A stretch of 64,000 bases of DNA from Desulfobacterales bacterium. Its GTDB lineage: Bacteria > Desulfobacterota > Desulfobacteria > Desulfobacterales > UBA11574. The DNA lies in contig JAJDND010000085.1 in NCBI GenBank assembly GCA_022340885.1, positions 41,442-105,441 of the forward strand, read 5' to 3'. Numbering within the stretch: the stretch's first letter is position 1; every line of letters begins with the position of its first letter. Of this stretch, positions 1-64,000 are shown piece after piece. The notes below the pieces were generated by a model. The model had not been told where the DNA came from. It did no database searches and saw nothing but the letters and a program-made list of their open reading frames with translations. Both the position numbers and the translations under genes were made by a program.

Positions 1-1544
1 ACGGCAGCCGATCTGTTTAACAGGGAAGACCATATGGGGAGCGCCTGACGCGCAACCATAATCGCCCCCTGGGGAAACTGCAAAAGATCCATGGTCTTGT
101 CCACCAGGAAAACCTTCCCGCTGGCCGCGCCCGGACTTGCGGTCACGCCTTGTCCTGCAATAACGGCATTATGGGATCTCGTAAATTCAGGCTCGGGGAG
201 GTCCGTTTTCAACGGCTTTATTTGCTTCAAAGGCCGGCACTGCAGGATGTAAATTGCATCGTCCTTGTCAACAGCCCACTCGATGTCCTGGGGTATCGCA
301 TAATATTCTTCAATCCTGGCCGCAAGTTCCGACAACTCCAATGCCTTTTTATCATCAATGGAGGGCAGATCCATTTGATCTCCGGTTAACCCCGTTTGGC
401 AGACCCCTTCTTCGGGCAGGCATACAAATTTTATTTTTTTGGTGTTTACTTCTTTACGAATAATTTTTCCGGCAGGTTTTTTTGAAACGACAAAAAGATC
501 ATAGGCATCACTGCCGTCGACCACGGACTTGGGCAAACCCCATGCGGAATTGATAAACATCGCGTCATCGGCAATATCAACGGGATTCCGGGTATAGGCG
601 ACGCCGCCTGCCACGGCGTCCACCATGCGCAGGCACCCCACGCACATGGCAATATCTTCATCCTTAATCCCCCTGTTCAACCGGTATGTCACAGCCTGAA
701 ACGAGTATTTGCTTGCCAGAATCTCCTTATATGCCTGAAAGATGCTGTCAAAGCCGACGTTCAGCTCGCTCCGGTACTGGCCGGCAAATGAGCTCTCCGG
801 CATATCTTCTCCCAGGGCGCTGCTTCTTAATGCCAAAGCGACTTTTCCTTTAGCGTCCGATTCGAGTCTGGCATAGGCCCGCCTGACGGCTTCGGCCACA
901 TCGTCGGGTATTCTGGATCGGATAATAAGCTGCTGGATTTTTGAGCTCAGGGCATAACGTCTTTCGACATTATCGCCTTCATCGGATTGAAAAAGTCGGT
1001 CAATTTCCATCTGCAAGTCGTTATCCTGGATAACCCTTTCACAGGCCGCCGCAGTAATGACAAATCCTTCTGGGATTTTGATCTGAAGTCTATTTTTAAT
1101 TTCACCGAGGTTGGCCATCTTACTGCCGACAACATCCCTCATCTCCATACTTACGGCGTCAATGGGGATAACAAGCCTTTTATCTTTCATCGATTTCTTC
1201 TGCGAAAGTAATTCGTCCATCTTTTGCCGGATTTCGTTAAACCGTTTATCGAGTTCCCCGTATCTGCCTTTGGAGAGGTTTCCGATATGTTTTATCATAT
1301 TAAAAACATTGACGGAAACCGCCGTACAGCTTGCCCGGACAAAGGCCATGCCAAAAGGCTGTCCGCTCTCAAGGACCCGTTCCATATCGGCCATAATTTC
1401 AAGCGCCCTGTTATTGGCATTCAGCAGAAGTTTGAAACTGTGATACCGTTCCTTGAACTCAATGCGAAGCTGTTCGACATCACCGGCTGCAGGTTCCGGC
1501 TTTTTAATAAAAAGCTTTTTAAAATGGTTCAACAGCGCGCTCAT
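1..1544 (-). CDS. Phosphoenolpyruvate synthase / pyruvate phosphate dikinase, N-terminal part (runs off the left edge)
   Basis: Own minus-strand translation from ATG 1542-1544: MSALLNHFKKLF...VVGSKMANLGEIKNRLQIKIPEGFVITAAACERVIQ...LALRSSALGEDMPESSFAGQYRSELNV...AGGVAYTRNP...QDIEWAVDKDDAIYILQCRPLK; typical PPDK ATP-binding motifs. Absent from the ORF track because it is open at the window edge. Confidence 0.9.
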   Translation of the reverse strand, partial: MSALLNHFKKLFIKKPEPAAGDVEQLRIEFKERYHSFKLLLNANNRALEIMADMERVLESGQPFGMAFVRASCTAVSVNVFNMIKHIGNLSKGRYGELDKRFNEIRQKMDELLSQKKSMKDKRLVIPIDAVSMEMRDVVGSKMANLGEIKNRLQIKIPEGFVITAAACERVIQDNDLQMEIDRLFQSDEGDNVERRYALSSKIQQLIIRSRIPDDVAEAVRRAYARLESDAKGKVALALRSSALGEDMPESSFAGQYRSELNVGFDSIFQAYKEILASKYSFQAVTYRLNRGIKDEDIAMCVGCLRMVDAVAGGVAYTRNPVDIADDAMFINSAWGLPKSVVDGSDAYDLFVVSKKPAGKIIRKEVNTKKIKFVCLPEEGVCQTGLTGDQMDLPSIDDKKALELSELAARIEEYYAIPQDIEWAVDKDDAIYILQCRPLKQIKPLKTDLPEPEFTRSHNAVIAGQGVTASPGAASGKVFLVDKTMDLLQFPQGAIMVARQALPIWSSLLNRSAA

Positions 1545-1653
1545 AATTTTATGTTCTCAGGTGTCAAATGGATACAGGACATCTGAACAATAGGTCGAAA
1601 GCAAGGCGGGGCCGAGGCTGCCGCCGACCTTTTCAACGGATGAATTTTAACCG

Positions 1654-2340
1654 CTAATGTTCCAGTTTCAGACCCCATCCTTCGAATATACACATGACGG
1701 CAAAACCATACCAAAGTGTATAAATAACATAAAGTGCCAAAGAAATTAAGACAATAAAGGTTCGATCGGATATTTTCTCAGGCTCGATCCGGTAGTAGTT
1801 GTAAGACGTCTCCACTGCTTTTTTGACAACCAGGTCGACCGTTTCAGCTTCCTTGAACTGTTTTTGCTTTTTTAAAACCTTATCCATTGCACCAAGCGCC
1901 TGCCACCAGTTAAAGAGGACCTGTCTTTCGTTGTACCCGTATTTTGACAAAACCGCCTTTCCGTCATTCATATACATTCGATCCGCATCCCCAAGGCAGT
2001 TGGCAAGAATTTTTCCCAGATCCCCCTCAACTTTCAACCGGCTCCCGGACACATTGACCAAAGCGCCGCCTTTCATAAACAAAGCGGCTGTCTGTTGCGC
2101 CTGACGCTCGTCCCCCATGTCAATGCTCACATTGACCGATCTCCCGTAATACGTGTCTGCCGTCGCTTTGACCTTCGGAATATAATAAGCCGACCCCTTT
2201 GAAATGGAATTGTACAGGTTATCTAAATATTTCAAACCGTTCTGCCCCTTAAACACCGGGGAAAATATGATAATCAATATGGCAGTAAATCCGATCAACA
2301 ACCCGAAGCCAATGTAAAGTTCTTTCCTGTTCTCGTTCAT
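1654..2340 (-). CDS. Membrane-anchored protein with N- and C-terminal TM segments, partner of the adjacent TSUP permease
   Basis: ORF 228 aa; hydrophobic segments at both ends; overlaps start of 2337..3635. Confidence 0.6.
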   Translation of the reverse strand: MNENRKELYIGFGLLIGFTAILIIIFSPVFKGQNGLKYLDNLYNSISKGSAYYIPKVKATADTYYGRSVNVSIDMGDERQAQQTAALFMKGGALVNVSGSRLKVEGDLGKILANCLGDADRMYMNDGKAVLSKYGYNERQVLFNWWQALGAMDKVLKKQKQFKEAETVDLVVKKAVETSYNYYRIEPEKISDRTFIVLISLALYVIYTLWYGFAVMCIFEGWGLKLEH

Positions 2341-3635
2341 GATTCAGCCTCCAGTCCTTTAAGTACTCGGATATTCATTAAAAAGGTACCGGTTACCCAT
2401 ACCGCGAATCCCAGTATCACCACAAAAAATGCCCATACACCGATTTTTTCCAGCAACGCTCCGGTTCCCTTGGATATTTTGATGATATCCATGGCGCCCA
2501 GTTTGGCCGGCAGGGCAAAGGCACGATTCACAAAACCGGCGAGGACTGCCATGGCATAGAAACCACGGATCGTGATGCCGTGTACGACCTTCGTCACAAT
2601 GGCGCCGATCTGAATCCCCACCAAAGAGCCCAGAAGCATCCCCATGGCGAGGGTATAGAAGATAAAGCCGTAAATGGCGTACTGGCTGATTGAAGCATAG
2701 CCGGCAGTGAACACAATCTGAAAGATATCGGTCCCCACAGTGGTCATAGAAGAAACACCGAGAACATACACAAAAATCGGAAATGTTAAAAACCCGCCGC
2801 CGACACCCATGATGGCCGCCGTAAAACCCACTAAAGCACCGCTTAAAACGAGAAATACCCAAGAAATACTTCTTCCTTCCGGTGTAAGATCATAATCGAA
2901 CTTAACTTTCGGCGGCAGATTAACCGCCTGAAGTTTTTGGGGAAGACTCCCCATTTCGGCGCCTTCAACTTTTTGGCCGTGTATATCCTTTCCGTGAAAT
3001 CCTTTGCGCTCGGCCTTTTTGGCCTTGAGAAAGTCGGTCATGGCATAGCTTCCCAGAAAACCGAGCATCAAAGAATAGACGGTCGTGATAAATGCATCGC
3101 TGAGAATGGGATTGATGGCGTATAATACTCGATTGATAACGCCGCCGACGGTTGCGCCGACAATGGCGCCGATTAAAAAGACCATAGCCAACCCCACGGA
3201 AACATTCCCCAGTTTACGGTGGATGACGCTTCCCATAATCGCTTTTGCAAAAATATGAAAAAGATCGGTTCCCACAGCCAGAATGCCTTTAACGCCGGCG
3301 CTCATCAAGGCCGGTGCAATAATAAAACCGCCGCCGGCGCCGATGCAGCCGGTAATCAAACCGGCACCCATTCCGATGAGAATGGAAACGACAAATATGC
3401 TCGTACTGTAAAATGCTGGGCTGTATGCTTTTTTACCGCCCAACAAATTCGGCAGTGCGCCGCCGATCTGGTCTGCAAACGCGAGGCCTCCCAGGATAAT
3501 GGGGATGGTCAGCAGGCCTAAAATTAACAGGCGTTTTTTATCGCTAAAAACAGCCCTGGATACACCCAGTTCCCATCGCGCATGGGCCTTTGCACCCATC
3601 ATCATAAATTGTCCCCATTGTTTAAAAAAGTTCAT
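2337..3635 (-). CDS. TSUP/TauE-SafE family permease
   Basis: 432 aa; repeated GxGAGxxTGxxGAGGGFIIAPAL and GFTAAIMGVGGGFLTFPIF motifs. Confidence 0.85.
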   Translation of the reverse strand: MNFFKQWGQFMMMGAKAHARWELGVSRAVFSDKKRLLILGLLTIPIILGGLAFADQIGGALPNLLGGKKAYSPAFYSTSIFVVSILIGMGAGLITGCIGAGGGFIIAPALMSAGVKGILAVGTDLFHIFAKAIMGSVIHRKLGNVSVGLAMVFLIGAIVGATVGGVINRVLYAINPILSDAFITTVYSLMLGFLGSYAMTDFLKAKKAERKGFHGKDIHGQKVEGAEMGSLPQKLQAVNLPPKVKFDYDLTPEGRSISWVFLVLSGALVGFTAAIMGVGGGFLTFPIFVYVLGVSSMTTVGTDIFQIVFTAGYASISQYAIYGFIFYTLAMGMLLGSLVGIQIGAIVTKVVHGITIRGFYAMAVLAGFVNRAFALPAKLGAMDIIKISKGTGALLEKIGVWAFFVVILGFAVWVTGTFLMNIRVLKGLEAES

Positions 3636-4084
3636 GTCGATATCGCTCCTTTTTTTTGTTCCGCCCGCTTGAAATTTCCGAGTTTTTCAATTTTTTGTTT
3701 TTGTATGGTTCTCCTCTTAAAAGCATCCTGCAGTTTGCAAAAAAGCTCGTCAAAATCCGCAGGTTTCATAAGATAGTCAAAAGCGCCCGATTCCATGCCT
3801 TCGATGGCCGCTTCGATACTGGCGTGGCCGGTTAACATGATGACTTCCATCAGAGGATCGATTCTCTTGATCTCTTTTAGCGCGTTTATTCCGCCGATAC
3901 CCGGCATTCTGACATCCAGCACAACCACGTCTGCCGGTTGCCTTTTCAAATAATCGAGCGCCGCTTCTCCGCTTCCGACTCCCGCAACATCCATGCCGCG
4001 TTTTCTCATTCGCTTCATCAGCGTTTCTAAGAAATCGGTTTCGTCATCCACAAAAAGAACTTTCAAGGCTTCCAATTTCATCAC
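3632..4084 (-). CDS. Single-domain response regulator
   Basis: LFVDDE...VVLDVRMPGIGG...MLTGHAS...LMKPADFDEL. Confidence 0.9.
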   Translation of the reverse strand: MMKLEALKVLFVDDETDFLETLMKRMRKRGMDVAGVGSGEAALDYLKRQPADVVVLDVRMPGIGGINALKEIKRIDPLMEVIMLTGHASIEAAIEGMESGAFDYLMKPADFDELFCKLQDAFKRRTIQKQKIEKLGNFKRAEQKKGAIST

Positions 4085-4467
4085 CTCCCGAATGACACAA
4101 CGTCTTTTATTTTTGCAATGAGTTCATCAAAATCACAGGGTTTCATCAGATAATCCGAAGCACCGAGCCCGATACCGTCTCTGGCCGTTTCTTCTGATCC
4201 GTGACCTGTGAGCATAATTACCGGTAGATCCGGAACGATGTTTTTAAAAATTTTTAAAATTTCGATACCGTCCATGTCTTCCATTTTCAGATCCAGAACC
4301 ACAGCGTCAAAATCGGTCCGCCTCAATGCCTGCAACGCCTCCCTGCCGCTGTAAGCTTTGGTGACGTCGATGTTCCGCCTGGACATTCTTTTGGAAATGA
4401 CGTCCACGAATCCTTTTTCATCATCGACCAGAAGAACCCTCAGTGGTTTGCTTTTGTTTTCAAACAT
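4081..4467 (-). CDS. Single-domain response regulator
   Basis: LLVDDEKGF...VVLDLKMEDMDG...MLTGHGSEE...LMKPCDFDEL. Confidence 0.9.
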   Translation of the reverse strand: MFENKSKPLRVLLVDDEKGFVDVISKRMSRRNIDVTKAYSGREALQALRRTDFDAVVLDLKMEDMDGIEILKIFKNIVPDLPVIMLTGHGSEETARDGIGLGASDYLMKPCDFDELIAKIKDVVSFGR

Positions 4468-4522
4468 GAAACGTGACCTGTTTTCCTTTTCTTTCAGCTG
4501 CCAGCTTTGAGCCTTCAGCTTT

Positions 4523-6265
4523 TTAATTTGAGTCTTCGGTCGGTCCTTGCACCGGAAGGCGGATGTAAAACGAAGTCCCAGAATCGATGCTGCTTTTCAC
4601 TTCTATTCGACCCCCCATTTTTTGAATGATGCCATAACAAATGGACAATCCGAGACCGGTCCCTTTTCCCACCGGCTTGGTGGTGAAAAACGGTTCGAAT
4701 ATTCTGGAAAGGTTGGCTTCCGGAATTCCCGGACCGTTGTCCGAAACTGCAATAATAATAATGCTGTCCTCAAATTCAAAACGGGTGGATATTGTCAGTT
4801 CACCCCCTTGGTTTTCCATGGCATCGATGGCATTATTGATCAGATTCAAAAGAACCTGCTGCATTTCCGACTGGGCCACATACGTGACGGGAAGATCATT
4901 TTGGAAATCGGTATGAATCGTTATTTTGGCGTATTTTGCTCTTTGTTCCGAAAGTGCGATCAATTCTGCGATCAATTCGTTGATATGGGTTCTTTGAACC
5001 CTGAAATCTGTTTTTCTTGCAAAGCTCAACAGCTTGTGCGTAATTTCCTTGCAGCGCCGCCCCTGGGTTTTAATCTGATTCAACGCCCTTTCAAATTCAT
5101 CCAGATTCTCGCTTTTACGAAATTCCTCTTCCTCCAGCAGATCCTTTATCCAGCCGGCCTCTTCCACCATAATGGCCACGGGGTTGTTGATTTCATGGGC
5201 GATTCCTGCCGCCAGTTTTCCGATGGATGCCAGTTTGCCGGTTTCTATAATCTGTTTGTCCATCATTTCCTTTTCTTCGTCCGCCATGGAAATACGACGG
5301 ACCATTCTCCTGGAAAGGATAAATGCGGAAAAAACAATCCCCAAGGCGCCGAACACCATAATCATGACGGCGACGATAATCGCCTTGTAGAGATCCAGAT
5401 AAGCGTCGCGATGATTCTGCTGATAAACCAACAGCCAATCACCATCCTTTAAAAAGGACGCGACGTAGATCATTTTATTGCCGGAGTCGTCCCTTCTCTC
5501 TACGATATGGACTTTTTTAAGATCGTCTTCCTTGATTTTCAGAAAGTCCCGATAGGGTTCATTTTTAGGGGCGACATCGAAAAAGGGTTTTGTCTGAAAC
5601 TTTCCATCTCTGTTAAGGATATAGGCAAACCCTGTCTCACCGATACGGATGTTCTTTACCAAATCGTTAAATGCCACGAAATCAATGGTCGCCCGCAAAA
5701 TCCACGGATCACCATTCCAGTTATCTTTTACTGCGACGATAAAGTGGGGAAGTCCGCGAAGACCCAAAAAAACATCGCTGATAAAATACCGTGTTTTCAT
5801 GGCCTTCTTAAACCAATCCGCCTCGAAATATAATGCCTCTCCGAGTCTGAAAGGACCGGCATACGCCACCTGCAGTCCTCGCGAATTGACAACCCCCATG
5901 TCAACAAACACAGGGCCGAAAGACTGTTGCAGCAAATCCATTCTGTCCTGTAGAAAAGACGCCTCTTTTAACTCATCAAAACTAAAGGTCTCCGCCAGAA
6001 ATCGGATGTCTCCCAGCTTCTCCTTTAAAAAATTATCGATGCTCTGTTTATGCTTGAGCACCAATTCTTGAAGATGCGCTTTTACTTTTTCATGATATGA
6101 CACGTGGAACTGATAAAGGATGATACTTCCCACCAGAATCAAAGGCGTAAATGAAACAATAATGACGGTCAGAATCATTTTCCGGGTTAAAGATCGGTAA
6201 TAGTCGCTTTTTTGATATCCCGTCTGTTTCATTTCCGGATGTCTTTGATTACTTTTTCCGATCAT
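4523..6265 (-). CDS. Cache-type sensor histidine kinase
   Basis: 580 aa; two TM, H-box [12 protein letters not shown]-box [26 protein letters not shown]. Confidence 0.9.
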
Positions 6266-6665
6266 CGGGCGTCTCGAAATTTTTCAAGCACAATTCCTTC
6301 AAAAGGTTCCAGACCACATCTTTCAAGGTTTCGCTGCTGCTTCCTTGCTTTGGAACAAACGCTGCCTTACTGATATGGGATGTGAATTCGAGATAATCAT
6401 TTAGATCGCTGTGAATGACAAACGGCAGCGGCGGGACTCGATCTTCAAGGCTCTTGAACAGATTCAACTGACTGACATCAGGAATATCCGGATCAATAAT
6501 AACAAGGTCGATGGGTGCGGGTCCGTAAATCAGATCCACCAATTCCCTGCTATTCCTCGCAAGTTGAACGTTATAGCCTTCGGATTGAAACTCCCGCTTT
6601 AAAAAATTTCGGATATGGGGATTGCGATCAACAATCAGTAAATTAAATTCTTTTTGCATCAGCAT
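6249..6665 (-). CDS. Receiver-domain protein
   Basis: LLIVDRNPHIRNFLKREFQSEGYNV...LVIIDPDIPD. Confidence 0.75.
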   Translation of the reverse strand: MLMQKEFNLLIVDRNPHIRNFLKREFQSEGYNVQLARNSRELVDLIYGPAPIDLVIIDPDIPDVSQLNLFKSLEDRVPPLPFVIHSDLNDYLEFTSHISKAAFVPKQGSSSETLKDVVWNLLKELCLKNFETPDDRKK

Positions 6666-6676
6666 CTATGGATAAA

Positions 6677-7354
6677 TTAAAATGTTTCTCTAGTGACTTC
6701 ACGGCGGTCTACCATGTACAGCAATCGCGCCTTTTCTTTCAGTGCTGTCTTGAGTCTGTCGATCTTAAACCGATCGATGCCGTACATACGGATATATACC
6801 CGTCGCAATCCTTCCGGAACCATGTCGTAAGACGTCAGAATACTTGCCGTACGGCCGCCATATTCCCGGATGATATCCATCACTTCTTTTATTGCGCCCG
6901 GCCGATCCTCCACTTCCATGCCGAACTGAATGCCTCTTTTTTCTGCGCCGGTCAGTGAAATAATAGTTTTGAAAATGTCATTCTGAGTCACCACACCCAC
7001 CACATTTCCGTAATGATCCACCACCGGCACTCCCGAAATTTTATGCTTTAAAAGAACTTCGGCTGTTTCTTCAATGGTATAGTCCGGAGGAACCGTAACG
7101 GGATTTTTGGTCATTATCTCCTTAATTGTAATTTTTGAAATCAAGTATAGCAGTTCATGAATTTCCAGGCTCGTCGCATCGGAAGCGGACGCCCTTTTGA
7201 TATCCCGATCGGTTATAATTCCGACGATTTTGCCTTTTTCCATCACCGGCAGCATTTTGATGTCGTGTTTTTTAAGCAGCTTAATTGCATCATTCATGGA
7301 CGCACCCACATCAATGGTAACGGCCGGTTTGCTCATCCAATTTTTGACCAGCAT
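6677..7354 (-). CDS. Tandem CBS domains plus ACT-like domain
   Basis: MLVKNWMSKPAVTIDVGASMNDAIKLLKKHDIKMLPV...GIITDRDIK; second CBS; C-terminal FGMEVEDRPGAIKEV. Confidence 0.85.
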   Translation of the reverse strand: MLVKNWMSKPAVTIDVGASMNDAIKLLKKHDIKMLPVMEKGKIVGIITDRDIKRASASDATSLEIHELLYLISKITIKEIMTKNPVTVPPDYTIEETAEVLLKHKISGVPVVDHYGNVVGVVTQNDIFKTIISLTGAEKRGIQFGMEVEDRPGAIKEVMDIIREYGGRTASILTSYDMVPEGLRRVYIRMYGIDRFKIDRLKTALKEKARLLYMVDRREVTRETF

Positions 7355-7511
7355 GATACCCCCTCCTTTATGTTTTGTACGTGTCTAAGGAATCCATTCC
7401 TTCATAAGCATGTGCCAGGTTTTCGAGCCCTCGGGGAGCTTTTCTTTCAAATTCTTAAAAAGATTGTCCATGGAGCGCCTGTTCGAAAAACACCCCGGTT
7501 TCGCAGGTTTT

Positions 7512-9998
7512 TTAAGCCTCCATCTTTGTCAAATCTATATTCAATTCATAATCGCTTTCGCCGATCATCTTTTTTGCCGTAAAGCCCAGTTTTTTCCCCA
7601 AAGCCAGCATCTGGGTGTTTTCCGGCAAAACGAGCCCCCATACGTTTTCGATTCCGCGCTCTTTTGAAATCAAAAGGCATCGTTTGAGAAGTTCTGCACC
7701 GATGCCCTTCCCGTGCCATGCATCAGCCACGACAACGGCAAATTCCGCTTTTTTTCGATTATAAATGTTCGAAATCACGCGGGCGGCTCCCAGCATTTTC
7801 TCGTCGGGTTCGGTCCCTAAAAGTGCAACCAGTGCAATTTCCCTGTCATAATCAATCTGCGTGAACCGGACGAGCATGTGGGAAGGGAGCGTTTTCATCG
7901 GGCTGAAAAACCGAAAGTAAATGCTCTGCTGTGAAAGAGATTCAAACAGCTGAACCAGCAGCGGCGCATCCTCCGGTCGAATGGGCCGGATAAAAATTTC
8001 TCCGACACCTTCACGTATCGCTCGGGTCTCATACTGGTTGGGATATGGACTGATGACCAGGTGATCGTGTGCTTTTATCATGGTGGCGCGCAAAACGATC
8101 CGGGCGTCTTTCACTCGGATATCGTTTGGTGTTACGATAAGAGGATTGATATCGATCTCTTCGATCTCAGGAAAATCCGTTACCATTTGAGACAGTCGAA
8201 TTAAAATTTCTTCGATCAAGGCCAGGTTGCATGGGGAATAATTTTTGAAACCTTTTAGCAGCGCATATACTTTTGTTTTTTTAGTGAGCTCTCTGGCCAA
8301 CAGGCGGTTTAAAGGCGGCAGCGCAACGGGTCGATCGTCTAAAACTTCAGACAAAACACCCCCCAACCCGAAATAAATGACTGGTCCGAGATCCCGGTCC
8401 TTTTTCGAACCGATCGCCAGTTCGTATTGCTGTTCTTTTTGTTCCACGCTTTGACTTGGACGATCAATTGCTTCCGAATAAACGGGGATTCCGTAAGCGC
8501 TCAACAAATCAGCTGCTTCCGTTGAAGTCAGACACAATTCGTTTTGCGAGAGTTTTTTTTGGATCTGGATTTGCGCGCTTTTAACATCGAATTCGATCTT
8601 TCTGTCAAATTTTGGCGGAATCTCCAGAAGCACTTTTAGATTTTTCGAATAACGGTAAAGATCCATAAATGCCCTGACCGCACGCTCCGGTGTCTCAAAT
8701 GTCGGGATCCCTTTTAGATTGAAGATATCCCGGCCGATCTCCATTTGTTTCCCACCCATCCACGAAACGAATATCGGAAAAGATGTTCTTTTTATAACAC
8801 CGGCCAGAGATTCAGCCACATCGGTCGGACGCGTCAAAGCCTGAGGGGCCAGGATGATCAAAAGCCCGTTCACTGCGGGATCTTTTAAACAGATATCCAC
8901 GGCTTTTTCATACCGCTCGGGAGAAGCGTCTCCCAGAATATCGACCGGGTTTGTATGGCTCCAGCCGGGAGGGAGAAGATCATCTAATTTATTGATGGTG
9001 TCGACACTTAAAACCGCAGGATCCACACCATGATCGGCAAGGGCATCCACGGCCATAACGCCCGGACTGCCGGCGTTGGTGACAATGGCTAACCCGGGGT
9101 TCAAAGGCCGCGGCTGTTTGGCCAAGAGCTCAACACAGTCGAAAAGTTCTTCGAAAGTTTTGACCCGAACGATGCCGGCACGCTCGAAAGCCGCATCATA
9201 TACGGCATCTTCTCCGCCCAACCTGCCGGTATGGGATGCAATGGCCAAAGCCCCCGCTGCCGTCCGGCCGGCTTTAAGCACAATGATCGGTTTGATTCGG
9301 GATACGGATCGCGCAGCGCTCATGAAATTTCGAATCCGCGGAATACTTTCTACAAATATTACAATGCTGCCGACATGGGAGTCTCCTCCGAGATAATCGA
9401 TGATATCCCCGAAATCCACATCCATCATGGATCCGAGACTTACAAAATAGCTGAAGCCGATATGCTCTCTTAGGCAGAGATCGAGAACCGAAACGCATAT
9501 CGCGCCGCTCTGGGAAACAAACGCCATTTTTCCGGGATGCGGGGTATGAGTCGAAAAGCTGAGATTGAGTTTGGAACCGGAACAGATGATTCCGAGACAA
9601 CCCGGTCCGATGATGCGAAGTCCTTGACGTCTCGCCGAATTGACGGCGGATACTACCGTCTCTTGGCTGATTATCCCGGCCTCTTTTCCACCGGCCGAAA
9701 TGATGACCAGGCCTTTCACCTTTGTATCGATGCATTCCCGGATGACTTGTGGCGCCGAATTTACGGACCCGGCAAGTACGGCCAGATCTACCACGGGATT
9801 GAGCGCTGAAAGAGACGGATAAACAGGTTGTTCCCCAATTTTTTTGTGGCACCGATGAATCGGATACACGCCTCCCGAATATCCGCCTTCAATCAGGTTC
9901 TGCACCAGGGTTGTAAAAATTCGTCCCCCCGGTGAATCGTCCCCGATCACGGCAATGGACTTCGGCTGAAATATTTTGTCCAGGTGAATCGCACTCAT
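7512..9998 (-). CDS. NDP-forming acyl-CoA synthetase-like protein fused to C-terminal GNAT acyltransferase (Pat-like)
   Basis: 828 aa; CoA-binding and ligase domains (GPGCLGIICSG, VSQSGAICVSVLD, SHTGRLGGEDAVYDAAF), C-terminal GNAT (IRPEDAPLL...GKGIGAELLKRCL). Confidence 0.85.
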   Translation of the reverse strand: MSAIHLDKIFQPKSIAVIGDDSPGGRIFTTLVQNLIEGGYSGGVYPIHRCHKKIGEQPVYPSLSALNPVVDLAVLAGSVNSAPQVIRECIDTKVKGLVIISAGGKEAGIISQETVVSAVNSARRQGLRIIGPGCLGIICSGSKLNLSFSTHTPHPGKMAFVSQSGAICVSVLDLCLREHIGFSYFVSLGSMMDVDFGDIIDYLGGDSHVGSIVIFVESIPRIRNFMSAARSVSRIKPIIVLKAGRTAAGALAIASHTGRLGGEDAVYDAAFERAGIVRVKTFEELFDCVELLAKQPRPLNPGLAIVTNAGSPGVMAVDALADHGVDPAVLSVDTINKLDDLLPPGWSHTNPVDILGDASPERYEKAVDICLKDPAVNGLLIILAPQALTRPTDVAESLAGVIKRTSFPIFVSWMGGKQMEIGRDIFNLKGIPTFETPERAVRAFMDLYRYSKNLKVLLEIPPKFDRKIEFDVKSAQIQIQKKLSQNELCLTSTEAADLLSAYGIPVYSEAIDRPSQSVEQKEQQYELAIGSKKDRDLGPVIYFGLGGVLSEVLDDRPVALPPLNRLLARELTKKTKVYALLKGFKNYSPCNLALIEEILIRLSQMVTDFPEIEEIDINPLIVTPNDIRVKDARIVLRATMIKAHDHLVISPYPNQYETRAIREGVGEIFIRPIRPEDAPLLVQLFESLSQQSIYFRFFSPMKTLPSHMLVRFTQIDYDREIALVALLGTEPDEKMLGAARVISNIYNRKKAEFAVVVADAWHGKGIGAELLKRCLLISKERGIENVWGLVLPENTQMLALGKKLGFTAKKMIGESDYELNIDLTKMEA

Positions 9999-10051
9999 GG
10001 CTCAAAAACATGTCCTTTTTAAACGAAAAGAATGTACTGCCTTATCATGAA

Positions 10052-10066
10052 GCAATCGCTATGCCA
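10052..10066 (-). promoter_or_regulatory. Sigma54 -24/-12 element
   Basis: Minus strand TGGCATAGCGATTGC; upstream of 7512..9998. Confidence 0.85.
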
Positions 10067-10171
10067 GATGAAATCGTTGTCTGATACTTCATTAATTAAT
10101 TGAAATAAAAGTGTTTTTAAGGTTGAAAAGTGATTGTTGCAAGCATCGCGAAGAAATTAGATGTCGACTTT

Positions 10172-10188
10172 TTTTACAAGGTGTAAAA
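10172..10188 (-). promoter_or_regulatory. UAS palindrome TTTTACA-AGG-TGTAAAA
   Basis: Perfect 7-3-7 dyad, 105 bp upstream of the -24 element. Confidence 0.85.
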
Positions 10189-10230
10189 GGGGACCGCAGA
10201 TGAACGCAGATATTCTGAAAAAAAGAAACT

Positions 10231-10251
10231 GGAAGCCATCTCAAAATGAGG
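10231..10251. repeat. Truncated terminus of the AGAAGCCATCTC-type repeat
   Basis: GGAAGCCATCTCAAAATGAGG, only one end present. Confidence 0.4.
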
Positions 10252-10270
10252 ATTTGCGGTTATCGGTCTT

Positions 10271-11983
10271 CTATTTCCTGAAATTATATTCATTGGGGGT
10301 GTTTAATTTTATCAGGGCACCGTATTTTTTGAACAAGACTTCTCCTTTTGGTTGAAATGAAAACATGTTGGCGCCGATATCTTCAAGCTTCTCGACAATC
10401 TGCTTAATATTCTCAGAGCTCGTCAGCGATTCTATCGTTTCTATGGATACTGTTTGATCCTTGGGTTGTGATTCAAGAATCTCATATGCGTCTTCAAATT
10501 CGTCTGCGGCAAACTGAGCGGTTAAAACAATATAGTCGTCCACCCGTTGTTTCGAATCCTTCAATTCCGGCCTTTTGAGAAGAAATGCCTCCATGGTTTT
10601 TCCGGTCAGCGTCATCAATGCTTTGACCTCCTTTACCGGAAACCCCTCGGCATGCCGTCTGCGCGCAACCTCTTGAGCAAACGCTGGAACTATGTACCGT
10701 TCTCTATTTCTTACCGTTGCCGCTATGATTTGATAATTCAACATAATGTGCCACGTCAACAGTTCGCGATCCATCGTCAGGTAATTGGGAAATTGTCGCG
10801 CATTGGCAGATGTGTTTACTTCTTGCACAATGTTTTGAATGATAGGTTCGCGCAAACGGATCAAAAGATCATAGATTCGAGTACTTTTTCTGTAAGCAGG
10901 ACGGTATAGATTGATTTCGTTGCGATACACCCAGTCTTTCGGCTGGCTGGTCATTTTTTCGGTTAAAAATAAAAGGCGTCGCAGTATATGATACCGGGGG
11001 GTCGGTTTCCAGCCCAAAGCCGTGTAGGTTGCCGAAGCATCAATATCCAGCTTCTTATCGATATATTCGGCCATCCACGGCTTTTCGAGCATTTCCTTTC
11101 CAATCATCCATCCCGAAAAAGAAAGAACATAAAATCCCATTCTCACAAGAAATTTGGGAATTCTAAACGATCTTACATCATGTCCGTAATAATAACGGGT
11201 AGCGGTTTTAAAAAGCTCATTGTGGGAAACACTCCCATTAGGACCCGCAATATAAACGCCCAGCTGGGGAAGGATGTCGCTGATGTCGATGACTCTGAGA
11301 AACAATTTAATGAGATCCCGGATATGGATATAGGGAATGGCGGATTCGCCATGACCGGCCACAATTCTCGACATAAACTTGTTTTTGGATAGCCAGTACT
11401 TTAACAGCATATACAACATGGGATATTCGCACCAGTCGCTGTATACAGCCGCCAGACGGACAATGGAACATGGAAAGGATTCCGAATACTCTTTGATTAG
11501 CATTTCTGCGCGCCGCTTGCTGCAGGCATAAGGGAAATCGCCGTCGGCAGGACTTTCTTCGGTTACGGTACTGCCTTCGGGAGGAAAATTGCAAGCCGCC
11601 ACCGAACTGGAAAAGATAAAACGCTTTACTTTCATCATGTTTGACAACTCTAGAAGATAGCGGGTGGCAATGACGTTCACCTGCTCATATACGGGGTTTT
11701 CCTGTAGTGTAAAATCGTAATATCCCGCCAGATGCAAAACATAATCCACGTTTCCGTGATATTGAATGTATTCATATACGTTGAGCAGATCCTTCCACTT
11801 TGTTATATCGGCCTGCAGCCAGTGTATATTACTGCGAAAGGGAATTCCGACCTCTTTTTGACTGCGGCGAGCGATACAGAACAGGCGAAATTTTTCGGAC
11901 ACGGCAAGGACGAAATGCCTGCCGATAAATCCGGAGGCCCCGGTGACCAGTATCCCTGGTAATTTGTTAACCGCGTTACTCAT
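10271..11983 (-). CDS. NAD-dependent epimerase/dehydratase (extended SDR) with C-terminal helical extension
   Basis: GILVTGASGFIGRHF Rossmann motif; paralogue of 56772..58412. Confidence 0.8.
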   Translation of the reverse strand: MSNAVNKLPGILVTGASGFIGRHFVLAVSEKFRLFCIARRSQKEVGIPFRSNIHWLQADITKWKDLLNVYEYIQYHGNVDYVLHLAGYYDFTLQENPVYEQVNVIATRYLLELSNMMKVKRFIFSSSVAACNFPPEGSTVTEESPADGDFPYACSKRRAEMLIKEYSESFPCSIVRLAAVYSDWCEYPMLYMLLKYWLSKNKFMSRIVAGHGESAIPYIHIRDLIKLFLRVIDISDILPQLGVYIAGPNGSVSHNELFKTATRYYYGHDVRSFRIPKFLVRMGFYVLSFSGWMIGKEMLEKPWMAEYIDKKLDIDASATYTALGWKPTPRYHILRRLLFLTEKMTSQPKDWVYRNEINLYRPAYRKSTRIYDLLIRLREPIIQNIVQEVNTSANARQFPNYLTMDRELLTWHIMLNYQIIAATVRNRERYIVPAFAQEVARRRHAEGFPVKEVKALMTLTGKTMEAFLLKRPELKDSKQRVDDYIVLTAQFAADEFEDAYEILESQPKDQTVSIETIESLTSSENIKQIVEKLEDIGANMFSFQPKGEVLFKKYGALIKLNTPNEYNFRK

Positions 11984-12010
11984 ATCGTTGAAAGAACTTT
12001 TTTCGGGTAT

Positions 12011-13510
12011 TTAATTGAAAATGTCTTCATGCGCTAAATCCGGAAGCATAGCGCCGTGTTCCAACAAATTGCGATGCAGTTCAAAACATCGTATCAAATC
12101 ATGCTGAATGTGCCCGAGCCTGGCATCTTTTATGTATCGATAAAGGTAGCCCCTGTAGGCAGGATGAGCACATCTTTCGATAATGATTTTTGCCCTTTGC
12201 ATAGGGCCTAATCCTCTGAGATCCGCCAACCCCTGTTCGGTGACGACGATTTGAACGGAATGCTCGTTGCTGTCCACATGCGGGCACATGGGCACGATAG
12301 AAGATATTCTGCCGCCTTTTGCGATGGAGGGCGTCATGAAAACGGACAAATAGCTGTTTCTCGTAAATTCGCCGCTGCCGCCGATGCCGTTCATGATATC
12401 CATGCCGTACAGGTGCGAAGAATTAACGTTGCCGTAAATATCCATTTCAATGGCCGTGTTCAAAGCGATGACCCCCAGCCTTCGAATAACGCCCGGGTGG
12501 TTGGAAATTTCCTGAGGCCGCAGCACAATTCGCCGGGCAAAAAAATCTATATTGTCGACAAGCTGCTTTAATTTATCAGATGTGATGGTCAAGCTGGTGG
12601 CGCTGGCGCCCAGAAGCTTCTCTTCAGCCATGAGATCCACCATGGCATCCTGAAAAACTTCAGAATACACGCTAAACGGAGGGATATCCGGATGGCGACC
12701 CAAAGTGGCCAACATGCCGTTGGCAACATTGCCGACCCCTGACTGGATCGGCAGTAAGGTCTTGGGAATCCTTCCGCTATGCATCTCTCCCAAGAAAAAC
12801 TGAACCACATGTTCGGCGATTTGGCAACTGATGTCATCCGGCGCCCCGAATTCAGTCACATTGTCGGGCTCGCGGCTTTCCACGAGGCCAATGACTTTTT
12901 GGGGATCGACAACTGCATAGGGGAAACCGATACGCGTCAGGGGGTCGTAAATATGTATGGGATACCGCTTGGGCGGCGGAGGCATCACCACGATGTCCGC
13001 CATCTCGCGAAGCCGTTCAGATTGATGACGGTTGATTTCAATGATGACTTTTTCAGCGTATCGAAGATATGTCGGAGAAGCCCCGATGGACGTCGTCAGA
13101 AATACTCGTCCGTCTGATGTTATTTCCGTGGCTTCCACCACCGCCACATTGATTCGACCGAAAAAACCTTCGGACACGGCCTGCGGAACGTGGGAAAGGT
13201 GCATGTCCACATATTCGACCTCCTGGCGATTGATCTGTCTACGCAGTACCGATCCCGACTGATACGGCGCCCGCCATGAAACAGCTTCCGCTTGGGCCAG
13301 CTCATCATCGATGATACGTCCGCTGGAAGCGCCGGTCAGCACCCTCACTTTGAAACGATTTCCTTTTTCGTGTTCATCGTGGGCGCGAGAGGCAATGGCT
13401 CGCGGTACAACTTTTGCAGCACCGGCAGGGCTGAACCCGCTAAACGAAACCGTATCGCCATCCCTTATGTATGATGCAGCTTCATCCGGTGTTAAAATGG
13501 GATAGCTCAT
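12011..13510 (-). CDS. Acetyl-CoA hydrolase/transferase family (CoA-transferase)
   Basis: 499 aa; GDTVSFSGFSPAGAAKVVP, LPIQSGVGNVANGML, MNGIGGSGEFTRNSYLS, VVTEQGLADLRG. Confidence 0.85.
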   Translation of the reverse strand: MSYPILTPDEAASYIRDGDTVSFSGFSPAGAAKVVPRAIASRAHDEHEKGNRFKVRVLTGASSGRIIDDELAQAEAVSWRAPYQSGSVLRRQINRQEVEYVDMHLSHVPQAVSEGFFGRINVAVVEATEITSDGRVFLTTSIGASPTYLRYAEKVIIEINRHQSERLREMADIVVMPPPPKRYPIHIYDPLTRIGFPYAVVDPQKVIGLVESREPDNVTEFGAPDDISCQIAEHVVQFFLGEMHSGRIPKTLLPIQSGVGNVANGMLATLGRHPDIPPFSVYSEVFQDAMVDLMAEEKLLGASATSLTITSDKLKQLVDNIDFFARRIVLRPQEISNHPGVIRRLGVIALNTAIEMDIYGNVNSSHLYGMDIMNGIGGSGEFTRNSYLSVFMTPSIAKGGRISSIVPMCPHVDSNEHSVQIVVTEQGLADLRGLGPMQRAKIIIERCAHPAYRGYLYRYIKDARLGHIQHDLIRCFELHRNLLEHGAMLPDLAHEDIFN

Positions 13511-13544
13511 TAAAAGTATCCTCGCTTTATCGTATAAGAATTGC

Positions 13545-13955
13545 TCATACCTTCTCGGATTCCGGCTTGTTTAAGGCATGAAACATAAATGCCGATGAAA
13601 TGTTGCCGTTTTTAAGGACCTCATCGATGGCCTGTTTGAGGCTGATCATTGAACGATGGCCATCAATAATGTAGATAAGTACCGGAAGGTCCGGAACCTT
13701 TTTCTTGATTTCGTTTAAAACCTGCCAGCTGTCAAAACTTTCAGAATGAAGTCCCAAAAGCACCAAATCCGGTCGCGCATCTTTAATATATTCCCAGATC
13801 GACCCGATGGTATTTAACGTTACGACTTGAAAGTTCTCAATGGCCAGTTCTTTATATAGCGCCGAGAGAATATCCTTTTTGTCGTCGACGATTAGAATTT
13901 TGGGCATATTTAATTTTCCGTCCATTCGAATGAATATGGGGATAAAATCGTGCAA
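13545..13955 (-). CDS. Receiver-domain protein (start probably internal at MPKILIVDD)
   Basis: ILIVDDKKDIL...LVLLGLHSESFD. Confidence 0.75.
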   Translation of the reverse strand: MHDFIPIFIRMDGKLNMPKILIVDDKKDILSALYKELAIENFQVVTLNTIGSIWEYIKDARPDLVLLGLHSESFDSWQVLNEIKKKVPDLPVLIYIIDGHRSMISLKQAIDEVLKNGNISSAFMFHALNKPESEKV

Positions 13956-14052
13956 CGATTTTATGAAAATCGGTGATACCGATCAGTTTGACGAAAGACA
14001 CCCTGCATTTGTTTAAAAAAAGATGCGGGCACGGATTTCTTTATAAGCTTCC

Positions 14053-14067
14053 GCAAAAAACATGCCA
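14053..14067 (-). promoter_or_regulatory. Sigma54 -24/-12 element
   Basis: Minus strand TGGCATGTTTTTTGC; upstream of 13545..13955. Confidence 0.75.
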
Positions 14068-14151
14068 TAACGGAAAATTTAATAATATATGCTTTTACAA
14101 TGGGTTATTTAATCTATCTCTTTCCATTGAAATCGGATCTGTGTCGATATT

Positions 14152-14168
14152 TTTTTCAGAATGTAAAG
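14152..14168 (-). promoter_or_regulatory. Degenerate UAS TTTTTCA-GAA-TGTAAAG
   Basis: Same position class, 84 bp upstream; two mismatches in the dyad; TGTCG tag on promoter-proximal side. Confidence 0.5.
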
Positions 14169-14240
14169 AAAACTGATTGCGGTTGAAAAATCATAAATGG
14201 AAAACCGGAGAGATGGGGTATTTGTTTAGAAGTGGTTTCA

Positions 14241-14633
14241 TTAATGGGTGGCAGCATATTGCCCTTGATCGAGTTTATCTTCTGCCTCCTGCATATCTCT
14301 TGCATTTTCTACCGCGAAACAGGCTTTTAAGTTGAAAAGATTTTGTTGAAAGAAATCAGCGTCGGTATTGTTTTTTCCGACGAGAACGATTCTCCCGGCA
14401 CCATACGCATAAATTAAATCCACGGTATTAAACAATAGATCAAGATCATTTTGACGAACACCCGTTTTTTTATCCAAGACAGCGATACATGAGAAGTTAT
14501 AGGCCAAGTCCCCGCAGGCACTTTCGATAATATTCACGTATTCTGTTATATCATTTGAATTGCCTTCTTTTAAAATGACATACATTCTATTTTTTATGGG
14601 ATTTATATGAACATAATGCATATGAATCTCCAT
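14241..14633 (-). CDS. Hypothetical protein, possibly STAS-like
   Basis: 130 aa ORF preceded by a sigma54-like element and UAS. Confidence 0.5.
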   Translation of the reverse strand: MEIHMHYVHINPIKNRMYVILKEGNSNDITEYVNIIESACGDLAYNFSCIAVLDKKTGVRQNDLDLLFNTVDLIYAYGAGRIVLVGKNNTDADFFQQNLFNLKACFAVENARDMQEAEDKLDQGQYAATH

Positions 14634-14790
14634 AGACTTTTTGATATGGTCTATTTCATTAGATTTGAATTATTCTCTGCTTGCCGATTTTTCTTTTGTT
14701 CATTAGGTCCCACAGTTTCTTCTGTGGGAGTCTCATAAAATCGTTACACGATTTTATTTTGATTTCAAATTCTCAAAATAAAAATAAGTT

Positions 14791-14805
14791 ACAATTTTCA
14801 TGCCA
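14791..14805 (-). promoter_or_regulatory. Sigma54-like element (one mismatch at -12)
   Basis: Minus strand TGGCATGAAAATTGT; upstream of 14241..14633. Confidence 0.6.
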
Positions 14806-14914
14806 AGACTAAACTTCAAAATCGTTATTTTTTTAACCGGCTAATAATATGAGCAAACTCCCGTTAAACAGAATTTCGTGTTTCCGATAACGAATGGGTA
14901 TTGATGTCGGTTTT

Positions 14915-14931
14915 TTTTACAGCGTGTAAAA
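14915..14931 (-). promoter_or_regulatory. UAS palindrome TTTTACA-GCG-TGTAAAA
   Basis: Perfect dyad, 109 bp upstream of 14791..14805. Confidence 0.85.
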
Positions 14932-15001
14932 CGCTAACTCAAGCTTTGTCAGCCCGATTGCGATCGATGCCGGTAAACCGCGGTGGTCCGGAATTTTTTT
15001 A

Positions 15002-15016
15002 TGGTATGATTCTTGC
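15002..15016 (+). promoter_or_regulatory. Possible divergent sigma54 element
   Basis: TGGTATGATTCTTGC, correct spacing, one mismatch; upstream of 15086..15565. Confidence 0.5.
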
Positions 15017-15085
15017 TGTCTACTAGTAGCGAATTAGAGGGCTTATATCTGTAAATGGATCAAAAATGAATATTGGAGGTCTCCT

Positions 15086-15565
15086 ATGAGCCTTGAAAAA
15101 ATAACGGACATCCTGCGAATGTCTGATCTCTTTTGCGAACTCTCCGACAATGAACTGCAGTCCATCGCTGAACTGTGCCGAATTGAAGAATTTGAAGCCG
15201 GAGACATCATATATCGACAAGGCAGCGTCGGAACAAAATTATATATTTTAGCCAAAGGGCGTGTCATTCTTGAAAGAGAGATTGACCTCGGGGGCACCCG
15301 CAAGGCCAAGCTGAATGTCTTTTCCCTTATGGAACGGACAAATAGGCGGGTGATGGGAAGCTGGTATACGCTCATTGGGGAGCAACATGTGCATATGTGC
15401 TCTGCTATATGCGAAAAACCAACGAAGATGGTCTCCGTCGGCTGTTTTAATCTTAGAAGCGCCATGGTTCAGGATTCAACGATTCGGATCAAAATCTTGG
15501 AACAGCTCGTTTTGTTGCTTCGAGATCGAATACTCAGTTCTTATGAAGCCATTGATACCCTGTAA
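15086..15565 (+). CDS. Cyclic-nucleotide-binding domain protein without HTH
   Basis: 159 aa; FEAGDIIYRQGSVGTKLYILAKGRVIL; RBS-like ggaggt upstream. Confidence 0.8.
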   Translation: MSLEKITDILRMSDLFCELSDNELQSIAELCRIEEFEAGDIIYRQGSVGTKLYILAKGRVILEREIDLGGTRKAKLNVFSLMERTNRRVMGSWYTLIGEQHVHMCSAICEKPTKMVSVGCFNLRSAMVQDSTIRIKILEQLVLLLRDRILSSYEAIDTL

Positions 15566-15670
15566 TATTGAAATAAAACGTTAGAGAGGCTCGAACATGA
15601 AAAGAGGTGACAGCCATAAGGTTTGCCGGCTACCACCTCTTTTACGCTACCTTCCCCCTTCCTCTATGCG

Positions 15671-15883
15671 TTAGTCTCTTTCATATTTGAAGGAAAGCTT
15701 TACCCTGGCGCGATAAGCCGCCACTTTCCCATTTTCGATCTTCAAATCCAGTTTGGTAATTTCCGCGATTCTAAGATCTTTGAGCGTACCTGAAGCCGTT
15801 TCCACTGCATTTCTAGCGGCATCATCCCATGAAGAACGGCTGGTTCCCACCAGTTCAATGATTTTATATACGCTGTCTGCCAT
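15671..15883 (-). CDS. Dodecin-family flavin-binding protein
   Basis: MADSVYKIIELVGTSRSSWDDAARNAVETASGTLKDLRIAEI...KLSFKYERD; start trimmed from the ORF track. Confidence 0.9.
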   Translation of the reverse strand: MADSVYKIIELVGTSRSSWDDAARNAVETASGTLKDLRIAEITKLDLKIENGKVAAYRARVKLSFKYERD

Positions 15884-15935
15884 AACGAATCTCCTTTTAT
15901 TGTCATTTAATCCATCTTTTTTCACCTGTTAATGT

Positions 15936-16418
15936 TTATCCCGGTAGCGCCGTGATGGTTGCAGGGTCTTGTACCATGCCATAAAGCTGCCTTTTGACGC
16001 TTTTATAGCGTTCGAAATAGACCTTGGCGATTTCTTTTAAAAAAAGATATCCGATTTGATAATCTTTATGGAAGAGATCAAACAGGTCATCCGCGTTTAT
16101 GGCCATCACCTCAGAATCTTCCATACAGACGGCATTCAGCGTATACTCCTGGGGCTTCATAAAACATGCCGCACCGAACAACTCGCCTTTACTCCTGTTT
16201 TCAAAGGAAATGTCAATGCCTTTTCCCGGATCGATCTTTCGCAGTTTCACCCAGCCCTTGCAAACGATATAAATCTGGTTGGCACGATCACCTTCCTTGT
16301 AGATCTGAGTTCCTTTTTTGAAGGTTTTTTTCTCCGTGACTTTCAAGAGTTTCTCTAACTGATTATCTGAAAACGCATGAAAGAAATCGAATTTTTTGAA
16401 ATCCATAATTGCTTTCAT
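15936..16418 (-). CDS. Cyclic-nucleotide-binding domain protein without HTH
   Basis: FKKGTQIYKEGDRANQIYIVCKGWVKL...KGELFGAACFM. Confidence 0.85.
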   Translation of the reverse strand: MKAIMDFKKFDFFHAFSDNQLEKLLKVTEKKTFKKGTQIYKEGDRANQIYIVCKGWVKLRKIDPGKGIDISFENRSKGELFGAACFMKPQEYTLNAVCMEDSEVMAINADDLFDLFHKDYQIGYLFLKEIAKVYFERYKSVKRQLYGMVQDPATITALPG

Positions 16419-16459
16419 AATGAACCTCCTTTTTAAAATTGGTTTAGCTTATATGAGAA

Positions 16460-17398
16460 TTAGGTCACAACCCATACCGCTCTTCTTCTGATAATGCTGA
16501 TGACTTTATTGCTCACTCTACCCAGCAAAAATTCCTGGACCTTGGATAAGCCCCTTCGGCCTAAAACGATGGTACCGTAATCTCCCTCTCTGGCTTCCTT
16601 AATGATCGCTTCTGCCCGGCTGGGGACGCCGGAAACCAGTTTGGTCGTTATTTGACCGGGTGCAAATCCGGCGTCTTCCAAACGGCGCTTTGCATTGTCG
16701 AATACAGCCTTTGCACCGGCTTCAGCTTCCTCTAAGCTTTCTTTGGAGAAAAATAGATGCGCAATCCCGGAATGAATGGATTGACCGCCTCGGATGACGT
16801 GAAACAGGTTTATTTTGAACTCGAAACCACCCAGAATCTGCGCAACATAATCTACAGCCCGAATGGCATTTTCCGAGTTGTCTACGGCCACGAGGAATTT
16901 GTTGTCAGGGGGTATTTCGCCGATCATCAACACCGGCAGGAAAGTCACTTTTTCAACGATTTTTTTCGCAACGCTTCCAACAATGACCTCTTTATAGGTG
17001 CCCATGCCCCTTCGTCCGATAATAACGGCATTATATCCATTCTCGGCTTCTTTGACGATGTCTCTCGCAATACCTTCTTTTTTGTTGTGAATCCGCATTG
17101 AAACGGCATCTGAAGAAAAACCCGAATGGAGAAGCTTTTGCTTTGCATTTTCCATGGCGTTTTGAATCTCTTTTTTTTGCTGCATTTCCCACGCCCTGAC
17201 TTCCCGGGCGGATCGACTGAATTGGGGATCTTTTCCGAGATCCAAATATGCCTCGGGTATACCGCTGAAAACATTAAAAAGCACTATCTTCATTTTATGA
17301 AAGGGGGTGAGTCCGCTGATATAATTTATCGCATGGAAAGCATGTTCGGAACCGTCAAATGTCAGTAGAATTTTTTGTTGAAATTGCGTCTTCATCAT
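16460..17398 (-). CDS. Tandem universal stress protein (two UspA domains)
   Basis: Two copies of G-x2-G-x9-G motif (GRRGMGTYKEVIVGSVAKKIV; GRRGLSKVQEFLLGRVSNKVI). Confidence 0.9.
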   Translation of the reverse strand: MMKTQFQQKILLTFDGSEHAFHAINYISGLTPFHKMKIVLFNVFSGIPEAYLDLGKDPQFSRSAREVRAWEMQQKKEIQNAMENAKQKLLHSGFSSDAVSMRIHNKKEGIARDIVKEAENGYNAVIIGRRGMGTYKEVIVGSVAKKIVEKVTFLPVLMIGEIPPDNKFLVAVDNSENAIRAVDYVAQILGGFEFKINLFHVIRGGQSIHSGIAHLFFSKESLEEAEAGAKAVFDNAKRRLEDAGFAPGQITTKLVSGVPSRAEAIIKEAREGDYGTIVLGRRGLSKVQEFLLGRVSNKVISIIRRRAVWVVT

Positions 17399-17514
17399 GA
17401 TCCTTCCTTTCCCGGAGCAAGGGATAGATGCCGCCTATTATTCCAATAATCCAATAGAAAGAGACGACCGAATTTGAAATGCAAAGAGCCTTGATATCTG
17501 TTGAATAACAAGAA

Positions 17515-17529
17515 GCAATAACTATTCCA
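17515..17529 (-). promoter_or_regulatory. Sigma54-like element (one mismatch at -24)
   Basis: Minus strand TGGAATAGTTATTGC; upstream of 16460..17398. Confidence 0.65.
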
Positions 17530-17635
17530 GAAATAAAATTGTCGGCAGTAATAATATAGGGCGCTGTAATAATAGGAAATTGATCTTGTTGTGATGAAAT
17601 GTTGTGCGAGAATTGAAAAACAGCCTGTCGGATAT

Positions 17636-17652
17636 TTTTACAACGTGTAAAA
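17636..17652 (-). promoter_or_regulatory. UAS palindrome TTTTACA-ACG-TGTAAAA
   Basis: Perfect dyad, 106 bp upstream of 17515..17529. Confidence 0.85.
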
Positions 17653-17684
17653 GGAATTTTTAAAGTTCGGCAATGCGATCTTCT

Positions 17685-17701
17685 TTTTACAGTTTGTAAA
17701 A
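17685..17701 (+). promoter_or_regulatory. UAS palindrome TTTTACA-GTT-TGTAAAA (opposite orientation)
   Basis: Perfect dyad, 104 bp upstream of plus-strand promoter 17806..17820. Confidence 0.85.
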
Positions 17702-17805
17702 AAACCGGACAGATCCGGTAATCGGCTTAATTTTTTTTTTGGAATTTATGACAATATTAAAAGTTAATTCATATACATACATTATTCTCCCCTTTTATCT
17801 CCCCA

Positions 17806-17820
17806 TGGCATAATAGTTGC
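17806..17820 (+). promoter_or_regulatory. Sigma54 -24/-12 element
   Basis: TGGCATAATAGTTGC; upstream of 17916..18698. Confidence 0.85.
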
Positions 17821-17915
17821 AAAAATAGTCTTCAAATAGCTACGTGAACATGTAATTGCTTAGCCTTTTGAAAATCGATCGATTCAGACAAGGTTATGAT
17901 TCTAAAAGGAGGTAT

Positions 17916-18698
17916 ATGATGGCAATACAAATCGGAGGTGTAAAATACATTCCGGGAATGTACGAAAAAAAAAGGCCGACCGGCTCACAACTGGCGGATA
18001 AGTATTTTCGTGATATGGACCAAAAATGGATCGAACGGAAACAAAAAGAAAAAAGACCCGAAATTTTTCCGACAATCTGTTTTTCTCGAAAAATTGGTGT
18101 CGGCGCCTTGGAGATTGCAGATATTCTTGCAAAAAAGATTAACTATAGTGTGGTTGACAGGGGACTGCTGATGCACATCGCCCAGGAAGCGAAACTCAGC
18201 GAAAAAACTGTCTCCTATTTCGATGAACGGTATCCCGGTGTTTTGAATGAATTTGCCAAACTGCTCTTCGGTGAAAAATCGTTTATCAAAAGCGACTATA
18301 GCCGGCATCTGGCGAATGTCGTGCTTTCGATTGCCGGTTTGGAACCCACCATTTTTGTGGGCAGGGGAACCCATTTAATCCTTCCCCGGGACCGCGTGCT
18401 GGCTATCAGATGCATCTGTTCGGACGAGCACCGGACCGAGCGGTTGGCCAGAATCCTTAATGTCGGAAAAAAAGCCGCCGCCTCAAAACTGCCCCAGATC
18501 GATAAAGAACAAAGTGAATTTTTTAAAAAGGTTTTCAGCAAAAAAGAAGCCCTTCCATACGAGTTCGATATGGTGATCAATTGCGACTATATCAGCAATA
18601 CACAAGATGCGGCGGAAATCGTTGAACTGGCCTTTAAGAAAAAGTTTGCCGAAGAACTTTCATCTTCCGGCTGGACCGAAACAGCAAAGGCATCTTAG
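17916..18698 (+). CDS. Cytidylate kinase-like family protein
   Basis: FSRKIGVGALEIADILAKKINYSVVDRGLL...FVGRGTHLIL; start chosen at MMAIQIGG after aaaaggaggt. Confidence 0.7.
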   Translation: MMAIQIGGVKYIPGMYEKKRPTGSQLADKYFRDMDQKWIERKQKEKRPEIFPTICFSRKIGVGALEIADILAKKINYSVVDRGLLMHIAQEAKLSEKTVSYFDERYPGVLNEFAKLLFGEKSFIKSDYSRHLANVVLSIAGLEPTIFVGRGTHLILPRDRVLAIRCICSDEHRTERLARILNVGKKAAASKLPQIDKEQSEFFKKVFSKKEALPYEFDMVINCDYISNTQDAAEIVELAFKKKFAEELSSSGWTETAKAS

Positions 18699-18713
18699 TC
18701 GGGAGCGCACAAA

Positions 18714-18756
18714 AAAACAAAGCACGAAAAGAAGAAGTTTCGTGCTTTGTTTGTTT
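18714..18756 (+). terminator. Rho-independent terminator after 17916..18698
   Basis: ACAAAGCACGAAA-agaagaag-TTTCGTGCTTTGT followed by TTGTTT. Confidence 0.75.
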
Positions 18757-18768
18757 AAGGTCAATTAG

Positions 18769-18907
18769 TGCCCGTCGATAAATGAGGATTTTTGCTCAAG
18801 ATCAAGGCTTGCGAAAAAAATAACCGCAGGCATATGTTTAATATTCCGAGGATTATTTTTTGAGCATAACGCAGAGATTGGGCAAAAAGACCATTTATTG
18901 ACGGACA
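18769..18907 (+). repeat. Structured hairpin repeat, third terminal-stem type
   Basis: Termini TGCCCGTCGATAAATG.../...CATTTATTGACGGACA pair; core CCGCAGGCATATGTTTAATATTCCGAGGA flanked by pairing AAAAAAATAA/TTATTTTTT. Confidence 0.75.
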
Positions 18908-18909
18908 AT

Positions 18910-19055
18910 AGAAGTGGTTTCAAAACCTTCAATCGGGTTTAATGTCAAGGCGGACTGAGACGGGAAACCGCAGGAATATCGTGAATATTTCGAGGATTGA
19001 ACGGCGCAGTCCAACACAGAGATTGAGCCCGAGGGGAGGTTTTGAAACCACTTCT
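18910..19055 (+). repeat. Structured hairpin repeat, AGAAGTGGTTTC type
   Basis: AGAAGTGGTTTCAAAACCT...AGGTTTTGAAACCACTTCT; core CCGCAGGAATATCGTGAATATTTCGAGGA. Confidence 0.85.
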
Positions 19056-22000
19056 AATTAGGGGGCAAAGCGCCTCCGGTATACACTTCCCCGAATTCTT
19101 CACTGAAAACCAAATGTTTGATTTGTTCAAGGTATTCCTCGTAGCGTGAGAGATAAAACGAAAGCGGCCGGGGAAAGTTGATTCCCAAGATGCCGTCGAT
19201 AAACATCTGGCTGATCTCACGGTGGCGCTGAAGCGTGAACTGCGAACTGACCAGAATATGGCGCTCATCTACCGAAAGCGTGCGCAAAAATTGCGAAAAA
19301 GCTACGCGGGACCGCGGCTGGTACATCCAGAAATACAGCATGTCCATGGCGTGGATCATAACGATTTTTTCCAGATCTCTAGCTTCTGCATTGGCTTTCC
19401 GATTCCCGTCAGAGGCGCACTCCAGGATTTTGAAAGACTCGACGTCCGGATAGAGCAGTTCCAATTGTGCATAAATGTCCAAAAGCTCTCTGAACTTGTT
19501 TTTATAATCACGCAAACGCATCCGGATATTCTTGTACCGGTCAGCTGTCCCTTCAATAAAACCGGCAACAAAATCCGAAGCGGCCTTGGATATAATCGCC
19601 GCCCACTTTTGCAGAATATCATTGACACCTGCTGTGTGAGACATGGTGAGGATGCCGCCGATACCGGCGTTTAATATTACAGCGACGGGAATGGACAGAA
19701 TGCTGCGAAAGAAGTTCCCATATACCGCCCCTCTGGGCAAACCGCGGAAAATGTTATGTCCGGACAAATAAATACCGTTGGCCAGCGCCATAAACGTATA
19801 CAAAAGGATCGGACTGGTTTCCGTCGTGATACCGAACCCCCGATCCAATATCACGGTTTTCACCACATAATCCAAAAGCGGTACGGAGAATCCGGTGAAA
19901 AGCAGGGAATCCGTGATCCTTGTCCAACTGACATAGTCATTCCAATTCAGAAGCGGCGAGCGGCGAAAACCCCCGCCGCCCAGAACAGATTGAAGTATGT
20001 TGCGCAGACCAGTAATTCCGAACCAGATAAAGGCCCCCAGATAAGCCAGCACCCACCAATCTTTGGTCAGGGCGAAGGTCAGAAAGGCCGGAATAAATCC
20101 GATCACGACCTTGAGGGCGTTTTTCAGCTTTGAGTTCAAATATATCCACTTCAGTCCCCGCCGCCTTTTCGGCGATTCCGGCGTTTTGAGATAGAGCCCG
20201 TTAACAATTTTCTTCTGAGCACCGCCCAGGGTTACGATATTGCCGGAGCGAACCATACGGGTCGAGGTCGCCTGAACTTGCCAGCCTTGTCGGCGCATGA
20301 CTTTCAATCGGTTGAAAACCGGAAGAATCCTTGCCAATCCGGACAGTATGTTGTCAAACGGCCCGGCGGATTCATGCGGAATATCAATTGTGTATTTGTA
20401 AGCATCGATTCTAATGGGAATGGTTTCACGAATATTTGTTCGGCAATCCAGAACGATTTGCCGTTGCGTCCGCCTCGGCAGCGTTTCCTTGATCGCCAGT
20501 CCCATTCCGTGAACCTTGGGAGAACGGCCTGTGGAATCGCTGCCGATCCTCGATTTAAGAGGCTTTCCGGCGTAGTAAGACCTTAATATATCGATATCGT
20601 AAAGTATCGCAATTAATTTGTCGATTTGTTGAGCATTGGCCGAAGTCCCCGGTTCCCGGAGATCTTCAATAATCTCACGAATGATTTGCTTCAGGTGAAT
20701 CGGGCTCCCGTCGTTGATCGCCTCCTGCAAACGACTGATTTCCGCAATTTGGGCGGTTTTGCCCGCGGCATAATCCTTTAGATTGAATATCTCGAGCCGG
20801 GTGATCATTCCCTGACAATCGTATAGCAACTCAACGACATCCCCGGCTTTCAAATCGGTTAAATTCAGCGTCACCCGGTACCCCGAATGGAGCTGAGCGA
20901 GCCGTCTCAAAATTTCAAATGGACTGAGTTGCAGCAATTCCGGGATGTCCGGACCATCATCCACCATCTGAGGATATCTGATTCCGGGATTTTTTTCAGG
21001 GGCCAGATATTCTTCGATGACGGATTCGATATCCAGCGTGTTCATGGACTCGATCCATTGGGTGATGGCATCCCGCCGCTCGGGACTTGCAGAGGCAAAT
21101 TCTTCCTTTAACCGGTCTGTCTCACCCTGCAACACTTTCAACATCCGGTCGTGGATGAATTTCGCCAGATGCAATCTCGATTTCTGTCCGATTCCCACAT
21201 ACGCTAAAAACTCTTTTTCATCAATGGGTGGCAGCTCGATCTCGTAAATCCGATTTATCTCCGGCCGGTGGCTTTCGTTAAATTTCTCAAAAAGCACCGA
21301 CACACATTCCTGCTGATAGGCCGACACCTTTCGGCCGGCCTCCATGATTTTCATGACGGCCGGTTCTGCTAAAAAGCATAAGAATGCCTGGGCATCGTTA
21401 AACCCGCGTGGAACCCATATCAATTGCGCGTATTTGTCCCGGAATCGCGCGTAAAACTCAATGCCGATTCGAATGTCGATTTTCAGGACTTTGGCGGCTT
21501 CGAGGAGTTCGGCCGCAAAGCGGGGTTCGATAAAATTATAATGAATCACCCGCAGGCGTTGGATGCCTTTTATCCATGCGTCCATGATAAGATGGGTGGA
21601 AGATTTGCGTCCCTTGGTGTTGACATCGTGGACATGATCGTCAAAGGCGATTTGATTCCAATCTTCGGGCATCTCCAATAGATGATAGCGCTTGAGCTGC
21701 CGCCGGATGATGCGCGGTTTTCCGGATGCCGCCATTCGGAAGTCATGGGCCAGTTGAAGCTGCTTGTGGTAATCGCCGTGAACGCGCACCAAATCCTTCA
21801 TGATTTGCAGTAACACCCTGGCGGTATTTTTCGGCATTGGGCCTTCGGCGGTGTCGATCACTTCATTGCGCAAAAGGCGCAATGCATTGATACGCTCATC
21901 AACCCCGCCGACTTCCAGAGAACTGAGCAGGTGGACCACCGCATAGGCAATCCGTAAACCCCGGGTTTCAATCATTTCTTTGATACCGTGGGAGTGGAAG

Positions 22001-22122
22001 TACGGATAGTAAAATCGGCGGGCGTGCTTGTAGCTGCTTTTCCCTTCCAGCACGTCATTGACGATTCGGATCAGCTCGTTGTCGTGTTTGTCAAATAGAA
22101 TTCCGGAGACTTTATCGTTCAT
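19054..22122 (-). CDS. Large protein (1022 aa) with soluble N-terminal half and membrane-spanning C-terminal region
   Basis: Single long ORF; hydrophobic stretches in the C-terminal third (VVIGFIPAFLTFALTKDWWVLAYLGAFIWFGITG). Confidence 0.75.
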   Translation of the reverse strand: MNDKVSGILFDKHDNELIRIVNDVLEGKSSYKHARRFYYPYFHSHGIKEMIETRGLRIAYAVVHLLSSLEVGGVDERINALRLLRNEVIDTAEGPMPKNTARVLLQIMKDLVRVHGDYHKQLQLAHDFRMAASGKPRIIRRQLKRYHLLEMPEDWNQIAFDDHVHDVNTKGRKSSTHLIMDAWIKGIQRLRVIHYNFIEPRFAAELLEAAKVLKIDIRIGIEFYARFRDKYAQLIWVPRGFNDAQAFLCFLAEPAVMKIMEAGRKVSAYQQECVSVLFEKFNESHRPEINRIYEIELPPIDEKEFLAYVGIGQKSRLHLAKFIHDRMLKVLQGETDRLKEEFASASPERRDAITQWIESMNTLDIESVIEEYLAPEKNPGIRYPQMVDDGPDIPELLQLSPFEILRRLAQLHSGYRVTLNLTDLKAGDVVELLYDCQGMITRLEIFNLKDYAAGKTAQIAEISRLQEAINDGSPIHLKQIIREIIEDLREPGTSANAQQIDKLIAILYDIDILRSYYAGKPLKSRIGSDSTGRSPKVHGMGLAIKETLPRRTQRQIVLDCRTNIRETIPIRIDAYKYTIDIPHESAGPFDNILSGLARILPVFNRLKVMRRQGWQVQATSTRMVRSGNIVTLGGAQKKIVNGLYLKTPESPKRRRGLKWIYLNSKLKNALKVVIGFIPAFLTFALTKDWWVLAYLGAFIWFGITGLRNILQSVLGGGGFRRSPLLNWNDYVSWTRITDSLLFTGFSVPLLDYVVKTVILDRGFGITTETSPILLYTFMALANGIYLSGHNIFRGLPRGAVYGNFFRSILSIPVAVILNAGIGGILTMSHTAGVNDILQKWAAIISKAASDFVAGFIEGTADRYKNIRMRLRDYKNKFRELLDIYAQLELLYPDVESFKILECASDGNRKANAEARDLEKIVMIHAMDMLYFWMYQPRSRVAFSQFLRTLSVDERHILVSSQFTLQRHREISQMFIDGILGINFPRPLSFYLSRYEEYLEQIKHLVFSEEFGEVYTGGALPPN

Positions 22123-22304
22123 AAATCAGCCGTGATAAAAATTCGTTCCATCCATTGACGATTATCAGAATTGATGGTCTTGTAAAAAAAAATCCAAAAT
22201 TCACCGCGAAGATCACGAATCAATAAAAAAATATTTAATAATTTCAAATTCGTCAACTCGTGTTCTTCGTGGTTTTAATTAAAAATACGTTCTATGCAGA
22301 TAAT

Positions 22305-22319
22305 GCAAAAGATATGCCA
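22305..22319 (-). promoter_or_regulatory. Sigma54 -24/-12 element
   Basis: Minus strand TGGCATATCTTTTGC; upstream of 19054..22122; only a half-UAS (ttttacc near 22427) at the expected distance. Confidence 0.75.
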
Positions 22320-22591
22320 TTAAGTAAACACTTTTTATTTTCTGCGTCAACCTGTTGAGATCCAGAATAATCTCAATTTGAAAACGTTTATGGGTTTTAT
22401 AACTATTTGCTGAATTATCGAAAATTTTTACCTGAAAACCGGATTCCTGGATCTATAAATCCGCAGGGGATAAGGCAGGGTCCTGCCGCTTTGTCAAAGC
22501 GCTCAGAATGGGTGTAGGTAAAATGGTCGTGAACATAATGACAACCACCATCATGTAAAAAATATCATCAGTCTGTATCACTCCGCTTGTC

Positions 22592-23098
22592 CTACTCCAT
22601 CCTGCGGGTTCTGATGATCAGCAACGGACGGTCTATTTTTTGCAATACGCCGGCAGTGACACTGCCGTAAAAGGTTCGGAACAAGCCGCCAAGACCGTGA
22701 CTGGCCATTAGAACGATGTCCACACCCATTTCTTCGGCAGCGTTTAATATCGACTTCACCACCGGTCCATGGACAACGCGCGCGTCTGCCCGAATGCCAT
22801 TATCTTGGAATTCGGTTTCGATCTGACTCAGATACGCTTCCGATGCTGTCTTTCGTTCATTAAACCTTTCGCGACAATTATCCAGATCCACGACCTCATC
22901 CCACTCCAGCATAACGAACAGTTCCTCGACACGAAGAAAAATTATTTCAGCCCCGTATCGGGTTGCCATTTCCGCTGCATGGGGCAGAATTGCCTCCGCT
23001 CGTTTCGAACCATCCAGGGGGACCAGAATTTTTTTATACATGACAGGCTCCTTTGATGACGTCGTTGGGTAATAAGCTGCGGTATCTTTAAATTTCAA
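22592..23098 (-). CDS. Universal stress protein
   Basis: [22 protein letters not shown]...[22 protein letters not shown]. Confidence 0.9.
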   Translation of the reverse strand: MKFKDTAAYYPTTSSKEPVMYKKILVPLDGSKRAEAILPHAAEMATRYGAEIIFLRVEELFVMLEWDEVVDLDNCRERFNERKTASEAYLSQIETEFQDNGIRADARVVHGPVVKSILNAAEEMGVDIVLMASHGLGGLFRTFYGSVTAGVLQKIDRPLLIIRTRRME

Positions 23099-23153
23099 AT
23101 TGCTTTAAAGACACGCTACGACCAATTCCATAAGAAGACACTTACGGGCGCCA

Positions 23154-23405
23154 TTATTTTAACAATCGTTTCGGCCCGCGCTGTGGTTCATGTTTGCCGG
23201 ACGTATTCGCCGGTATTTCTGATTGCTCTTTGGTAGTGGACAGATGAAACAGTGCGTAAATCGGGCACCACCCAATAATCGCAGTCAGTAGAATCAGAAT
23301 GCCCAAAATCGCCCATAACGCGCTGATATAAATACTACCAAATGCAATGACAAACGCAACCGTCATCCGAATCAGCCGATCGGCTTTATTCATATTGCTT
23401 AACAT
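23154..23405 (-). CDS. DUF2892-like (YgaP-type) small membrane protein
   Basis: NMNKADRLIRMTVAF...GWCPIYALF. Confidence 0.8.
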   Translation of the reverse strand: MLSNMNKADRLIRMTVAFVIAFGSIYISALWAILGILILLTAIIGWCPIYALFHLSTTKEQSEIPANTSGKHEPQRGPKRLLK

Positions 23406-23465
23406 GCGTCGCCCCTTTGATTAAAATCGATAACTACCGGAACGTGATGGACATTTTTAAAAAGC

Positions 23466-23672
23466 CTATGCTTCCTTTTTTTCTTTGGATTTTTTCATCA
23501 GCAGACCGACGCCTTCGCAAAGAAAGAATACGGCATATCCCCACCACACCGTGTAAACTACATAAAATACAATGATGCCGATGATCCCCCAGGCGTGCTG
23601 CGAAGCAGAGGATGCTTCTATTCCATAAAAGTTAAATGCCGGTTCAAGGGCCTTGATTCGTATCGTCTCCAA
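23466..23672 (-). CDS. Small single-TM protein resembling the C-terminus of 1654..2340
   Basis: FYGIEA...VFYVVYTVWWGYAVFFLCEGVGLL versus YYRIEP...ALYVIYTLWYGFAVMCIFEGWGL. Confidence 0.6.
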   Translation of the reverse strand: METIRIKALEPAFNFYGIEASSASQHAWGIIGIIVFYVVYTVWWGYAVFFLCEGVGLLMKKSKEKKEA

Positions 23673-23677
23673 AGATT

Positions 23678-24373
23678 TTATTTCAGCGACTGCAGTTTCC
23701 GGGCAGCTTTTGATATTTCCACCTTTTTTTCATGTTTTGCCTGTACGACCTTTCCTGATTTTTTAAGGCGAAAGTAATCCTGCATGGCATAGGATCCGAG
23801 ACAGCCGAGCAGCGCAACGTAGATAATGCTGATGAACGCATCGCTCAGCACCGGATTTATAGTATAAATCGTTCTATTTATATATCCGCCGCAGGTAACG
23901 CCGATAAAAGAGCCGAACACAAATGCGACGGCTAGCCGATAGTTCACGTTTCCCAGTTTTTTGTGCACGCCGGTTCCCATAATTCCCTTGGCAAACATGT
24001 GTAAAAGATCGGTACCCACCACCACGATCCCCCTGATTCCCGCGCTCATCAAGGCCTGAGTGATGACAACGCCGCCGCCGACACCGATGGCACCCGTCAT
24101 CAATCCTGCCGCAAACCCCACCAATATGGCGACAATAAAAGCGCCAGCGGCAAAACCGATCGGCGGGGCATACGCCTTGCTTCCTCCGAGGATTAGAGCA
24201 CCTTTTGCATAGACCAAAACTGTCGCCGTGGAGACCAGGACAACGGACAGAATTAGCAAAAAAAGCAGTTTCTTCTTGTTTCTAAGAATTGACCTGCTTG
24301 TTTCATATTCCCATTTTGCATGGGCGTATGCCCCGCACATGAGCATGTCGTATATTTTTCTCAATCCCTTCAT
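23678..24373 (-). CDS. Half-length TSUP/TauE-SafE permease
   Basis: 231 aa; matches N-terminal half of 2337..3635 (GFAAGLMTGAIGVGGGVVITQALMSAGIRGIVVVGTDLLHMFAKGIMG). Confidence 0.8.
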   Translation of the reverse strand: MKGLRKIYDMLMCGAYAHAKWEYETSRSILRNKKKLLFLLILSVVLVSTATVLVYAKGALILGGSKAYAPPIGFAAGAFIVAILVGFAAGLMTGAIGVGGGVVITQALMSAGIRGIVVVGTDLLHMFAKGIMGTGVHKKLGNVNYRLAVAFVFGSFIGVTCGGYINRTIYTINPVLSDAFISIIYVALLGCLGSYAMQDYFRLKKSGKVVQAKHEKKVEISKAARKLQSLK

Positions 24374-24452
24374 TTGCTACCCTCTTGCTCTTCATTTTTA
24401 TATAGAAATCTATATTATGCGGATAAAATTAAAAGACTCGATCATAAACATC

Positions 24453-24467
24453 GCAAAAGGTATGCCA
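24453..24467 (-). promoter_or_regulatory. Sigma54 -24/-12 element
   Basis: Minus strand TGGCATACCTTTTGC; upstream of 23678..24373. Confidence 0.85.
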
Positions 24468-24572
24468 AAGGGGTCTTGTAAAAGGTGCCTATATAACTCT
24501 TTGATAAATCCGCTAATTTTAAAGGCTCCCTTAACGTTTCTCTATATAAGAAAAATAATTGATGTCAGTATT

Positions 24573-24589
24573 TTTTACAGGATGTAAAA
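24573..24589 (-). promoter_or_regulatory. UAS palindrome TTTTACA-GGA-TGTAAAA
   Basis: Perfect dyad, 105 bp upstream of 24453..24467. Confidence 0.85.
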
Positions 24590-24685
24590 GGAAGTTGGCG
24601 GATAGAAGTAAAAATATAAATTGGAATTTGTGATTTAAAAAGTGAGGCTGGCGCTTGGGAAAGACCTGATAAGATCTTTATTTTC

Positions 24686-26386
24686 CTATGATTTTGCCCG
24701 ATATTTTTTGGATCGCTGTTTTTCAACAGCCCGGTGTCTTTTTGGAAAACGGATGATATTTCGCCCATCCGGACTCACTAATGGGAGCCTAATGGCTGCC
24801 GGATCTTTTCTGCTTGTTTTACGATATGCTTTTTGACTTGAGATTTTATGGATATCAGGAGCACCGAAATTCGGCCGGTGAATAAGTGGACGTTGAAGCA
24901 CCTTTTCATATAGATCGATGTATTGCTTTGCGGTAACCTGATGATTAAATATTGCGGCGCTCTGGGTCATTATTCGACGGATCTGCCGTTCTTTGATATC
25001 AGGGGACATCTTATAAAACTGCATGGCCTGGTCGATGGCCCACGAAAGACCGCCTGAGTCGAATGTTTTGAACAAAAATCCGTTGCCCGTATTCTTTGGA
25101 ACATCCAAATGAAAAACCGTATCGTGAATACCGCCGGTATCGTGAGCCACCGGAAGAGCACCGTATATTGCGCCGATCATCTGGGGAAGCCCGCAGGGTT
25201 CAAAGCTTGAAGGCATGAACACAAAATCCGATGCCCCATAAGCCAGCCGGGTCAGGCGCTCATTAAAATCACATATGGCCACACGATCGGACAAACCGTG
25301 ATATTCAACAATGTCTTTAAAATGCCTTTGAAATTCCCCGTCCGCCACAAAAACAATTTCCAGATTCTCTTTCCAATACCGGGAAACGACCCCATAAAGA
25401 ATATCCGTCAGTAGTTGGCATCCCTTTTGAACCGGATCGAGACGTGAAGGCCAAAAAAAGACGGGAGCTCGGGCATCCCGGATCAAACCCAATTTTTTTT
25501 GAAATATCCGCTTATTGGTCTTTTTTCCCAAAACATGATTGCTTGCAGAATACGTGCAGGGCTGTACCTCATCATTGGAAGGGTGATAAGAAGGGTCTGG
25601 GGCATTTAAAATCCCGACGGCACATCCGGCGCTAATTTTGTTGGAGAGCTCTTGTTGCATACATTTTTTTACAAATCCGTGTCGGCCTTCGACCATTTCT
25701 TCTAAAAATCTGGGGCTTACCGTATTAACAAAATGAGCGGCAAAAACACCGCTGGCCAAAAAATCAATGGGAATCGAGTTTCTGGTATTTTCATAACTGG
25801 AAGGGAAATATTCATAAAAAAGGCTCTGCCAGAAAAAAGCACTGTCAATGCCCCTGTCCTCGATTTCAGAAAGGGTGCATTTAACCGTATGGATGTTGTG
25901 AATGGTAAACAAACAGGGAATGCCCAACTGTCTGGCCATGGCCGGAATCAGGGCGGTCATCCAGTCGTTGCAATGGATTAAATCCGGCTGCACCCTGGGG
26001 ACAATATTGTTGATCACCTCTCGTTGAAAAGCCAGCGATATTTTAAGGTTTTCAGACTCATAATCGGAATAGATATGGTTCAGATAGAAAAACGCCCGGT
26101 CTTGCGCCAGATGGATCCTTTCTTCCGGAACGCTCTTTTTTATTATACCAAGTTCTTTTCTTACAATGGGAGACATTCTGCCGTTGAATATGGACCGATA
26201 ATCCGGCAAGGCGACATGGACATCGGCGCCTTGATTGTACAGCGCATTAATCAGAGCTGCCGACACATCTGCAAGCCCGCCGGCTTTGGCATTCAAACCA
26301 TCGGCGGATCGCCCCATACCATGGGGAAGATAGGTGACCTCAGGGGTCACCAGCAGAACCCGGGGATTTGCTGATTTCTTGCTCAT
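24686..26386 (-). CDS. glgA: Glycogen (starch) synthase
   Basis: LLVTPEVTYLPHG...AGGLADVSAALINAL...FFWPSRLDPVQKGCQLL...FMPSSFEPCGLPQMIGAIYGALPVAHDTGGIHDTV. Confidence 0.85.
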   Translation of the reverse strand: MSKKSANPRVLLVTPEVTYLPHGMGRSADGLNAKAGGLADVSAALINALYNQGADVHVALPDYRSIFNGRMSPIVRKELGIIKKSVPEERIHLAQDRAFFYLNHIYSDYESENLKISLAFQREVINNIVPRVQPDLIHCNDWMTALIPAMARQLGIPCLFTIHNIHTVKCTLSEIEDRGIDSAFFWQSLFYEYFPSSYENTRNSIPIDFLASGVFAAHFVNTVSPRFLEEMVEGRHGFVKKCMQQELSNKISAGCAVGILNAPDPSYHPSNDEVQPCTYSASNHVLGKKTNKRIFQKKLGLIRDARAPVFFWPSRLDPVQKGCQLLTDILYGVVSRYWKENLEIVFVADGEFQRHFKDIVEYHGLSDRVAICDFNERLTRLAYGASDFVFMPSSFEPCGLPQMIGAIYGALPVAHDTGGIHDTVFHLDVPKNTGNGFLFKTFDSGGLSWAIDQAMQFYKMSPDIKERQIRRIMTQSAAIFNHQVTAKQYIDLYEKVLQRPLIHRPNFGAPDIHKISSQKAYRKTSRKDPAAIRLPLVSPDGRNIIRFPKRHRAVEKQRSKKYRAKS

Positions 26387-26417
26387 GATCTATTGCCGTA
26401 ATACAAACCAGACGCCG

Positions 26418-26705
26418 TCAGAGTGCATTGCTCCCTTGCGGTGCAATCTTTGCCCCATATTCCCCGGTAAATGTCAGAGCATGGGATAGTTTTTTGATCG
26501 AACTGCTTTTTTGAAATACCTCAAGGCCGAACGGATGAACGGAAGAAAGCGCACACGTGTCAATAAAAACCTTTCCGCCATTTCCGTGATATCTCTCTAA
26601 GGTACGAATCAGCTCATAGGCGGATGTACCATCAAAGTCTCCCAATAGCTTTAGATGAAGATTATCGCTGTTTTGGTGACAATAGATTCTGAAATTGGAT
26701 GCCAT
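26418..26705 (-). CDS. STAS-like domain protein
   Basis: NLHLKLLGDFDGTSAYELIRTLERY...VFIDTCALSSVHPFG. Confidence 0.5.
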   Translation of the reverse strand: MASNFRIYCHQNSDNLHLKLLGDFDGTSAYELIRTLERYHGNGGKVFIDTCALSSVHPFGLEVFQKSSSIKKLSHALTFTGEYGAKIAPQGSNAL

Positions 26706-26858
26706 TGCTTCACCTCTTTTAGCCGGCTCACTTTAATGTCTCCACTCAAGCCGATAGTTATTTATTGCCCGACGAGAAATCGCTAAGCTTTTTGGGTTTG
26801 TGCCCTTCTGACGCTTTTATTGATGTGATCATTACTTAAGGAAAAGAAATCATCTGAA

Positions 26859-27155
26859 TTATGATTCGGTAAGGTTAATAACACTATTATATGTTCCGAA
26901 ACAGTTTTGGCACAGACGATCGTTTGAAGGGTCCTCTCTCCACTGCCCGTCGACCAGAAACTTATATTCGTGATTTCCGGGGAAAAGCATCACTGTCTTG
27001 TTCCATGTCCCTTTTTCGTCTCTTTGCATAGGGTGTTTTTTCGAACTCCAATTGTTAAAATCTCCCATCAATATCACTTCTTGGGCATCTTTCGCTTCCA
27101 GCATAAATGTCCATCTTTTTCGTTTGGTTTTCTGATTAGATTTTCCTTTTGACAT
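26859..27155 (-). CDS. Stand-alone CBM48/AMPK-beta-type glycogen-binding protein
   Basis: [62 protein letters not shown]. Confidence 0.85.
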   Translation of the reverse strand: MSKGKSNQKTKRKRWTFMLEAKDAQEVILMGDFNNWSSKKHPMQRDEKGTWNKTVMLFPGNHEYKFLVDGQWREDPSNDRLCQNCFGTYNSVINLTES

Positions 27156-27173
27156 GTTACACCTCCTATAGCC

Positions 27174-27353
27174 TCAATCTTTTATCGCTTTTTCCTTCAG
27201 GCAGTATTCACGCCAAATACAATCTTTGCGGTCGCAGTCCCCGTTTGATTCGCCGAAACAGTCCGGATTTCCCTCGATACGTTGAATGCTCTGGATGAAA
27301 TGTGTTAAATCCGGGAATTGATCGTTTAACTTATTGTCCAGATTGTCTGCCAT
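27174..27353 (-). CDS. Small cysteine-rich protein (59 aa)
   Basis: Own translation: MADNLDNKLNDQFPDLTHFIQSIQRIEGNPDCFGESNGDCDRKDCIWREYCLKEKAIKD; below the ORF-track length cutoff. Confidence 0.65.
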   Translation of the reverse strand: MADNLDNKLNDQFPDLTHFIQSIQRIEGNPDCFGESNGDCDRKDCIWREYCLKEKAIKD

Positions 27354-27442
27354 TCACACCTGCCAGAATTCCAACAATCTTGTGTTCTGAGGATATGAAA
27401 AGAAAACAAAATTAGCTTAGCTGGAATTTTGATTTATTATTA

Positions 27443-27521
27443 TCGACTTTACCAAATTTGTCCATAGAGCGGCAGCTTCATTTTTTCTGAGGAAATGTCC
27501 TATGGGGGAATTATCCCCATA
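27443..27521 (-). promoter_or_regulatory. Duplicated cis-element copy 1 with TATGGGGGAATTATCCCCATA dyad
   Basis: ~79 bp closely matching 32795..32872; upstream of 27174..27353. Confidence 0.7.
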
Positions 27522-27568
27522 CAGGGGCGGGAAACAATGGAGACCCGGAGTCAAAGATTAATGAAAAA

Positions 27569-28246
27569 TTATTCTTTCCATAATTCGACATCGATGAGGC
27601 CGAGCTTTGCAGCATAACGGGTCAGCTCAATCGTGCTGTGCAAATCGAGCTTTCGCATGATGCTGTGCCGGTGGTTTTCAACGGTTTTCCGGCTGATGAA
27701 GAGTTTATCGGAAACCTGGTCTGTAGACAGTCCTTCAGCCAAAAGACCCATAACTTCCTGTTCTCTGGCGGTCAGCAAATCGTAGCCGGTACCTGCCAAC
27801 GCCACCTGCTTTTCCGGCAGCCCGATAAGTTTTTTGACCACCTGATGGGATACCGACGTATCCATGTAATAATGGCCCTTTAACACGTGGTCTATACCAT
27901 CCAGGAGCAAATCCGCAGCAGATTCTTTTACCAGGTACCCCATGGCACCGCACTGAAATGCCTTTACGATATAGTCGATTTTGGAATGCATACTGACAAC
28001 CATGACACGGATTTTAGGGGAACACCTTAAAATATCTCCGATCAAAACAAGCCCTCTGACATCCGGCAAACCCACGTCCAACAAAACCAAATCCGGCTTG
28101 AATTCCTTGACCATTTCAAGCCCTTGGCGGCCAGTACCAGATTCTCCGACGATTTCATATCCGGGGTTATGTCCGATGATTGCCTTGATGCCTTCCCTGA
28201 AAAGGGGATGGTCGTCAATAATCAATATACGCTTTTTGGGACTCAC
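27569..28246 (-). CDS. NarL/FixJ-type response regulator
   Basis: Receiver plus LuxR HTH (LTAREQEVMGLLAEGLSTDQVSDKLFISRKTVENHRHSIMRKL). Confidence 0.9.
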   Translation of the reverse strand: MSPKKRILIIDDHPLFREGIKAIIGHNPGYEIVGESGTGRQGLEMVKEFKPDLVLLDVGLPDVRGLVLIGDILRCSPKIRVMVVSMHSKIDYIVKAFQCGAMGYLVKESAADLLLDGIDHVLKGHYYMDTSVSHQVVKKLIGLPEKQVALAGTGYDLLTAREQEVMGLLAEGLSTDQVSDKLFISRKTVENHRHSIMRKLDLHSTIELTRYAAKLGLIDVELWKE

Positions 28247-29687
28247 GAACCTCCTCCTGGCAAGGTATTTTAATAAATATCCTTGTTCCTTGCATCGGGC
28301 GCGCTTGAACGATCATTTGACCGCCCAGCAAGCCGGTCCTTTCTTTCATGCTTCGAAGGCCCATCCGTTTTTCATCGCCCAATTCATGCTCCCGCTTTTG
28401 GATATCAAAACCTTTTCCGCTGTCTTCAATGCGAAGAATGATATTCGGAAATACGCCCACAAGCCTGACAACGGCCCGGTCTGTATCGGCATGTTTACGA
28501 ATATTGTTCAGACCTTCTTGAACCAAACGGTACAGATGGATTTCGGTATTCGAATCCAGTCTGAATAAATTTAACCCTGCTGATTGAAAGTCCACCTTTA
28601 TTCCCAGTTGCGTTGAAAATTCTTCACAATAAATCTCGAGCGCTTTCACAAGACCCATTTCCGCCAGGGCCGGAGGCTGCAAATCATAAGAGAGGTCTCG
28701 TATGGCGTTAATGGCCCTTTGGAGGCAATTTGAGATGTCCAGCATTTTTTCTTTTACTGCGGTGTCCAATGCAGGCTGATCCTTCAAGAGCATATCAAAC
28801 CCGATTTTTGAGGCGGAAAGATCTTGTGCCACTCGGTCGTGAAGTTCACAGGAAATCATTTGACGCTCGGTCTCCTGTGCTTTCAATAATTGTTGAGACA
28901 AACGTCGAATACGCGATTCTGCGCGTTTTCGTTCACTAATATCTCGATTGACACCCCTGTAGCAGATTAGGTTTCCATTTTTGTCCAGACAGGGTACGCC
29001 GCTGGTCTCCATGATGACTTCAAATCCGTCTTTTCGAACCAGAATATTATCAAAGGACTTGATGGGTTTTAATTCGGCCATCAATTTAAAGATTCTCTCT
29101 TTTAAGATGGTTTTATTGTCTGAAGAGAAAAAATCGTAAAAGTATTTGCCGATCACCTCGTCACAGCAATAACCGGTGATGTCTTCTACAACGGGGTTTG
29201 AATAGATATAACTGCCTTGAGCGTCCATTTCCCAGACCCAGTCCGATATATTTTCAGCGATGTCCTGAAATCGTTTTTCGAATTTTAAAAGGGATTGTTC
29301 GAGTCTGTTTTTGCGAACCACTTTTTCAATGACTGCAGGAAGCAGTGTAAAAAAATCTCTCGATTTGACCAAATAATCGATAGCTCCGGATTTCATAGCG
29401 CGAACAGCAATATTCTCGTCTCCCTGACCCGTAATCATAATCACCGGGATATCTCCGTCCTTTTGCCTTAAGGTTTCTAAAAACTCGATCCCGTTCATAC
29501 CGGGCAGAAGGTAATCCGTAATGATAACCGTGGGTATAATGCCATCAAGGCCTTCAAGGCATGTGGTCGCTTCCTGGAAATGATATAGCAAGGCGTTCGG
29601 AAATTCTTTGGTAATGGCCCGCTTCATCAGGCTGAAATGGGCTTCATCGTCCTCGATGATGACGAGCTTCAACGGTTCCACTGTCAA
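28215..29687 (-). CDS. Receiver-PAS-HisKA_3 sensor kinase
   Basis: N-terminal receiver, PAS, ELHDRVAQDLSASKIG, EGLNNIRKHAD. Confidence 0.85.
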   Translation of the reverse strand: MTVEPLKLVIIEDDEAHFSLMKRAITKEFPNALLYHFQEATTCLEGLDGIIPTVIITDYLLPGMNGIEFLETLRQKDGDIPVIMITGQGDENIAVRAMKSGAIDYLVKSRDFFTLLPAVIEKVVRKNRLEQSLLKFEKRFQDIAENISDWVWEMDAQGSYIYSNPVVEDITGYCCDEVIGKYFYDFFSSDNKTILKERIFKLMAELKPIKSFDNILVRKDGFEVIMETSGVPCLDKNGNLICYRGVNRDISERKRAESRIRRLSQQLLKAQETERQMISCELHDRVAQDLSASKIGFDMLLKDQPALDTAVKEKMLDISNCLQRAINAIRDLSYDLQPPALAEMGLVKALEIYCEEFSTQLGIKVDFQSAGLNLFRLDSNTEIHLYRLVQEGLNNIRKHADTDRAVVRLVGVFPNIILRIEDSGKGFDIQKREHELGDEKRMGLRSMKERTGLLGGQMIVQARPMQGTRIFIKIPCQEEVRESQKAYIDY

Positions 29688-29724
29688 AACTCCTAAATTT
29701 TTTCTGCCGGCGCAAAAAATATCT

Positions 29725-30174
29725 TTATCCGTTTAAAACAGGCGGTTTATTGAGAATCATCCAGTAAAACTCGATTTGCATGATTTTTTCCTCAAATTCC
29801 TTGAATCCAACCGGTTTGGTCAAGTAGCTGTTGGCAAAATGATTATAGGACCGGGCGATGTCCTCTTCGCGTTCCGATGTGGTCAGCATGATCACCGGTA
29901 TTCGTTTCAGCAAATCATCTTGTTTGATCTTCTTTAAAACCTCTATGCCGTCGATGCCGGGCAGCTTGATATCCAACAAAATCAATCCGGGCAAAGGATA
30001 TTTGACGCTATTTTTATACTTTCCCCGGTGGTACAGAAAGTCGAAGGCTTCCTCTCCATCGGAAACAATGAAGATCCGGTTGGCGTTTCCCGCTTTTCGA
30101 ATGGCACGTCTGGTCAGTTCCGCATGGGCCGGCTCATCTTCCACAAGCAATATATCCAAGGGTTCGTAATCCAT
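29725..30174 (-). CDS. Single-domain response regulator (Rcp1-like)
   Basis: ILLVEDEPAHAELTRRAI...LILLDIKLPGIDGIEVL...MLTTSEREEDI. Confidence 0.85.
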   Translation of the reverse strand: MDYEPLDILLVEDEPAHAELTRRAIRKAGNANRIFIVSDGEEAFDFLYHRGKYKNSVKYPLPGLILLDIKLPGIDGIEVLKKIKQDDLLKRIPVIMLTTSEREEDIARSYNHFANSYLTKPVGFKEFEEKIMQIEFYWMILNKPPVLNG

Positions 30175-30178
30175 GGAT

Positions 30179-31828
30179 TCATGCCTCCTTCCCTTTTAGG
30201 ATGAAAAAAAACGAGGTCCCCTTCCCTGGCTCGGAATCCAGCCAGATTTTACCGCCATGATGTTCGATGATGCGCTTTACGATGGTCATGCCGACGCCTG
30301 TCCCCTCCGCGGATTTTTTTGCAGCCGGGAGCCGTTGAAAGATCTCGAAAATCTTTTGATGATATCTTTTTTCGATACCGATGCCGTTGTCTCGAACAAA
30401 AAATACCTTTTGGCCGTTTCGATCCATCGCGCCCACATCGATCCGTGGAAAAGGATTCTCCTTTCCGATGTATTTAACGGCGTTGGACAACAGGTTTTCC
30501 ATCACCTGGCACAAACGTTCCATTTCACCATAAACCACGGGAAGCCCTTTTTCAACATTTATTGCGACCCCGCTTTCATCGATTTGACGCTGTAGCGTTT
30601 TTAGGACTTTTTCCATGAGATCGTCAAAGGAAAATTCCGTTTTTCTTTCCGGCAGCCGTCCGATGCGGGAAAGATACAACAAGTCGTCGATTAACAGTTC
30701 CATATTCCGGGAAGCATCGCTCATGTAATTGAGATATTTTTCAGCACTCCCATCGATCATATCTCCAAAGTCTTCTCGAAGGGCGCCGATAAATCCCTCG
30801 ATGGTGACAATAGGGGTTTTTAAATCATGGGAAACCGTGTACACAAAGGTTTCAAGTTCCGTATTTTTGTCGGCGAGTTCGGAGAGCGCGGCTTCCAATT
30901 TTTTTTCATTTTCCTTTAATGCTGTTTCCGTGCGTTTTCGTTCGCTGATCTCCTTAAACGCCTGGTCCCTGGCTTGCCGGTACATTTGCATTCGTTCGAG
31001 AAGAAGATGAAGGAGCATCGAAAGGAACGCCGAAATGATGAGCCCAAAAATAAGAAAAGAAACATGCCAACCTCCACCGGACGGGTAAATAATGTCCTTT
31101 GGAACAAGATCCAGCATCCAGGTTTTGCCGGGGAACCGAAACTCCCGGATCACCTGCAACCCACTCTTATGCGGTATGCCGCCACTTTGAATTTCATTGG
31201 AGTAAATCAATCGATCCCTTTCGTACAAGCGAACCCAAAATTCATTGGAAATGTCCTTGGCCAGACTGACGTCCATAATACCTTTAATTCGGAACACACC
31301 GTTCAGATACCCTTGAATCCTGCCGGAATAGACGAGAGGCAAAAACGTGTTGAAGCCGAGTCCCCCCTGTATCAGTTCCGCACAAGGGGTTATGATATTT
31401 TGATTGGAATGTAGTATCTGGAATTTTTCATGAAAACGAGGGCTTCCAGGTTCATAAATCTGCTTGTCGACAATACCTTCATTGCCTTTTCTGGGAAAAA
31501 CCCATCGAACGACCCCCGCAGGATCGATCCAGTTGATTCCCATGAAACCCGGATTATGGGAATAAAACACCTTGGCAAAGTCAAGAAAACGCGTCTTGCT
31601 GAAATCCGGCGGAACCCTCCCAGTCCATCTTTCCGCGAGCAACTCCAGTGATGCCATGCGCGCACGCATCAGGACTTCGATACGGCTTATTATCTGCCTC
31701 GAAGAAGTTTCCGCATGTCTCAGGGCAAGTTCCCGTTCGTAACTGTTCTGATTTTGCCACAGCAACACGGTAATGCTGCCGAAAATCAAAAACGCAATAA
31801 CCGGAGACAATTTTTTCAAATGCCGCAT
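30179..31828 (-). CDS. CHASE-type sensor histidine kinase
   Basis: 549 aa; FVYTVSHDLKTPIVTIEG, ENLLSNAVKYIG, VRDNGIGIEKRYHQKIFEIFQRL, GTGVGMTIVKRIIEHHGG. Confidence 0.9.
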   Translation of the reverse strand: MRHLKKLSPVIAFLIFGSITVLLWQNQNSYERELALRHAETSSRQIISRIEVLMRARMASLELLAERWTGRVPPDFSKTRFLDFAKVFYSHNPGFMGINWIDPAGVVRWVFPRKGNEGIVDKQIYEPGSPRFHEKFQILHSNQNIITPCAELIQGGLGFNTFLPLVYSGRIQGYLNGVFRIKGIMDVSLAKDISNEFWVRLYERDRLIYSNEIQSGGIPHKSGLQVIREFRFPGKTWMLDLVPKDIIYPSGGGWHVSFLIFGLIISAFLSMLLHLLLERMQMYRQARDQAFKEISERKRTETALKENEKKLEAALSELADKNTELETFVYTVSHDLKTPIVTIEGFIGALREDFGDMIDGSAEKYLNYMSDASRNMELLIDDLLYLSRIGRLPERKTEFSFDDLMEKVLKTLQRQIDESGVAINVEKGLPVVYGEMERLCQVMENLLSNAVKYIGKENPFPRIDVGAMDRNGQKVFFVRDNGIGIEKRYHQKIFEIFQRLPAAKKSAEGTGVGMTIVKRIIEHHGGKIWLDSEPGKGTSFFFILKGKEA

Positions 31829-31997
31829 TGAATTCTTTTATCCATGCAAAAAAGGCGAGAATGCCTGATTTTCAACGTCTCACCTTTTTCATATACCGAG
31901 TTTTTTTGGTAATGCAAAGAAACACCATCCAGGTTATGCAACTTTAATTTTATGCGTTTTTTTTTGACCTTTTCCTCCTTGGAAAGCGTTATGGTTT

Positions 31998-32143
31998 AGA
32001 AGTGGTTTCAAAATCTCCCCTCAGCCTCAATCTCTGTGTTGGACCGAGCCAGCCAATCCTCGAAGTATTCCCGATATTCCTGCGGTTGGCCGTCTCAGTC
32101 CGCCTTGACCTTAAACCCGGTTGAAGGTTTTGAAGCCACTCCT
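31998..32143 (-). repeat. Structured hairpin repeat, AGAAGTGGTTTC type
   Basis: AGAAGTGGTTTCAAAATCTCC...GGTTTTGAAGCCACTCC; core on minus strand CCGCAGGAATATCGGGAATACTTCGAGGA. Confidence 0.85.
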
Positions 32144-32163
32144 GGATAAATGACGACATTTCT

Positions 32164-32736
32164 CTATGATCCGGATAGTGTGTAATTTTCAACAAAATAC
32201 TTCAGCTTTTTCATTGCGGCAGATTTTAGCCCTTCAAACTGCACTCGATTCTGCCGCATCTTAATAGAATTGATCGTGAAATCGTCGGATATTTCCATAT
32301 CGGCAATGTCTTTAAACATCAAACTTTCAAGGTAAAAGCCGGAATCAGCGACCAGTATGTCCAGCACCAGCGATCGAACAGATCGCTCCTCGTCGTTGAT
32401 ATAACGAAACAGAAGCCCGCCCATGCTGATGTCAATGATTCTGCCGAACCTGACCGGTTTCGATCGATATACGGCACATGCAATTTGTGCCATACTCTGC
32501 TCTGCAATACGCAAATGTCCGGCGCCAGCCGGTCGTATCAGGGCAAAGGCATCTTTTTTAGCTTGAAATCGTTCATGTGCCCTTTTTTCAGGACTTTTCA
32601 CCGGATTTGTATCCATCATTTGCATCATCAGCGACTGGTTCGCACCTTCTGTTTCATGATCGAATTTGGAAATTTCGTCGGCAATTTCCATACCATCGGA
32701 TTGAAAAATATCCTCTAAAAAATAGAGATTATCCAT
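32164..32736 (-). CDS. PilZ-like domain protein
   Basis: KRAHERFQAKKDAFALIRP...IDISMGGLLFRYI. Confidence 0.7.
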   Translation of the reverse strand: MDNLYFLEDIFQSDGMEIADEISKFDHETEGANQSLMMQMMDTNPVKSPEKRAHERFQAKKDAFALIRPAGAGHLRIAEQSMAQIACAVYRSKPVRFGRIIDISMGGLLFRYINDEERSVRSLVLDILVADSGFYLESLMFKDIADMEISDDFTINSIKMRQNRVQFEGLKSAAMKKLKYFVENYTLSGS

Positions 32737-32794
32737 TATTTCCCCTGATGTCCGTCATTTTTCCTATTTTCTTTCAGTAACCAATTATTTATCC

Positions 32795-32872
32795 TCGACT
32801 TGATCGATTTTGTCCATAGGGAAAAGCTTCATTTTTTCTGGGGAAATCTCCCATACGGGAATTTTCCCCATA
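32795..32872 (-). promoter_or_regulatory. Duplicated cis-element copy 2
   Basis: Shares TCGACTT, TTTGTCCATAG, GCTTCATTTTTTCTG, GGAAAT, GGGAATT, TCCCCATAC with copy 1; upstream of 32164..32736. Confidence 0.7.
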
Positions 32873-32989
32873 CATTGAAAAAATGTTTTTCTCCTCTCGA
32901 CTTTCCTATTTCGTTTTTTTCAGCTCAAAGGTTAACACACAAACTGAATCATAAAGACCGACCGAACCCCTCTTCACCAGATATCCGTG

Positions 32990-35539
32990 CTAAGACCAGG
33001 TGATCAACTGGGGCAAAAATTTTAAATAATCATCACCGGCGGGAACGACCCTGACCGTAAATCCATATCGGCCGGACAGCCTGCAGGGGACCTGACATCC
33101 GTAACGATAATTTCCAGCATCCAAGTGTTCAGCGACGGTCATGGGAATCGTATTGATGCCCTCCAGCATATCCACGGATTTCATATGCCCGTTGTAAAGC
33201 TCCACACAGACCTCTTCCGGATCGAGTCCCCCCAGATGGACATCTGCCCTAACTTCGAAGCGATCTCCAACGCGAAACGGTCCCTTATTGGTCTGGATAG
33301 GCCGCCCGATTCGGATGTCGTTCCACAGGCTCTGTAGCCGCTGTTGTTGGAAGGCCAAGTCTCGGGCTTCCTGACCGTTTTTATTCAACAGCGCCTTTAA
33401 CCTGTGAATGATGGGCATGTAAAAACGCTGTTCATATTCTCCAACCATTCTCAAGCTGCAAAAATTCTTCATGGCCATTTTCATAGAGGCCTTCATCATT
33501 CTAATCCAACGCTTGGGAAGTTCTCCCTCGTTCTCTTCGTAAAAGCATGGGATTACATCATTTTCCAACACGTTATACAGGGCCTGACTCTCTGTGGCAT
33601 CCTGGTATTCATGATCGACATATTCTTCACCGCCCCCGATTCGCCATCCTCGTTCTTCAGAATAACCTTCGCACCACCATCCATCTAAAATACTCACATT
33701 GAGCACCCCATTGACGGCAGCTTTCATCCCGGATGTGCCGCAGGCCTCTAAAGGTCTGCGGGGAGTACTCAGCCAGACATCGGCGCCCTGAACCAGAGAT
33801 CTTGCCAGTGCCATGTCGTAACCCTCAATAAATACTGCATGCGGACGGATTTCCGGCCGGCGAATAAATTCAATTAGACGTTTGATGATTTCTTTGCCTT
33901 TCTTGTCCTGAGGATGGGCTTTACCGGCAAAAATAATTTGTACGGGACGGGTATCGTTGTTGAGAATCGTCGCCAGCCGACCGGGATCTTCAAGGAGCAG
34001 ATGCGCTCGCTTGTATGCCGCAAATCTGCGGGCAAAGGCTATGGTCAACACTTCAGGATTCAGGATGGCTTCGATCTTATCGATAACGCTTTTGGGAGCA
34101 TTGCGCCTTTCGTATTGTTGTTTTAATAGCCCCCGGCAGGTGCGAATCAACCGGGAGCGGCTCATTTCATGAGCCCGCCAGAGCTCGTCGTCGTAAATCT
34201 CGTCAATACGGTCAACGTTTTCAGGTCGCCGTGAACTCATGTACCATTCCGGCCCCAGGTAACGTTCAAACAGCGGCCAGATTTCCTGAGAAATAAACGT
34301 TGAGACATGTATTCCGTTGGTCACATAAGAAATCGGGATCTCGTCTTCCGACAGGCCCGGCCAAAGATGAGCCCACATCTTTCTGGTGGTGCGGCCATGG
34401 AGGCGGCTGACGCCGTTACGATGCTGAGACATTCGCAAACCCAGAATACACATGTAAAACGGCGCGTCTTTATCGAAAGATTTTGTTTGCCCCCAAGATA
34501 AAATTTCTTCTTCACTGGCCCCCAGACGTTCTTGTAAAGGTCGAATCCAGGGTTTGATCAAATCGACGGGGAAGGAATCATGTCCGGCAGCGACCGGGGT
34601 ATGAGTGGTAAATATCGTACAACGAGGAATAATTTGCAAGGCAGTGTTTAAATCGACGTGATAACGCTCCATGAACATTGCAAGACGCTCCAGTGCGGAG
34701 AAGGCTGAATGTCCTTCATTCATGTGACAAACAGAAGGAAAGAGATCCATAGCCGCCAACGCCCGCATACCGCCAATGCCAAGCAGTATTTCCTGGGCAA
34801 GCCGAATTTTGGGCTCAGCTACATAAAGGCGGGCCGTAATTTCTCGGGCTTCCGGTGTATTTTCAGGCAGATTCGTATCGAGCAAAAACAGTGGGGTGCG
34901 GCCCACCCGAATTTTCCAGACAAACGCATGAATCTCACCCTCTGGCCCGGTAATTGAAATTGTGATTTCATTGCCCTGGGTATCCCGGGCGCGCTCCAGC
35001 GGAAGATAATAAAATTCTATTTCCGGATATTCTTCCTGCTGCAATCCCTCTTGATCGAGATATTGGCGGAAGTAGCCCTTGCGATACAGCAAGCCGATCC
35101 CGACGAGGGACGACGCCATGTTGGAGGCGGCTTTTAAATGGTCTCCGGCAAGGACACCCAGTCCGCCGGCAAAAATGGGAATATTTTCATTTACACCGAA
35201 TTCCATCGAAAAATAGGCTACTGGCCCCATTTTTTTATAAATAGACTTTGAAGGATCCGAACTATCGGCAACCCGCTTTTTGTAGCGATCTTTAACCCGT
35301 TGCAGATGGTTCAAAAAACTGTCGTCCCCGGCCAGTTCCTCTAAGCGCTTCTGGCTGACATGGGACAAAAGGTAAATCGGGTTTCCTCTGGATTCTATCC
35401 AGAGTTGCGGTTCGATACGTCGAAACAGCGTGAGGGCATCCTGTTTCCAGCACCACCAGAGATTACGCGCCAAGACTTCCAAAAAGGCCAATGATTTTGG
35501 GATAGAGGGATAGATCTGGTATGTGAGAATGCGCTTCAC
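32990..35539 (-). CDS. glgP: Alpha-glucan (glycogen/maltodextrin) phosphorylase
   Basis: 849 aa; VAYFSMEFGVNENIPIFAGGLGVLAGDHLKAASNM, EACGTSGMKAAVNGVLNVSILDGWW. Confidence 0.95.
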   Translation of the reverse strand: MKRILTYQIYPSIPKSLAFLEVLARNLWWCWKQDALTLFRRIEPQLWIESRGNPIYLLSHVSQKRLEELAGDDSFLNHLQRVKDRYKKRVADSSDPSKSIYKKMGPVAYFSMEFGVNENIPIFAGGLGVLAGDHLKAASNMASSLVGIGLLYRKGYFRQYLDQEGLQQEEYPEIEFYYLPLERARDTQGNEITISITGPEGEIHAFVWKIRVGRTPLFLLDTNLPENTPEAREITARLYVAEPKIRLAQEILLGIGGMRALAAMDLFPSVCHMNEGHSAFSALERLAMFMERYHVDLNTALQIIPRCTIFTTHTPVAAGHDSFPVDLIKPWIRPLQERLGASEEEILSWGQTKSFDKDAPFYMCILGLRMSQHRNGVSRLHGRTTRKMWAHLWPGLSEDEIPISYVTNGIHVSTFISQEIWPLFERYLGPEWYMSSRRPENVDRIDEIYDDELWRAHEMSRSRLIRTCRGLLKQQYERRNAPKSVIDKIEAILNPEVLTIAFARRFAAYKRAHLLLEDPGRLATILNNDTRPVQIIFAGKAHPQDKKGKEIIKRLIEFIRRPEIRPHAVFIEGYDMALARSLVQGADVWLSTPRRPLEACGTSGMKAAVNGVLNVSILDGWWCEGYSEERGWRIGGGEEYVDHEYQDATESQALYNVLENDVIPCFYEENEGELPKRWIRMMKASMKMAMKNFCSLRMVGEYEQRFYMPIIHRLKALLNKNGQEARDLAFQQQRLQSLWNDIRIGRPIQTNKGPFRVGDRFEVRADVHLGGLDPEEVCVELYNGHMKSVDMLEGINTIPMTVAEHLDAGNYRYGCQVPCRLSGRYGFTVRVVPAGDDYLKFLPQLITWS

Positions 35540-35676
35540 GCGTGTTATCCTGAGCGATTAAGATTCATGAAAAATCGATTCCCCGAGATTCTCGAAAGAA
35601 AATGTATTGAATATATGATGGCCGTCATAGTCCAGAACCCGTAAATCATTCGTCTGGTCATGAGACTTTTTTGCGC

Positions 35677-36171
35677 CTAATCATCCCTTCGTGACCGAAT
35701 AATCAGCAGCGGCCGATCGATCAGATTCAATACACCGGCCGTTACACTCCCATAAAAAGCCCTGGCCAAACCGGTTCTTCCGTGACTGGACATAGCGACG
35801 AGATCGGCATTTTCTCTCAAAGCGCAGTCGATAATCTGCTCGACCACCGGACCGCCCACAACGCATGTTTTGGCTTCGATGCCCTTTTCTCGAAATTCTC
35901 CCTTCAGGGAATCCAAGTAAGATTCAGCCTGCTTGCCTATTTCTTCCAGGTTATGATGGTACAGCAGAATTGCACTCTCATCATACCCCACAAGATTGGG
36001 GAATGTAACCACCTGCAAAAAAATTATCCTGCTGTTCAAACATTGAGCCAAAGCCTCGACGTGTTTCAAAATCCGTTCCGCTCGCTTTGATCCGTCCAAC
36101 GGCACTAAAATCGTTTTATACATAATCGCTCCCCTTGAAGAAAACATCTGCCGGTTAATCTGATTAATCAT
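35677..36171 (-). CDS. Universal stress protein
   Basis: [22 protein letters not shown]...[22 protein letters not shown]. Confidence 0.9.
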
Positions 36172-36638
36172 CGATCCATATCTTTATCTTTGCGTAAACT
36201 TAACAACGGCACCGGGCAATGACGGAACATCTTTTCCGCGGTTGTTCCGAAAAGAATGCCTGCAAGATTGGTGCGGCCCTTTCGCCCCATCACCACAAGA
36301 TCGACGCCGCTATCTTTAACCGCTTGTATCAGCTCACGAAACGGGACGCCTGTCTTGATCTTTATCTCTACAGGAATGTGTTTGACGGACATCTCTTCGA
36401 CTGTTTGATGGATCTGTTCCCGTCGATCTTTTTTCCTGTCTTTGATAAATTCGTCCGCGGAGAAACTAATGCTTTCTATTTCCGCTCTCCGTACGGCTTC
36501 AACATCTCTTTGGTTGATGACATTGACGATCATCAGATCGCTTTTTAGCTCATCGGCCAATTCAAGAGCAAACGACAAAGCTTCTTTGGAGTAGTCGGAA
36601 AAGTCATACGCCACCATGATTTTTCTTATTTTTTCCAT
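36168..36638 (-). CDS. Universal stress protein
   Basis: [21 protein letters not shown]...[23 protein letters not shown]; start trimmed from 36710 to avoid overlap with upstream CDS. Confidence 0.85.
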
Positions 36639-36655
36639 TTCTTCCTTCCACGGTA

Positions 36656-36952
36656 TTATGTTTCGGTCAATCGGATAACACTGTTGTAAGTGCCAAATCG
36701 ATTGGGACATCTCGAGTTATTCCGGGGATCTTCCAGCCACTGTCCATCCACTAAAAATTTATATTCATAGCTTCCCGGTGAAAGAATTACCCGTTTTTTC
36801 CATGTCCCATTTTTATCTTTTCGCATGGGATGCTTTTCCTGGCTCCAGTCATTGAAATCTCCCGTCAGAAAGACTTCCTTGGCATTCGACGCTTCCAGTA
36901 AAAATGTCCAGCTTTTGCGTTTATTGCTCTGCTTTGATTTGGGCCCCAACAT
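36656..36952 (-). CDS. Stand-alone CBM48/AMPK-beta-type glycogen-binding protein
   Basis: Near-colinear with 26859..27155 ([62 protein letters not shown]). Confidence 0.85.
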
Positions 36953-37064
36953 GATCCACCTCCTTAAATCTCAATCTATCGTTACCGATTTTTTTGAAAC
37001 CAATTGAAATCATATAAATTCCGTTTACCAATCCCTGTTGCGTAAATCAGCTAACAAAAAGAAC

Positions 37065-37079
37065 GCAAAAGATATGCCA
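37065..37079 (-). promoter_or_regulatory. Sigma54 -24/-12 element
   Basis: Minus strand TGGCATATCTTTTGC; upstream of 36656..36952 and the USP pair. Confidence 0.85.
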
Positions 37080-37183
37080 GCTATCAATCATCCCGGTGTG
37101 TTGGATAAACGGCTGATAAATAATTATTTTTTTTAGCTCATTTAAAATCTTCACCATAGGTGAAATAGATTGGTGTCAGAATT

Positions 37184-37200
37184 TTTTACAGAATGTAAAA
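37184..37200 (-). promoter_or_regulatory. UAS palindrome TTTTACA-GAA-TGTAAAA
   Basis: Perfect dyad, 104 bp upstream of 37065..37079. Confidence 0.85.
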
Positions 37201-37438
37201 TGGGTTGCAACCGAATGGCTTGATATTCAATAAAACAGAAAGTAGCAAATATTTTTGGTTTCAGCGTGTCCCTCGGAGAAACAAAAAGAGAAATTTTATC
37301 ACGAAAAAACGAAATTCGGAAAGCACGAAAAAGAATGTTTACTATTTCGTGCTTTCGTCCTTTCGTGTTTTCGTGTTTGATTTTTAATCATATTTCAAGA
37401 ATCGATGCAAATCGCTTACCATGGCTGATTCAGCACTT

Positions 37439-39178
37439 TTATCCCGCCTTTTTATAGGACTTTGATTTAACGAAATCGAAAACAAATAAGAAGTTCAGAA
37501 TAAACATCACCAGCAGAATCACCATCACCGACCACCCGGGAACCGGTTTTGCGGCAATCGCACCGGGCTGAACCACAACGATAAACCATAGGAGTCCCGC
37601 TGTAACGGTAATCCAGAGCAGCCAGGCGGGAATCACCGCGACATTGGCATATCCGGATTTCAGCTTTTTCGCGACATAAGCAGCACCGGTCATGAGTGCG
37701 ATGGATGCGATCAGCTGGTTTGCAGCGCCAAAGGATCCCCAGATAACGAGCCAGTTGCCGCTGGCCGCAAGGTAGATGCCGATGGCTGCGGGGATAATCG
37801 ACGCCACCAACCGCTGGGTCAGCAAATTGTATAGTCCTTGAGCATTTTCCTTCAGCGGCGCAGCCATTTCCGACAAACAGTATCTGGCCAGGCGGTTGGT
37901 CGTGTCCAGCGTGGTCATGGCAAAAGACGCCACCCACATTCCGGCAAGCACTTTGACATATTGAACAGGTATAAATGAAAGCCATGTCGACGCCACCATG
38001 TCGGCATAAGATTGCACAAAGAGGTTGGCTTGTGAAAGCCCCAATTTTGCGGAGATTCCCGTAAAGGTTGCGCCCCAGTTGGATGCATTGAGGGTGAATT
38101 CCACCGCCTTTGCCGCGGCAGCCGCCTTGAGGGCCGCATAACCGAAACCGGCAATAGCGACAACGACAATCGTCGAGAGGAATCCTTCCATAAACATGGC
38201 GCCGTAACCGATCAACAGGCCGTCGCTTTCTTTGTCGAGCTGCTTGGAAGATGTTCCCGAAGCCACCAGCGAGTGGAATCCGGACAGCGAACCGCAGGCA
38301 ATGACTAGGGGAATCGCCGGCCAGAACGGTGTCGCCTTGCCTCCCAGCAGCACCGGAGAAAAACCGGCGAATGCCGGCACCTCGAACCCTTTGAAGGCAA
38401 AGATGGCGGCGACAAACCCCAGAACCAGTCCGGCATAAAGTAGCCAGGAGTTCAGATAATCCCTGGGCTGGAGAAGAACATTTACCGGAATCGCCGATGC
38501 AATGATGATGTAGAAAAAGAAAACCCACATCCAGATCGGATAAGATGCCTTGATAGGAATGACGGTGCCGAGCCAAATCGCAAAGGCAAGCATGACAATA
38601 CCGATGATCGTCGCCAGGCCGAAGTTCATCTTTACCCGGTATATCAGCACCCCCAGAATCAGGGCGGCAATGATTTTAAAAAGATATGCCGATGCAATGG
38701 CCGGCGTTCGGACGAACATTCCGCCGATAATGGCAGCGAAGGCGGCGACCACAAGGATCAACAGGAAAAAAACGATCCAGTAAAACGCATACCCCGTCCG
38801 CTTGCCGATAAGATCGGTGGCAACGAACTGCACGGATTTCCCGTCGTAACGAACCGATGCCATCAGCGACAGATAGTCATGGACGGCACCGATAAAAATA
38901 TTGCCGAACCAGACCCATAAAAGCGCCGGCGCCCACCCCCAGCAAATCGCCAATGCCGGTCCGATGATAGGGGCCGCACCGGCAATGGAGGCAAAGTGAT
39001 GCCCCAAAAGCACCTCCTTTCGCGCCGGGATATAATCGACACCGTCATAAAGGCGATGAGACGGTGTCGCCTGATCGATTGAAACCTTTACCACATCACT
39101 TTCAAGTTTCTTTCCGTATGTTAGATAAAGGACAAAATAAATGAAAAACCCAACAACAATAATAAGCGTCGTCATCAT
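37439..39178 (-). CDS. cstA: Carbon starvation protein CstA family (peptide/pyruvate transporter)
   Basis: 579 aa; GHHFASIAGAAPIIGPALA, GAVHDYLSLMASVRYDGKS, CGSLSGFHSLVASGTSSKQL. Confidence 0.9.
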   Translation of the reverse strand: MMTTLIIVVGFFIYFVLYLTYGKKLESDVVKVSIDQATPSHRLYDGVDYIPARKEVLLGHHFASIAGAAPIIGPALAICWGWAPALLWVWFGNIFIGAVHDYLSLMASVRYDGKSVQFVATDLIGKRTGYAFYWIVFFLLILVVAAFAAIIGGMFVRTPAIASAYLFKIIAALILGVLIYRVKMNFGLATIIGIVMLAFAIWLGTVIPIKASYPIWMWVFFFYIIIASAIPVNVLLQPRDYLNSWLLYAGLVLGFVAAIFAFKGFEVPAFAGFSPVLLGGKATPFWPAIPLVIACGSLSGFHSLVASGTSSKQLDKESDGLLIGYGAMFMEGFLSTIVVVAIAGFGYAALKAAAAAKAVEFTLNASNWGATFTGISAKLGLSQANLFVQSYADMVASTWLSFIPVQYVKVLAGMWVASFAMTTLDTTNRLARYCLSEMAAPLKENAQGLYNLLTQRLVASIIPAAIGIYLAASGNWLVIWGSFGAANQLIASIALMTGAAYVAKKLKSGYANVAVIPAWLLWITVTAGLLWFIVVVQPGAIAAKPVPGWSVMVILLVMFILNFLFVFDFVKSKSYKKAG

Positions 39179-39300
39179 TTCCTCCTTTCTTTGTAAATCA
39201 GAGAATATTTTCTTAAAAAAGTTCTGTTACAAACTTCCTGACAGTATCGTTTCATTTTTTGTACCGGCATTTTTAAAATGCATGGCTTTGAATCAAAATG

Positions 39301-39315
39301 GCAAAAGACATGCCA
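39301..39315 (-). promoter_or_regulatory. Sigma54 -24/-12 element
   Basis: Minus strand TGGCATGTCTTTTGC; upstream of cstA. Confidence 0.85.
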
Positions 39316-39422
39316 AGATAAACTTTGCAGGCAAGATCAAATAATTCCCTGATAAGTCATGGTATTCTCAGTAGATCCATCAACTTTTCGACATGGACAA
39401 GGAGGATATTGGTGTCAGATTT

Positions 39423-39439
39423 TTTTACACGCTGTAAAA
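39423..39439 (-). promoter_or_regulatory. UAS palindrome TTTTACA-CGC-TGTAAAA
   Basis: Perfect dyad, 107 bp upstream of 39301..39315. Confidence 0.85.
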
Positions 39440-39494
39440 AAAATTAGGGTTTGACATTATTGCGAGTAATATACGATTTGAAATCTTCTGAGTG

Positions 39495-41108
39495 TCAATT
39501 TATTTTTTTCTTTTGATTTTCATACCATTTTGCAAACAGTTTATCGAAATACTTCTCGTCTTCGATCATCTCTTTGGTGATGTGATACGTCCCTCTGACT
39601 CCCATATAATTTAAGGCGGATGCGCCGGAAAGAAATTTTTTAAGCGTCTCGTATATCTGGAGGTTATGCTGGTGTGCATAGTTTTCAAAATAATCTTGCA
39701 CCGATTCATCCAAGATGAGTTCGATCCCATATTCTTTTTTAAAATTCTCTACATAATCGACAAATGGAGATCTTTCCAGCATTTTCAAAAGAAAATCCTT
39801 AGGTTTTTCACACAACTCCCGATTTACTTTCAAAAATGAAAAATTGGAACCCGGAAGTTCGAATTGAAAATCCGTCAAGATGTTCTCCCATACGCTGACA
39901 AGGGCACGGGCGCCTGTCTTTCGATTTTCCGCAGTTTCCGCAACATATTCGATGGCGTTTTGAGTAAACTCGAGATCGATATTGAAGAGCTTGAATTCCA
40001 TTATATACTGATTGAGGATCGAATCCTTGGTGTCCTGCATAATGCGAATCAAATCGTTTTTGGATAACAGGTTGACAAAGGTTCGTATGGGAGACCTGCC
40101 GATCAGCTCGGGAAGAAGTCCGAAATTAATATAATCATCCGCTTCCGCTTCCTTGTAATAGTTTCTCAACCGACTCTTTTCGTTTTTTTTCTTTTCGGAA
40201 GCGAATCCTTTGATCTCGACACTGCCATCATCTTTTACACGGCCCTTATGCTGCAGACGTTTTTTTACGATAGACTCCAAATTGTCGCCCATTCTTTCAA
40301 AAGATCCTCCCAAAATAAACAGGATATTCTCCGTACTGATCATACTGTCTCTTTTGCCGCTTTTTTCCCCTCTCTGTCGATCGATGACCTCCTGGATTTG
40401 CGAGGCAGCGGAATACGGATTGTTGATGGGAACGAGTTTTCTTTCTATCAGCTTTAAAACCGATCGCTGAAATCCTTCTCTTGAGATGTCGTGTCCGGCC
40501 AACGATCCGTCTTTTGCCTTTTTGTCGATTTCATCGATACAGATCAAGCCCCCATATCTGCTGATAAACCGCGCCTGCTCCTCACGACGGTGTCCCGGAG
40601 CCATATCAATCAATTCGCGAACCATGTCATCGGCACTCTTGCCCACATAACCGGCTTCGGTGTAGTCCGTGGCATCGATAATGAGTGTGGGGACCTGCAA
40701 AAGATCGCCTAAGACCTCCACGCAATAGGTTTTCCCACTGCCTGATGGTCCCGCGGTGATCGTATTTTTCTTTCGAAATCTTTTTACCGTTTCATCTTCC
40801 GGATGCTCTCTGAGGTATTTGATCATGGCGAAATGATAGCCTGCGGCAATGGCCAGCCGCTTTTTATATTCCTCCTGGCCGATGACATATTTGTCCAGAT
40901 GTTTTTTGATTTCTTTGGGTGTATAGATTTTGGGTTCACCGGTTTCCGGTGTCTTTTTTTGCGAGGAAAATCGATTCTCTAGAAAAGACTGGAATGCCTC
41001 GCCGGCCCTTTCCTGGGCATCCAGGTATGCCTTGGCCGCTTCTTCTTCCGTGCAATTATAATCGGCCATGATCTGAGTGATAGCTTCTTTTGGAATGGAT
41101 ATTTTCAT
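39495..41108 (-). CDS. ClpX-like AAA+ ATPase
   Basis: TAGPSGSGKTYCVEVLGDLLQVPTLIIDATDYTEAGYVGKSADDMV; GGLICIDEIDKKA; LPELIGRSPIRTFV. Confidence 0.8.
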   Translation of the reverse strand: MKISIPKEAITQIMADYNCTEEEAAKAYLDAQERAGEAFQSFLENRFSSQKKTPETGEPKIYTPKEIKKHLDKYVIGQEEYKKRLAIAAGYHFAMIKYLREHPEDETVKRFRKKNTITAGPSGSGKTYCVEVLGDLLQVPTLIIDATDYTEAGYVGKSADDMVRELIDMAPGHRREEQARFISRYGGLICIDEIDKKAKDGSLAGHDISREGFQRSVLKLIERKLVPINNPYSAASQIQEVIDRQRGEKSGKRDSMISTENILFILGGSFERMGDNLESIVKKRLQHKGRVKDDGSVEIKGFASEKKKNEKSRLRNYYKEAEADDYINFGLLPELIGRSPIRTFVNLLSKNDLIRIMQDTKDSILNQYIMEFKLFNIDLEFTQNAIEYVAETAENRKTGARALVSVWENILTDFQFELPGSNFSFLKVNRELCEKPKDFLLKMLERSPFVDYVENFKKEYGIELILDESVQDYFENYAHQHNLQIYETLKKFLSGASALNYMGVRGTYHITKEMIEDEKYFDKLFAKWYENQKKKIN

Positions 41109-41254
41109 AAACTTGCTCGCTTAGAAAACAGTAACCGCAAATGGACGCAAATAAACATAAATATTATTTTTTTAATTTGTGTTTATTCGTGTTCATCCGT
41201 GGTTTTATTTTTTCTCTTCCCTCTTTTCTCTTTCCTATCTTTATGGTTTAGAAT

Positions 41255-42202
41255 TTAGGTTACAATCCACACCGCCATCTCTCTAGCCATTTGTACGATC
41301 TTGTTGCTTACCCGCCCCATGTCGAACTCTTTTACATTCGAAAATCCCCTTCGTCCGACAACTATGGTTCCATATCCTCCGTTTAAGGCCTCCATCACAA
41401 TTGCACCGGTTCGGCTGGGAACCGGGCTAACGATTCTGGTATGGATTTTATTTCGATTAAAACCGGCTTTCTCAAAATGATCCGCGGCCTCTTTAAAAAT
41501 AAAACTCATGATTTTTTCAATGTGTTCCGATTTTATTCCATCGACATCTCTGATCGCATGAATCAGGGAGACTTCCCAGCGTGAGCTGTCTGCCATGGCG
41601 CCGACATAATCGATAGTTCTCTTTGCGCCTTCCGACGCATCTATGGCCAAAAGAATTTTCCCGACAAGGGGTGTGCCCCCCACAACGCAAACCGCCGTAT
41701 GGGTAAGACGTCCGATCAGTTTATTGGCAACGCTTCCCCATAAAAAATCTTTAAGCATGCTCGTTCCCCAGCGGCCCACAACCACGCCATCATAATTATC
41801 ACGAGACTCATGGACAATATCTCTGGCAATGCCTGCTTTTCTTGCTTGGATTTTAATTTGAACGGCATTTTGCGGAAAGTTTTGCTCCATAAACAACCGG
41901 CGCGCTTTTTCCATGAATATGTCAACTTTTTGGTTCTGTTCCACCTCCCAGGATCGGATGCGGTCATCCTCATGATGGTTTCCGGTCTCTGTTTCAATAT
42001 CCCAAAAACTTTCCGGAAACTGTGTCAGCACATTAAAAAGAACAACCTCCGTACGATCCGGCGGAAACAACCGGCCGGCATAGCGCACCGCCTCAAAAGA
42101 CTGGTTCGAACCATCCACTGCCAGCAGAAATTTTCTTTTGGATTTTCCCACGGAATGCTCCTTTTTGGATTTTTTAACGACATCTGCGTTGTCAACGATC
42201 AC
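41255..42202 (-). CDS. Tandem universal stress protein
   Basis: GRWGTSMLKDFLWGSVANKLI and GRRGFSNVKEFDMGRVSNKIV. Confidence 0.9.
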   Translation of the reverse strand: MIVDNADVVKKSKKEHSVGKSKRKFLLAVDGSNQSFEAVRYAGRLFPPDRTEVVLFNVLTQFPESFWDIETETGNHHEDDRIRSWEVEQNQKVDIFMEKARRLFMEQNFPQNAVQIKIQARKAGIARDIVHESRDNYDGVVVGRWGTSMLKDFLWGSVANKLIGRLTHTAVCVVGGTPLVGKILLAIDASEGAKRTIDYVGAMADSSRWEVSLIHAIRDVDGIKSEHIEKIMSFIFKEAADHFEKAGFNRNKIHTRIVSPVPSRTGAIVMEALNGGYGTIVVGRRGFSNVKEFDMGRVSNKIVQMAREMAVWIVT

Positions 42203-42243
42203 CCTGTGAGCGGATGATCATCAATTTCAATATAAATATCGCC

Positions 42244-42258
42244 GCAAAAGACATGCCA
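42244..42258 (-). promoter_or_regulatory. Sigma54 -24/-12 element
   Basis: Minus strand TGGCATGTCTTTTGC; upstream of 41255..42202. Confidence 0.85.
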
Positions 42259-42297
42259 AAATCGACCGTTTATGGAAAGATGGACTAACACATTGAT

Positions 42298-42443
42298 TAG
42301 AAGCCATCTCAAAAATGTCTTTTGTCCCAATTTCTGCGTTGAGATCTCGTTTCAACTCCTCGAAATACTTCAGTATGTCTGCGGGGTGAAACTCGGTCCC
42401 GCCTCGAACTTGAACCAAAATCCTATTTTTGAGATGGCTTCTA
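42298..42443 (-). repeat. Structured hairpin repeat, AGAAGCCATCTC type
   Basis: TAGAAGCCATCTCAAAAAT...ATTTTTGAGATGGCTTCTA perfect 19 bp termini; minus-strand core CCGCAGACATACTGAAGTATTTCGAGGA. Confidence 0.9.
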
Positions 42444-42510
42444 GGTATTCTTTTTTTTCATGCCGATTAGATGTTTTAATTTGGATAAAAAGAGAAGGGG
42501 TGTCAATTTT

Positions 42511-42527
42511 TTTTACAAAATGTAAAA
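42511..42527 (-). promoter_or_regulatory. UAS palindrome TTTTACA-AAA-TGTAAAA
   Basis: Perfect dyad; separated from its promoter by 252 bp including the 146 bp repeat 42298..42443. Confidence 0.85.
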
Positions 42528-42730
42528 GTACAACGTGGGCTTCGCTCCGTCTGGAATGTTGGAATGATGGAATAGTGGAATATAGGGGAAAAATAAAAAC
42601 ATTGATTAAATGAGAGAGAATTCCTTAAACCCATCATTCCATTATTACAACATTCCCGCGGATATCGCAAACACAGATGGCGAAAAAAACTGATCAAAAC
42701 AATAAATTTTTAAGTTTTTGGGACGTTAAG

Positions 42731-44167
42731 TCAGGTTATGTCTTCTTTTACGGACGTGGTGAACTCAAGACCGAATTTTTCGATCTTGGAATGCAAGGTG
42801 GGTCTTGAAAGACCAAGGAGTTTTGCCGCTTGTGATCGATTCCCGCCGGTATAGTTGAGCGCCTCGCTGATAATGATATTGGCAAACCGCTCCATACAGT
42901 CTTCAAAGCGTTTTTCACCCGATGGCGACGCCAGTATTTTACGAACCCACTGGCGCATGGCCTCTTCACCTTTCTCGAAATTTATAAAATCGCAGCTACT
43001 ATTTTCCTGGATCGCCTGGGAGATGTCTTCTTTGCAAATGGCTGCCCCGCGGTTAAAAATTAAGGCCTTTTGGATCGTATTGCCCAGTTCGCGCACATTT
43101 CCTCTCCAGAGATTCGCGGCAAGAAAGGCTTTGGCTTTCTTGGTGATTCCCGGATTTTCCACCTTCGCTTCTTGTGAATACCGCGCCAGAAAAAAATCAG
43201 TCAGTGCAGGGATGTCTTCCACCCGGTCCTTTAAGGGCGGCAAAAAGATGGAAACCACTTTCAGACGGTAGTAGAGATCCTCACGAAACCGGCCATGGGC
43301 AATGGCGGATTCGAGGTCGCGATTGGTAGCGGCGATAATTCTTACATTTACGGGGATGGTACTCCTTCCTCCCAGTCGTTCGATACTCTTTTCCTGGAGC
43401 AACCGCAAGATTTTAGCCTGGATGCTCAGCGGCATATCGCCTATTTCGTCCAGAAAAACAGTTCCGTTGTTCGCCTGCTCGATTTTGCCGATGCGGCGAT
43501 GGGTTGCACCGGTAAATGCCCCTTTTTCATACCCGAACAACTCGCTTTCCAGAAGATTCTCGGGAATGGCCACACAGTTAATCACCAGAAACGGCCGGTC
43601 AGCCCTCCGGCTGTGCTGGTAAATGGCCCGGGCCACCAACTCCTTGCCGGTCCCGGATTCTCCTCGGATCAAAACCGTTGCTTCTGTTTCGGAAACCCGG
43701 CCGATGGCCTTGTATACCTCCTGCATGGCTTTGCTTCTTCCGATGATGGCATCACGAACGCTTCCCTGTAAAACCGGGTCCACATCCACCGGAGAACGCA
43801 TGAAACGGCTCGCTTCCAGGGCCTGTTTGATCACAACCAGTATTTCGGGAATATCAAAGGGTTTAAGAACATAATCGAATGCCCCCATCTTGGTGGCCTC
43901 GATAGCGGTCTCCGTGGTTCCGAATGCGGTCATGATGATCACCGGCAGTTTGGGTTCCATCTCGTGAATGGCCTGGAAGGTTTCGAACCCGTTCATTCCC
44001 GGCAAGCGCATGTCAAGGATGACCAGGTCCGGAACCGCTTCCCGGATGATTTTAAGACCGGCTTCGCCGGAAGCCGCGCATTTACAGCGGTAGCCCTCTT
44101 CGATCAAAAGTTTATTGAAACTTTTTCGAAGTTGGTCGTCATCGTCTATTATCAATATGTTGCTCAC
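42731..44167 (-). CDS. NtrC-family sigma54-dependent response regulator
   Basis: Receiver, AAA+ (GESGTGKELVARAIY, ESELFGYEKGAFTGA), Fis HTH (GGNRSQAAKLLGLSRPTLHSKIEKF). Confidence 0.95.
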   Translation of the reverse strand: MSNILIIDDDDQLRKSFNKLLIEEGYRCKCAASGEAGLKIIREAVPDLVILDMRLPGMNGFETFQAIHEMEPKLPVIIMTAFGTTETAIEATKMGAFDYVLKPFDIPEILVVIKQALEASRFMRSPVDVDPVLQGSVRDAIIGRSKAMQEVYKAIGRVSETEATVLIRGESGTGKELVARAIYQHSRRADRPFLVINCVAIPENLLESELFGYEKGAFTGATHRRIGKIEQANNGTVFLDEIGDMPLSIQAKILRLLQEKSIERLGGRSTIPVNVRIIAATNRDLESAIAHGRFREDLYYRLKVVSIFLPPLKDRVEDIPALTDFFLARYSQEAKVENPGITKKAKAFLAANLWRGNVRELGNTIQKALIFNRGAAICKEDISQAIQENSSCDFINFEKGEEAMRQWVRKILASPSGEKRFEDCMERFANIIISEALNYTGGNRSQAAKLLGLSRPTLHSKIEKFGLEFTTSVKEDIT

Positions 44168-45644
44168 GGTCTGGCTCCTCCGCCGGCAGTGTAATGATAA
44201 AGGTTGATCCGCTCCCTTCCTTTGATTCGATATCCAGTATTCCGCCGTGTTCTTCCACGATCCTGGCGGCGATGCTCAATCCGAGGCCCGTGCCTTCTTC
44301 CTTGGTCGTAAAAAATGGCTCCATAATTTTCGACTGTATGGTATCCGGAATACCGGGCCCGTTATCGCTGATCCGAATCACGGCCAATCTATCGCTTCCC
44401 CGCTCGATAAGGGTTTTTTCGTGAATGACGATCGCGCCCCCCCGACCCATGGCCTCACAGGCATTGATGATGATATTAATGATGACTTCCTTTAACTGTT
44501 CCGGGTCCAACTGGACCATTGGAAGCGGTTCTTTTCTTTGAATCTTGATAAAGACTTCGTAGGACGCCAAACGATGCTGCAAAAGCTGTATCGCCTGATC
44601 CACGACATCCGACGGTGAAACCGGCTGAAGTTTCAATCTGGGCGGTCTCGAGAACTCGAGGAAATTTTGCACAATGGTATCGATATGGCTGATTTCCTTT
44701 GAAATGACATCAAAGTCTTCTTTCTGACTGCTGTCAAGATCGAGACTCCTGCTCAGGGAAAATAGGCGCATCTTTACGGAAGTCAGCGGGTTTCGGATAC
44801 TGTGCGAGGTACCGGCCGCCAATTTCCCCACCAGGGCCAGTTTTTCAGACTGCAAAAGGTGCTCCCGGCTTTTTTCCAGTTCGGATTGGGTTTCAGTATA
44901 TGTTTTCTGCAAATCATGTACCCGCCGGCTGAGCGTCCTAACCTCGTCTCCTTCGTTTTGCGTGCCGTTATGGCGATCTGTTTCCAAAGCCAGCCTGCGT
45001 ATGGGATCAAGAATATCATGCAGCAATCGGAAAGCCAGTATGACACCCAAAAAAAGAATCATCAATACTGCCGATCCGGCTACAATTCTAAGCTTTCTAG
45101 CCTGATGAAGGCTTTGTTCTTTAACCGTTAACGTCTTTTTCCTAAAAAGCGTTTTGCAGTCTTCCGTATGCTTGAGAATATCAAAAAAGTATTCCCGCAC
45201 CTTTTCATGGAGTTTTATACCATTTTCCCGATCTCCGGACTTATAATAATTGACAACCTGATCTTTAACGGAGATGTATTTGTTGTATTCGGATCCTATG
45301 AGCTCGAGAACTTTTCTTTCTTCTGCTGTTGTGGCTAGAAGCTGAGTTTCTTCGAGTTTATTTTCAAAAATATGGCGGTATCTCTCCATCTGTGTAAGCC
45401 AGTCGGGATTCCCGTCCAACAGATAGTAGGAAGCAAATCCTTTCTGATTGGCCAGCGCAATTTCCATGGATTGGGCCGTCTGTAGCCCCACCATGTAGTT
45501 ATCGATGATCCGGGTCAGGAGTCCTTCCATCCGGTATGTGTACCCTACCATCACCAGCGCGCCCATGATCGTGATAACCAACAGGGCGAAAACATTTAAT
45601 AATATTCTGGATCGAAGACTTATCTTTCCCAATACATTCAGCAT
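44139..45644 (-). CDS. Sensor histidine kinase with HAMP, cognate to 42731..44167
   Basis: [56 protein letters not shown]; overlaps regulator. Confidence 0.9.
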   Translation of the reverse strand: MLNVLGKISLRSRILLNVFALLVITIMGALVMVGYTYRMEGLLTRIIDNYMVGLQTAQSMEIALANQKGFASYYLLDGNPDWLTQMERYRHIFENKLEETQLLATTAEERKVLELIGSEYNKYISVKDQVVNYYKSGDRENGIKLHEKVREYFFDILKHTEDCKTLFRKKTLTVKEQSLHQARKLRIVAGSAVLMILFLGVILAFRLLHDILDPIRRLALETDRHNGTQNEGDEVRTLSRRVHDLQKTYTETQSELEKSREHLLQSEKLALVGKLAAGTSHSIRNPLTSVKMRLFSLSRSLDLDSSQKEDFDVISKEISHIDTIVQNFLEFSRPPRLKLQPVSPSDVVDQAIQLLQHRLASYEVFIKIQRKEPLPMVQLDPEQLKEVIINIIINACEAMGRGGAIVIHEKTLIERGSDRLAVIRISDNGPGIPDTIQSKIMEPFFTTKEEGTGLGLSIAARIVEEHGGILDIESKEGSGSTFIITLPAEEPDREQHIDNRR

Positions 45645-45733
45645 TAATCTGTCAATGAGATATAATTTAGCAGTATAGGAATTTCTTTTTTTCTACCCAA
45701 GCCGAATCAATCATATTCTTTGATACACCAACC

Positions 45734-45877
45734 AGAAGCTATCTCAAAAATAGGATTTTGGTTCAAGGTCAAGGCGGGGCCGAGGTTCAACCCGCAGGCA
45801 TACTCAAGTATTCCGAGGAGTTGAAACGAGGACCCAACACAGAGATTGGGGCAAAAGGCATTTTTGAGATAGCTTCT
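45734..45877 (+). repeat. Structured hairpin repeat, AGAAGCTATCTC type
   Basis: AGAAGCTATCTCAAAAAT...ATTTTTGAGATAGCTTCT perfect 18 bp termini; core CCGCAGGCATACTCAAGTATTCCGAGGA. Confidence 0.9.
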
Positions 45878-45985
45878 ACTTATAATGGATAAAATCTGCG
45901 CCGTCAATCCGCAACTCAACATGTTTGACCCTTCATCGGCTGAATAATTCTGTAAAATCGACACCCATGGCTGCAAAGGCCCTTT

Positions 45986-46129
45986 TGAAGTGGTTTCAAA
46001 ACCTACAATTGGGCTCAAGGTCAATGCGGACAGAAACGGCCAACCGCAGTATATCGGGAATATTTCGAGGATTGGATTTTCGGTCCAACACTGAGATTGA
46101 GCCCGAGAGGGGGTTTTAAAACCACTTCT
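45986..46129 (+). repeat. Structured hairpin repeat, AGAAGTGGTTTC type
   Basis: TGAAGTGGTTTCAAAACC...GGTTTTAAAACCACTTCT; core CCGCAGTATATCGGGAATATTTCGAGGA. Confidence 0.85.
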
Positions 46130-46133
46130 AACC

Positions 46134-46589
46134 TTATTCCAGTCCATGTACCGAAAGGGCTTCCCTGACCCGGGCTTCTCTGATTTTTTCTTCGTGGTCC
46201 CGTTTTTTCCTGGCAGCTTCCTGCACTTTGGTCATGAGCTGTTCGATTTCGCACGGCTTCATCAGGTAATCAAAGGCACCCAGCTTCATCCCTTCTATGG
46301 CGGACTCCACGGTGGCATGGCCAGTGAGCATGATCACCTCTGTCAAAGGGAATTGGTCTCTGATCTTTGCCAGTGTTTCAATGCCGTTCATTCCCGGCAT
46401 CTTGACATCCAGAATCACGACATCGGTGTTGCGGTGATTGTTCAGCCGTTCAAGGGCCTCTTCGCCGCTAAAGGCCGTTATAATGTTAAGATCCCTTTTT
46501 GAAAGACGTTTGCTCATGGTTTCCACAAAGGGGGCTTCATCATCCACCAACAAAATCAAAGGCTTTATCATGTCATCTCCCTCCTTCAA
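46134..46589 (-). CDS. Single-domain response regulator with charged C-terminal tail
   Basis: ILLVDDEAPFVETMSKRLSKRD...VVILDVKMPGMNG. Confidence 0.9.
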   Translation of the reverse strand: MKEGDDMIKPLILLVDDEAPFVETMSKRLSKRDLNIITAFSGEEALERLNNHRNTDVVILDVKMPGMNGIETLAKIRDQFPLTEVIMLTGHATVESAIEGMKLGAFDYLMKPCEIEQLMTKVQEAARKKRDHEEKIREARVREALSVHGLE

Positions 46590-46704
46590 CAGTTCTTGCC
46601 CGAAGACCTTGCTTTTCGGATAAAAATTCGAAATTCGACATTTGGATTTTGCCTGAACAGGACTTCTATTTCAGACAAAAAATCTCATTTCAAATACCGC
46701 CGGA

Positions 46705-47145
46705 TCATTTTTCGAAAACACTCATGGGCGATGTTGACAGTTTATCCACCATGGCTTTTCGTATCCGTTCTTCATGCTCCGATTTCCGCTCGTACGCCCC
46801 GTTGATCTTCTCCAACAAAAGGTCCATTTTGCACGGCTTCAGCAGATAATCATAAGCGCCCTTTTTCATGCCTTCTATGGCGGTTTCAATGGTTCCATGG
46901 CCCGTCAGCATCAAAACTTCGGTCAACGGTTTCAATTTCTTTATCTCATCTAATGTTTCAATGCCGCTCATGCCCGGCATCTTGACATCCAACACCGTCA
47001 CATCGAAATTATACCCTTTCAACTTTTCGACAGCCTCGCTGCCGCTGAAGGCTTCCGTAACATGAAATCCCCTGTTTCTCAGGCGTTCGGCGAGCGTTTC
47101 AACATATTCTTTTTCATCATCTACTAAAAGTATTCTTATTTTCAT
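46705..47145 (-). CDS. Single-domain response regulator with charged C-terminal tail
   Basis: ILLVDDEKEYVETLAERLRNRG...VTVLDVKMPGMSG. Confidence 0.9.
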   Translation of the reverse strand: MKIRILLVDDEKEYVETLAERLRNRGFHVTEAFSGSEAVEKLKGYNFDVTVLDVKMPGMSGIETLDEIKKLKPLTEVLMLTGHGTIETAIEGMKKGAYDYLLKPCKMDLLLEKINGAYERKSEHEERIRKAMVDKLSTSPMSVFEK

Positions 47146-47167
47146 AACGACCCCCTGATCTTGAAAA

Positions 47168-48781
47168 TTAATGCGGACTGCTCATCAGAACCGCCTTTGC
47201 CGTTTCGGTAATCCCTTCCGGGAATCCTACCACATTATAAAGCACCATAAAACCCAACACCCATACAATCGCCAGCGAAATGAGCCAGAGAACGAACCCG
47301 TATTTGACGAAGTCGATGGGGCTGATCATGCGTTGACCGGTATCGGGATAAACGCCGAGACCGTAAACAATGGCATTGTTGGGAGTGCCGACAATCAGAA
47401 AATGAGCAAATGACGTGGCAAAGGCGGTGGCAAGCCCGATGGACCAGGGTTCGCCATGAACCCCGCTCATGATGCCCATGGGAACGGCGATGGGGCCTAA
47501 CAGTGCGGTGGTCCCTGCATCGGACATAAAATTCGTCACCAGGCCTGAAAAACTGCTCATGCCGATCCAGAGCCCCAAACCTTTCCCGAAACCGACCGCC
47601 GCCAGGGAGCCCAGAAAAATTTGCGCCAGCCACAGGGCCGCACCCGTCTCCTGTAGCAATGCGCCAAGGGTCAGGGCACCGCAATACATAAACCATGCAT
47701 CCCAGGATATGCCGCCTAAAATTTTTCTCCAATCTCCAATCCTGAACACCACCGGTATGACAAGGGCAAGCAGGGCCGGTCCGCCAAGACCGAGACCGTG
47801 CCCGCCGACAATCCACAAGAAGAGTATCAGGAGCATCATGCCGAACGCTACTTTTTCGGCATAACTCATTTTCCCCATTTTTTTCGTTTCCTCCTTAATC
47901 GCCAGAAGGCCTGGGGTGAGGTCTTTGGTTTTTACCTTTCTGAATATAAACAGCATGTATATTGCCACCGCCAAACCCAACACCGGGGTCAGCGGAAATC
48001 CGTACATCATCCACCGGCCGAAACTCATGGGCACATTGTAATCGGACCAGAATCCCATCATGATAACATTTCGGCCACCGGCTGCGGGTGATCCCACGCC
48101 CCCGACGTTCAGCGCAAAACACAAAGCAAACAGCAAGAGCTTGGCCAGTTGCGGATCATGCTCGATGACCCCTTGATTGTTGTTTCCCGAAACCGCTCCC
48201 ATGTAAACGGCGGCCATGACGGGCGCCATAAAGGCTGCCATGGCATGGGCGGATATAAAAGATCCCAGCACGGACATGGCAACGCATAAGACGACAATGG
48301 GCACCACAAAGCCCCGGGTCCACCCGAGTATCCATGTGGCCAGCCGCTTATGCAATCCCACGCCGATCACCGTCACGCCCATGGCCAAAACCCCCAACAG
48401 AAACAGCGGTGCATCACCGGCAAAGGTCTGGCCGATCATTTTCGTGGGCAGCAGTTGGAAAAAATAAGCAAAAACCGGCATCAGAATGCCCACCAGGCCG
48501 ATAGGGAGCGCTTCGGTCGCAAAATAGATGACCGCCATGGGAATCATGCCCAGAACGAGCTTTGCCTTCCATGCCGCCTGCCCGGCATCATGGGCAATGT
48601 GCCATCCGATCAATTTTTCCGCAATTTTCTGTTTTTCCACCAGTTCAACCAGACTCTGGGGGGTTGGAATAATAAACCCGATGATGATAAAACAGGCTGC
48701 CCCAATAATCAGCCAGAGAAGCTTGTTTGAAAGCAGCCCCGGTTTTTTCGTTTTATCCGCTTCAGTGTGATTGTGTTCCAT
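47168..48781 (-). CDS. DASS/SLC13-family anion symporter
   Basis: 537 aa polytopic; SLC13-like features (ATEALPIGLVGILMPVF, GAVSGNN, FMSDAGTTALLGPIAVPMG). Confidence 0.8.
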   Translation of the reverse strand: MEHNHTEADKTKKPGLLSNKLLWLIIGAACFIIIGFIIPTPQSLVELVEKQKIAEKLIGWHIAHDAGQAAWKAKLVLGMIPMAVIYFATEALPIGLVGILMPVFAYFFQLLPTKMIGQTFAGDAPLFLLGVLAMGVTVIGVGLHKRLATWILGWTRGFVVPIVVLCVAMSVLGSFISAHAMAAFMAPVMAAVYMGAVSGNNNQGVIEHDPQLAKLLLFALCFALNVGGVGSPAAGGRNVIMMGFWSDYNVPMSFGRWMMYGFPLTPVLGLAVAIYMLFIFRKVKTKDLTPGLLAIKEETKKMGKMSYAEKVAFGMMLLILFLWIVGGHGLGLGGPALLALVIPVVFRIGDWRKILGGISWDAWFMYCGALTLGALLQETGAALWLAQIFLGSLAAVGFGKGLGLWIGMSSFSGLVTNFMSDAGTTALLGPIAVPMGIMSGVHGEPWSIGLATAFATSFAHFLIVGTPNNAIVYGLGVYPDTGQRMISPIDFVKYGFVLWLISLAIVWVLGFMVLYNVVGFPEGITETAKAVLMSSPH

Positions 48782-48850
48782 GCGTTTTCCTCCCTAAACT
48801 CCGCACCTAAAATTTCTCTCTTTCGTCCTCTTTGAGTTCTGGTCGAGTGG

Positions 48851-49303
48851 TTATTTCTTGTCTCTGTCCAGGATTTCTTTTGCGGTATCGAATTCACCGG
48901 ATTCGGCAAAAGCAGCGGCGCTCATGGCGTCTTCAAATTTTTTTTTATATGCCTCGGTGACGGTTTTCATGAGCTGTTCAATGGAAACGGGTTTCTGGAG
49001 ATACTCGAAGACCCCCAGGCGTCGCGCCTCTTTTTCGTCCTTTTCAGACCCGTGACCGGTGAGCATGATGATTTGAACTCCCGGATATGCCTTCTTGGCA
49101 CGTCTTAAAACTTCCATGCCATCAATGCCGGGCATTTTCAGGTCCAAAACCATGACATCCGGAAGTTTTTCGTCCATTGTCTTAAGCGCCTCTTCTCCGC
49201 CAAGCGCCACCTCTGAATCCACATCCCGCATCTTCATTCGTTCGGAAAGCGCTTTTACGAATTCCTCTTCATCGTCAACCAAAAGTACTTTCATCTCTTT
49301 CAT
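48851..49303 (-). CDS. Single-domain response regulator with helical-hairpin tail
   Basis: VLLVDDEEEFVKALSERMKMRD...VMVLDLKMPGIDG; tail MSAAAFAESGEFDTAKEIL. Confidence 0.9.
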   Translation of the reverse strand: MKEMKVLLVDDEEEFVKALSERMKMRDVDSEVALGGEEALKTMDEKLPDVMVLDLKMPGIDGMEVLRRAKKAYPGVQIIMLTGHGSEKDEKEARRLGVFEYLQKPVSIEQLMKTVTEAYKKKFEDAMSAAAFAESGEFDTAKEILDRDKK

Positions 49304-49304
49304 T

Positions 49305-49829
49305 TCAATCTCCTTTCTTTTGCCCTGCCGTTTGCGATGCGTTTTTGGGTGCTTTTACCAACAATTCTCTGGCTGTCTCGGTGTCGCCGGCCTCGGCAAA
49401 ACTTGCGGCCACCATCAAATCCTGACAGCGTTGGAGCAGTGACGGTTTGATGATCTCGATATTTTTCTTTGCCTGACATGCGTCGCGGATCCGCAAAATG
49501 AGGGAATCCAGATCCAGGGGCATGAGAAAATCGTCAAATGCGCCGAGTTTCATCCCTTCAATGGACAAAGAGATCTGATCCGGGCTGTTGACGGTGATAA
49601 TTTGAACCGGGGGCCGCATTTTTTTGATCATTCTGATCAACACCAACCCTTCTTTTTTGAGATCGTTCAGGCTGAGCAGCACAACATCGATCCCATGTTT
49701 TTTAAACATTCGTTTGATGTCTTTTGTCTTCATGGCGTTAAACATCCGCCAATTTTTGATTTCAAAATGCCGCGCAAGATGTTGCTGCAACAGATTGTCT
49801 CCTTCTATAATCAGAATCGAAGCTCCCAT
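49305..49829 (-). CDS. Receiver-like protein with helical-hairpin tail
   Basis: ILIIEGDNLLQQHLARHFEI...; tail MVAASFAEAGDTETARELL. Confidence 0.75.
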   Translation of the reverse strand: MGASILIIEGDNLLQQHLARHFEIKNWRMFNAMKTKDIKRMFKKHGIDVVLLSLNDLKKEGLVLIRMIKKMRPPVQIITVNSPDQISLSIEGMKLGAFDDFLMPLDLDSLILRIRDACQAKKNIEIIKPSLLQRCQDLMVAASFAEAGDTETARELLVKAPKNASQTAGQKKGD

Positions 49830-49901
49830 GACTTTATCGCAATCCGTTTATCGGAAATGAGATTTAATATTTCGCTTCGGGTGATGTTGTTTCCCAAGAA
49901 A

Positions 49902-49916
49902 GCAAGGAGTGTGCCA
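49902..49916 (-). promoter_or_regulatory. Sigma54 -24/-12 element
   Basis: Minus strand TGGCACACTCCTTGC; upstream of receiver/DASS cluster 49829..46134. Confidence 0.8.
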
Positions 49917-49979
49917 ATATCTATATATACAATTATTTCGGGCTGTTAAATGAATTGTGGGAAGGGCAGGAATTAAAAG

Positions 49980-50000
49980 ATTGATTCATAATGAATCAAT
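49980..50000. promoter_or_regulatory. 21 bp palindrome ATTGATTCAT-A-ATGAATCAAT
   Basis: Perfect 10-1-10 dyad 63 bp upstream of the 49902 promoter. Confidence 0.65.
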
Positions 50001-50036
50001 ATAAAACGTTCAATTATGAATGTTTTTGAAACGTTT

Positions 50037-50714
50037 TTAATTATCTATAGAGTCGGGAAGGTAAAGTAAGATTTCCGGGGTCGGACCAAACGTTTTAGCG
50101 GCACCCCCTAAATACGTCAGGGTTTGCTGCAACGATGCCCATCGCTCGGAGGATGATATTTGGGTCGGAAAGTCTTCTTTGACAAGCGCGGCATTCTCAT
50201 ATCCAATGCCCAATACGCACCTGTCTTGGACCTTCCGCGGTGAAAGCGTTATTTTGCCTCCGGCATCGATTGCCCTAAGAAGGATTTCAATGGATTCAAA
50301 CAATGCCATTTCCAGGGATACAGGATCGGACGTGATCACAATCGGTGGATCCGAGGGGCTCGTTTCCAGAGCGACATTTTTAAGCCTCGCGAAACGGGAC
50401 GCCAGCAAAACCATTTGTTGAGATGTCTCGTTGAGATCCAGACTCACAGGCGTACGATCAGGGCTGTGGGCAAACCAATTCAAGCAGGTGGTAATGTCGA
50501 TGCCGCGTTGAATTTGCCGTCGAATTCTATCCAAGGATTTTATAAACTTGTCTTTATGAGCAAATGCGCTGTCTTCGATAACCTCAAGGACATCTTCCAT
50601 TAAACCCGCCGATTCCTGTATGATGGCCAGGACGTTTTTAATTTCGTGGGTGATGCCGGCGGTGATTCTCCCGAAAAAAGCCACCTCTTTGCGTTTTATT
50701 CGATCCGGTTCCAT
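50037..50714 (-). CDS. Histidine-kinase-like protein with DHp motif and degenerate ATPase domain
   Basis: GRITAGITHEIKNVLAIIQES; C-terminal region without canonical N/G boxes. Confidence 0.75.
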   Translation of the reverse strand: MEPDRIKRKEVAFFGRITAGITHEIKNVLAIIQESAGLMEDVLEVIEDSAFAHKDKFIKSLDRIRRQIQRGIDITTCLNWFAHSPDRTPVSLDLNETSQQMVLLASRFARLKNVALETSPSDPPIVITSDPVSLEMALFESIEILLRAIDAGGKITLSPRKVQDRCVLGIGYENAALVKEDFPTQISSSERWASLQQTLTYLGGAAKTFGPTPEILLYLPDSIDN

Positions 50715-50750
50715 GTCGTCCCCTTTTGCATCTGATTTTTCAGCGGCGTT

Positions 50751-51122
50751 CTACGCCATGCTTTTTACTGCCTCATTCAACTTGTCAATCAATTCGTCGA
50801 TATCGATGGGTTTTATCAAATAGTCAAAAGCACCCAGCTGCATCCCCCGGATGCCGTCTTTGGTGGCGCCATGACCGGTAAGAAGAATGACCTGTATTCT
50901 GGAATCCATGGCTTTGATTTTTTCCAAAACTTCCAGTCCGCCCAACCCCGGCATCATCACATCCAATACTACGACTTGAGGCGGATCATTTTCAACAACA
51001 CCCAATGCCTCTTCGCCGTTCATGGCAATCGTAACTTCCATATTTCTCAACTCCAGCCTTTCGGCCAGTGTGGTAACGAATTCCCGTTCGTCGTCAACAA
51101 GCAGGATTTTCATCGGGTCCAT
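50751..51122 (-). CDS. Single-domain response regulator
   Basis: ILLVDDEREFVTTLAERLELRN...VVVLDVMMPGLGG. Confidence 0.9.
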   Translation of the reverse strand: MDPMKILLVDDEREFVTTLAERLELRNMEVTIAMNGEEALGVVENDPPQVVVLDVMMPGLGGLEVLEKIKAMDSRIQVILLTGHGATKDGIRGMQLGAFDYLIKPIDIDELIDKLNEAVKSMA

Positions 51123-51136
51123 GGGGTGCCTCCGTT

Positions 51137-52870
51137 TTATGCGTTTGGTTTTTTAGGCAAAAATACGTTGAAAGTGGTTCCTTCGTGCTCTTTGCTCATC
51201 ACCTCGATATCCCCGCCAAGCTTCTTGACGATACCATAGGTAATGGAAAGCCCAAGACCGGTTCCGTGTTCTCTTTTGGTGGTAAAAAAAGGCTCGAAGA
51301 TATGACGCAGTGTTTCATCGGACATACCGCAGCCATTGTCCCTGATGGAAACAGCAATGGTATCTGCATCTTTTTCCCAGGTGGTAATGGATATCTTCCC
51401 CTCGTCTTCCACCGCCGCCATGGCATTATTTAAAATGTTCAAAAACACCTGTTGAAGCTGTCCCCGATCCGAATCGATTCTGGGCAGATCCTTTGCCAGT
51501 TCCAGTGCAATATCGATATTCCGGTAAAGGGCTTCTTTTTCCAAAAAACCGAGCACTTCTTCCAACAACTCGTTAAGATCCAGTTTCTCGATTTCGACCT
51601 CCATCCGTTTCGCAAATCCCAGCAGTCGATGGGTGATGGTTCTGCAGCGGCTTACGGATTGCAAAATAGCCGCAATCAGGGATGAAAACTTTTCTTTTTG
51701 CTTAAAATCCGTCGTGTACTCGATGAGATCTTTGATAAGTCCGGCTTTTTCATTGATAATGGCCAGCGGATTGTTGATTTCGTGGGCCACACCGGCGGCA
51801 AGCCGGCCGATGGAAGAAAGCTTGTGATGGTGCTGGAGTTCCCTAAAGGCCAGCTCCCTGTTCTGATCCGCTTCCCTGATGCGATTCACCATAATCCCGG
51901 TGAGTCGAAATACGACGTAGACGATCAGAATGGAGCTCGCCAGAAAAACGAAAAACAAATCGCTTTTCAGTGCATACCAGGTTTTCAAAACAGTGGACTC
52001 GGGTTTTACTATCACCAGCGTGTATTCCGGATATGTAAAATGGGTGTATGTCAGAAAAATATCTCTACCCGAGGGGTCCTTTCGCTCTTCGACATACGTT
52101 GCATGCCCGCCCCTGGGTATTGTCAGCGGACAGTGTTCGAGAACCTTTCCGTACAACCGGGAATCGGTCTGTAAGATTCCATCTTTATTTAGAATAAATG
52201 CGTCGCTTTCCGCATCGAGCCCCATGGCGGCAATGAGGTTGTCGAACATGGTTGTGTCGATAGTGGTGCGAACGATCCAGGATCGTCCGCTTTGTTCAAG
52301 ACGCTGAACGGCAATGGCAATATGGGGAAACTTTCGATAACCCATGAACACATCGCTGATATAGGTCCCTTTGAGCATCGCTTCCTGAAACCAGCCCTGA
52401 TCGGCGTAATTTTTCCCAAGAAGATTATAGGGGCCTGCGTAACAAAGCTGTGTCCCGTCGGCGCCGTTGATCAGACCCAAATCGACAAAACCGCCGAATT
52501 CCTTTTTGAGGGTAAAAAGAATATGGTTGAGGGTCTTTTGATCAGACAGTTGGTCGTAAGAATAAAAATAGGAGATTGATTTTATCAGGGACTGACGCTC
52601 TTTCAGAAAAAATTCGAAAGAATGCCGGGTCTTATTTGCCAGCAATGTTTCAGGGGTGATAATTTCTTCTCTGAGGCTGCTCTGGTATTGATGGTAATTG
52701 ATCAACGCCATCATAGACAAGGGAACAATGGTCAGAACGATCATCAGGATTCTGATATTCCTTTGGAGCAGTGCATATCGATCTGAAGCGGAATCGACGT
52801 CGGTGAGCATTTGCAGACCTTCTCTGATGTTGAACCATTTTTTAAGATTCAGCGCCATGTTCCCCTCCAC
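51137..52870 (-). CDS. Cache-type sensor histidine kinase
   Basis: 577 aa; [44 protein letters not shown]; paralogue of 4523..6265. Confidence 0.9.
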   Translation of the reverse strand: MEGNMALNLKKWFNIREGLQMLTDVDSASDRYALLQRNIRILMIVLTIVPLSMMALINYHQYQSSLREEIITPETLLANKTRHSFEFFLKERQSLIKSISYFYSYDQLSDQKTLNHILFTLKKEFGGFVDLGLINGADGTQLCYAGPYNLLGKNYADQGWFQEAMLKGTYISDVFMGYRKFPHIAIAVQRLEQSGRSWIVRTTIDTTMFDNLIAAMGLDAESDAFILNKDGILQTDSRLYGKVLEHCPLTIPRGGHATYVEERKDPSGRDIFLTYTHFTYPEYTLVIVKPESTVLKTWYALKSDLFFVFLASSILIVYVVFRLTGIMVNRIREADQNRELAFRELQHHHKLSSIGRLAAGVAHEINNPLAIINEKAGLIKDLIEYTTDFKQKEKFSSLIAAILQSVSRCRTITHRLLGFAKRMEVEIEKLDLNELLEEVLGFLEKEALYRNIDIALELAKDLPRIDSDRGQLQQVFLNILNNAMAAVEDEGKISITTWEKDADTIAVSIRDNGCGMSDETLRHIFEPFFTTKREHGTGLGLSITYGIVKKLGGDIEVMSKEHEGTTFNVFLPKKPNA

Positions 52871-52876
52871 GACTCT

Positions 52877-53209
52877 CTATCGAACGATATCTCCGGCCCG
52901 AAGCGTCCCTGATTCCAGCTCCTTGAGGACCTTTTTGTAAGAACCGATTACGGAATCTAAAACAGTGACGTTCTTCCATTTTAAATATTGATAATACTCA
53001 TCTTCGATGCCGCCACACACCACCGTCGAAATTTTTTCCAAAAGGATAAGATGACAAAGTTGTTCCGCAGACGCCCGGGGCAACACCACGGTCTTTTTTT
53101 CCGTAGGCCGGCCGTCATCCGCCATCGAGACGACAGAAACCTCTGTGGCCAGATCAAATCGGGGCGCCACCTGATCGGCGTATAACGGGATAAGAATTTT
53201 TTGTGCCAT
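52877..53209 (-). CDS. NifB/NifX-type dinitrogenase iron-molybdenum cofactor-binding-like protein
   Basis: IPLYADQVAPRFDLATEVSVV...VVCGGIEDEYYQYLKWKNVTVLDSVIG. Confidence 0.8.
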   Translation of the reverse strand: MAQKILIPLYADQVAPRFDLATEVSVVSMADDGRPTEKKTVVLPRASAEQLCHLILLEKISTVVCGGIEDEYYQYLKWKNVTVLDSVIGSYKKVLKELESGTLRAGDIVR

Positions 53210-53280
53210 GATTAAACGTTAAGTCCCATAAATTTCGCATGTCAAATTCAAGTTTCAAATTGTTTCATTTAATCCGAACA

Positions 53281-54699
53281 TCAAACGTCTATTTTATATT
53301 GTTTTATTTTTCTCCACAACGTGCTTCGTCCCCAGCCCAACATATCGGCGGCTTTGTTGCGCCGACCTTTGGTCTTAACCAGTGCTTTTATAATCATATC
53401 TCTTTCCAAAGAAGCCCACGTCTTTTGGCCGCTTTGTTCCTTGTCTGCTGTTGCCACAGGGGATGCCCATCCGGACCCTTCGCCGGCTTCAGAGGATACA
53501 CGGCCATAAAAATGTTTCGTCTCGGCAAGATACGCCGGAAGGTGGGTAGAGTGTATCTGTCCCTTGGAACACATATTCACCGCATATTCAATAATATTTC
53601 TGAGTTCTCTCACATTCCCGGGGAAAGGATAGTCCATTATAATCTTAAGGGCTTTCTTAGACATCCCGTTGATTTTCTTTCGAAAGCGTGTGGCAAAAAT
53701 ATTCATAAAGTGATCCAGAATCAGTCGAATGTCGTCTCCTCGCTCTCTCAACGGCGGCAGATGCAATCTCACGACGTTCAATCGAAACATCAGGTCTTGT
53801 CTAAACTTTCCCTCCTTCACCATGTGATCGAGGTTGCGATGGGTGGCGGCAATGATGCGGACATCGGCCTGAAACCCTTTGGCGCTCCCCAAAGGATAGA
53901 CCACCATGTCATCCAAAAACATTAAGAGCTTGACCTGCAACGCCAGGGGGAGATCTCCGATCTCCGTAAGGTAAAGCGTTCCGTTGTGGGCCAGGCGAAA
54001 TCTTCCGGGTTTGTTTTCCACCGCACCTGTAAACGCCCCCTTTTGATGACCGAAAAGCTCGGATTCCAGCAAGGTTTCGGGCAGCGCCCCACAATTGACC
54101 TTGACAAAGGGACCTTTTGCTCGATTGGAAGCCTGGTGGACGGCTTCGGCCAGCAAGTCCTTTCCGGTTCCGGTTTCGCCGGTAATTAAAATCGCCGAAT
54201 CACTTTGAGCCAACAAGGGAAGCGTCTGGAAAATCCGAACCATTTCAGGACTTTTTCCGATAAGATGGCGAAAAATATAAGCATGGGTTCCTCTGGAACT
54301 CACCTCTTTAATGGGGCGAAGGTCTTCAACCGTTTCCAAAAACCCGGCCAGATTGTCTTCAGCATCCCGAATCGGAGACAGATTGATCCGTACCGGGACC
54401 AACTGCCGGTCTTTGTTGATCATATCGCTTTCAACGGAAACGGGTTCGGAATTTACATCCATATTTTCAAGGGGGCATTTTTGGATGCACAGCTTGCTTC
54501 TCATGATGTGAGAACACTGTATTCCTTTTGACTCTTCCATGGAAAAGCCGCTAAGGGCTTCAAAAGCCCGATTGATCATCGCGATCCGCCGCCGGGTGTC
54601 CAGCACGACGATGCTCAGGGGAACCTCATCGATCAATGAAGGCAGTTCGACAGGCGTTTCAAACAAGCCCTTGATCGGTGTTCGTAACAATGTGCTCAT
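53281..54699 (-). CDS. PAS-sigma54 activator (AAA+-Fis)
   Basis: N-terminal PAS, GETGTGKDLLAEAVH, ESELFGHQKGAFTGA, C-terminal Fis-type GRRNKAADMLGWGRSTLWRKIKQY. Confidence 0.95.
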   Translation of the reverse strand: MSTLLRTPIKGLFETPVELPSLIDEVPLSIVVLDTRRRIAMINRAFEALSGFSMEESKGIQCSHIMRSKLCIQKCPLENMDVNSEPVSVESDMINKDRQLVPVRINLSPIRDAEDNLAGFLETVEDLRPIKEVSSRGTHAYIFRHLIGKSPEMVRIFQTLPLLAQSDSAILITGETGTGKDLLAEAVHQASNRAKGPFVKVNCGALPETLLESELFGHQKGAFTGAVENKPGRFRLAHNGTLYLTEIGDLPLALQVKLLMFLDDMVVYPLGSAKGFQADVRIIAATHRNLDHMVKEGKFRQDLMFRLNVVRLHLPPLRERGDDIRLILDHFMNIFATRFRKKINGMSKKALKIIMDYPFPGNVRELRNIIEYAVNMCSKGQIHSTHLPAYLAETKHFYGRVSSEAGEGSGWASPVATADKEQSGQKTWASLERDMIIKALVKTKGRRNKAADMLGWGRSTLWRKIKQYKIDV

Positions 54700-55116
54700 C
54701 GTTTTTTTTTGCGAAACCGTTCAATAATGTTCTTTTTATGATATTTCGATCATCGAATCAGTCAAACCAATTGTTTCATTTTGTTTTACACCCAAATCAA
54801 TAACGTTTCAATATGTTTTTAGTATAACCCGAAAAATTTTAAAAGAACATTCGACAAAGGATGAGATTAGATAAAAATGATCTCTAAAAGAAATTCTACA
54901 CACCCCAGGATAGTGTTTCATATTGCAACACTCTGTCAGATAACATCCTGTAAAGATAGTGATATTTTTTTTGTGGCACCGTTAATGATTGAGGATGATA
55001 AAATATTGTATTTTAAACAAGTTATACGTGAATTTCAGAACATTTTTAATTGACATTGCATGGAATGTAATATAAATAGCATTTTTTGGTAAATTCATCT
55101 CCAACAATATATCCTT

Positions 55117-55262
55117 AGAAGTGGTTTAAAAACCTTCAATCGGGCTCAAGGTCAAGGCAAACTGTGATGGCCAACCGCAGGAATATCGGGAATATTTCGA
55201 GGATTGAACGTCACAGTTTAACACAGAGATTGAGACCGAGAGGAGGTTTTGAAACCACTTTT
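55117..55262 (+). repeat. Structured hairpin repeat, AGAAGTGGTTTC type
   Basis: AGAAGTGGTTTAAAAACCTTC...GAGGTTTTGAAACCACTT; core CCGCAGGAATATCGGGAATATTTCGAGGA. Confidence 0.85.
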
Positions 55263-55335
55263 AGAAATGCAATTTATATTCCTATCAGGTACCTAGATCC
55301 AATAAGAATTTCGCGGTCATATTCAGGAGGAGGAT

Positions 55336-56286
55336 ATGCGGATAACCGGTAAATTGTGGATCATGATGGTCATCGGCCTTTTTTCATTAATCTTATGTAT
55401 ATCGCCCGCCCTGGCGAAAGTACCGGCAGAAACAGCAACCGCCGGCCATGCCTGGTGGTTTTGGCCGATCATACTGTTTATCGTCACATTTATTATGGGA
55501 ATCCTGGCCGTCCTCGGCGGGGTTGGCGGCGGCGTTCTCTATGTGCCGATCATCAGCGGATTTTTTCCGTTCCATTTGGACTTTGTTCGCGGCACAGGGC
55601 TTCTAGTGGCCCTTTCCGGCGCACTGGCCGCCGGTCCCGGACTTCTCAAGATGAATCTTGCCAGCCTGAGATTGGCGATTCCCGTGGCCCTCATCGCTTC
55701 CACTTGCGCCATCATCGGGGCCATGATCGGACTGGCACTTCCCACCAACATCGTTCAAATCGCCTTGGGCGCCACTATTCTGGGGATTTGCATCCTCATG
55801 GTAACGGCCAAAAAATCGACCATCCCGGATGTGCCGAAGGCCGACCGGCTTTCTTCCATTCTCAACATTTGCGGGGTATATCAGGAAGCCAGCACCGGCG
55901 AAATAATCGATTGGAAAATTCATCGAACCCCATTGGGGTTGGGCTTGTTTGTGATCATCGGCATTATGGCCGGCATGTTCGGATTGGGAGCCGGATGGGC
56001 CAATGTGCCGGTGCTCAACCTGCTGATGGGGGCACCGCTCAAAATCAGCGTGGCCACCAGTAAGTTTCTCCTTTCCATTACCGACACCTCCGCTGCATGG
56101 ATTTACACCAACAAAGGCTGTATTCTCCCCCTGCTGACCGTGCCCTCCATTGTGGGCATCATGCTCGGATCATTTGTGGGGGTCCGTTTGCTTAGAGTCG
56201 CCAAACCGACGCTGATCCGGTGGATGGTTATTGCCATCCTGGCCTTTGCCGGGATCAAGGCACTGTCCAAAGGACTTGGATTTTAA
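55336..56286 (+). CDS. TSUP/TauE-SafE permease
   Basis: 316 aa; GVGGGVLYVPIISGFFPFHLDFVRGTGLLVAL; GAGWANVPVLNLLMGAPLK. Confidence 0.85.
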   Translation: MRITGKLWIMMVIGLFSLILCISPALAKVPAETATAGHAWWFWPIILFIVTFIMGILAVLGGVGGGVLYVPIISGFFPFHLDFVRGTGLLVALSGALAAGPGLLKMNLASLRLAIPVALIASTCAIIGAMIGLALPTNIVQIALGATILGICILMVTAKKSTIPDVPKADRLSSILNICGVYQEASTGEIIDWKIHRTPLGLGLFVIIGIMAGMFGLGAGWANVPVLNLLMGAPLKISVATSKFLLSITDTSAAWIYTNKGCILPLLTVPSIVGIMLGSFVGVRLLRVAKPTLIRWMVIAILAFAGIKALSKGLGF

Positions 56287-56339
56287 TGTTTTACTTTTGC
56301 TTCAAACAGGATACGGATTTTTTCCCCGGGAGAAAATAA

Positions 56340-56765
56340 ATGGAAGAAAAAACAAATGCTCTGTTAAAGGCAACCCCCGAACAGGTCCTGTATGCCAAGA
56401 TACTGGAAAAGGGGATGTATCTGGGATTGCTGGTTCTCTTTATAACATACGTTCTTTATGTTCTCGGTGTGATCCATCCCTATATTCCTCTGAATAAGCT
56501 TTCCGGCTACTGGTCTATGAATGTTCATGAATATCTGGAACACACCGGCATCAATGCTGGCTGGGCCTGGATCGGAATGCTCAACTACGGCGATTTTCTC
56601 AATTTTATCGGCGTGGTCATCCTGTCGGGCGTTACCATAATCTGCTATGCCGCCATCGTACCGACCCTTTTGAAAAACAAAGATATCATTTACGCGATTC
56701 TTGCGGTGCTCGAGGTCATTATTCTCGGTGCCGCAGCCAGCGGAATACTCGCCGCAGGGCACTAG
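56340..56765 (+). CDS. DUF1634-like membrane protein accompanying TSUP
   Basis: 141 aa with three hydrophobic segments, immediately downstream of TSUP. Confidence 0.6.
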   Translation: MEEKTNALLKATPEQVLYAKILEKGMYLGLLVLFITYVLYVLGVIHPYIPLNKLSGYWSMNVHEYLEHTGINAGWAWIGMLNYGDFLNFIGVVILSGVTIICYAAIVPTLLKNKDIIYAILAVLEVIILGAAASGILAAGH

Positions 56766-56771
56766 CGCTGT

Positions 56772-58412
56772 TTAAAATATGCCGCTTAACTGATGGGACA
56801 GCGAATCGCTGCAGATATCTTCAAGCTGATGTACGATCCGTTTAAGATCATCACTGCCGGAAATTTCTTTGATGGTATCGACGGCAGTCACCTGCTCAGG
56901 AGGATACGATTTAAGAATCTCATAGGTATCTTCAAACTCATCGATGGCTAGCTGTGCGGTCAAAATAATATAGTCATCCACCCGTTGTTTCGAATCCTTA
57001 AATTCCGGTCTTTCAAGGAGGGATATTTCCATGGTTTTCGCCGTCAAAAACATCAAATCCTTGACTTCTCGCGCCTTGAATCCTTCTACAAAGCGCCGGG
57101 AGGCCATAACCTGCGCATAATTGGGGATCATCGCACGGTCTCTGTTTCGCACCGTGGCCGAAACAAGCTGGTAATTTAACGTAATATACCATTTCAGCAA
57201 ATCCCGGTCCATTTTTCGGTAATTTGGAAACCGTGCCGCATTCTCGGGCTTTAGTACTTCGTTGACCAACTTTTCCACCGATGATTCCCGCAATTCCGTT
57301 AGAATATCATAAATCATGGTGCTTTTTCTGTAAGCCACCCGCTGCAGCATCAGTTCATTTCTGAATGTCCAATTATTCGGATGGGTAATCATTTTTTCCG
57401 TGATGAACAGCAACCGCCGCAATACATGAAATCGCGGCGTGGGTCTCCAGTCTAAAGACTTGCAGGTTACGGAAGCATCTATGGTCAGCTTTTTGTCGAT
57501 GTACTCGGACATCCACGGCTTTTCGAGCATCTCCTTTCCAATCAGCCATCCCCAAAAACAAAGAACGTACAATCCCGGCCGCACCAAAAATTTTGGCATT
57601 TTAAGCGGCTTGACATCATGTCCATAATAGTATCGGGTAGCGGTTCGAAAAAGGTCGATATGGGAAATACTTCCCTGTGATCCGGCGATATATACGCCCA
57701 GTTGAGGGAGAGTTTCACTGATGGCGATTATCCGAAGGAACAGCTTGATCAGGTCTTTGATATGAAGATATGGCACCGCCGATTCACCCTTGCCGGCCAC
57801 AATCCTGGACAAAAGCTTCTTCTTGGACAGCCAGGATTTTAACATCATGTACAAAATGGGATATTCGCACCAGTCGCTGTACACGGCGGCCAGTCGAACA
57901 ATGGAGCAGGGAAGTTTTTTGGAATACTCTTTAATTATCCTTTCCGCATGCCGTTTGCTTCTTGCATAGGGAAAATCCGCATCCAAAGGACTCTTTTCGG
58001 TCAATGCCCGGCCTGGAGAAGGAAATTTACAGGCAGCGAGAGAACTTGAAAATATAAACCGTTTGATTTTCAGTAGTGTTGACAACTCCAAAAGATAACG
58101 GGTGCCGACAACATTGGTCTCCTCGTACACAGGATTTTCCAGCAGGGTAAAATCATAATAACCGGCCAGGTGCAAAACAAAATCCGCCCCGCCGTGGTCC
58201 CGGACATACTCAAAGATTCTCAAAATATTTTCCCACTTGGTGATGTCCGCCTGGAGCCAGTGGGTGCGGTCTTTTTCCGGAACGCCGGCTTCTTTCTGGC
58301 TTCGCCGGGCAATGCAGAACAACCGAAACTTGCCGGATACGGCGATGACAAAATGCCTCCCGATAAAACCGGATGCGCCTGTGACAATGATTCCGGGTAT
58401 TTTTTCGTTCAT
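56772..58412 (-). CDS. NAD-dependent epimerase/dehydratase with C-terminal helical extension
   Basis: GIIVTGASGFIGRHFVIAVSGKFRLFCIARRSQKEAGVP; paralogue of 10271..11983. Confidence 0.8.
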   Translation of the reverse strand: MNEKIPGIIVTGASGFIGRHFVIAVSGKFRLFCIARRSQKEAGVPEKDRTHWLQADITKWENILRIFEYVRDHGGADFVLHLAGYYDFTLLENPVYEETNVVGTRYLLELSTLLKIKRFIFSSSLAACKFPSPGRALTEKSPLDADFPYARSKRHAERIIKEYSKKLPCSIVRLAAVYSDWCEYPILYMMLKSWLSKKKLLSRIVAGKGESAVPYLHIKDLIKLFLRIIAISETLPQLGVYIAGSQGSISHIDLFRTATRYYYGHDVKPLKMPKFLVRPGLYVLCFWGWLIGKEMLEKPWMSEYIDKKLTIDASVTCKSLDWRPTPRFHVLRRLLFITEKMITHPNNWTFRNELMLQRVAYRKSTMIYDILTELRESSVEKLVNEVLKPENAARFPNYRKMDRDLLKWYITLNYQLVSATVRNRDRAMIPNYAQVMASRRFVEGFKAREVKDLMFLTAKTMEISLLERPEFKDSKQRVDDYIILTAQLAIDEFEDTYEILKSYPPEQVTAVDTIKEISGSDDLKRIVHQLEDICSDSLSHQLSGIF

Positions 58413-58549
58413 TTTGATCGTCTTTTATCCTGGCCTAACAAACCCATTGAGGGTTCACAACGATTGAGGTATTATTATGCAGGATGCGGATATTAAAAAA
58501 TTAAGCAATGTCGACCTTGGACCGACATAACAGCACTATTGAGGAGAAA

Positions 58550-59512
58550 ATGCAATACAATTACCTTTTCGGCCCGGTACCTTCCCGCAGGCTGGGGATT
58601 TCTCTTGGAGTGGACCTGGTTCCCATGAAGACATGCACCTTGGATTGCGTTTACTGCGAGTGCGGCAAAACCTCCCGACTGGCATTGGAACGCAAAGAAT
58701 ATGTGCCGTTCGATGCGGTTAAAAAAGAGCTGACCCATTATCTGGCGCATCATACCCGGCCGGATTACATCACCTTTTCCGGTTCCGGAGAACCGACGCT
58801 TCATTTAAAAATCGGCGATGTGATCCATTTTATAAGAAATCATGCACCTGACATTCCCGTGGCGGTGCTGACCAACGGCACCTTGTTTTATCAAAAACAA
58901 GTGCGAAAAGATGTGATAGATGCTGCCGTGGTCATCCCCTCACTGGACGCCGCCACAGAAAAAACGTTTCAAAAGATAAACCGACCTTGTTCTCAATTGC
59001 GATTGGAAGGCATCATCCGCGGACTCGTTCAATTCCGAAAAGAATACAGCGGGGAAATATGGCTTGAAATATTTATCATTCCCGGCTTGAATGATTCAAG
59101 CAATGAGTTGGAAGCCCTAAAGCAGACGATTGAAAAAATCAATCCGGACCAGATCCATTTAAATACGCTGGATCGACCCGGAACGGTTTCGACCCTTCGG
59201 CCTGCCAGCCTGGACGAACTTGAACATGTTTTGGAATACTTACAGATGGAATCTGCCGTTATCGTCGCTGACCCACCCGAACATAAAGCACTTTTTGCTT
59301 ATCGCAAAGACACGGCTTCGGCGATCGTGGGAACCATAGCCAGACGTCCCTGTACGTTAAAAGATCTCTCTGAAATTCTAGGCTTGCCAGCGGATGAGGT
59401 GAAGACATATCTTGCTTCTTTGGAAACGGAAGGCGCAATAAAATCCGTAAAACAAAAACGGGGATTATTTTATCGATTATCCAATAAATATAGGTTGATG
59501 GGTGGACACTGA
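58550..59512 (+). CDS. Radical SAM protein
   Basis: LFGPVPSRRLGISLGVDLVPMKTCTLDCVYCECG; CxxxxxCxxC motif; start trimmed to MQYNYLF. Confidence 0.9.
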   Translation: MQYNYLFGPVPSRRLGISLGVDLVPMKTCTLDCVYCECGKTSRLALERKEYVPFDAVKKELTHYLAHHTRPDYITFSGSGEPTLHLKIGDVIHFIRNHAPDIPVAVLTNGTLFYQKQVRKDVIDAAVVIPSLDAATEKTFQKINRPCSQLRLEGIIRGLVQFRKEYSGEIWLEIFIIPGLNDSSNELEALKQTIEKINPDQIHLNTLDRPGTVSTLRPASLDELEHVLEYLQMESAVIVADPPEHKALFAYRKDTASAIVGTIARRPCTLKDLSEILGLPADEVKTYLASLETEGAIKSVKQKRGLFYRLSNKYRLMGGH

Positions 59513-59529
59513 CCAAGAAAGGGGTATCA

Positions 59530-59694
59530 ATGCCCGAATATCATATCGAAAGAAAAATTCGATGGATTCTATGTTTCGCTACAATCGCGCTCCTATTCAG
59601 CGGAATATCCGCATATGCTTTTTGGAGTGGTAAAATTACAAAATTTACCGCCGATCAGCTCAATTGGCGAAAGCCTACCAGACTTTCGATTTAA
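59530..59694 (+). CDS. Small single-TM protein (54 aa)
   Basis: Own translation MPEYHIERKIRWILCFATIALLFSGISAYAFWSGKITKFTADQLNWRKPTRLSI. Confidence 0.5.
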   Translation: MPEYHIERKIRWILCFATIALLFSGISAYAFWSGKITKFTADQLNWRKPTRLSI

Positions 59695-59708
59695 AAAGGA
59701 GTTAAGAC

Positions 59709-60272
59709 ATGAAATTAATTGGTGTTGAAGGCAGTCCGCGAAAAAATGGAAACACTGAAAAACTGGTTCAAACAATTCTTGAGAGCGCCTCGGAAAATGG
59801 TGCAGATACAAAATTTTATAAGCTTATCGAAATGAATATTTCCCATTGCTTGGGATGTTTCAATTGCAGGGAGACAGGCACCTGTGTGACGAATGATGAT
59901 ATGCAGTTGATGCACCAGGAGATACAAGCCTCTGATGCCATCATCATTGGCTCGCCTGTTTATATGTGGCAGGTCTCCGGACAAACGAAACGATTTATGG
60001 ATCGTCTCGTACCGTTTATCAGGCCTGATTTCACCACTCGTTTAAACGGAAAAAAAAGATTGTTGCTGGCCTTTACTCAAGGCAATCCGGATGAAAATGC
60101 GTTCAAAAGTTACTTTGAATATCTTGAAAATCTGTTTTCATTTTTGCACTACGATATTCAAGGCACAATTGTCGCTTCCGGAACAAGAGATAAAAACGAT
60201 CTCCTTCAGCAGGCTGATACGCTCGAAAAGGCCAGAGAGATCGGGAAAAAGTTGGTTACGTCATGCGGGTGA
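59709..60272 (+). CDS. NADPH-dependent FMN reductase/iron-sulfur flavoprotein family
   Basis: MKLIGVEGSPRKNGNTEKLVQTIL...CLGCFNCRETGTCVTNDDM...GSPVYMWQVSGQTKRFMDR. Confidence 0.9.
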   Translation: MKLIGVEGSPRKNGNTEKLVQTILESASENGADTKFYKLIEMNISHCLGCFNCRETGTCVTNDDMQLMHQEIQASDAIIIGSPVYMWQVSGQTKRFMDRLVPFIRPDFTTRLNGKKRLLLAFTQGNPDENAFKSYFEYLENLFSFLHYDIQGTIVASGTRDKNDLLQQADTLEKAREIGKKLVTSCG

Positions 60273-60712
60273 ACCGAACGTCGATGTTGCCGCCGTTCAG
60301 AAACAGGTTTCACCGTGTTGAAACATTTGCTGAACTTCATTAGAAAAATAAATTCATCTTGTGATGGCGGTTTTTTTCTTGAAATGTTGAACTAGGAGGG
60401 CTCTGGGGACGACACCTATATAATGGGACCTTGACCCATTAAAATGAGTCCTTAACCTTATGGACATATCATAAGGAATATTTTAACTAATTAATAACAA
60501 ATGCGAATCAGCTTCAACACCATGTTATAAACCATGTGATGACGAGATCTCACGAAGGTTACACTGTAAAAGGAGAGGCTTGATATCGCATTTATATGGC
60601 TTCTCGGATGTCCGTTGATCTAAATGCAGCAATTGCATTGTACAACGGCATCTAGAGAAGCTAGCAGCGCATAATGCCTGGCTTTTTGAACGTGGGAGGC
60701 TGCCGGCTGTAT

Positions 60713-60748
60713 ATAGGCAGAGCAATAGAAGCTCTGCCTATTTTTTTT
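60713..60748 (+). terminator. Rho-independent terminator
   Basis: ATAGGCAGAGC-aatagaa-GCTCTGCCTAT followed by T8. Confidence 0.9.
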
Positions 60749-60773
60749 GCTGCGCTCGACCGGATGCATTAAA

Positions 60774-60802
60774 CAAAAGCCCCTGGCGGGGATACCAGGG
60801 GC
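60774..60802 (-). terminator. Terminator-like hairpin
   Basis: GCCCCTGG/CCAGGGGC stem with TTTTG on the minus strand. Confidence 0.6.
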
Positions 60803-61012
60803 ATTTATGACGGCTCCGTTGATCTCAGGAACCGTTAATAGACAATTTCGCCAATGAGGATTTGGCTAGACCAAAATTAATACCACAAAATAACATGTCA
60901 AGATGTATTATACAAAATTTTGGGGTCGACGCCGCCGGAAAGTGACAACGTGCGGCCCTAATGATAATATCAGGCAGGCCACCTAATTTTGTTACCATCT
61001 CCGGATAGTCCG

Positions 61013-61291
61013 TCAATTGTGAATGATAATGTTTCCGTTCACACTGGTTTCTATAAATATTTGATGCGAAAAAAGTGACAACACATCTTCGATTTCGTAC
61101 GGCAACGATATTTTCAGAACTTTTTCCAACAACGGGACGTTGTACCCGAACGCGACAGCCATCATGGCCTCATCACGTAACTGTTTCTGGAAAGCCGGTC
61201 CAAAAATCCACTCCTGTTTCTTTTGAACCACATTCCCCCATGATTCCATCGGGCTGAGATGCAAGCTGGTATCGATAAGAAGGCGAGCCAT
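61013..61291 (-). CDS. Hypothetical protein (92 aa)
   Basis: Start trimmed to MARLLIDTS; upstream part of the listed ORF spans a terminator hairpin. Confidence 0.4.
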   Translation of the reverse strand: MARLLIDTSLHLSPMESWGNVVQKKQEWIFGPAFQKQLRDEAMMAVAFGYNVPLLEKVLKISLPYEIEDVLSLFSHQIFIETSVNGNIIIHN

Positions 61292-61323
61292 TATTTTTCC
61301 CCTTTTATTCTCATTCAAATTTG

Positions 61324-61356
61324 AAAAAAAACCCCTACCAAGTAACTGGTAGAGGT
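61324..61356 (-). terminator. Terminator downstream of the XRE gene
   Basis: Minus strand ACCTCTACCAGTTACTTGGTAGGGGTTTTTTTT. Confidence 0.75.
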
Positions 61357-61388
61357 ATGCTCTTTGAAAAATGGGCATAACTCTTTAA

Positions 61389-61583
61389 CTAATGGAACAC
61401 TTTCTTCTTGTCTGACAATTTTAAACCTAACGCTAAAAGGATTTTTCGCTTGGTTTCAATCCTGCACGGCTTGCCCTGTTCAATTCGTGTCAGCGTATCT
61501 ACCGACAAATCCGCCATTCTGGCAAGTTCCGCCTTGCTGATTAGAAAAGATTCTCTAATTTCTTTTAGTGAATTTGTATGCAT
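61389..61583 (-). CDS. XRE-family HTH protein (64 aa)
   Basis: IRESFLISKAELARMADLSVDTLTRIEQGKPCRIETKRKILLALGL. Confidence 0.75.
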   Translation of the reverse strand: MHTNSLKEIRESFLISKAELARMADLSVDTLTRIEQGKPCRIETKRKILLALGLKLSDKKKVFH

Positions 61584-61848
61584 TTACTACGCCCCAAACC
61601 TATCAATTGCTTCTCACATTCGATATCGGCCAAATTTATCCCATGTGAGAAGAAATCTAATTATATGCTATAATTATAACTTATTAATTTATCTTAATTA
61701 AAATATAATCCCACAATGTGTGATGTCAATAGGTCATTCGCTTCATTTTTGTAAGAGAATATCCTAAAATGATCAGTATTCTGCAGAGCTGTGAAAAAAT
61801 GGTAAATATTTTTCATAATAGGGTAAAACCATTTAAAAGGTTTCCCCC

Positions 61849-61932
61849 GTGCCCGAACCTGCCTCACTGATACTGATGGGCTCTGGTTTGGTGGGTCTTG
61901 CAGCTTTCGGACGCAATAAATTTAAAAAATAA
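61849..61932 (+). pseudogene. Orphan PEP-CTERM sorting-signal remnant
   Basis: GTG CCC GAA CCT... = (V)PEPASLILMGSGLVGLAAFGRNKFKK*, preceded in frame by TAA; no body of an exported protein upstream. Confidence 0.7.
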
Positions 61933-61957
61933 AAAAAGGCGACCCTTTCGGATCGCC
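61931..61957 (-). terminator. Rho-independent terminator
   Basis: Minus strand GGCGATCCGAAAGGGTCGCCTTTTTTT. Confidence 0.8.
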
Positions 61958-62215
61958 CCAAGCAAAGGTTATGAAGATATATTAACCATCCTACTAAGCC
62001 CTTGCCGAAATAGGGCTTCTCGGTATGCTGTAATTATACCCGGTGCACATTTAATTTATTTTTCCTTTTGCATCATTATGCTGGTGACCGGAATATAAGA
62101 TGTACATGCACCAGAGAAACCATAATCTCAAATTAATGCTCAGATGAATCCTGTCAACCAAAAATAACCGCCCAAAATGACCGGAAGCTTTATATCTCCA
62201 TAGTCTTTAACAAAA

Positions 62216-62433
62216 TTATTCAACGACTTCAATCTCGACCACTTGTTTTTCTGTCTTTACCCTCTTGTGGTAATAAGACAGTACCAGGGGCAACCATATC
62301 GGTATCGCAACAGCGACGAATGCCAAAAAAGCACCAAAAACAGCAGGTATGACTTTACGTAAATTTTCGTCACTATATAAAGCCGCAACAATCATTATAA
62401 ATATCCATCCTGCCATAATACCTTGAACCATCG
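62216..62433 (-). CDS. Small membrane protein
   Basis: Likely start MVQGIMAGWIFIMIVAALYSDENLRKVIPAVFGAFLAFVAVAIPIWLPLVLSYY. Confidence 0.55.
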
Positions 62434-62801
62434 TTTCACCTCTCAAAACAGGGAATTTGACAAAACTTTTGCTGTTATAGGCACATTCGACCTTAAAGGT
62501 ACTCACTGATATATGCATATGCATGATATATACCAGAAATCCTTTTTTAAATTTTAATTAAATATTACGACATATTAACCCTTACTGCTTAACCAAACCG
62601 ACTGATATTTGCCGTCAAGCATTTGACAGCTGTTGTGAAATCCTTACTGAGCCAAAGTCGAGAATGCCCCAGATCCAAGGAGACCGCGGGTGAAGCTGTA
62701 GTTTTTTACCGACGATAAAACATGTATGATTAGCTGCTGAGAAATTGTCTGGACTGGATATGGCGATAAGGCAGTAAAAGAGTTGCACAATTTTCTGGGA
62801 A

Positions 62802-62848
62802 AAAGAAACCCCTGGAAGTGAATGGAGGTTTGATTTCCCCAGGGGTTT
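62802..62848 (-). terminator. Terminator-like hairpin
   Basis: AAACCCCTGG/CCAGGGGTTT stem followed on the minus strand by CTTTTT. Confidence 0.6.
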
Positions 62849-62939
62849 CACAGATAGAGGATATGATTGAAGATATAAATAGCATATCTATATCTTGCAG
62901 CAATATATAAACGACCACATTGTGATATGTCAAGATCTA

Positions 62940-63056
62940 TTATAAATCTTTTATGTCGGGGTAATGGTCTGATCCTCTACTGGCTAACAATAATAAAAAC
63001 AACAGCACCAAAACGCCGACCATTACCATGGCAAATAGTATGATAACTACTTTCAT
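62940..63056 (-). CDS. Small membrane peptide (38 aa)
   Basis: Own translation MKVVIILFAMVMVGVLVLLFLLLLASRGSDHYPDIKDL. Confidence 0.4.
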   Translation of the reverse strand: MKVVIILFAMVMVGVLVLLFLLLLASRGSDHYPDIKDL

Positions 63057-63124
63057 TGTCATTAATCCGTTAACGGAAAATAATTTTAAAGAGCATATCT
63101 AACTATTAACCGCCAGCCGATCTT

Positions 63125-63199
63125 TCAGCTGGTATAATAAAGCGCAAGCATCACAGCGTAACCAATTGAGATGGCTAAAATTAAAAGCTTTGTTTTCAT
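63125..63199 (-). CDS. Small membrane peptide (24 aa)
   Basis: Own translation MKTKLLILAISIGYAVMLALYYTS; RBS-like aggtgat upstream on the minus strand. Confidence 0.35.
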   Translation of the reverse strand: MKTKLLILAISIGYAVMLALYYTS

Positions 63200-63265
63200 G
63201 TCATATCACCTATTAATAATATCGGCAAATCATGTCATATCACCTATTTAATAATATCGGCAAAT
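63197..63265. repeat. Tandem duplication of ~34 bp
   Basis: CATGTCATATCACCTATT(T)AATAATATCGGCAAAT twice in direct succession. Confidence 0.9.
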
Positions 63266-63882
63266 ATGTTTAAAATCTTAAATCCACGGGATAGGCCCTA
63301 CAGGCTGAAAAGGGCGTCCCTGGCCCTGCCCGCGGATAAACTCAGGGAGAAAGCGAGAGGTTTATCATGGGAAGCATTTACAAAAGGGGCAGGAGATTAT
63401 TCCATTGATGTCAATCCACATAGTACAATTTTAGATAGAGTGGCACACTGGGTGTATCTTACGCAAGGCCCACAGACAGTGCAAACTGCATTTATATAAG
63501 CTTACTTACAGAACCCCCCTATATATTTTAGCACATACCAGAATATTTTTTGCGAGACTTGTTTGCCACATTGTATCATCTTTAGCAATGTCCTTGACAA
63601 GCTGTGTTGAATCTGCCAAAAAAAACATTCGATTCCGAAACAGGTCCTGCAAGCCTAAACAAAGGGAGAGCATATGTGATGATATTGAACCCCATTTCTC
63701 AGATCAGAGAGCTGGGGTTTTGTGTGTTCACCTTTATTAAAAGCGAATTGTTTTTAACACCGAAAGCGACTCTCAGGATAGACGTTCTGATGATTAAAAA
63801 ACTTTGCGAAGTCAGACATAGGATCCATTAAAAATGAGATTGTCAACTTAAATTCATCTAAAGGATAAATTGGGGGTTAGAA

Positions 63883-64000
63883 ATGATAGTCGATATATTT
63901 GATTTTTTAATAACACTATTATTTATTCAGTTTATGATATGTGTCGCACTTCACGTAACCCGCTTTCATGTATTTCCGAAATCTTTTAAAGAAGCATTCA
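63883..64000 (+). CDS. Membrane protein N-terminus, runs off right edge
   Basis: MIVDIFDFLITLLFIQFMICVALHVTRFHVFPKSFKEAF...; open at window end. Confidence 0.5.
   Translation, partial: MIVDIFDFLITLLFIQFMICVALHVTRFHVFPKSFKEAF

Follow-up and report, generated by a model that had tools for sequence, protein, structure and literature searches.

Spacing of the promoter and UAS at the USP locus

Upstream of a USP-family gene in a Desulfobacterales genome, we observe a predicted sigma-54 (-24/-12) promoter and its palindromic UAS at the sites given in the initial annotation, with a measured gap of 252 bp, as stated there. This raises the question of how the pair came to be so far apart and whether an enhancer-binding protein could still reach the promoter. 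In the window (the whole stretch of 64,000 nucleotides analysed here), the remaining clean UAS-promoter gaps are 105, 109, 106, 104, 105, 104 and 107 bp, in agreement with the 104 to 109 bp given in the initial annotation for pairs elsewhere; one more pair, with a weak UAS at 14152 and a gap of 84 bp, falls outside that range. UAS-like sites are strongly enriched in the window (17 strand-matches versus a shuffled mean of 0.78).

The features of the locus are collected in Table 1. The promoter sequence is unchanged in four orthologous loci, and the reading frame of the USP gene, whose orthologs in genomes G003 and G004 show 75% and 74% identity, is open across its 315 codons. By its position next to the UAS, the NtrC-type regulator is a candidate activator that would bind there. 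A further inverted repeat (GGAATGTTGGAATGATGGAATAGTGG) occupies 42552-42656, between the UAS and the regulator gene, whereas in two relatives, Meg19_46_Bin_253 and S5133MH16, the UAS follows almost directly after the regulator gene.

Table 1. Features of the USP locus, in window coordinates
Feature	Position	Strand	Basis or remark
USP-family gene, 315 aa	41255..42202	-	3' of promoter; Pfam Usp E=1.7e-20
Sigma-54 (-24/-12) promoter TGGCATGTCTTTTGCG	42243..42258	-	predicted, sequence match; GG and GC elements present
IHF-like box AATCAATGTGTTA	42286..42298	-	predicted; perfect WATCAANNNNTTR match; 27 bp upstream of promoter
TA target copy, promoter side	42298..42299	.	TA-flank pattern of sampled copies
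MITE-like element, 142 bp, inverted ends GAAGCCATCTCAAAAAT	42300..42441	.	palindromic along whole length
TA target copy, UAS side	42442..42443	.	TA-flank pattern of sampled copies
UAS TTTTACAAAATGTAAAA, palindrome TTTTACA-N3-TGTAAAA	42511..42527	.	predicted; same sequence in three empty-site orthologs
NtrC-type response regulator (receiver, sigma-54 AAA+, Fis HTH)	42731..44167	-	domain matches
Histidine kinase	44139..45644	-	domain matches; regulator's probable partner

A UAS-promoter unit found across the order

Among 390 genomes of the order, 110 have the arrangement UAS-N(75-135)-promoter (reversed control 0). Among the 150 pairs listed, which include related genomes, the median gap is 106 bp and 92 gaps fall at 102-109 bp. 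Gaps of 215-275 bp are found for six pairs in the 390 genomes, with an inverted-repeat insert only in the pair from the window. We thus find a palindromic UAS at a fixed upstream distance, common to a regulon, as expected of a sigma-54 enhancer and its promoter. The other sites precede genes for USPs, CstA, an acyl-CoA-ligase-like protein, a cytidylate-kinase-like protein and a TauE-type exporter, a set suggestive of a starvation or stress regulon. Helical periodicity among the non-modal gaps is weak, confounded by relatedness, and gone when each gap length is counted once.

With respect to the UAS itself, many copies across the order carry on their promoter side (42498-42505 at the USP locus) an A-rich stretch and a TGACA-like motif; these may belong to the sequence that the regulator recognises. 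Elsewhere in the window, two UAS copies (17625-17712) lie between divergent promoters at 17514-17529 (-) and 17806-17821 (+), each of them at 104-106 bp from the nearer promoter and at 153-155 bp from the farther one.

A third component is an IHF-like box. Of 71 regulon spacers, a set that includes a few duplicates, 42 have such a box with no more than two mismatches at a distance of 25-28 bp upstream from the promoter (control mean 3.4, maximum 9). At the USP locus, the 27-bp spacing between box and promoter is as in the orthologs. From its consensus sequence and its position between UAS and promoter, the unit is predicted to be an IHF-assisted sigma-54 promoter. IHF is required at the sigma-54 orp promoters of Desulfovibrio (PMC3897727), and in Desulfovibrio vulgaris the IHF sites likewise lie between the enhancer-binding site and the -24/-12 promoter, a short way upstream of the latter; the orp system differs in its regulator and genes, and in that IHF binding has been shown there, whereas it is predicted at the USP locus (PMC3897727). 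What we add here is the fixed-position IHF-like box and, for the USP locus, a clean comparison of filled and empty sites.

A MITE-like element occupies the gap

The gap at the USP locus holds a repeat that had initially been delimited as 146 bp (42298-42443). Its location between the two sites and its boundaries, to within a TA, are right, and its 19-nt inverted ends (42298-42316 and 42425-42443) are perfect; that interval, however, counts the target TA twice, so that the net insertion is 144 bp, made by a mobile unit of 142 bp. In the 45 copies sampled, the unit is exactly 142 bp long in 40 and has TA at both flanks in 33, with the direct repeat never longer and a flank preference of A-Y-TA-R-T. 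The genome carries at least 40 scored copies of the element, its end motif TAGAAGCYATCTCAAAA has 105 genome matches at ≤1 mismatch (reversed control 0), and 41 of 60 relatives have related copies, among them members of other families within the order. The element folds far better than shuffled sequences (z -5.8 as DNA, z -6.9 as RNA), and palindromy is a trait of the whole family, wherever copies sit.

At 142 bp, the unit leaves no room for a transposase gene and is non-autonomous. A transposon in genome G024, with ends at contig positions 17971 and 18811, has the same inverted ends and encodes an IS5-family transposase split across two frames; the genome analysed here keeps a relic transposase fragment that is 79% identical to that of G024 and stops at a similar end, and a search of this genome for an intact transposase found none. 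On this basis, we class the element as an IS5-type MITE: it is short, has terminal inverted repeats, occurs in many dispersed copies, duplicates its target site and has ends in common with an autonomous-type IS5-family element. It differs from IS5-family insertion sequences proper (NCBIfam NF033580), with which it has its inverted ends in common through the G024 element, in being without a transposase. The mobility proposed in the initial annotation is borne out by the number of copies, their TA flanks and the related IS5-family transposon.

The bacterial MITEs ERIC and Correia (reviewed in PMC10969869) are similarly short, non-coding, palindromic and dispersed in many copies, mostly near genes whose expression they can alter, but they differ in sequence and host group, whereas the ends of the 142-bp element match an IS5-family transposon; ERIC is named here as a likeness of kind. 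The papers searched contained no description of this MITE family or of MITEs in this bacterial group, an Rfam scan gave sub-threshold matches only, and no plasmid records with the repeat were found. A sigma-70 promoter brought by the element was examined and is not supported.

Since the draft genome comprises 228 contigs and contains dozens of repeat copies, reads from a copy elsewhere could in principle have been joined at the USP locus. We regard such an assembly artefact as next to negligible: the copy lies within a 105-kb contig, its TA junctions are exact, and it shows 14 differences over 142 positions from the nearest copy sampled. Its divergence from the genome consensus is 20 of 142 positions, a value from which no insertion age is derived.

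The window contains a second full copy of the MITE at 45734-45877, between a response regulator gene and the histidine kinase gene, where the intergenic DNA is too diverged for an empty-site comparison. Repeats of a second family, which have GAAGTGGTTTCAAAACC as their ends, are present at 18909-19056, 45982-46131 and 55116-55263; these ends resemble the GAAGCTGTTTCAAAACC ends of an IS5-family element in genome G025.

Orthologous loci without the repeat

Empty orthologous loci, which the initial annotation had proposed to look for, exist in three syntenic genomes with the order histidine kinase, NtrC-type regulator, UAS, promoter and USP gene, and all three have the family spacing. The gaps are 108 bp in BM005 (Desulfobacteraceae, same genus as the source), 107 bp in Meg19_46_Bin_253 and 108 bp in S5133MH16 (Desulfobacterales), the latter two being outside the genus. 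The adjoining regulator orthologs show 88%, 76% and 76% identity, and the UAS and promoter sequences are the same in all three genomes as at the filled site. In a fourth relative, 4_1_July_SF_Bin60, the promoter and IHF-like box are present without the repeat, and the contig ends inside the UAS at a shorter gap, for which reason this genome is left out of the empty-site evidence.

When the element and one TA are taken out of the window, the remaining gap is 108 bp, which aligns without indels to that of BM005 with 66 of 108 positions identical. The 106 bp that had been expected from removing 146 bp matches none of the three relatives' gap lengths and is corrected to 108 bp, the value of the same-genus ortholog. 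At the insertion point, the aligned bases of the relatives are not TA, so that either the TA target arose by substitution in the source lineage or an alignment shift blurs it. The insertion abuts the IHF-like box on its UAS-facing edge, with the promoter-side TA overlapping the box at its first base (the A, on the minus strand, of the insertion-point TA), and UAS, box and promoter are all spared. There is no support for the MITE being drawn to IHF boxes in general, with boxes at 3 of 90 flanks versus a shuffled mean of 3.1.

From the filled and empty sites, we infer that the element transposed into this locus. The 142-bp IS5-type MITE would have entered a TA within the 108-bp UAS-promoter gap, and duplication of the TA would have added a net 144 bp, giving the gap of 252 bp. 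Landing at the edge of the IHF-like box would have left the UAS and the 27-bp box-promoter module intact. This structural history is, at the level of sequence comparison, well supported. One genome pair cannot tell insertion from excision, and the long spacing could accordingly be ancestral, with the relatives having lost the element by precise excision; we consider this extremely unlikely, since three genomes, one of the same genus and two from outside it, are empty at 107-108 bp, several independent precise excisions would be required, and the wider family holds 104-109 bp.

BM005 also carries a different, 124-bp hairpin (PKTV01000521.1, L148:3635-3781; ends CCTCATTGAGCGAAAG) immediately before the UAS, with TTTTAC at both flanks. 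It looks as if this hairpin had inserted into the UAS, with the target duplication leaving a complete UAS on the promoter side.

Probable enhancer contact over the longer gap

Taken together, insertion of an IS5-type MITE at a TA and preserved looping over the longer gap form the joint best explanation, which we hold with good though not full confidence. The enhancer-binding protein would still contact the promoter through a loop in the longer DNA, bent by IHF, with an efficiency that is probably altered. That looping still works at 252 bp is the likeliest reading, given the intact sites and the tolerance known from elsewhere: Kazakov et al. describe four promoters in Desulfovibrio whose UAS is over 300 bp away (PMC4641369). 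In view of that work, the ability of sigma-54 enhancers to act over varying distances is established in general terms, and the USP case would illustrate this tolerance rather than reveal it (PMC4641369).

A close parallel in geometry is given by the Vibrio qrr enhancers, which likewise lie about 80-120 bp from a -24/-12 promoter, act by DNA looping and show natural length changes between relatives; those changes are of about 11 bp, whereas at the USP locus there is one mobile element of 144 bp net length (PMC4740811). From the Vibrio qrr work, length changes of whole helical turns are predicted to be tolerated (PMC4740811). With 10.5 bp per turn, 252 bp is 13.9-14.0 turns past the modal gap of 105-106 bp and so need not be out of phase, but the added 144 bp amount to 13.7 turns from the ancestral 108 bp, and the phase therefore neither clearly helps nor hurts.

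The insertion could also have uncoupled the enhancer from the promoter, leaving the sites as remnants and the USP gene weakly or differently expressed. The strong preference for 104-108 bp suggests that spacing matters and that a gap of 252 bp could lower activity; order-wide, there is a strong preference for gaps near 106 bp, long ones are rare, and 144 bp added to 108 is not a whole number of turns. On the other hand, the UAS, the IHF-like box and the promoter are without decay and the 315-codon gene is open, although a recent insertion would look alike, and other sigma-54 systems function over longer distances (PMC4641369). On balance, we consider uncoupling rather unlikely, and looping across the inserted MITE is the reading we retain.

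The strong folding of the element relative to shuffled sequences invites a functional reading of the hairpin itself, as had been suggested initially, in which cruciform extrusion or a DNA bend restores the effective UAS-promoter distance to about 108 bp. Such a role is highly improbable, as palindromy is family-wide and hence explained without reference to the USP site, and an imperfect palindrome of 142 bp, weak at its centre, would be kinetically unfavourable to extrude. A related view, in which the palindromic element serves as an architectural insert (by extrusion, or by its own bend beside the IHF box) that preserves enhancer contact across 252 bp, which a random insert of 144 bp would not do, is very unlikely as well.

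Preserved looping over an inserted IS5-type MITE is thus our preferred account of the locus. With one filled and three empty sites of a sigma-54 loop that is otherwise held near 106 bp, the cost of an added 144 bp would be directly measurable. The comparison also brings out a predicted three-part control unit of UAS, IHF-like box and promoter across the order, and it points to an IS5-linked family of MITEs, present in high copy number, by which such control regions are reshaped.
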